From positions 1 to 29,966 of the IMG/VR virus record IMGVR_UViG_3300025128_000216: DNA of 29,966 nt, one strand, 5' to 3'. Each line of letters opens with the position of its first letter. Position 1 is the stretch's first letter. Shown piece by piece: positions 1-29,966 of the stretch. The notes under the pieces were generated by a model, which had not been told where the DNA came from, made no database searches, and worked only from the letters and a program-made list of their open reading frames with translations. The translations under genes were made by a program, and so were the position numbers. This DNA is from a virus.

Positions 1-11
1 ATGTTAGTCAT
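1..11 (-). CDS. Start of an unidentified gene running off the left edge
   Basis: Only the first codons are present: an ATG at 11-9 (minus strand) followed by Thr and Asn codons. The call rests on its signals: AAGGAG at 22-27 about 10 nt upstream, and a sigma70-like promoter at 68-97. The product cannot be identified. In T4-like phages the gene after gp23 varies, so position gives no reliable name. It follows a strong terminator and has its own promoter, so it is probably expressed on a different schedule from the capsid gene. Confidence 0.6.
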
Positions 12-21
12 TATATAATTT

Positions 22-27
22 CTCCTT
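22..27 (-). promoter_or_regulatory. Ribosome binding site of the left-edge gene
   Basis: AAGGAG on the minus strand, 10 nt before the ATG at 11-9. It is the main reason for accepting that start, because only three codons lie inside the window. Confidence 0.6.
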
Positions 28-40
28 AAAATAACTATAA

Positions 41-60
41 CAATCGAGATTTCCCGATTG
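41..60 (-). promoter_or_regulatory. Hairpin in the 5' leader of the left-edge gene
   Basis: An inverted repeat, CAATCG at 41-46 and CGATTG at 55-60. In minus-strand RNA it can extend to 8 bp (one G-U pair) around a four-base AAAU loop. It lies between the sigma70-like promoter and the ribosome binding site. It could be a transcript-stabilising 5' hairpin or a protein-binding operator. It is not followed by a U-run, so it is unlikely to be a terminator. Function is inferred only. Confidence 0.45.
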
Positions 61-67
61 AAGTAAT

Positions 68-97
68 ACTATAACACGTTGTATGGTATAATGTCAA
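68..97 (-). promoter_or_regulatory. Sigma70-type promoter for the left-edge gene
   Basis: Minus strand: consensus -35 TTGACA (complement of 92-97), an 18-nt spacer, and TATAGT (complement of 68-73) as -10. The predicted start is near position 61, leaving a leader of about 50 nt that contains a hairpin and an AAGGAG. It looks like a host-polymerase (early-type) promoter, unlike the TATAAATA boxes in the rest of the window. Confidence 0.7.
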
Positions 98-118
98 TAC
101 CCTTTTTAAATAAAAGCC

Positions 119-152
119 AAAAAAAAGGGGAATTCCGAAGAATTCCCCTTTT
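119..152 (-). terminator. Intrinsic terminator after gp23, C(UUCG)G tetraloop
   Basis: A perfect 13-bp stem (123-135 with 140-152) closed by the loop at 136-139. In minus-strand RNA the loop reads C-UUCG-G, the very stable tetraloop typical of T4 terminators. The stem is followed by eight U (complement of A8 at 119-126). It lies 31 bp beyond the gp23 stop codon and ends the long late transcript. On the plus strand the same stem is followed only by TTTT, so any reverse activity would be weak. Confidence 0.92.
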
Positions 153-183
153 AGTAGGTTGGTTGACCCAACTCTTATGTTTA

Positions 184-1524
184 TTACATAAGGTTTGTTA
201 CTTTAACCCTTCGATACCAAGCATTGGTGTTTGCATCAAGAGAAGCATCAGTATTAACTGTGTCTCCAGCAGCAGCAGCACCAGAAGCAGCGAATGGGTT
301 AGCAGCAAGACCATAACGAGTCTTGAAACCAATCTTAGGTTGGAAAGTATCTTCACCAACCGCACGAACCATTTGTAATGGTACATATGGGCAGTAGAAG
401 AATCCAGCGTCATAAGGTGAAGTACCTTTATAACCAACAACATAGTACTGCGAAGCAGCCACGTTAGCAGCATATGGATCAACATATACTTTATAACGTC
501 CGTTCATAACACCAGCGAATGTGGTAGTTGTGTCGTCTACGTTTAAGTTGTTAGAAAGAGCAGGAGTGTAATCAAGTACACCTGCCATCTGAAGTGCAGA
601 AGCAACATCAGCTGAACAGATAATCATGTTACCCTTCCCTCTACGAGTCTGTTGACCAATCGCATTAGCATCACGTTCTATTGCAAACATAAGACCTTTG
701 AATTTTTCAACTGACCAACGACCATTGGAATCTGTATCTAAATCGAAGATACCAGCAGTAGTTGTGTTAACTTGAGCACCCTTAACAGCAGTTATGTACA
801 ACGAGCGAACAACTTCGCGGTTGATTTCTGCGAGGATTTCAGAACTTAAAATGTTAGAAAGTTCTGTTTCTGCGTCAAGACCATGAATTGCTTTTAAGTC
901 TTGTGCAAGTTCCATTGTGTACTCAGCTTTTAATGCACGACTAACAGCAGTAACCGTTGATTTCTCGATTGAGAATGCCATTTGGTTAAATGCATTGTCA
1001 GCACTATCTCCTAATGCTTCTGCCTGAGCAGTAGTCATACCAGTTGGAGTTGTGTAAGTACCAGCTGACGGACTGTCATTAAGAATGGCAGGGTTAGTTC
1101 CAGCAATATCAGCAGTTAGTTCACCAGCACTATTTTGACCTGATGAAGCATTAGCAGGTGTTTCATCAATATCAACAAGTGCTTCAACACCATCTTGTGA
1201 AAGGAAAGATGAACGCATTGCAAAGATAAGACCAGTAGGCCCTGTCATTGGTTGCACACCACATACGTCATATGCAATCAAGTTAGGCATTGCGCGGCGT
1301 ACTAGTGATATTAAAATTGGATCCCATGTATCGAATTGTCCACCACCTGTACTATTAACTGGTGCTGTTTCTCCGAGGAAACCTCTGTCTTCTTTTAAAG
1401 CTTTTTCTTGGTTCTCTAAGATGAGAGTAGTAACTGCCCGTTTATAGGGATCGGCGATCTCAGGAAGATCGGGATGCTCTAGGACTGGCTGCCACTTTTC
1501 TTGTAGATGTTCTGTCTGAAACAT
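184..1524 (-). CDS. 23: Major capsid protein gp23
   Basis: Forms the hexameric lattice of the head shell. It is 446 residues, in the usual range for marine T4-like phages (T4: 521). Recognisable gp23 signatures: an N-terminal propeptide with ENQEKAL near residue 37, the FAMRS stretch near 105, the highly conserved segment around ELAQDLKAIHGLDAETELSN (T4 gp23 is almost the same), EINREVV, and a C-terminal region with DPYAAN and KTRYGLAANPF. A site of the gp21 type (L-x-E) occurs as LGE at residues 50-52, so the mature protein probably starts at Thr53 and has about 394 residues (inference). AAAGGAG precedes the ATG. It is the last gene of the late unit, 41 bp after gp22, and a strong terminator follows. 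I see no exact TATAAATA directly upstream, so it is probably read from the gp22 promoter. Confidence 0.98.
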   Translation of the reverse strand: MFQTEHLQEKWQPVLEHPDLPEIADPYKRAVTTLILENQEKALKEDRGFLGETAPVNSTGGGQFDTWDPILISLVRRAMPNLIAYDVCGVQPMTGPTGLIFAMRSSFLSQDGVEALVDIDETPANASSGQNSAGELTADIAGTNPAILNDSPSAGTYTTPTGMTTAQAEALGDSADNAFNQMAFSIEKSTVTAVSRALKAEYTMELAQDLKAIHGLDAETELSNILSSEILAEINREVVRSLYITAVKGAQVNTTTAGIFDLDTDSNGRWSVEKFKGLMFAIERDANAIGQQTRRGKGNMIICSADVASALQMAGVLDYTPALSNNLNVDDTTTTFAGVMNGRYKVYVDPYAANVAASQYYVVGYKGTSPYDAGFFYCPYVPLQMVRAVGEDTFQPKIGFKTRYGLAANPFAASGAAAAGDTVNTDASLDANTNAWYRRVKVTNLM

Positions 1525-1565
1525 TTGTTTCTCCTTTAATTAATATACATCTTGTTTAATATAAT

Positions 1566-2798
1566 TTATGCACTTGCCTTTTGATTACGACTGATTGCCG
1601 ACAAATAAGCACTCATCGCTTCTGTCGTATCAATGTCCTTAGCGGCAGTACCATCTTCATCATTAAATGTTGGTTCAACGACTGTATTCTTAGGGAAATA
1701 ACTTTCCTTCAAAGTGTTCAGTTTTTCTCGGAATGATTCCTCAGTTCCAAACTCAACATCTTCTACAAGTCCTTTGAACTTTTCAATTTCTGTGTCGGCT
1801 AAATCTTCGGAAACCTCAGATATAACCTGTTCACGAACTAGTTTAGATGTTTGGTTAGACAATTCAACTGATTTCTCAATTGATTCGTTTAACTTGTCTT
1901 CTAGTTCGGAAATTCTTTCAGATTGTGCTTCAAGAACGTCATATTTTTCATTCGGCACATCAATGTAGTGATCTTCAAACAACTGTTTCAGTCCAGAGAT
2001 GAAGTCTTCTGCAATTTCGCCCTTCAAACCGCGTTCTATTGCCAACTCATTCTCTTTAGTCCATTCTTCTACAACGTAGTTGAGATATGTATCAACTTTT
2101 TCAGTAAGTCCTTCTTTGAAAGATTCTATTTCAGTTTCTTTCTCAGAACTAACTTCTTCATGAATACGTTCAATTTCTGAGCGCACCTTTGATTTAACTG
2201 CAGCTTCAAATATTGTAGCTGCCTTAACCTTGAAATCTTCAGAAAGACTGTCATCAGCATTCATCAAAGCCTGTACGTCTTCTTTGACGTTGATGTCTTT
2301 GATTCGTGCTTCAACTGCTTCTGCTTTTTCTAATTCTTCTTCAGTAGGTTCTGCTTTTTCTGCTTGCATTGCAGCCATGATGTTTTCGTATTGAGACTTT
2401 AAATCACCAGCCTTCATACCTTCCATCTTGTTTACCATTGCTTGCAACATTTCTTTCTTAGTCTTAGGCATTTCCATTTCTGAAATAACCTCTTCACCTT
2501 CTGGTTCGTGACTAGCTGCTAGTTTTTCTGGTTTGTCTGCCTTGCCTGCACTTTTTTGTTGTGCATCACCTTTAACTTCTTTTGTTTTCTTAGTAGCAAC
2601 GTCTGTTGGAGAAGATTTAGCTTCTGGGTCAACTACTGCTGGCCCTCCGTCTACTACTTCGCCGCCTGGCGTCTTTACATCAATCTTTTCAGCTTTCGCG
2701 GAAGGAGCAGCACCATCAGTAGGTTGTTTAACCTTTTCTTCTAGTTCTGCAAGCACATCAGCTTCCAGCTCTTCAATTGTTTTATCTAATTCGGACAT
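1566..2798 (-). CDS. 22: Prohead core scaffold protein gp22
   Basis: Internal scaffold on which the gp23 shell assembles, later degraded by gp21. At 410 residues it is larger than T4 gp22 (269). It is very rich in Glu and Lys, with a low-complexity Pro/Ala/Lys N-terminal third (about residues 25-110), then long predicted helices and coiled coils (about 115-350), as expected of a core protein. The C-terminal motif TTEAMSAYLSAISR and the position between gp21 and gp23 fit cyanophage gp22. The start is supported by AAGGAGA and by two overlapping late promoter boxes at 2823-2836. The name rests on position and composition more than on catalytic or fold motifs. Confidence 0.88.
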   Translation of the reverse strand: MSELDKTIEELEADVLAELEEKVKQPTDGAAPSAKAEKIDVKTPGGEVVDGGPAVVDPEAKSSPTDVATKKTKEVKGDAQQKSAGKADKPEKLAASHEPEGEEVISEMEMPKTKKEMLQAMVNKMEGMKAGDLKSQYENIMAAMQAEKAEPTEEELEKAEAVEARIKDINVKEDVQALMNADDSLSEDFKVKAATIFEAAVKSKVRSEIERIHEEVSSEKETEIESFKEGLTEKVDTYLNYVVEEWTKENELAIERGLKGEIAEDFISGLKQLFEDHYIDVPNEKYDVLEAQSERISELEDKLNESIEKSVELSNQTSKLVREQVISEVSEDLADTEIEKFKGLVEDVEFGTEESFREKLNTLKESYFPKNTVVEPTFNDEDGTAAKDIDTTEAMSAYLSAISRNQKASA

Positions 2799-2822
2799 AG
2801 GGTGTTCTCCTTACCTTTTCTG

Positions 2823-2836
2823 TATTTATATTTATA
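2823..2836 (-). promoter_or_regulatory. Late promoter boxes (two overlapping TATAAATA) before gp22
   Basis: Minus-strand TATAAATA occurs at 2830-2823 and again at 2836-2829, matching the T4 late promoter consensus recognised by the gp55/gp33/gp45 system (established for T4). The box ends 24 nt before the gp22 ATG, leaving room for a short leader with AAGGAGA. It would drive gp22 and gp23, the two most abundantly needed head proteins. Confidence 0.75.
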
Positions 2837-2838
2837 AA

Positions 2839-3498
2839 TTATAAACTTTTGAGGAATTTAGCAAATTCCAAAGCTTCTTGAGCATGATTTCTTTTTGCTT
2901 CTACTACATCAAACTTTTGTTTCATGTCTTCTAACTCTGCTTCTAAGAGCGCGCCATGTTTCCAAACCCACTCTTTACCTTCCATAATACCTTCTACGAA
3001 AGCATTTGGTGCAGAAGGATCAGCAACAATATCTGCCGCTGTTGCGAGATAAAAATCGTCACGAACATAGTTCGCACCGTTCTTTTGGTTCAAACTACCC
3101 ATTCCTCTTGAAGAAACACCGAGTTTTGCACCTTCATCCATAAGACTTTTAACAATTTCACCCATAGGGGTTGACATTATTTTAGCCTCACCGATAAAAT
3201 TCTTTCCATCTGGTTCTAAAGAAGTAATCATGTGGGATACACGTTCCAGATTGACCGTTGGGCCATCAGGATGTCCAAGTTCACCATATGCACGATTTTC
3301 TTTAATAAAATTCTTGTTATATTTAGATACTTCGTTTTGAAGTACTTCCATAGGATATACTCGACCATTACGATTTTTAATATCAGCCTGCATAAAGATT
3401 CCACGAATTTTGTAGTTCTTACCACCACCTTCTTTTTCTTCGGTGATGTATTCTACATCGTGGTCTACTGCTTCTGAAAATAATCTAACTGTACTCAT
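2839..3498 (-). CDS. 21: Prohead core protein protease gp21
   Basis: Serine protease (herpesvirus assemblin-like fold, peptidase family U9/S78-like) that cleaves the scaffold and trims gp23 during head maturation. It is 219 residues, close to T4 gp21 (212). Visible motifs: IFMQADIKNRNGRVYP near residues 34-49, the catalytic His in ELGHPDGPT (His76), the Ser in GVSSRGMGS (Ser129 or 130), and ADIVADPSAPNAFVEGI near 155-171, which probably supplies the acidic or C-terminal motif. The C-terminal third is charged and helical and may be removed by self-cleavage. It follows the 128-residue gene by 11 bp with AGGAG just upstream, and precedes gp22, as in T4. Confidence 0.95.
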   Translation of the reverse strand: MSTVRLFSEAVDHDVEYITEEKEGGGKNYKIRGIFMQADIKNRNGRVYPMEVLQNEVSKYNKNFIKENRAYGELGHPDGPTVNLERVSHMITSLEPDGKNFIGEAKIMSTPMGEIVKSLMDEGAKLGVSSRGMGSLNQKNGANYVRDDFYLATAADIVADPSAPNAFVEGIMEGKEWVWKHGALLEAELEDMKQKFDVVEAKRNHAQEALEFAKFLKSL

Positions 3499-3509
3499 AC
3501 TCCTATCCT

Positions 3510-3896
3510 CTATGTGATGTTATCAAAACCAGATACTTTTTTCATTTTTAAAACTATAAATCCTACACAGGCTGAATCATTTTCAAAGAAAACATCTCCT
3601 GTAATTCCCGAACCAGCATTGTTTGCTAAACTAGGTAATGATTGTCCACCACCATTGTATGCACCAGTTCCATTTAATGTAAGACAAGTTACATTTGATG
3701 TTGCATCCCATTCTATTTCTGTAGTAGAACTAACTGACCATTGACAAGCAACAATTGAAACTCTAGGATCAGTTGCAGCTCCAGCAAGTGCTGAAACATC
3801 AACAACTTTGGTAGCCGTTCCGTTTGTACCAGTAATTGTGGTCTTGGTTACGGTTTCAAAGTCTGAATCCACCAATGTCTGTGTTGTGTACGCCAT
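3510..3896 (-). CDS. Beta-rich structural-type protein of unknown function
   Basis: 128 residues, rich in Thr, Val, Gly, Ser and Asn with almost no charged helices, so probably all-beta. Motifs include ATSNVTCLTLNGTGAYNGGGQ in the middle and GFIVLKMKKVSGF at the end. I recall similar proteins of unknown role in other marine phages. It starts after AGGAG and sits between the small prohead-region genes and gp21, where T4 has gene 68. Its composition does not resemble a charged helical core protein, so it is not a simple gp67/gp68 counterpart. A head decoration or vertex protein is a reasonable guess from context, but nothing here proves it. Confidence 0.8.
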   Translation of the reverse strand: MAYTTQTLVDSDFETVTKTTITGTNGTATKVVDVSALAGAATDPRVSIVACQWSVSSTTEIEWDATSNVTCLTLNGTGAYNGGGQSLPSLANNAGSGITGDVFFENDSACVGFIVLKMKKVSGFDNIT

Positions 3897-3905
3897 TCCT
3901 CACTC

Positions 3906-4154
3906 CTAAATTGATAACATTTCTTTTTCAAAATAGTCCATAAGTTCTTTTTCTCGAACTTTAAACTTTTTTGATGTGTTTTTTATAGTCTTGTCAAAAG
4001 TATTTAGGAAATCTGAAGGTTTAGCATCCATAATTTTAAAAATTTGATCAACTGCGCTCTTCATCTTCGGAGAAAGCTTCTTATACGTCTTAGATTTCTT
4101 ATGTTCGTCCTTTTCAACAACGGACAAATATACACTTTCGAATTTTTTAGTCAT
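3906..4154 (-). CDS. Small basic protein at the gp67/gp68 position
   Basis: 82 residues, about one quarter Lys, predicted helical, starting MTKKFESVYL and ending YFEKEMLSI. It overlaps the stop of the preceding 60-residue gene by 8 nt (ATGACTAA), which suggests translational coupling. Between gp20 and gp21, T4 has core proteins gp67 and gp68, and cyanophages have short genes of this kind. It may therefore be a minor prohead core component. No domain can be named from the sequence. Confidence 0.82.
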   Translation of the reverse strand: MTKKFESVYLSVVEKDEHKKSKTYKKLSPKMKSAVDQIFKIMDAKPSDFLNTFDKTIKNTSKKFKVREKELMDYFEKEMLSI

Positions 4155-4329
4155 TGCCTACTTCTTCTTCTGCGGCCTCATCCTTTGCCTGTTGCACAAA
4201 TGTCTTTGCAACTTCTGACCGTTTAGTTTCTAAAGTATCTCCAATTTTTGATGCCATTGCAGTTTTAAAAACCTGTTCTGCATCTAAATTTTTTCCTGAT
4301 GCTACTGCATCTACAAATTCTCTACTCAT
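4147..4329 (-). CDS. Small prohead core-like protein at the gp67/gp68 position
   Basis: 60 residues starting MSREFVDAVASGKNLDAEQ and ending with the acidic tail EEEVGND. Predicted helical, with an FKTAMASKIGDTLE core similar to short core proteins I recall after the portal gene in cyanophages. The ATG at 4329 is chosen because GGAGG (4338-4342) stands 8 nt upstream and the gp20 stop (4331-4333) is only one base away. A longer reading from 4395 would lie inside gp20 and lacks a binding site. It overlaps the next gene by 8 nt. The prohead core role is inferred from position and composition. Confidence 0.82.
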   Translation of the reverse strand: MSREFVDAVASGKNLDAEQVFKTAMASKIGDTLETKRSEVAKTFVQQAKDEAAEEEVGND

Positions 4330-4330
4330 T

Positions 4331-5968
4331 TTATTTTCCTCCATTATCGAACTGATGACTGTCATCTGGTTTGCCATCGTGTTCGGGGTCTTCATAATCA
4401 GGCATATCTTCTGGGGTTACTATTCCTCCAGCGCCATCTTGTGGATAACGAGTAATTCCGTCACCACCATCAGGAACATCAATACCACCATCCATAGGAT
4501 CGGTATCGCGTTCTTTTCTAATCTGATCATTCATATCAGCAATTTCTGAATCATTCATACGCAAGACTTTCTTCAATACATATTCTTTACTAAAGAAAGT
4601 ACCAATGTATGATTGTATTCCGTCAAGTGCTTGTATTCTGTCGTTGAGAAGTTCTGCATCTTTAAGTTCTGCAAAGTGACCGTCTTGTAAGAAATCATAT
4701 TGTATATGTTCTTGTAGTGATGGCCAATCCTCTGCAGCTATAACACCTTTTAATAAAAGTTGTGTTTTAAGAACGTCTGTAAATAAAGGAACAAACTTCT
4801 TACGAATACGTTGCACAAACTTAGTAAACTTTAATTCATCTCTTGTTATCTCTGATGCTCTACCTAAAGAAAAACCAGCTTCAGAATCCATACGAGATAT
4901 TGGAACATTCAAAGACTTATAAAGTTTCTTTTGAAAATATTGAATGTCATCAATCTCTCCTAGATTAGAGCCGCCAGGCAAAGTTGAAATTTCTGTGCCT
5001 CGACCACCTTCTCTACGAGGCAACCAAAAATCTTCTAACATAGACATATGATTTCGGTCATCTCTGATTTCACCAGTAGATGCATCGTATACTAACTTGT
5101 TACGATAACGATTCATTACGTCTTTGAGATATTGTTCTGCTTTAATCTTTGGAAGATTACCAACATCAATATAGAATATACGTCTTTCTGGCGCTCTTGA
5201 TATACGATAGATAACTAACGCATCCTCAATCATTCTAAGTTGGTTAACAGGTTTAATTGCTTTGTGTAGATGTGAAAGAACTCGACCACTATTTCCATCA
5301 ATCAAACCAGATGGACAATAAGCAATGGAATCTGCTGCAATCTTTAATCCTTGATTTGTTCCAGTAGTTCCAGCTGATGCTAATCCTTTTTCATTGTAGA
5401 CATAATATTCTTCAATCTTTCCTGTCATCTGTATTGAAGTTTTTTTGTCTACACTTTTTTTAACTTCTCTGACTTTCTTAATTTTAGTAGGATCAATATA
5501 TCTTAATTCTTGTATACCCTTTCTAGGATTTTTATTGTCAATTATTTTGTGATAAAATAAACGTCCATCCACATACCATCTACGAAAAATGTCATGCCCC
5601 TTTTGTTCGAAGCTAAGAAGTCGCAAAACTTCATGAAATTCTGTACGAATTTTTCTTTTAATTTTTTCTGGGTAGGGTAATCGGTCAAGAGTAATTTCTA
5701 CTGCTTGATCGTTTTCGTTTGCAACAATACCTTCATTGATGATATCTTCTATTGCAGTATCACATTCTGCTTGCTGAGCAATATCACGATACCGTCTAAT
5801 TAAATCTAATTCGGTTCGTTCTCTGCCATCAGTATCTAAAATTTGACCGAAAAAACCACCGCCGGCAACATCAATAGTGCCGTCATCGGGAGTTGGGGTG
5901 GAGAAGGTTGTTCCCCCACCCGAATCCTTAGATGATCTTTCAATCTTGAAACCAAATAACTCTGCCAT
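4331..5968 (-). CDS. 20: Portal vertex protein gp20
   Basis: Dodecameric portal at the unique vertex: nucleates prohead assembly, docks the gp17 motor and later joins the neck. It is 545 residues (T4: 524). Recognisable stretches are RYRDIAQQAECDTAIEDIINE near residues 60-80, RRWYVDGRLFYHKIID, KPVNQLRMIEDALVIYRISRAPERRIFYIDVGNLP (crown/stem region), and PGGSNLGEIDDIQYFQKKLYKSLNVP, all hallmark segments of T4-type portals. The C-terminal tail is low complexity (Asp, Gly, Pro). It sits 35 bp after gp19 and is followed at one base by a small core-type gene. Confidence 0.97.
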   Translation of the reverse strand: MAELFGFKIERSSKDSGGGTTFSTPTPDDGTIDVAGGGFFGQILDTDGRERTELDLIRRYRDIAQQAECDTAIEDIINEGIVANENDQAVEITLDRLPYPEKIKRKIRTEFHEVLRLLSFEQKGHDIFRRWYVDGRLFYHKIIDNKNPRKGIQELRYIDPTKIKKVREVKKSVDKKTSIQMTGKIEEYYVYNEKGLASAGTTGTNQGLKIAADSIAYCPSGLIDGNSGRVLSHLHKAIKPVNQLRMIEDALVIYRISRAPERRIFYIDVGNLPKIKAEQYLKDVMNRYRNKLVYDASTGEIRDDRNHMSMLEDFWLPRREGGRGTEISTLPGGSNLGEIDDIQYFQKKLYKSLNVPISRMDSEAGFSLGRASEITRDELKFTKFVQRIRKKFVPLFTDVLKTQLLLKGVIAAEDWPSLQEHIQYDFLQDGHFAELKDAELLNDRIQALDGIQSYIGTFFSKEYVLKKVLRMNDSEIADMNDQIRKERDTDPMDGGIDVPDGGDGITRYPQDGAGGIVTPEDMPDYEDPEHDGKPDDSHQFDNGGK

Positions 5969-6003
5969 AATATCTCCTACTAGTTAGTAACTATTTAGTA
6001 GGT

Positions 6004-6537
6004 CTAAAAGTTGACGCCTGAGGCCTCAAAGTGTTGATATCTCCATGTACACTCAAACTCTTCAAGAGCATCAGCTGCTTCTGAAGTTAGTTCAATTGCA
6101 CTAATGCTTACTGGCCATGCGCTTCTAAAGATATATGTCTTTAGAATTGTATCATCTCTATCTAACTGTTCAACAGTTAAATCTGTCTGATAATCAGCAG
6201 GGTCAATAACACCTGTGTTTAATGCCAAGTCGTTAATCCCATTAGACCACCTTTCTAATGCGTTACGAATCATAAAGTCCGTATCGTTAATGAATGTAGT
6301 AGTCCAAGTTTCACCAAACTCCCTATCTCCAGCAATATAAATTTTTCTGCCACGAAAGGGAACTTCGATTGGAGTTAATTCTTGAGCAGGAAGGTTAGTT
6401 CCTTTACACATGAAAGATGTTCTACGAACATCAAGACCAATTGCAATGCCTGGCGGAGGTGTAATAGTTACTCTGAACTGATTAGCTCTTGCACCACCAC
6501 CAATTAAGTTTGCTTTAAAATCGTTTATACTAGCCAT
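6004..6537 (-). CDS. 19: Tail tube protein gp19
   Basis: Forms the hexameric inner tube through which DNA passes. 177 residues against 163 in T4. Typical features are the start MASINDFKANLIGGGARANQF, the CKGTNLPAQEL region and FRGRKIYIAGDREFGETWTTTFIND (residues about 61-86), strongly conserved in T4-type tubes, and the C-terminal segment ending in WRYQHFEASGVNF. It starts 3 bp after the stop of gp18, so sheath and tube are made from one transcript. Confidence 0.96.
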   Translation of the reverse strand: MASINDFKANLIGGGARANQFRVTITPPPGIAIGLDVRRTSFMCKGTNLPAQELTPIEVPFRGRKIYIAGDREFGETWTTTFINDTDFMIRNALERWSNGINDLALNTGVIDPADYQTDLTVEQLDRDDTILKTYIFRSAWPVSISAIELTSEAADALEEFECTWRYQHFEASGVNF

Positions 6538-6540
6538 GTC

Positions 6541-8754
6541 TTATCCCCCTACCTCGCTAAACGATACACCAGTTCGTACCGCAATAAAGTTTAATGAAAT
6601 AAAGTTGATAGAACGAGCAGGTTTGATGTATATGTCTCCAACAAACTCATTACGGTCAATAACTTCACCAGTGTTATTTGTTGCATCACATTTCACTGAG
6701 AAATCAGTAATACCTCTGCGACCTTGAACATCTCTCAAGAAAGGTTCAACTTGGTTTCTAAATTGTGCCCTTGTAAATTCATCGTTGAACTCAAAGAGTT
6801 GGTATTTAGCTGCGGTTGCAATTGCTTTTTCAAGAACCAAGAATAATCGTCTGACGTTAATACGGTCAAATGCACTTGGTTTAGTCTGTGCAGTTTTGTC
6901 ACCGAACAGAACCACGCCTTGGCCTGGGAAATTAACCACTGGATTAATTCTAGATTTATAAAGTATATCTCTATCTGGTTTTAGTGGGTTGTAAGAAAGT
7001 TTAATTGCACCCCTTACATTACCACGATTGTAACCAGCTGGTGAGAACCAAGGATCAGCAACCGTATCTGTGTTAGCACAAAGACCAGCAGTATCCCCGT
7101 TTAGTGGCACATACCGATAAACATCATTGTACTTGTCATACATATATTTGTATCCACTATCGAATACCATGTAAGATGATGATGGGCAAGTGTCAAATGC
7201 ATCTTTGACATTCTTAGTCATAGTTACATTACTTGTACCACCAACAGTTGCAGCCCGATACGGAGAAACAAATCCTACACAATCTTTACGAGTTTCGCAA
7301 AGTGCAGTAATCATTGTTACATGAGTATCATGTCCAGCAATAGTATCAGCAACAGCAGAACTTGGCCCACCTAATACTAGGTTGATATCAAGATTTTCTG
7401 TGTCCTCAAACTTATCATATGCAAGTTCTAGTTCTCCAGCAGTCACAGAATAATCATCTGTTCCACCAGTTAGTGTATCAACAGTAACTCCACTTACTAA
7501 TGTGTAGTCTGTTCCTGATGCAACATCTGTGCCCCAGTTACTACCAGCAGATAAGTGATCTGTCCAGTAAATAAATTGTGACTTACGGAAAATAACATCT
7601 GGATAATAGTTGTTATCCCCTTGTGGAGATTTTGCTTTAGTATTTTTTGACATAAAAGGAAATACTTCAAGAATTGCACTTGTTCGTTGACCAGCAACAT
7701 CAACATCATAACCAGTAAGATCACCAGTTTTGTCGTATACTGCAACGTGAAGTTCATCTTCCTCACCACGACCATTCGCAGTTGCCCAAGCAGATGTGCC
7801 TGGCGCACCATCAAATAAGTCAGAAAATCTCCAACGTCTTGTGATGTATGAGTTATCAGGAATAACTGTTTGTAGTCCAGCTCCAGCAGGGTCATCTAAC
7901 AAACGAATCGTTAGAGTTTCAGAAGAAATTGAAGTAACTTCATATTCTTGGTTGTTAGATTCTACGTTTGCATCTGTTGTAAATGCAAGAGCAACATCAT
8001 CTGCAACTGTAATTGGTTTGTCAAGTATTAATGCAGTCTGTGAAGTGACTGTTGCAATTTTAACAACCTCACCACCATCAGAAATGCCTGCACCGATTAC
8101 TCGTTGTCCAACAGCTGCAGTACCAGAGTTTCCATCAACCGTAAGGTTTTTAGTTGCAACTGTGATTGCACCATTAACAACTGCTGTAACGGAGTTGTTT
8201 GTTTGGAATGAAATAATGTCACCAACAATAATTGCAGCGTTTGATGCATCTTGGTCATCAACTGTAACTGTTAAATCACCAACTGCACCAGCACCATTCA
8301 CTAGGTTAAGTGTTCCAAGTGGTTGTGTAAATGCACGTTTACCACCGCAGATATCTACACCGATTGAGTTACCCCAAGTTCCAGCAGACCTTGCAGCCCA
8401 CTCACCATGAGAACCTTCACCACCAGCAAAACTTGCTTCGTAATGGTCATCATCACGAATAAGAATACCACTGTTTGCACCAGCGTTTAATACCGCTGAC
8501 TCTGGACGAACTATACGAAGTGCGTCAGAATACTGCAAAAAGTTTGCAGCTGTAAAGAAAAACTCGAAATTACTTGAATTTGGTTTTCCGAATATTGATA
8601 CCAGTTGTTCCTCTGAACTAATTGTAGTTACAGATGAAACTGGCCCCTTTTCAAATGGCCCTGCAATCGCACCTATTGAGGTGGATACTGCTGGGATAAC
8701 ATTTGTTAGGTCTATCTCTCTGACTTGAACGCCAGGGCTTACTAGAAATGCCAT
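6541..8754 (-). CDS. 18: Tail sheath protein gp18 with a large insertion
   Basis: Contractile sheath subunit. 737 residues against 659 in T4. The start SPGVQVREIDLTN, AGTWGNSIGV near residue 125, RRWRFSDLFDGAPGTS near 306-321, and the C-terminal core with NFPGQGVVLFGDKT, INVRRLFLVLEKAI and FVGDIYIKPARSINFI are classic gp18 features. Between about residues 145 and 265 there is a Val/Thr/Ala-rich segment including GQRVIGAGISDGGEV and ALILDKPITV that looks like an added beta domain, probably on the outer surface. AAAGGAG precedes the start and a late promoter box lies at 8808-8815. It is the first gene of the tail/head unit. Confidence 0.97.
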   Translation of the reverse strand: MAFLVSPGVQVREIDLTNVIPAVSTSIGAIAGPFEKGPVSSVTTISSEEQLVSIFGKPNSSNFEFFFTAANFLQYSDALRIVRPESAVLNAGANSGILIRDDDHYEASFAGGEGSHGEWAARSAGTWGNSIGVDICGGKRAFTQPLGTLNLVNGAGAVGDLTVTVDDQDASNAAIIVGDIISFQTNNSVTAVVNGAITVATKNLTVDGNSGTAAVGQRVIGAGISDGGEVVKIATVTSQTALILDKPITVADDVALAFTTDANVESNNQEYEVTSISSETLTIRLLDDPAGAGLQTVIPDNSYITRRWRFSDLFDGAPGTSAWATANGRGEEDELHVAVYDKTGDLTGYDVDVAGQRTSAILEVFPFMSKNTKAKSPQGDNNYYPDVIFRKSQFIYWTDHLSAGSNWGTDVASGTDYTLVSGVTVDTLTGGTDDYSVTAGELELAYDKFEDTENLDINLVLGGPSSAVADTIAGHDTHVTMITALCETRKDCVGFVSPYRAATVGGTSNVTMTKNVKDAFDTCPSSSYMVFDSGYKYMYDKYNDVYRYVPLNGDTAGLCANTDTVADPWFSPAGYNRGNVRGAIKLSYNPLKPDRDILYKSRINPVVNFPGQGVVLFGDKTAQTKPSAFDRINVRRLFLVLEKAIATAAKYQLFEFNDEFTRAQFRNQVEPFLRDVQGRRGITDFSVKCDATNNTGEVIDRNEFVGDIYIKPARSINFISLNFIAVRTGVSFSEVGG

Positions 8755-8807
8755 GTCTCTTACTCCTTTGTATTAGAGTGTTTTAATCTTTTTATATTGT
8801 ACATTGA

Positions 8808-8815
8808 TATTTATA
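8808..8815 (-). promoter_or_regulatory. Late promoter box (TATAAATA) before gp18
   Basis: Exact minus-strand TATAAATA, 53 nt before the gp18 ATG, in the 117-bp gap between gp18 and the divergent gene at 8872. It probably starts the unit gp18-gp19-gp20 onward. Confidence 0.7.
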
Positions 8816-8858
8816 AAAAATCAGTTTCCAAAAAGTCATTTTTATAAGTGTCGTTACA

Positions 8859-8866
8859 TATAAATA
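8859..8866 (+). promoter_or_regulatory. Late promoter-like box on the plus strand before the antisense gene
   Basis: Exact TATAAATA on the plus strand, the only plus-strand copy I noticed. It ends 5 nt before the ATG at 8872, so transcription would start at or next to the start codon and give an almost leaderless message. That spacing and the AT-rich surroundings make it uncertain. Confidence 0.35.
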
Positions 8867-8871
8867 ATTTC

Positions 8872-9174
8872 ATGCCTAATAAACATTACGAAAAATATAA
8901 AGACACCATTAAAAAGGTAGCTCGTAGAAACTATCGCAAGAGAATTGTTTTACTTAATGAATTCCTTGCTGATAAGTCATGTAAACACTGTGGCGAAAGC
9001 GAAACTGTGTGTTTAAAGTTTTATCCTCACGATGCTGAAATACGAAAGATAACAAAAAGAGTTGGTGTAAATAATGAAAGTCGTAAAGAAATAATTGGAC
9101 TCATAGACCACTCTTTAATACTATGTTCAAATTGTTGGATAAAAAATGATAATGACCTAATCGAGTTTATTTAG
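8872..9174 (+). CDS. Small zinc-knuckle / degenerate HNH-like protein, antisense
   Basis: 100 residues, basic, and the only plus-strand gene seen. Cys37-x2-Cys40 (CKHCG) and Cys85-x2-Cys88 (CSNC) form a likely zinc site. Their spacing, the LKFYPHD segment between them and EIIGLIDHSLILCSNC recall small phage HNH-type proteins with the pattern CxxCG...FHHxD...CANCH. However, the catalytic HH is YP here, and the last His is Trp89, so nuclease activity is doubtful. The ATG at 8872 is preferred over a GTG at 8848, but neither has a clear ribosome binding site. The stop is 4 bp from the convergent gp17 stop. It may be a decayed mobile endonuclease or a DNA-binding regulator. Confidence 0.7.
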   Translation: MPNKHYEKYKDTIKKVARRNYRKRIVLLNEFLADKSCKHCGESETVCLKFYPHDAEIRKITKRVGVNNESRKEIIGLIDHSLILCSNCWIKNDNDLIEFI

Positions 9175-9178
9175 ACTT

Positions 9179-10825
9179 TTACCAATCTGAATCATGAGTT
9201 CTAACTACTGGACTCCAACGTGTTCCATACTCATCTACTGTTGTAGAGTCTAATGGATCGTCTACTCCATTATCTATAAAACCAAACGGAGCCATGTCTT
9301 GTTCTAACATGTCTTGTTGTTCTCGCATCATAGTCTGTCGTATGTCCATATCAGTTAGTTCTTTAAAATATGTCTGGTCTGTTGCCCATGCAAACATAAA
9401 CAAACACGCAACCAAATCATCTGTGCAACCATCGTCTGCTTCAAACGATTGACCTTTAACAATAAACGTAGACAGTTCACTAATAATCTGTAGGTCTTGA
9501 ATAATAAGTTTATCATCCTCAATCATTTGTTTAAGATTAGAACAACCTATTCGTTTTACAGCTTTAGTTGTTCTTACACCCAACTGCGCTCTACCACCTG
9601 AGAACCCCCCACCAAGTACTTGTCCTGCCCGTCCTCGCATACTTGCCATAATAAGGTTATCATACTCCAAGTCATATTGCATAGTCGAGGCGACCTGTTC
9701 TCCAATGTCATTTACTTCTATAAGAACAAATGCTTGATTGTATGCTTTTGCAACATCATATATCTTAGCAGGAAACAATAGAGGTTTTACCTCATTATCA
9801 CGAAACTTACCAACAATCTTATACGGCATTTGTGTTACATCAAACACTAGAAATGCAGAATAATCATTAGATGTTCCTCTTGAAACATCAGCTGTCATCA
9901 CATATGTGTGATCTCTCTGTGGTTTTTCAAACATATCAAATCCAGCATTAGATGTAATTGGTGGATTATAAGACATTGTTTTTAGTTTTTGTGCTTTAAT
10001 TAAGGTATCAATACTTCCTAAAAACTCACACTCAAACTCTGTGTTAAACTGTTGTTCACTAGTGTTCTTTATAGTTTCTGCTTTCCACTTTTCATCGCGG
10101 CCTGGGATTTCGCTCCAATGAACTTCTATTGGAACGTAAGTATTTCTTTGGTTCTCTGCATCATTCCACAATTTGTAAAACATATTCATACCATGAGGGG
10201 TCGATACTATCATGACTTTTGTAGTTTTACCCGAACTGATTGTTGGATATACCGAACTAAAGAATTGTTCTGCTACGTTAGAAGGAACGTATGCAAACTC
10301 ATCAAGGAAAATAATATTATATGAACCACCACGAACCGCAGATGCAGAAGTAGAACTTGCAAGAATTTTAGAACCATTTTCTAACTCCAAAGACCCCTTG
10401 TTCCAACTCATTACTCCTTGTTGCAACCACTTAGGTAGGTGTTCATATGCGAGTTGTAAGCGTCCTAGCAAGTCTCTGGCGGTCGCAGCTTTGTTAGCGA
10501 GTATCGCAACATTAACTGAAGCATTGAATAACACATAATGCAACAAATATGCTATAATGGTTGTAGATTTACCAGACTGTCTAGGAAGTTTGCAGATAGT
10601 AAAACGATTGCTGTGAAATGTGCCAACCATCTCTTTTTGAAAGTCATACATCTTAAATGGAACTAGACCTTCATCTAATGACACAATCATAATATAGTTT
10701 TCTATAAAATATTGAGGGTCATTCATACACTTAGAGTATTCTTCAACCTCTTTCTTTGTCCACTCTTGGGACACATTTGCCCGTTTGAGATTGGGATTAC
10801 CTAAGTATACTCCTTGTTCAGCCAT
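9179..10825 (-). CDS. 17: Terminase large subunit gp17 (packaging ATPase and nuclease)
   Basis: Motor that pumps DNA into the prohead and cuts the concatemer. 548 residues (T4: 610). ATPase domain: Walker A PRQSGKST at 81-88 (Lys86), Walker B IIFLDE at 171-176 with catalytic Glu176, coupling motif VSTPHG at 207-212. RNase H-like nuclease: Asp313 in TADVSRG, Glu370 in VLIEVND, and Asp469/470 in CTDDLVACL. The spacing of the first two (57) equals that of T4 Asp401/Glu458. A Gly-rich stretch around 404-412 is an extra loop relative to T4. It starts immediately after the oxygenase stop, with only a weak GGAAG upstream, so its translation may depend on coupling. Confidence 0.98.
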   Translation of the reverse strand: MAEQGVYLGNPNLKRANVSQEWTKKEVEEYSKCMNDPQYFIENYIMIVSLDEGLVPFKMYDFQKEMVGTFHSNRFTICKLPRQSGKSTTIIAYLLHYVLFNASVNVAILANKAATARDLLGRLQLAYEHLPKWLQQGVMSWNKGSLELENGSKILASSTSASAVRGGSYNIIFLDEFAYVPSNVAEQFFSSVYPTISSGKTTKVMIVSTPHGMNMFYKLWNDAENQRNTYVPIEVHWSEIPGRDEKWKAETIKNTSEQQFNTEFECEFLGSIDTLIKAQKLKTMSYNPPITSNAGFDMFEKPQRDHTYVMTADVSRGTSNDYSAFLVFDVTQMPYKIVGKFRDNEVKPLLFPAKIYDVAKAYNQAFVLIEVNDIGEQVASTMQYDLEYDNLIMASMRGRAGQVLGGGFSGGRAQLGVRTTKAVKRIGCSNLKQMIEDDKLIIQDLQIISELSTFIVKGQSFEADDGCTDDLVACLFMFAWATDQTYFKELTDMDIRQTMMREQQDMLEQDMAPFGFIDNGVDDPLDSTTVDEYGTRWSPVVRTHDSDW

Positions 10826-11419
10826 CTATAAACTTCCGTGTATTAAAAAGTTGCACGCTATACTTATTCTTGTTTTGTTTTTAGTACTTGGAGCAACACC
10901 ATGTTCTAACCAACTTGGAAACAATATAACCTCTCCAGCGTCAAATGGTCTTTTACCAATTACATTACTATATGGTTGTTTTAGAAATCTATGAGAAGCG
11001 TCCATAGCTTCTTGTGTTCTTGGGTCTTTGAGATATAAAGTCGCATCTTCTGTTGGTGTCACATAATACACTGCTGACCAAGAAGCTTCTTCGTGGATGT
11101 GGGGCATGGTACATTGACCTTCTCTTGCAATGTTTGCCCAACTATTATACAAACTAATACATGCTTCATCACGATAAAGAGTACTTAAAACTTGGTTAAC
11201 ACTTTCAATCATACCCTTTCTTAAAGGTTGTAGTGTTTTTAATTCTTCAAGTAAAGATTTATCACTTTGCCAACCCCCACCTTGTACTGGATTAAATTGA
11301 AATCCCTTTCCTTGTTTTTCTCTGGCTAAGACTTCATTTCTAATCAAGTCATTATCTAAGTTTTCTAGTTTGTAATTAAAAATTGTGGTTGGCCACAATT
11401 GTTGTTTTTCAACATTCAT
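10826..11419 (-). CDS. 2OG-Fe(II) oxygenase family protein
   Basis: 197 residues resembling the phage/marine 2-oxoglutarate Fe(II) dioxygenase group (Pfam 2OG-FeII_Oxy_5 / TIGR02466, from memory). The N-terminal QLWPTTIF matches the family's usual start. The core MPHIHEEASWSAVYYVTP supplies the first metal ligand(s) (His107, with His109 or Glu110), LEHGV gives His173, and Arg184 in KTRISIACNF is placed to bind 2-oxoglutarate. Members hydroxylate proteins or small molecules. The substrate cannot be told here. It lies between small and large terminase genes, abutting gp17 directly, so it is expressed with the late packaging genes. AGGA precedes the ATG. Confidence 0.88.
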   Translation of the reverse strand: MNVEKQQLWPTTIFNYKLENLDNDLIRNEVLAREKQGKGFQFNPVQGGGWQSDKSLLEELKTLQPLRKGMIESVNQVLSTLYRDEACISLYNSWANIAREGQCTMPHIHEEASWSAVYYVTPTEDATLYLKDPRTQEAMDASHRFLKQPYSNVIGKRPFDAGEVILFPSWLEHGVAPSTKNKTRISIACNFLIHGSL

Positions 11420-11447
11420 AATATAATCCTAATTGTTAATTCAAATA

Positions 11448-11879
11448 TTATTTTTTTTCTTTTAACATCTTTTGTAGTTCAGCTGTAGAACCAACATACA
11501 GTGCATTGTTTACTGTTCTTGGTGCGTGGTCTGGTACTTCTTTTAACTTTCTCATTTTCTCTTGTAGGTCTGCAAGTTTTTCTGTAACCTCTGCAACCTG
11601 TTTAATACCATTGAGTGCAACTTCGTATGTTCTTGGGTGTTCCGATTCTTTTGCAAGTTCTAGAATACCATCAATTGCATCTTGACCACGTTCAATTAAG
11701 TTATAAAGATTTTCTCTTTGATACTTATAATCGTTGTCAACGTCTTCGCTAGTAATACTTGGAGGTGTTGGATGACCATCTCTAACAACAGGTGCTCTTT
11801 CTACATCAATTGATTCGGGAACAATCTTTTCTATAACACCTAAAGTTTTATCAAGACGCAACGTAGTATCTTTATTCAT
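11448..11879 (-). CDS. 16: Terminase small subunit gp16
   Basis: DNA-recognition and regulator subunit of the packaging motor. 143 residues (T4: 164). As in T4 gp16, an acidic variable N-terminus is followed by DVDNDYKYQRENLYNLIERGQDAIDGILELAKESEHPR (T4 has DDYGVVRRNMHF and ETAKNADSPR), then a coiled coil (about residues 75-115), and a C-terminal ALYVGSTAELQKML like T4 VFMGSPTELMDEI. Its start overlaps the gp15 stop by 8 nt (ATGAATAA), indicating coupled translation. Confidence 0.93.
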   Translation of the reverse strand: MNKDTTLRLDKTLGVIEKIVPESIDVERAPVVRDGHPTPPSITSEDVDNDYKYQRENLYNLIERGQDAIDGILELAKESEHPRTYEVALNGIKQVAEVTEKLADLQEKMRKLKEVPDHAPRTVNNALYVGSTAELQKMLKEKK

Positions 11880-12672
11880 CTGAACCTGTTACTGGATTAA
11901 AGTCTTTCGCATCTTCAAAGAAAGATGTGGTTTCATTAAATCCAAAATTATCATCTGCGTCAGCACTTGTTGGATTTGGTGTGACGGTAAGTCTTTGTTC
12001 TCTCTTAGGTGAATTAACTTCCGAATCAGTATACTGGTCAACTTGAACAGTCTTGATAACCTTACTAGAAGTAACAGGGCCATACAAATAAAACTTCGCA
12101 GTAAATGAAAGAGTGTATATCAATGCTCTACGAGTTGTAAAGTCTCCTTGATAATTATCTTCATACGAAATAGAATTTAGTACAATAGGAACATCTCTTT
12201 TACTATCCATTGCGACATTATCATTGATTGTTAATGTATAGTCTGGTTGGAAGTATGGAAGAATTTGTTCTACAATTTGTAATGCATCATCAGATTGTTT
12301 TGCCATAACGTATAGTTCTATTGATAGATTATATGGTACAGGCATATACTGTGCATCCAACTGTTTGGCTTGAGCACCTTTAACTTTTTTAAATCGTTGA
12401 ACACGATTTAGTTTTCTTGCTGAATCGTATTCCAAGTTTTGAATCTCAAATCCAATACGAGGTAAAGTAATCGCAACTTGTTTTGTCAAGTCTGCATCTT
12501 CATTCAATCGCACTAAGAACTTTTCTCTTGGGCCATACGCAAGAGGAACTTTCATAGATTGACTTATGTTTCCAGAATTGTCTTTACGAACAAGATTAAT
12601 ATTGTTAAACATTGTTCCAAAAGAAACAATGACCTTTCTTATACTTTCGTGGTAAAATTGTGTGCCTAACAT
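11872..12672 (-). CDS. 15: Tail sheath stabiliser / tail completion protein gp15
   Basis: Caps the finished tail and joins it to the neck. 266 residues (T4: 272). The pattern follows T4 gp15 closely: FGTMFNNINLVRK near 19-31, VPLAYGPREKFLVRLN, ITLPRIGFEIQNLEYDSARKLN, ELYVMAKQSDDALQIVEQILPYFQPDYTLTIND (T4 has the near-identical QIVEQILPYFQP), and a beta segment ending in KFYLYGPV. The start overlaps the gp14 stop by one base (TAATG). Confidence 0.97.
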   Translation of the reverse strand: MLGTQFYHESIRKVIVSFGTMFNNINLVRKDNSGNISQSMKVPLAYGPREKFLVRLNEDADLTKQVAITLPRIGFEIQNLEYDSARKLNRVQRFKKVKGAQAKQLDAQYMPVPYNLSIELYVMAKQSDDALQIVEQILPYFQPDYTLTINDNVAMDSKRDVPIVLNSISYEDNYQGDFTTRRALIYTLSFTAKFYLYGPVTSSKVIKTVQVDQYTDSEVNSPKREQRLTVTPNPTSADADDNFGFNETTSFFEDAKDFNPVTGSDE

Positions 12673-13694
12673 TATGTATTGCTCCCTACGTCCCCGAATG
12701 GATTAGATTCAGTAAAGTCTAGAACTGTCGCACTTTGTGCCGTAAACAGTTCGTTTTGTGAAGTTTTATCTGTCACCATGTCTCCTACTATATAGTCTTC
12801 TTGTATGAGATAAGAATTGTCACCTGTATCAGCAGAGTTTTCGACCAACATACTTTCACCTACAGAGGTAGAATCACTTTCACCAAGTATGTTATCGCCG
12901 TCTGTTTCTTCAAGTAGTAGTCCTGCATCGTCACCAGTTCCTAATTCAAGTCTTATTTCTTCTGTTACAGCTGAAGACTGTTCCATTGTAAATTGATGAA
13001 CTAGAGCATTTGTTGATAGTTCATCTTCAATCGCATCAATGTTTGCAATGCCTGTATCAATAACTTCTGCACTATAATCATATAAACGACACCTTAGTTT
13101 GTAAACTGGATTATTATCCAGTTGATAAAATGGTTCATCGTGGTCTACGAAATTGACTTGAAACATCTTATCAAGTACAGGGTGATATACTACATCACCT
13201 TCGTTTGGCCTATCTGCGTCTGTCGCAGAGGTGTCTTGTATAATATAAAAATTAGAATCGCCTGATGCAGTTGACAAGGTAGTTGAATCGTCTGACTGAT
13301 CTATTGTTCCTGTTTCTAATAATATAGAACCACCAGAAGTTGTATCTGTTGCGGTTTCTATTTGCATCTGTCGGTCTAGTTCTTGAAATCTTGTTTTGTT
13401 TACAACGAAAGTAACTTCGCTTAGATTTTCTAAACCAAACTGACTCATTATTTCTTTTTCACCAGCAAACCCACCTTCTGAATCTTCAATATACATCTCT
13501 ATAGGATGTTGTTGTGTAAACTTAGAAAGAGAATCTTCTCCAAATATAGTATCTTCTGCAACTAGTGTGCGGTCAAGATAGTAAACGTCATGGCCATAAA
13601 TCTGTATTGCCTCTTTTATAAGATTACTATAAAGAGATTGTTCTGTTGCTATTGCGGCGACATTACTTGTATGGAAAAAAGAATTAACTGCCAT
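12672..13694 (-). CDS. 14: Neck protein gp14 with acidic insertions
   Basis: Part of the neck that seals the filled head for tail joining. 340 residues, clearly longer than T4 gp14 (256). Conserved parts: FHTSNVAAIATEQSLYSNLIKEAIQIYGHDVYYLDR (7-42), PIEMYIEDSEGFAG-type region (64-78), FVVNKTRF, the EGDVVYHPVLDKMFQVNFVDHDEPFYQL segment (165-192), and the C-terminal VLDFTESNPFGD. Two acidic, Ser/Thr/Asp-rich stretches (about 113-160 and 238-308, with LLETG, LLEETDGDNILGES, MLVEN, LIQED) account for the extra length. They resemble the repeats of the right-edge protein at 28989-29966. Confidence 0.95.
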   Translation of the reverse strand: MAVNSFFHTSNVAAIATEQSLYSNLIKEAIQIYGHDVYYLDRTLVAEDTIFGEDSLSKFTQQHPIEMYIEDSEGGFAGEKEIMSQFGLENLSEVTFVVNKTRFQELDRQMQIETATDTTSGGSILLETGTIDQSDDSTTLSTASGDSNFYIIQDTSATDADRPNEGDVVYHPVLDKMFQVNFVDHDEPFYQLDNNPVYKLRCRLYDYSAEVIDTGIANIDAIEDELSTNALVHQFTMEQSSAVTEEIRLELGTGDDAGLLLEETDGDNILGESDSTSVGESMLVENSADTGDNSYLIQEDYIVGDMVTDKTSQNELFTAQSATVLDFTESNPFGDVGSNT

Positions 13695-13697
13695 TGG

Positions 13698-14519
13698 TTA
13701 ACCTATCATATAATTGATTGGTAGTTCAAATGCTAGTTGAATCTGTTCTTCTAATTTTTCTAGTTCTTCTGTCGCTTGACTAAATATAGTTTCACCATTC
13801 ATAGTAACCCCACCCAACATTGCAACACCATTAAACTTAGATAAGTTTGCACCCCACTGTCTTTTGATAAGTGCGGTTGCATATCTTTTTAAATAAATGT
13901 CATCATATATATCTGTAAATGAAGTTGGGTCAAGCTTTCGATAACATTCAATAATCATATAGTCTGAATCAGCAGTTATGTCATTTTCCCAATCCATATC
14001 AACATAAAGACGATTCTGGTGTTGATTAAAACGAATAGGGGTTTCGCCTACAAGAATGTGTTCTAGAAAATCTAGATTCTGCATTGTCATTTCGTACTGA
14101 ATAACAGATGTTGAAGAAAAATCAAACAGGTCGTTCAATCGTAATTGATAACGAACATTAAACATATTACTGCCACCACCTGTGTCAGTAAATGGGAATA
14201 CTCTCGTAACAGATACCACAGAATCTGGAATAGGAATCCAATTGTTTCCCTCACTCCAAGTTGCAGTTACACTGGTATCAACTACATCTGTTGCAGTAGT
14301 GTCTGAGTTTCCTCTTGCGCGAGTAACATCTGTTGATGTTATGAGATGTTTAAGATACATTCTCTCAATACCATCATAATGATATTGTGCGAAATATTGG
14401 AGTGCTTCGTCTAAACGGTCATCTACCTGATCGTCTGAAACATTTATATCGATAACACCAAAACCTAGAGCTCTAAGACAGTATGTTTTTAATGTAGCTT
14501 TTGTTGATGGTACGGCCAT
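13698..14519 (-). CDS. 13: Neck protein gp13
   Basis: Head-completion connector acting with gp14. 273 residues (T4: 309). Typical features are LKTYCLRALGFGVIDINVSDDQVDDRLDEALQYFAQYHYDGIERMYLK (about 10-57), WIPIPDSVVSVTRVFPF, the YDDIYLKRYATALIKRQWGANLSKFNGVAMLGGVTMNG segment near the C-terminus, and the end in LAFELPINYMIG, all shared with T4-type gp13. AAGGGGA precedes the start and a late promoter box lies at 14540-14547, so it opens the neck/packaging transcript. Confidence 0.96.
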   Translation of the reverse strand: MAVPSTKATLKTYCLRALGFGVIDINVSDDQVDDRLDEALQYFAQYHYDGIERMYLKHLITSTDVTRARGNSDTTATDVVDTSVTATWSEGNNWIPIPDSVVSVTRVFPFTDTGGGSNMFNVRYQLRLNDLFDFSSTSVIQYEMTMQNLDFLEHILVGETPIRFNQHQNRLYVDMDWENDITADSDYMIIECYRKLDPTSFTDIYDDIYLKRYATALIKRQWGANLSKFNGVAMLGGVTMNGETIFSQATEELEKLEEQIQLAFELPINYMIG

Positions 14520-14539
14520 ACTCTTTTCCCCTTTCTATA

Positions 14540-14547
14540 TATTTATA
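14540..14547 (-). promoter_or_regulatory. Late promoter box (TATAAATA) before gp13
   Basis: Exact minus-strand TATAAATA in the 46-bp gap between the S74 fibre gene and gp13, ending 20 nt before the gp13 ATG. It likely drives gp13 to gp17. Confidence 0.75.
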
Positions 14548-14565
14548 AGGTTAAAAGGTTGTACC

Positions 14566-17500
14566 CTAACTTTCTAATGCGGCTACTCTAGCTTCAAGTT
14601 CCAGTATTGTTTTTACTAATAATGGTACTAATTTCATTTGGTCTATTTGTTGGTAAACTGGATCGTGATTAAAAATCTTACCACCATTGTTAGCACCATT
14701 TGCAGCTGTACGATCTAATAAAAGAAAATCTTTTCCTAACCAATCTTTTGGGTCTTCTAAAAGAATATTGGTTGTTTCAACTTCATCTTTTGTGCCCTGT
14801 ATTGCTTCTGGAACAATACTAGAAACTTCGTGTGCAAGAAAGCCATCAACCGTTGTGTCTGGTATATTAGTAAAATTAAATCTAGCAGGTTTTAGTTGTT
14901 TTAATCGTGTTGTTGCATCCCATGTATAACTTACGTTTTCTTTTAGTCGATAGTCAGAACTTGTATTATACGCAGTATTTGTTCCATTAACAGAAATACT
15001 TCCTACATTTGTACCTTCTCTGTACCACGCTGCGACAGCTCCATCACTACCTGTTCTGTTAATTGCTAAGGCATCACCTTGATCCCTACTAGCAGAAATG
15101 ATGCCTGGATTTGAAATTAGTGCAATACCTCGATTATTACCTGTGTTATTATATGGTGTGGTGTCTGTAGTGCCAGCAGTAAGTGTATTAGCAACATGGA
15201 TATTATCACTCGTATCTGCGGTTAAGCAAACAACATTATTTACAACTAGTTCTGTCGGGAAATCCGTAATAGAACCTACGCGAATACTTGAATTAGTGAG
15301 AGCTTGTAAACCACCTTTAACACTTGCGGTGGTAGTATTTTCGGTCATTAATTCTGTATTACCTGCCTTTTGTTGAAGAAAGTTTGCATTAAGCGTCAGA
15401 CCTGTATTATGTACATGTGTTAGTGTGACTTCACTATCTGCACCAAATTTTAGAGCAACGCCATCTGTTTTAAATTCAATGTCACCACCATTAGTAATCC
15501 TTACACGCTCTGTATTGTTTGTATTAAAACGAAATGGGATATTATCGTTAGTGCCGATTCCACCAATGCCATTATAATTCTCAATATCTACTATACCGCC
15601 GCCCGAAGAACGATTAAATCTAGCCGATACACCATCAGCATCAGATACTACATTAAGAAGAACCGCAGGAGAAGTTGTGTTTATACCAACTCTACCAGCA
15701 GAAGTTATAGACATTTTAGTTGCGGCTGCTTCACTTGCACCTGTCATAAAATCTAATGAAGTTGCGTTTGCACTTGAACTAAAATCTCCTTCCGACCTTG
15801 CTTGAATTGCAGCTGCAACCAAGATTGCATCCGTACCTGTTCCTTCGTCTGGTGCTTGAAATTGAATTTTTCCCATGACATCGTTTGCAGCCATGTCTGT
15901 TTCACCAGTTTGTAAAGTAAGTAAGAAAGGTGTATCGTCACCTGTTGAATTGTTTCTTAACGTAAGTCCTGAGTTGTGAACATGAAAAGCTTGTACGTCT
16001 TTATCTGCACCAAAGTATATAACTGCACCATCAGACAACAGGTTAATATCATTACCAACAGTTACATCATTATTAAATATTGCGTTTCCAGCCGCAGACA
16101 TATCAAGCGTGAGGGCAGTTATTAAACTGCTATTATCAACACCTTTGAATATAATATCTTTATCGTTTTGAGAAGATTTAACAATAAAATCACTAGATGA
16201 ATTAACCAGTTCACCAAATGTAGTGCTATCATCTGCAAGATTTATACTACCACTATCTGCATTGAGGATAATCGAACCTGCCACATCTAAAGTTAAATTA
16301 CCACTAGATAAATCAATCTCTGTTCCGTCAATAGTGATGTTGTCAATGTCTATACCTGCGTCTGCGGTAATCTTTCCTGCCGATACTGTTGTACCAGAAA
16401 TATCTACGTTACCATTAATGTCTATTAAAGTTGAATTTAATTCTATTTCGTCATCAGCATTAATATCTAAATCACCATCTGCATCTGACCTAATATTAAT
16501 CGCACTATCTCTAAACTGGAGTTGCATATCAGTATTAAGTAATAGTCCGTCATTGTGAACGTGAGTTAATGTGACTTCACTATCAGCACCAAAATTAATA
16601 ATTGCGCCATCGCTTAATAGTAAAAGGTCATCACCAATAACTGCATCACCAGCAACAGACAATCCACCGTCAGTTTGTAATGAACCATCAGTTGTGGAAG
16701 TTGCAGCGGTTGTGTCATCTGTAATTAATCTGCCACTTACAGTAAGCAATCCAGCAGAACTTAAAGACATTTTTTCAGTTGCAGCTTCAGATGCTCCTGT
16801 CGCAAAACTTAATTTAGTTGCGTTATTAGAAGAACTAAAGTCTCCTTCTGAAATTGCAGATATGCTAGCAGCAAGGAGAATTGCATCTGTTCCTGTTCCT
16901 TCGTCTGGTGCTTGAAATTCAATTCTTCCTAATGTGTCAGAAGCTTGAATATCCGTTTCGCCAGTTGCAAGTAACAGTACAATTGTGCTATCATCACTAG
17001 TATTTGTATTCTTTAATGTTAGACCTGCATTATGGTAATGAGTAAGTGTAACATCTGCGTCTGCACCAAACTGTATTGCAGCATTATCACTATTGAGGAT
17101 CAAATCGTCTGTTGCAGTAACATCTCCAGTTACACTAATACCAGTAGCCGCTGTAGCAAGAATTGCAACATTGTTATGGTAAAGAGCGGCCGCACCGTCT
17201 TGTGTAAACTGTGCCATTGTTTCGTCACTAGCTGCATTACGAATAGCAACAACACTACCCTCTAAAAATAATGAACCTGTGCCGTTATCTCTTATGATAC
17301 TGTTTGAACCGTCATGGTAAATTTTTAAATCTGTACCATCGCCAAATTGAATCTCTACATTATCACCAAGAGCAATATTTGTGCTGTCTAAAAGAACATT
17401 ACCAGAAGCATTTGGAAATACAATAGACCTATCTGCGGTTGGGTCAGTAACACTAATCGAAGTTTCAAAGGTATCAGCTGTTGTACCTTCAAAAATTATT

Positions 17501-17619
17501 TGAGTGTCAAAAGTATTTCCTAATGATAAACCTGATACGTCAGTAACGAGTTTATTAAACTCGATTCGAAATTCTTCAAGTGTATTATCAGGAAGTACTT
17601 GTGTCGATAGTAGGGCCAT
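14566..17619 (-). CDS. Fibre-like repeat protein with C-terminal S74 chaperone
   Basis: 1017 residues. Probably a trimeric fibre- or appendage-type virion protein. The N-terminal ~75 residues are non-repetitive. The body repeats a module with FGADxxVTLTHVHNxGLxL at about residues 93, 185, 345, 540 and 727, and a 75-residue block (around FQAPDEGTGTDAIL) twice, at about 217-293 and 570-643. The C-terminus holds a peptidase S74 intramolecular chaperone: Ser888-Asp-Tyr-Arg-Leu-Lys893 has the self-cleavage dyad spacing of endosialidase Ser911/Lys916, followed by LKPARFNF, GFLAHEV and PEAIQG. Cleavage would release about 130 residues. It overlaps the 76-residue gene (TAATG) and precedes gp13, where T4 has gp12 and wac. 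Confidence 0.93.
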   Translation of the reverse strand: MALLSTQVLPDNTLEEFRIEFNKLVTDVSGLSLGNTFDTQIIFEGTTADTFETSISVTDPTADRSIVFPNASGNVLLDSTNIALGDNVEIQFGDGTDLKIYHDGSNSIIRDNGTGSLFLEGSVVAIRNAASDETMAQFTQDGAAALYHNNVAILATAATGISVTGDVTATDDLILNSDNAAIQFGADADVTLTHYHNAGLTLKNTNTSDDSTIVLLLATGETDIQASDTLGRIEFQAPDEGTGTDAILLAASISAISEGDFSSSNNATKLSFATGASEAATEKMSLSSAGLLTVSGRLITDDTTAATSTTDGSLQTDGGLSVAGDAVIGDDLLLLSDGAIINFGADSEVTLTHVHNDGLLLNTDMQLQFRDSAINIRSDADGDLDINADDEIELNSTLIDINGNVDISGTTVSAGKITADAGIDIDNITIDGTEIDLSSGNLTLDVAGSIILNADSGSINLADDSTTFGELVNSSSDFIVKSSQNDKDIIFKGVDNSSLITALTLDMSAAGNAIFNNDVTVGNDINLLSDGAVIYFGADKDVQAFHVHNSGLTLRNNSTGDDTPFLLTLQTGETDMAANDVMGKIQFQAPDEGTGTDAILVAAAIQARSEGDFSSSANATSLDFMTGASEAAATKMSITSAGRVGINTTSPAVLLNVVSDADGVSARFNRSSGGGIVDIENYNGIGGIGTNDNIPFRFNTNNTERVRITNGGDIEFKTDGVALKFGADSEVTLTHVHNTGLTLNANFLQQKAGNTELMTENTTTASVKGGLQALTNSSIRVGSITDFPTELVVNNVVCLTADTSDNIHVANTLTAGTTDTTPYNNTGNNRGIALISNPGIISASRDQGDALAINRTGSDGAVAAWYREGTNVGSISVNGTNTAYNTSSDYRLKENVSYTWDATTRLKQLKPARFNFTNIPDTTVDGFLAHEVSSIVPEAIQGTKDEVETTNILLEDPKDWLGKDFLLLDRTAANGANNGGKIFNHDPVYQQIDQMKLVPLLVKTILELEARVAALES
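15836..15863. repeat. 28-bp exact direct repeat, copy 1, in the S74 fibre gene
   Basis: Identical to 16892-16919 (centre CGTCTGGTGCTTG). It is the most conserved part of a longer imperfect repeat that encodes the FQAPDEGTGTD block. Confidence 0.85.
16671..16689. repeat. 19-bp sequence shared with the fibre gene at 26494-28950
   Basis: Identical to 28368-28386. The surrounding protein module (DDTTAATSTTDGSLQTDGG and on into the FGAD segment) is also shared, with more divergence. Confidence 0.75.
16892..16919. repeat. 28-bp exact direct repeat, copy 2, in the S74 fibre gene
   Basis: Identical to 15836-15863, 1056 bp apart (a multiple of 3). Recombination between the copies would therefore delete or add an in-frame module. 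Confidence 0.85.
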
Positions 17620-17849
17620 TATTGTTTACTCACTAGTTGTGTTAGGAGATTTTTTATCTCGTGCATTTCGCACTTTATGTTATTTATCTCTCTTGTAGTG
17701 TTGCGTATTTCATCTCTTTGTGCTTGTGCTGCAGCTGCTCTTTTCTTTGCAGCTGCGTATGCATCGTGGTTTGTATTGATAACCGCCCCAGTTTTCATAT
17801 TTTTTACTAAGTCTGGAAATCCTTCTACTTGTTTTATAGTAGTATCCAT
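17619..17849 (-). CDS. Small coiled-coil protein before the S74 fibre gene
   Basis: 76 residues. The start TTIKQVEGFPDLVKNMKTGAVINTN, then an Ala/Arg-rich helix (about 30-45) and a C-terminal coiled coil EINNIKCEMHEIKNLLTQLV. Short proteins starting with a similar (K)QVxGxPxLVKDxxTGAVIN motif are common in cyanophage structural clusters, with unknown function. The stop overlaps the fibre start (TAATG) and it begins 2 bp after the giant gene, so it is translated with both. It could help fibre attachment or assembly (context only). Confidence 0.85.
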   Translation of the reverse strand: MDTTIKQVEGFPDLVKNMKTGAVINTNHDAYAAAKKRAAAAQAQRDEIRNTTREINNIKCEMHEIKNLLTQLVSKQ

Positions 17850-17851
17850 GA

Positions 17852-20800
17852 TTATGTTGCCAATGCTAGGACTCGTAAATCTTTAAGTCTAGGTGGAGTT
17901 GCACAGTTTGTTCCTTGCATAACGATCTTAATTTGAAATCCTGAGAAATCACCTAGTTCCCCTGATTCTGTGCCGTCATTGTTAATTCCAGCAGTATATT
18001 GTTGTTCAGTAAATGATGTTCTAGTTGTTGCAGGAGCAACAGTTGTGTCGGGTGAACCATCACTATTAAAAAATTCAAAAGCAACATCATCAAAATCTGT
18101 TGACTCGTCTGCTTTCAACAACTTAAACATAACTTTTACATCTGAAGTTGATGGTCTATGAACATCCACTATAACTTTTAGGCTTGTTGCTATTTGTTCT
18201 AAATTAACTTGTTTGGTAAGATAGATAGCAGCATTGTTGTCACCTTCATTTTGAGTTGATGACACAAAATCTGTAGTTGGGAAAACATCAGATGATGAAT
18301 CAATATTATCTATTCTATTTGCAACTGCTACTATGCCCATTCTTCCTGTATCAATAACAGGAGAAAGTGCAGAAGTAGTTGAACTCATACTGAGTCTTAC
18401 CTCTAAAGATTTTCTTCCAGCAAGTTCGTTTGTTTCATTAATCGCAGAAGCAATAATATACGGTTTATCAAGTTCGTAATTATCATTCAGTGCAAAATCT
18501 ATTGGACTAATAGATTCATCATTTCTAGTATTTAGATATGACGATTGAGAACCAGCTGGACTTGTTCCAGTAGTAACTAACGCATCAGCGTCTATTGCTG
18601 TGTTAGGGAATTCTAATGTTGCAATGTTTGTTGTAAAATAATCCATCAATGCGTTTTCAGTTGCGGTTGCAACACTACCACCAACTTGAGCAACACCACT
18701 AGTTCCAACATCAGGTGTTGTTGTTGATTCAAACGTATAACTATCAATTCCTACATTTGCAACAGATGTATGTGTTTTATTTATTTCTGTAAGAGGCACT
18801 CTATGCAACTGATAAAATTCAACTGTCGCACCATCAGCGTGAGCGGCTGCAGTTCCTTCTTCTGCACGTTGAAGTCCAGATACCGCAGCACTAGTAATTG
18901 CGTTATACTTCATAACCTCATCACCAATTTTGATGAACCAGAATCCACCAGCTGCGCCAGTAGTGTTGTTATAAATTCCAGAGGTATTTCCGAAGTTAGT
19001 TCCACTTGTTAATGTTAGTGTTGTCGCAGTACTAGTAATCGCACCATTCAAAGTTGTTGTCAATCCAGACGCCACTTTAGCAATCGTCACATTATTAACA
19101 ACATCATACATATGATGATCTCGATGTTTAACTTTTATCGTGTTATCTGCATCTGTAATAACAATTGGGTCATCTTCTAGTATCGCAACTGGAACGTCAT
19201 CATTTGTAAGTGTGCAAATTCCAGTAGTTGTACTAAATTCAGCACAGTTAAGTGTGTATTTTAAATCTTCCATTGGGGATATTGCCCAACCAGTATTATT
19301 ATGAGACTTAAATAAAATACCCCATGATGGTTGGTCTTGAACTGTATTACCAGAAACAATATCATCTTCACCCATTCGTGCAATCCACACCTTATGGTCT
19401 GGTGTGTATGATATTAAAACAACACAATATTCTGTTTCTGTTTCGACATAAACAGGAGATGGAAAAGTAAATGTTGTTGCGGTTGCACCAGTAGCAGATA
19501 CATTTATATCAGCAGCTGATTTTATAACTCTACCGAAAGGTATTACTTTTGGCCCAGGATATCCATTGACAGTATTTCTAATTTCCATAGTAACAGGAAC
19601 ATTTTCATCCCTTGCACCAAAATAAACATCAACGGAAGTAATAAATCTACCAGTAGCATTTGAATTCTGTGTGCCGTCTGCAGCTGTAAATGCTTTTGGA
19701 AGTGAAAATGTTTGAGCAACTGGATCGCACTGCTGAATACTTCGAACAGTTCTTGTATTAGTTGTTTCAGTAGTTGTAGATGTAGTTTGATTTACAACAT
19801 TTCTAGAAACCTCAGCATTTCTTGTTGAAATAATTGTTGTTTGTTTTGTTTCTAAAAGACCAGTGGCTGCAAATATTGCACTACCTTCTGTGCCAGGTTC
19901 TGTTGCTGATCCAACTGTTTTATTAGTAGAACTTGAAGTTAATTTAAATTCTAACTCCCCTGTTGTAAATTGTGGATTGCCTGCAACTTTAGGGTCTGGT
20001 ATATGTAATCTTCCTTTTGCATTACCAACAGCATCGGTAACAATATTAGTTCCTTGCACAAGAGTTGATGCAGCTGGTTCAGCTCCACTTTCAGATTGAT
20101 CTGCAAAAGGATAACAAAATTGACCAACATCTCGTTTATTAAAAAACGGATATAGTCTTGTATTGGGTTTGAAACCACCCCCAAAGAATTTTATGGTAAC
20201 TGCCCTCATTGTTGGAATTGCAGCTACCGAGAGTACTCTTTCTCCCTGATTTTCTCTATCAACACGAAGTGCAACAGAGGTACTAACACCAGTTCTAGAT
20301 TGGTCTGTTCTTACACTATTTGTAGTTCGTTGTCTCTGAGCACGAACTGTTGTTCCTCGTCCACCCCTACGAGTTTCCCACCAAAACTCTGATGATGATT
20401 CAACAACACCTGACCAATTAGTTTGCCATGCGTTCCAAACAGTTCCAAGATTATTTCTTTCTCTTGCTAAAACTGCATCATAATCACCATCTCTGTTAAC
20501 TATAAGGTCTGGAAGAACATCAGTTTCAAACCATGTATCCGAACTAGGAGTTAGACTTACTTGACCAATCCAAGTAGCTGTAAGAAATGGATTAACTCTT
20601 TCTAATCTTGTTGCAAGTGGTTGTGATAAAACTGTTTGAGAGCTATATGGGAGTGTAATTAAATCTCCTGTTTTTTGATAACCAACAGAAGTTCTTACAG
20701 CGTCAGTAGTTGCAGCTTCTATTAAACTAATACCTTTTGACCTATGAGCAGGTCGCAACTCTCCATTTTCAAAATCCATAGAGTTATTGTAATCTCTATG

Positions 20801-23800
20801 AGCAACATCACCAACTCTATGTCCTTTAAAGTTATCAACCATAAACCCAGATTTAAATCGGTTAAACCCAGCAAAATCTGGAACTTCAAAACTTTCTGCA
20901 TCTCTTTCTAATAAAGATAACGCAGTAGAATATTCAATATTATCCAAACGACCAGCAATCTTACCAATGTCTCTCATAGTATATCTTCTATGATTTACTT
21001 TTCGTATTGTAACATCTTGTGGTTTGAAAGTATATGCTGGAACAAGCATTGTTGCAATCAACATTGCATCATCTGGAGTTTTTGGTAGTTGTGGGTTTTC
21101 TGCTGATGGAGACTCTATTATTTCAAAATCTCCTTCTGAAGTAAGCAACAACGAGGCAAATTTAGACAAATAATATTCAAAATCACTTTGAATAAAAGAG
21201 CCAGGTTTTGGAATATCAACAGTCGAACCGCCAGTTCCCGAATAACTTCTTTCAAAAAAGTTAAATGAGTTTCCTGTTATTTCATCTACTGTTGATTGAG
21301 TAGCAGATGCACCTGTAATGTTATCGACTCTTGGACGAAAATCATAAGCATCTTGAAGTGGGAATTCGCCACTTGGATTTGGGTCTTCGGTATCAACTTT
21401 TGATGCAGTATATATTGGAATATCATCATATTCCATTTGCCCTGCAACGTCAGTATATGACTCTACTGTGAACATATCTCCAGCACTATGTTCAAAGTAA
21501 TCGTATATGACTAATAGTTTTCCAATTGGAGCTGCTCTACCTTTCTTTCTTACTATTCTTGCAATATCGTAGAACGAATCTCTTTGGCCTGTATCAAGAA
21601 GATATCTACTTGTAATAACAGTATCACCAACAGTTAGTGTTCCAATAGTTGCAGTTGCTCCTGTGGTCTTTCCTGTAATCGTTTCGCCAGCAGTAAATGT
21701 TCCTGTCTGTTGCACAAACCCAAGTGGACTTGCTGTTCCAATAAGTCTTGCAGTTGCTTTTGAAGTTGCACCAGTTATTTTTTCTCCAAGTTGAAATGTT
21801 CCAACAACTGAAGATACCGTCATGGTTGGGTGTGCAGCATCTGATGTAGTTTGAGAATCGTAAACTGCTACAAGTTTAAATGCGTCTGCACGACCAAGAG
21901 ATATTTCTGGATCACTAGGTCGCGTTCCATACGCATCACTTGCTCCAACTGCAACTTTTAATTGTTTCATTAAAACTGTTGTTTTAGTTTTTGGAACTAC
22001 ATTTGTTTTAAGAATAGTTGCAATCAGTTTAACTTTTGCGCTATCACCAAGAATAGTGTCATCAGTAATTGTTATTTGAATAGAACCTGTTCCAGCTATT
22101 TTGCCTGAAACACTAACCAAATCTCCAGCAACACCAGTACCATCACCAGCAGTAAGAATTGACATTACATAATCTTTTTCTGCGTGTGCAGCAAAAGTTT
22201 CTGAACCAGCGGTAGTAAAACTTACTACACCAGAACCATCTGTTGTTCCGATAAACTGTCTGCGAAGTGTATATTGTGTATCGCGTGTTCCAGCTGCAAC
22301 ATTAGCTGCAGTAGTTGTTCTTTTAATATTTTCTTTAGGAAGTTTTTCTAATAAACTAACTTTATCGGTATCTTGAATTTCTGCAAAAGTAGCTGATGTG
22401 CCACCTTCAAGTATGATACCACCTGTACCACTTCCAAAATATTCAGCATTATCACCACTTTCATCACCACCCAAAACAACACGACCATCATCTGAACCAC
22501 CAGTGATTGAGTTAATCACAAGATTTTGTTTTCGATCCGTTGTATTCTTAACTTCTGTTTTCACTATGTCAGCAGTAAAGTTTTGAGCGGAGGTGTCATC
22601 TAACATTACCATAGAACTAACTTGTTGAAAGGTGTGAGTATTATCTGCATCTTCGCCGTTTGCAGCAACCATTGTTATATCCACATTACCAGCAGTTTCT
22701 ACAATCTTATCACCTTCTGTCGAATCTGAAACAGTAAATGTTTCACCATTAGAAAATCTTCCAGAAGTTTTCATTACAACCAATTGTCCGTCATTTGTAG
22801 TTGCATTAATATCACTATTATTAACAACAAATCCAGTTGCGCCAGATGTTGAACCAGTAATTTTTGCGCCCTGAGTAAAATTAGCAGTTAATGATGCACT
22901 AGGAGTACCACTTAAAGTGATGTATGTAAACATTCTTACATCAAAAAGATATGCTTTATATTGTGCATTAACAGAACCAATTTCTCCTGTTGAACCAGTT
23001 GGTTCAAATGCTCGTATACGACATTGACCAATACATGCTACCCCAGCTGGAGCGCTACCTCTAGTAGATGTTTTAGCTCCATAAAGAGCAACAGTCTTAA
23101 ACGCAGTTGACTCGTCAGTTATTGCTGTAATATCAGGAGTACCATACACATTATTAACAATTGTAAAATTTCCTAAATCAAACTGTGTAATGCCAGAGTT
23201 TACTGTTGCAAAATCTCTAGCTTTATTAAGGTCTTTAAATGTTGGAGATATTTTTTCAACCTCATAACCCTTGACATAAGCTTTACCAGTTGAAACTTGT
23301 AAAGTTAACAAATCATTAGTTGCGGTATTTCCATCGTCGGTGGTATCATTTTCTGTGTACACACCAACTTCATCATTTAAATCTGCACTTTCTCTAACGA
23401 CAACACCAAATGCTTTAACAGTGTAATCTCCAGATTCATCAGCAGTTCTTCTTGCAAGAGTTTTTCCTATAATATTTAAATTTTCTCTTTCAACCTTAGA
23501 AATAACTCTGTCGTCTTTTAAATCTATCAACTGAATAAAGTTAGTAGGTATTGTTGCATCTCTCGCATATTTTGCAAGTGCAAGAGAAAATTGAAGTCGA
23601 TGTGCGCCCTTCGCTGCAAAGTTTGTAGAACCTGTTGCATTGTCTAAAAGACTAGATGTTCCTTCAGGCGTAACAATATTTTCTGTTACTGTGAACCCAA
23701 TCAAATAACTTGATCCTGTAGAATATTTTTCAAGAACTAATGTTTCTTCTGAACATTCTACAAAGAAACCACGAATATAATAAACACCTGATTGAATGAC

Positions 23801-24400
23801 AGCGGCAGAACCTACCGCAGATGCTGGCCCCAATGAACCTTGAAGTTGTGCAGTGGTCGAACCTTTCGCAACACTAAATGCTGAGGTAAATGTTGTTGCA
23901 GATGCAGCTGAAGTAGCATATGTACTTGTGTGTGTCACTCCAGCAGATGATGAAATATTTTCTCCGTCTGCAAAAACAGTTGTTGCGGTATCTGTTCCAG
24001 TTTTTTCATAACTAAGAAAAAGTGTTGGTTGGTCTGTTGCGGTTGCAGCTGCAAACCCAATAACTTTTGCAGTAACGCCAGTTGTTGCTCCTGTAATTGT
24101 TACAGGAGTTGTTGCATTATAATACTGAGATGGGTCAACTGTCTCTCCAGCAAACTGTGATGCTAATTTAAGAGAGTAGTACTTAGTGTTAACAGAGACA
24201 GCGCCGGGAATAACCATCGACCCCTCTTTGAACATAAAAGTTCCATGCTGTTCAATCTGATGTTGTAGTTGCGACTGTAATTGTGTAAGCTCTCTAGCCT
24301 GTATCGCAAAGCCAGGCCGAAATAAAGTTCTTACATAATTATTCGCACCATCGTGGTCATCATAATAAGGAGCTACGTTTAAATCTGTTTTCTGAGCCAT
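17852..24400 (-). CDS. Giant DUF4815-like baseplate/structural protein
   Basis: 2182 residues, the largest gene here. The N-terminus YYDDHDGANNYVRTLFRPGFAIQARELTQLQS is the usual beginning of DUF4815 proteins in marine T4-like phages. Modules with GETITGxTSGATA occur near residues 103, 513, 876 and 913. A region around 1157-1215 (RDAESFEVPDF, GFMVDNFKGHRVGD) and GGFKPNTRLYPFFN near 1403 belong to the DUF4815 core. A domain starting VAQTFSLP near 1560, with VTMEIRNTVNGYPGP and YCVVLISYTPDHKVWIARMGE, is probably carbohydrate- or baseplate-binding. Directly after gp8, in the T4 gp9-gp11 area, it is probably a baseplate-peripheral or fibre-anchoring protein. An exact T4 counterpart cannot be named. 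Confidence 0.9.
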   Translation of the reverse strand: MAQKTDLNVAPYYDDHDGANNYVRTLFRPGFAIQARELTQLQSQLQHQIEQHGTFMFKEGSMVIPGAVSVNTKYYSLKLASQFAGETVDPSQYYNATTPVTITGATTGVTAKVIGFAAATATDQPTLFLSYEKTGTDTATTVFADGENISSSAGVTHTSTYATSAASATTFTSAFSVAKGSTTAQLQGSLGPASAVGSAAVIQSGVYYIRGFFVECSEETLVLEKYSTGSSYLIGFTVTENIVTPEGTSSLLDNATGSTNFAAKGAHRLQFSLALAKYARDATIPTNFIQLIDLKDDRVISKVERENLNIIGKTLARRTADESGDYTVKAFGVVVRESADLNDEVGVYTENDTTDDGNTATNDLLTLQVSTGKAYVKGYEVEKISPTFKDLNKARDFATVNSGITQFDLGNFTIVNNVYGTPDITAITDESTAFKTVALYGAKTSTRGSAPAGVACIGQCRIRAFEPTGSTGEIGSVNAQYKAYLFDVRMFTYITLSGTPSASLTANFTQGAKITGSTSGATGFVVNNSDINATTNDGQLVVMKTSGRFSNGETFTVSDSTEGDKIVETAGNVDITMVAANGEDADNTHTFQQVSSMVMLDDTSAQNFTADIVKTEVKNTTDRKQNLVINSITGGSDDGRVVLGGDESGDNAEYFGSGTGGIILEGGTSATFAEIQDTDKVSLLEKLPKENIKRTTTAANVAAGTRDTQYTLRRQFIGTTDGSGVVSFTTAGSETFAAHAEKDYVMSILTAGDGTGVAGDLVSVSGKIAGTGSIQITITDDTILGDSAKVKLIATILKTNVVPKTKTTVLMKQLKVAVGASDAYGTRPSDPEISLGRADAFKLVAVYDSQTTSDAAHPTMTVSSVVGTFQLGEKITGATSKATARLIGTASPLGFVQQTGTFTAGETITGKTTGATATIGTLTVGDTVITSRYLLDTGQRDSFYDIARIVRKKGRAAPIGKLLVIYDYFEHSAGDMFTVESYTDVAGQMEYDDIPIYTASKVDTEDPNPSGEFPLQDAYDFRPRVDNITGASATQSTVDEITGNSFNFFERSYSGTGGSTVDIPKPGSFIQSDFEYYLSKFASLLLTSEGDFEIIESPSAENPQLPKTPDDAMLIATMLVPAYTFKPQDVTIRKVNHRRYTMRDIGKIAGRLDNIEYSTALSLLERDAESFEVPDFAGFNRFKSGFMVDNFKGHRVGDVAHRDYNNSMDFENGELRPAHRSKGISLIEAATTDAVRTSVGYQKTGDLITLPYSSQTVLSQPLATRLERVNPFLTATWIGQVSLTPSSDTWFETDVLPDLIVNRDGDYDAVLARERNNLGTVWNAWQTNWSGVVESSSEFWWETRRGGRGTTVRAQRQRTTNSVRTDQSRTGVSTSVALRVDRENQGERVLSVAAIPTMRAVTIKFFGGGFKPNTRLYPFFNKRDVGQFCYPFADQSESGAEPAASTLVQGTNIVTDAVGNAKGRLHIPDPKVAGNPQFTTGELEFKLTSSSTNKTVGSATEPGTEGSAIFAATGLLETKQTTIISTRNAEVSRNVVNQTTSTTTETTNTRTVRSIQQCDPVAQTFSLPKAFTAADGTQNSNATGRFITSVDVYFGARDENVPVTMEIRNTVNGYPGPKVIPFGRVIKSAADINVSATGATATTFTFPSPVYVETETEYCVVLISYTPDHKVWIARMGEDDIVSGNTVQDQPSWGILFKSHNNTGWAISPMEDLKYTLNCAEFSTTTGICTLTNDDVPVAILEDDPIVITDADNTIKVKHRDHHMYDVVNNVTIAKVASGLTTTLNGAITSTATTLTLTSGTNFGNTSGIYNNTTGAAGGFWFIKIGDEVMKYNAITSAAVSGLQRAEEGTAAAHADGATVEFYQLHRVPLTEINKTHTSVANVGIDSYTFESTTTPDVGTSGVAQVGGSVATATENALMDYFTTNIATLEFPNTAIDADALVTTGTSPAGSQSSYLNTRNDESISPIDFALNDNYELDKPYIIASAINETNELAGRKSLEVRLSMSSTTSALSPVIDTGRMGIVAVANRIDNIDSSSDVFPTTDFVSSTQNEGDNNAAIYLTKQVNLEQIATSLKVIVDVHRPSTSDVKVMFKLLKADESTDFDDVAFEFFNSDGSPDTTVAPATTRTSFTEQQYTAGINNDGTESGELGDFSGFQIKIVMQGTNCATPPRLKDLRVLALAT

Positions 24401-24401
24401 A

Positions 24402-25901
24402 CTAGAATTCCACTATAAGTTTGATGTCTTCCGTTTGATCTGTTGCCCGACCTATCGGTTTCCTATTTTCTTGGTATATAATATTTCCACTGTCAGGTTC
24501 AAGTTCTGGATTAGCATATCCATTAGTAAACGTGATAGTATTTGAGTTAGTAAGTGTTACTGCGCTGTCTGCGGTTGAGTCTGGAGTTCCAGTTGCACTA
24601 GAAGATGCACCTGTGACTGCGTTTGCACCAGAGAACGCGACTAACGCACCAGTAGTGCTGTTCGTTCCAAAATCTCCAAATCGTTCTTGTTGATAATATA
24701 GAATTGAAAGTGTGCTATCCCATTCTACTACTTTACCTATTGCACCAGTAGATGTTTGGGTTATTTTTTCATCAGCAGTAAATGTTCCTGATACTGAGGT
24801 TAGTTTTAGTGCATAGACTTGGCGATGAGTTGTTGCTGATGCAACGGTAGAAGTTCCAAAAGTTGTTGGGTCTATAACAAGAGAAATATTTCTAAAGTCA
24901 TTTCCTGTTAGTACATCATCTCCCTCTGCACCAGTTAAAACTGTTCGCATCATTACATAATGACCACCCAACTCAGCTACTGCATCATTTCCATGTCCTT
25001 CTTTTGGACTAATCACAACTGTTACTGCACCACCTGTACCACTTCCTACAGAGGAAGCAGATGTTAAAGCTGCATCAGAAAATGTATAACCAGATGCAAG
25101 ATTGACTGTACCGAATGTGTATCCAGTTCCTCCATCATGAATTGATGTGTCCGTTCCAGCAGTTAATCCAAAAGAAACAATTGCACCACTAGAAATAACA
25201 ATAGAAACTATTGCACCAGAGGATGTGCCTGCACTTGTTCCATCACCATATACAGCTGCATAATACGTTCCGTCTGTATAACCAGAACCAGCAGTTATTT
25301 GTAAACTTTCAATCTTACCATCAACCGCAGCTGCACTTACTGTGCTGTCAGTTGATACTGGTATAAAATCAGCAGTAAGATATTTTGTTTGTTCTGATGC
25401 AGTAATGGTATACATATATTTCAATACATAACCACCCAATGCAAAAGGTGATGTTGATTCAGACGTAGGTTCAGTACCACTGTACGCAGTTCCACCGTTA
25501 TTGTCTAATACTTTATAGACTCTGTTATCAGATGTGCGAAAAAAGAATGTGGATTGATAAAGATTTGTTGCACCAGATGTGGCTGCATTTGATGAACTTA
25601 TGTTATCATCATACATATCATATGTGGTACTGTTTGCCCAATCCCTTCTAGGAAGTGCATAAGATACATCACTAGATGTAATATTCTTTAATGCAACTGT
25701 AGAATCCCAAGTATAAAATTCAGTAGAAACATCATCAGCAGGAGTAGGGGGAGAACTATCTGTTCCCCCCGAAGTTCCTGATGTAAAGGGAGTTGCCTTC
25801 CCAATCATTAAGTAATAAACATTAGCAGACGATTCAGAGAACGATTCAAAAAAGTTCCCTGCGTTGTGTTGTCTAAATTTTTCTGTTATGATTGCTGACA
25901 T
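24402..25901 (-). CDS. 8: Baseplate wedge protein gp8
   Basis: Wedge component of the hexagonal baseplate. 499 residues against 334 in T4. The T4 gp8 framework is clear: ITEKFRQHNAGNFFESF start, MIGKATPF, ALPRRDW (T4 VIPRRDW), VYKVLDNNGG (T4 VYRCLD), GGYVLKYMYTI (T4 DGYVWEYLFEI), and the C-terminal SGNIIYQENRKPIGRATDQTEDIKLIVEF, which matches T4 EMIYMENRPPIIMAMDQTEEINILF. Extra length comes from GSGYTDGTYYA / GTGYTFGTV repeats (about 205-275) and an FTADEKITQTSTGAIGKV module near 380-400. A late promoter box is at 25926-25933. Confidence 0.93.
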   Translation of the reverse strand: MSAIITEKFRQHNAGNFFESFSESSANVYYLMIGKATPFTSGTSGGTDSSPPTPADDVSTEFYTWDSTVALKNITSSDVSYALPRRDWANSTTYDMYDDNISSSNAATSGATNLYQSTFFFRTSDNRVYKVLDNNGGTAYSGTEPTSESTSPFALGGYVLKYMYTITASEQTKYLTADFIPVSTDSTVSAAAVDGKIESLQITAGSGYTDGTYYAAVYGDGTSAGTSSGAIVSIVISSGAIVSFGLTAGTDTSIHDGGTGYTFGTVNLASGYTFSDAALTSASSVGSGTGGAVTVVISPKEGHGNDAVAELGGHYVMMRTVLTGAEGDDVLTGNDFRNISLVIDPTTFGTSTVASATTHRQVYALKLTSVSGTFTADEKITQTSTGAIGKVVEWDSTLSILYYQQERFGDFGTNSTTGALVAFSGANAVTGASSSATGTPDSTADSAVTLTNSNTITFTNGYANPELEPDSGNIIYQENRKPIGRATDQTEDIKLIVEF

Positions 25902-25925
25902 ATTTTTCTTCCCATTTGTGTCTAC

Positions 25926-25933
25926 TATTTATA
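25926..25933 (-). promoter_or_regulatory. Late promoter box (TATAAATA) before gp8
   Basis: Exact minus-strand TATAAATA in the 39-bp gap upstream of gp8, ending 24 nt before the ATG. It probably drives gp8, the giant protein, the 76-residue protein and the S74 fibre gene. Confidence 0.75.
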
Positions 25934-25940
25934 AGAAAGA

Positions 25941-26192
25941 TTAGGATACTACCACTTCACTTTCTTCTTTATTTTCTACCTCAGTAGATTCTTCTTTTTC
26001 TTTTTCTGCTTCAACTGAAACCAAGAACCCCTGTGTAAATGCTTGTTCTGCAACTTTTACTTGATCTAAATCAAATGTTAGTTGTGCAGCCTTTGTTTTA
26101 CAGGAACGAATTTGACGTAAGAGATACCTTTGTTCGTCATTAAAATCTTCCTCTGTGTACTTTGTTCCGTTTATGTTTATAACTTCTGACAT
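25941..26192 (-). CDS. Small protein of unknown function (DUF6447-like?)
   Basis: 83 residues starting MSEVININGTKYTEEDFND. The opening (short beta strand I-N-G-x-x-Y) followed by a helix (LLRQIRSCKTKAAQLTFDLDQVKVAEQAF) resembles a small family of marine phage proteins of unknown role. I recall DUF6447, but am not certain. The C-terminal 25 residues are mostly Glu, Lys, Ser and Val. The ATG at 26192 is chosen because AAGGAG is 6 nt before it. The alternative TTG start at 26207 would place that site inside the gene. It has its own upstream late promoter box (26246-26253). Confidence 0.85.
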   Translation of the reverse strand: MSEVININGTKYTEEDFNDEQRYLLRQIRSCKTKAAQLTFDLDQVKVAEQAFTQGFLVSVEAEKEKEESTEVENKEESEVVVS

Positions 26193-26245
26193 TTTTTTCT
26201 CCTTCAATTAAGTTTCATGTCTATGACATTATATTGTGTCAATTC

Positions 26246-26253
26246 TATTTATA
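26246..26253 (-). promoter_or_regulatory. Late promoter box (TATAAATA) before the 83-residue gene
   Basis: Exact minus-strand TATAAATA in the 99-bp gap between the 66-residue gene and the 83-residue gene, 53 nt before the ATG. The surrounding bases (TCTTATAAATAG) are the same as at the gp8 promoter, which supports a real signal. Confidence 0.72.
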
Positions 26254-26291
26254 AGATTTTTTCTAACCTAATTTTACTTTACTTCCAACAA

Positions 26292-26492
26292 TTAATCTGC
26301 TTCTGCTATGGTATTTCCAGCAGCTACCCAATCAAGATATATTTTATAATCTCTATTATTTGGGTTTACTGGAATAAAAAGATTTGGGGTGCAATCTATT
26401 CGCTTAATTGCATTGGTGATTAAATTTCCCGAACCATCTTCATACTTTTTATATCTTAAAACTGTTAAATCTATTATTTCTAAACTTGACAT
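26292..26492 (-). CDS. Short protein following the fibre gene
   Basis: 66 residues: MSSLEIIDLTVLRYKKYEDGSGN, then a C-terminal segment NRDYKIYLDWVAAGNTIAEAD. The ending (Y-x-x-Y/W-L-x-W-x-A-x-G-N-T-x-x-x-A-D) is a widespread motif in short proteins encoded beside phage tail fibres. They are thought to assist fibre folding or form a fibre-tip part. CGGAG stands 8 nt upstream, inside the end of the fibre gene. Only one base separates it from the fibre stop, so the two are probably coupled. Confidence 0.85.
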   Translation of the reverse strand: MSSLEIIDLTVLRYKKYEDGSGNLITNAIKRIDCTPNLFIPVNPNNRDYKIYLDWVAAGNTIAEAD

Positions 26493-26493
26493 A

Positions 26494-28950
26494 TTATAAC
26501 TCCGATTCTGCTGTAAATGTGATGTGATGAATGTCTAAATCACTGCCAGTAAATCCTAGAGTAAACCCATCAACACCATTTGTAACCGCGCCACTTAATC
26601 CAGATGTACTAGAGCTAACTACAAGAGTTGCATCTTCCCACTTTTGTGTTGCGTATCTAATAGAAAGTCTTTGTACTTGACTTGCTGCTGCCCCACAATT
26701 TATATGAAATACAGGGTCATCAGACTTTTCAAAATATCTTTGACATAATTGAAATTCTTCGCCATAAGTTCGTTGCTCAAATTGCGTTACTGTGCCGCCA
26801 AGTTCTAATTGTACTTCTCGCATGTCCCAATAGTCATTTGCTCCTGCTGTTCCCACAGTATTCCATGAGATTTGTATTGCTAGTTGAGTTTTATCAGCAG
26901 GTACAGTGCCTGTTCCAGAATACTGAACAAATCCACCACCTTGCGGTATTGCTGCCGTAATCGTGATAATAGCTTCAGTGGTAGTCATACCTACTGGGTT
27001 TTGGTCTGTGCCTTCTCCTCCGACAAGTTTAAAGGCTACGTTTCCTGAAGTTGGACTCCAATTAGCACCACCTCTAGCTCTAAAAGAAAGCGTTACTTCT
27101 TTACCTGCAAAGTACCGAGAATCTATAGTTTCTAACCCTTGCGCTATACCCATTTGTGCAGTTGCGGTATTGCTAACAGGTCTTTGAAAACGTGAATAAT
27201 AACCGTCACCTTCTCCTGCGTCTGATCTAGTTGTCCATGAATGTGCTTGACCACTACCACCGCCAAAACAACGCCACCTGTCCATAGCGTAGGTGTTCAT
27301 TGTTGTGTTTGCGCCAGTGCCGTGACGCTGATTAACTGAAAAGGTAGGATTGTAAATTGCATTTCTACGACCGCCTAATGCGCCTCCACTTATGCTAGTA
27401 GCACCTGTAATGTTTTTCGTATTTAATGCAATACCTGTATCTGCAACATGAGTAATTGTTACGTCACCATCTGCACCTAAAGCAATAACCGATGAATCAG
27501 ATAACAACTTAACGTCATCACCAAATACTGCGTCTTTAACCACGGATAGACCGCCATCGGTTTGCAAACTGCCATCCGTAGTTGATGTAGCTTCGGTTGT
27601 GTCATCTGTTTTAATAATACCACTAGCAGTTATAGTAGTAGAAGCAAGAGTAGTAGTGGTTGCAGCAGCTGCTGTTCCACTTCCCAAAATACCATCTAAA
27701 GTACCTGTGAACCCTGTTCCTACTACCTCTCCAGCAACTGTTAAAACACCACTAGTGAGAGTCAATAAGTCTGTATCGTTTGCACCACCTATTGTACCAC
27801 CAGTTTTAATTACAAGGTCATCTGTAATAGTCAAAAGACCATCAGTAGTTAAACTCATTTTTTCTGAGTTATTGGTAAAAAAGGTCATTTTATCATTAGT
27901 GGGGTTATAGCCCAGCTGGCCATTAGTGGTTGCACCTACTTTACCAAAATATATTACAGTTTGCCCCGGCGTATCTGCTTGTACTTGAAGAGAAAGGGAA
28001 GATTGTTGAGAAGCTGCATCTGCTCTAACCGTTAACTTGTTCTCGCCAGAAGCGGTTGTTAGAGTCATAAGACCAGCACCTGTATATGTGCCTGATACAT
28101 CTAGATTGGCATTTACATCCACAAGAGTTGCGTTAAGTTCAATTTCGTCTGTTGCATTAATGTCCAGAACTGTAGCGCTTGGTGCGTTAATATTCTGAGA
28201 GGCATCATTGAATTGTAACTGTCTGCTGCTGTTAATTAACAGACCTGTATTATGGACATGAGTTAAAGTAACGTCATCATTTACCCCAAATGCTATCACA
28301 GACGCATCTGACTGAAGTTTAATATCGTTACCAGCAATAACATTTTTTGCTACTGACAGACCACCATCAGTTTGTAATGAACCATCTGTTGTACTTGTGG
28401 CATCTGTAGCGTCATCTGTTTTTATGATACCACTTGCAGTTATAGCAGCAGTTGTTGTTGCGCCTGATATATCTACTGCGCCATTAATATCAATAGTTGT
28501 AGCATTAATCTCTATTTCTGTATCAGATACTAGGTCTAAAACTCCATCTGCACTTTGATGAATATACGTTCCAGAATCACCAAACTGAAATTGTCTTGAA
28601 CCATTTAGGAGCAGTCCAGTATCAGCCATATGAGTAAGTGTTACATCTTGATCTGCACCAAGATTAATAACTGCTCCATCTGCAAGAAAAAGGTCACTCC
28701 ATTCTAGCGATGCACTTCCTAGTGCAGTACCATCTGCGGCCGCAGGCGTTAGTGTCGTAAATGTTCCGACTGCTGAACTAAGTGTAACTACCGTTGCAGT
28801 TGCACTAAGACCAGATGTAAGCGCAGTTCCAGTTCCTAGTAGTGTATAAATCTCTGAGAAATTGTCATTGATTTTATCACCACCAACTCGCAGACTATCC
28901 CCTGTTCCGTCATCGGCCGATGTTCCTAAATCTAGTGATTGGTATGCCAT
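26494..28950 (-). CDS. Tail fibre-like protein with repeat modules
   Basis: 818 residues. The N-terminus SADDGTGDSLRVGGDKINDNFSEIYTLLG is the usual phage fibre/appendage start. Repeat modules with LTHxxxTGLLLN occur at about residues 97, 220 and 493, and ATSTTDGSLQTDGGLSV blocks recur twice. The same modules occur in the S74 fibre protein at 14566-17619. From about residue 530 a unique C-terminal domain begins RNAIYNPTFSVNQR, with YAMDRWRCFGGG, VTLSFRARGG and VQLELGG-TVTQFEQRTYGEEFQLCQRYF, a common phage fibre-tip beta-sandwich probably used for host binding. No S74 signature is seen here. AGGAAA precedes the ATG and a late promoter box lies at 28976-28983. Confidence 0.92.
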   Translation of the reverse strand: MAYQSLDLGTSADDGTGDSLRVGGDKINDNFSEIYTLLGTGTALTSGLSATATVVTLSSAVGTFTTLTPAAADGTALGSASLEWSDLFLADGAVINLGADQDVTLTHMADTGLLLNGSRQFQFGDSGTYIHQSADGVLDLVSDTEIEINATTIDINGAVDISGATTTAAITASGIIKTDDATDATSTTDGSLQTDGGLSVAKNVIAGNDIKLQSDASVIAFGVNDDVTLTHVHNTGLLINSSRQLQFNDASQNINAPSATVLDINATDEIELNATLVDVNANLDVSGTYTGAGLMTLTTASGENKLTVRADAASQQSSLSLQVQADTPGQTVIYFGKVGATTNGQLGYNPTNDKMTFFTNNSEKMSLTTDGLLTITDDLVIKTGGTIGGANDTDLLTLTSGVLTVAGEVVGTGFTGTLDGILGSGTAAAATTTTLASTTITASGIIKTDDTTEATSTTDGSLQTDGGLSVVKDAVFGDDVKLLSDSSVIALGADGDVTITHVADTGIALNTKNITGATSISGGALGGRRNAIYNPTFSVNQRHGTGANTTMNTYAMDRWRCFGGGSGQAHSWTTRSDAGEGDGYYSRFQRPVSNTATAQMGIAQGLETIDSRYFAGKEVTLSFRARGGANWSPTSGNVAFKLVGGEGTDQNPVGMTTTEAIITITAAIPQGGGFVQYSGTGTVPADKTQLAIQISWNTVGTAGANDYWDMREVQLELGGTVTQFEQRTYGEEFQLCQRYFEKSDDPVFHINCGAAASQVQRLSIRYATQKWEDATLVVSSSTSGLSGAVTNGVDGFTLGFTGSDLDIHHITFTAESEL
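28368..28386. repeat. 19-bp sequence shared with the S74 fibre gene
   Basis: Identical to 16671-16689 in the other fibre gene. It encodes part of the shared SLQTDGG module. It marks homology between two genes some 11.7 kb apart and is a possible site for recombination. Confidence 0.75.
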
Positions 28951-28975
28951 TTTTTAATTTCCTATATATCTAATC

Positions 28976-28983
28976 TATTTATA
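28976..28983 (-). promoter_or_regulatory. Late promoter box (TATAAATA) before the fibre gene
   Basis: Exact minus-strand TATAAATA in the 38-bp gap between the right-edge gene and the 818-residue fibre gene, ending 25 nt before the ATG. Confidence 0.75.
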
Positions 28984-28988
28984 ACGCT

Positions 28989-29966
28989 TTATGCAGCAGC
29001 ATCAAAAGTTTTTGCGGTTGAACTAAATCGTATTGATCGCGAAACATCAAAACCACCAACACCACCACTGTCTGCAACGGCAGGATAATTATTATCAATG
29101 TTTTCGTCTGTTGCTAATTCAAATCTAAATCTATCCCCAGCATTTGTGGAAGAGCCATCTGTTCCATTTAATACCACTGCACCTTCACCATAGTTTATTG
29201 TAGTATCAAAGAAGGATTGCATTGCGATTGGCATGCCTGCGTATAACTGTTTAATGTTCGTTCCATCATATATCAGATTATTCCCATCACCACCATGACC
29301 ATCTTCTAGTTGAATGTTTGTAACTTCAAACGCATCATCTTCTAAATCAATCGCACCATATTCGGTAGTCTCAACAAAACTTGCACGAGCAAACGGTTCA
29401 AAGTTTGAGTTAGTTAAATTTTGGAATGGTATTGTTCCACTACTTGAACCATCTTCAGCTTCAAGTCTGTCACTTTCAAATATTAATTTGTTATTAAATC
29501 CAACACCAGTTTTATCTTCAAGAACTATCTTGTCGCCGTGATGATCAGGAGCAGTTGTTTCATTTTCTTGTCTAAAAAATCCAGATGCTTGACTTTCCTC
29601 TAATAGTATTGCAACTGGTTCAGATGGTTGTGTGTTTGCAGAATCAATTTCATGATCTTGGCCGCGGTCATCACCTAGTTGTGAATCATGACTTAACACA
29701 ATTAAATCTGGGCGAATAATATCTGACAAAGTAATGTTGTCATAAGTAAGAACACTTTCTCCAATTATATCTGCGTCTGCATTAGAAGAATTTTCGTCTG
29801 TACCGTTTAGTACAATACTATCTCCAGCATTAGTCGAACTTCCATCCGTTCCATTTAAAACTATTTTATCATTAGTGTATTCTAAAATATTATCAAACCT
29901 AAAGTGAGAATTGTTGTTCGTGTCATCTTCCATGAGAAGGCCTTCACCTTCATCAACGATAATACC
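28989..29966 (-). CDS. Acidic repeat structural-type protein, 5' end outside the window
   Basis: At least 325 residues. The frame is open to the right edge (GIIVDEGEGLLMED...), so the ATG at 29933 is probably internal and the true start lies outside. The protein is very acidic and built from short imperfect repeats: (K/S/V)IVLNGTDGSSTNAGD occurs at about 29820-29870, 29775-29819 (variant) and 29125-29180. Related units are IVLEDKTG, LEAEDGSSSGT, IQLEDGHGGDGNNLIYD. Similar LEDG/NGTD-repeat proteins occur in cyanophage structural regions. I know no firm function. The acidic inserts in gp14 look related. It lies just upstream of the fibre gene. Confidence 0.8.
   Translation of the reverse strand, partial: GIIVDEGEGLLMEDDTNNNSHFRFDNILEYTNDKIVLNGTDGSSTNAGDSIVLNGTDENSSNADADIIGESVLTYDNITLSDIIRPDLIVLSHDSQLGDDRGQDHEIDSANTQPSEPVAILLEESQASGFFRQENETTAPDHHGDKIVLEDKTGVGFNNKLIFESDRLEAEDGSSSGTIPFQNLTNSNFEPFARASFVETTEYGAIDLEDDAFEVTNIQLEDGHGGDGNNLIYDGTNIKQLYAGMPIAMQSFFDTTINYGEGAVVLNGTDGSSTNAGDRFRFELATDENIDNNYPAVADSGGVGGFDVSRSIRFSSTAKTFDAAA
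29775..29870. repeat. Tandem NGTD repeats (two copies), third copy at 29125-29180
   Basis: Adjacent units code for IVLNGTDGSSTNAGD and IVLNGTDENSSNADAD. A third, near-identical unit (VVLNGTDGSSTNAGD) lies about 640 bp downstream in the same gene. At DNA level the copies share runs such as CCATTTAA and CAGCATT but differ at many third positions, so they are old rather than recent duplications. Confidence 0.7.

Follow-up and report, generated by a model that had tools for sequence, protein, structure and literature searches.

WhiA is a domesticated, inactive relative of homing endonucleases, in which the nuclease fold was kept for DNA binding after catalysis was lost. Among phages, packaging proteins of the HK97 gp74 type are HNH-derived and encoded next to the large terminase subunit. 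The HNH endonucleases of PHROG 2255/3106 (S-RIM50 gp14, KIL4 gp166, crAss001 Gp8, HCTV-16 gp59) share a basic N-terminal helix, the motifs CxxCGE...L.F... and C.NC, and, across the HNH part, its general layout and length with the protein described here. In lake phages, bS21 is encoded by a small late reverse-strand gene inside the terL/structural module (PMC9723584).

Here we describe a gene in a stretch of 29,966 nt from an IMG/VR virus record (hereafter, the window), which is part of a marine T4-like phage genome with its late module on the minus strand. The locus differs from each of these systems. HK97 gp74-type proteins are active nucleases encoded upstream of the terminase gene, whereas the window protein is predicted to be dead and is encoded downstream and on the opposite strand. 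The lake-phage bS21 is a ribosomal protein unrelated in sequence to the window protein. WhiA has a LAGLIDADG fold and is encoded by a bacterial chromosome gene, unlike the phage HNH-like protein of the window, which may bind nucleic acid or a late-phase partner. In contrast to the PHROG 2255/3106 endonucleases, the window gene lacks the general base and metal ligands, is fixed between gp17 and gp18, and has a late promoter fused to its ATG. From sequence comparison we consider it quite probable that the gene encodes a domesticated, catalytically dead HNH zinc protein, fixed at the gp17-gp18 junction, that is made late in infection and has nucleic acid or some late-phase molecule as its binding partner. 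Its carriers are one large group of marine T4-like phages, comprising Melnitz-type phages and relatives.

A Plus-Strand Gene Between gp18 and gp17

ORF 8872-9174 on the plus strand encodes 100 aa plus a stop codon (product, MPNKHYEKYKDTIKKVARRNYRKRIVLLNEFLADKSCKHCGESETVCLKFYPHDAEIRKITKRVGVNNESRKEIIGLIDHSLILCSNCWIKNDNDLIEFI; Table 1). The initial annotation took it for the only plus-strand gene, and it is indeed the sole credible one in the window: the remaining plus-strand ORFs of at least 80 aa in the window ORF list all overlie minus-strand genes. The residues that it had singled out, C37/C40, Y51-P52, and C85/C88-W89, were all confirmed in the ORF. Among isolates, the closest are the Methylophilales phages Melnitz, whose gp17 is 74% identical and whose ORF protein is 61% identical to those of the window. 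The Melnitz homolog (QZI94480.1) is annotated as hypothetical and occupies the equivalent position in the same orientation; in Melnitz-1 it opposes a long gene block, and the other opposing calls there are doubtful ORFs of about 96-105 nt. Published work on Melnitz and pelagimyophages, as covered by an incomplete literature search, contained no description of this gene.

TABLE 1. Coordinates of features at the gp17-gp18 locus of the window.
Feature	Position	Strand	Basis
Nuclease-dead HNH-like zinc protein, ORF of 100 aa (predicted)	8872..9174	+	Conserved family, dN/dS, HNH profile matches
gp18 tail sheath; upstream neighbor, divergent	6541..8754	-	
gp17 terminase large subunit (TerL); downstream neighbor, convergent, 4-nt gap	9179..10825	-	
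C37-x2-C40 codons, first Cys pair	8980..8991	+	Invariant in 74 distinct proteins; invariant in A4
Y51-P52 codons, in place of HNH HH/DH metal ligand and general base	9022..9027	+	Pro in 142/142; alignment with intact HNH proteins
C85-S-N-C88-W89 codons, second Cys pair; W89 replaces last metal-ligand His	9124..9138	+	His in 0/142
T4-type late promoter TATAAATA, end 5 nt before ATG of ORF 8872-9174	8859..8866	+	
TTTTATA element, conserved, 25 nt before ATG; TATAAAA on opposite strand	8840..8846	+	
Divergent gp18 late promoter TATAAATA; octamer 53 nt before gp18 start, with Shine-Dalgarno sequence	8808..8815	-	

HNH Ancestry and the Predicted Loss of Cutting

All 22 members of a first alignment of the family matched phrog_2255 and phrog_3106 (HNH endonuclease; best E 9e-8), and in a wider set the same profiles were matched at E<0.01 by 42 and 40 of 45 members, respectively. 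When the family was compared by hhalign with six annotated phage or viral HNH proteins, taken from cyanophage, Bacteroides, Streptomyces, Pseudomonas, and archaeal viruses, the result was 98.2% (E 4e-14, 28% identity over 90 columns). The PHROG and hhalign matches bear out the HNH-like reading of the initial annotation, although Pfam and NCBIfam profile searches gave no HNH model match, and at the level of profile comparison they establish descent from the HNH endonuclease group. A sequence profile search of the PDB returned chance matches only. The intact HNH relatives in S-RIM50, KIL4, HCTV-16, and crAss001 (L151, L154, L155, and L156) lie directly upstream of a tRNA gene, and the HNH 3' end runs about 10-14 nt into the tRNA 5' end; this holds for the bacterial as well as the archaeal viruses.

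An AlphaFold2 model built from the wider alignment (pLDDT 88.3, pTM 0.71) has helices at residues 4-32, 54-62, 68-79, and 86-93 and strands at 48-51 and 82-85. The first of these helices is basic, and residues 1-35 contain 11 K/R against 4 D/E. A Foldseek search of the PDB with the first model found nothing meaningful. Named matches among the viral models of BFVD were nearly all HNH proteins, with a weak best E of only 1.1e-3, and every one of the four PDB chains that reached a Z of 2 was an HNH nuclease (T5 SciA in two entries, Gme HNH nickase, and Cap5), with Z only 2.3-2.9. The structural evidence, including that for a beta-beta-alpha metal fold, is weak by itself and agrees with the sequence evidence for HNH ancestry.

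C37, C40, C85, and C88 are invariant in the aligned sets of the family, and these two CxxC pairs, as in the Cys4 subgroup of the HNH superfamily, would bind a structural zinc. The alignment with the six HNH proteins sets F-Y-P in the family against F-H-H or Y-D-H, and C-x-N-C-W against C-x-N-C-H; in HNH nucleases these aligned positions are the general base and the metal ligands. The general-base position is Pro in each of the 142 distinct proteins. The first metal-ligand position is His in 20 of them, while the last (C-x2-C-H) is occupied by W, Y, F, R, E, K, and others, and by His in none; the Asn is kept in 139. The protein is predicted to be nuclease-dead because the general-base His is replaced by Pro throughout and the last metal-ligand position is never His. 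His53 was considered as a shifted catalytic base and rejected, as it is Asp in two clades.

A Fixed Place and Apparently Vertical Inheritance

One profile scan of IMG/VR found 529 relatives of the ORF, far more than chance would produce. Further queries with a Melnitz-type sequence and with a third clade, first met in two metagenome bins, found 55 and 122 relatives, respectively, and a fourth clade surfaced via a gp17 query. We examined 233 copies, representing 142 distinct proteins in four clades. Every reading frame was intact at 99-108 aa, with complete ORFs of 99-101 aa in the first three clades (225 checked) and 108 aa in the fourth. Frequent stop codons in close relatives, a possibility that the initial annotation had raised, were looked for, and neither a stop nor a frameshift was seen among the 233 copies, which were chosen by similarity, such that highly divergent or badly broken ones could escape.

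The gene is antisense at the gp17-gp18 junction in every locus of the 233 copies that could be judged. Of 225 ORFs, 222 are flanked by gp18 and gp17 as expected, or lie too near the end of their contig for this to be judged; the remaining three have gp18 without a recognized gp17 match. Neither a second insertion site nor patchy presence was seen in the loci that could be judged. Comparison of the gp17-gp18 gap across relatives, as had been proposed, found the gene fixed in one carrier group and the junction empty in HTVC008M-like phages, where it spans 55-81 nt, contains nothing beyond a promoter and a Shine-Dalgarno sequence for gp18, and lacks the gene in all loci measured. Mosig and P-SSM2 likewise lack the gene. 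The initial description of the junction as otherwise conserved stands for the HTVC008M-like phages, Mosig, and P-SSM2, but not for the single-cell marine viruses AG-345-F15 and AG-345-L05, in which the junction is occupied by unrelated co-oriented genes. In these AG-345 viruses (L084 3296-3523, L085 3181-3408) the junction holds a co-oriented 75-aa gene with CRxCG...ECKxC, plus another gene. This CxxC gene was rejected as a member of the same family, since hhalign gave 19% over 23 columns and its orientation is opposite. In four other loci (L349, L350, L353, and L354) the gp17-gp18 gap is 138-152 nt; the three that were read share a stretch of TATAAATA followed by GATAC...TTTGATTATGGGCGTATGAATAATACG.

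In a gp17 tree of 69 sequences, carriers formed one group apart from L375. The carrier labels needed two changes, compared with about 18 when labels were shuffled, on a tree whose weak root does not separate gain in carriers from loss elsewhere. A tree of the ORF itself recovered the window clade, the third clade, and the fourth clade each as a group. Inheritance of the gene, judged from these trees, looks vertical. L375 was rejected as a true loss: right after the gp17 stop, the contig turns into an unrelated 454-aa reading frame. With gp17 joined directly to this transporter-like frame (1189 onwards), it is probably a chimeric assembly.

The fixed place bears on whether the protein could be a free-standing homing endonuclease that has an unusual active site and still cuts, or did so until recently. 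HNH homology would agree with this, as would the frequent position of homing endonuclease genes (HEGs) beside terminase genes (PMC10448857). We regard it as very improbable, given the invariant Pro at the general base, the Asp at neighboring position 53 in two clades, the last ligand His that is never kept, and a vertical pattern with neither patchy presence nor a second site.

Selection on the Protein

Compared with the window copy, dN/dS was 0.03-0.12 wherever dS could be computed, and the median over pairs of 55 distinct ORF sequences was 0.075. The neighboring genes gave 0.04-0.13 (gp17) and 0.14-0.26 (gp18), placing the ORF level with gp17 and below gp18. Synonymous sites are near saturation while the ORF protein is kept, and at several loci identity is 87-91% for the ORF against 74-75% for gp17. 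These comparisons demonstrate purifying selection on ORF 8872-9174, as opposed to decay. The initial annotation had offered a decayed endonuclease as one reading. Loss of the catalytic residues is what a functionless remnant would be expected to display, but the absence of broken copies, a dN/dS of about 0.07, conservation better than that of adjacent gp18, the fixed place, and the vertical pattern leave this reading with a negligible probability.

It is also conceivable that an antisense RNA against the gp17 3' end, or against a gp17-gp18 read-through transcript, is the main product and the protein secondary. The gene converges on gp17 across the 4-nt gap, where the terminator scan found none, and in L158 the third-clade ORF overlaps gp17 by 15 nt. 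Selection acts on the amino acids, however, and an Rfam search gave no match; we consider this explanation improbable. Scans for sigma70-type promoters and for terminators both gave results at chance level.

A Late-Promoter Octamer Beside the Start Codon

On the plus strand of the window, [TC]ATAAATA occurs at one site only (8859-8866), five bases before the ATG of the ORF, while the seven minus-strand sites lie 20-53 nt before the next start. Across 225 copies, the octamer (first base T, C, or A) was separated from the ATG by 5 nt in 188 copies and by 7 nt in another 34, and the other three had ACTAAATA with a 5-nt spacer. The fourth clade has TCTAAATA, also with a 5-nt spacer, and thus all clades have the octamer of T4-type late promoters or a sequence very similar to it. 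A Shine-Dalgarno-like 4-mer was found upstream of none of 224 copies of the ORF, compared with all 142 gp18 starts in the same loci. In T4, the late promoter octamer occupies -13 to -6 (PMC1524935), and therefore a 5-nt spacer puts +1 on the A of the ATG. We strongly predict a leaderless late mRNA from this analysis; the start of transcription is derived from T4 spacing, and if that spacing held strictly, the copies with a 7-nt spacer would have a leader of 2 nt.

Both a late sigma factor and a sliding clamp are encoded by Melnitz. Three Melnitz-1 genes have the 5-nt octamer spacing, and the other octamers whose downstream gene passes a simple ORF test lie at 16-62 nt, save for one intragenic match at 2 nt. 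Besides the homolog of ORF 8872-9174, the genes with the octamer exactly 5 nt before the ATG are those at 60418-61011 and 53573 of MZ577095 (L241). For 60418-61011, a baseplate-region gene, all 53 of the 53 relatives examined keep this distance, and the spacer sometimes resembles GGAG/GAGG; nine of these loci were scored "1" by the script, which stopped at an ATG within the spacer CATGT (for example, L262). It is a tentative proposal, and to us somewhat less probable than its negation, that leaderless late genes with a gp55-type promoter welded to the start codon form a small class in marine T4-like phages, one of them encoding a former homing endonuclease that is now a non-cutting regulator of the late phase or packaging, and the baseplate-region gene of Melnitz being a second member.

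Farther upstream, the distance between the end of TTTTATA and the ATG is exactly 25 nt in 98 of 113 window-clade and 47 of 55 Melnitz-clade loci, and 16 nt in 25 third-clade loci. This element could be either a -30 element or, on the opposite strand, a second gp18 promoter.

Possible Roles in the Late Phase

The initial annotation had also suggested conversion to a DNA- or RNA-binding regulator, which would be compatible with our reading. A gp55-type late sigma factor would start RNA on or beside the A of the ATG, so that the mRNA has no leader; the protein would be made late and fold around one structural zinc; and the basic N-terminal helix with the remaining zinc core would grip nucleic acid, or a protein of the late phase, but not cut. 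The most likely use of such a protein is as an accessory DNA-binding factor of the late phase, in packaging or late-gene control. These two roles are about equally likely, and any specific partner of the protein is a guess.

HEGs commonly adjoin terminase genes, and in HK97 the HNH protein cooperates with the terminase (PMC10448857); the location is therefore compatible with an ancient homing event as well as with a role in packaging. A terminase accessory factor would be a non-cutting DNA clamp on gp17 or on the packaging substrate that helps packaging. The gene adjoins gp17 in every locus that could be judged and has a late promoter before it, and the HNH protein of HK97 acts with the terminase in cos cleavage (PMC10448857; cited in PMC9611059). 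Conversely, the HK97-type function depends on HNH nuclease activity, for which the required residues are missing here, the gene is on the strand opposite gp17 and shares no operon with it, HTVC008M-like phages package without the gene, and proximity may merely mark the ancestral insertion place. In this specific form, the preferred reading of a domesticated HNH protein is rather unlikely.

The same doubt applies, to the same degree, to its other specific form, a regulator of late-phase transcription or translation such as a repressor at divergent late promoters shared with gp18. Divergent late promoters within the 117-nt gap, a conserved TTTTATA at a fixed distance, and the predicted basic helix and zinc core would suit such a role, and the lake-phage bS21, also a late small reverse-strand gene near terL, is thought to act on translation (PMC9723584). 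However, the spacing of TTTTATA varies between clades, and the family is unrelated to bS21.

Implications

Phage HNH genes are usually viewed as selfish. The widely sampled case described here appears to have lost its cutting site, stopped moving, and become a conserved resident. The gene is carried by common marine phages, including the cultured isolate Melnitz, and its role is therefore testable. A leaderless late mRNA, if true, would be uncommon as a way for T4-type phages to express a late gene, and such genes would be misjudged by gene finders that rely on ribosome-binding sites.
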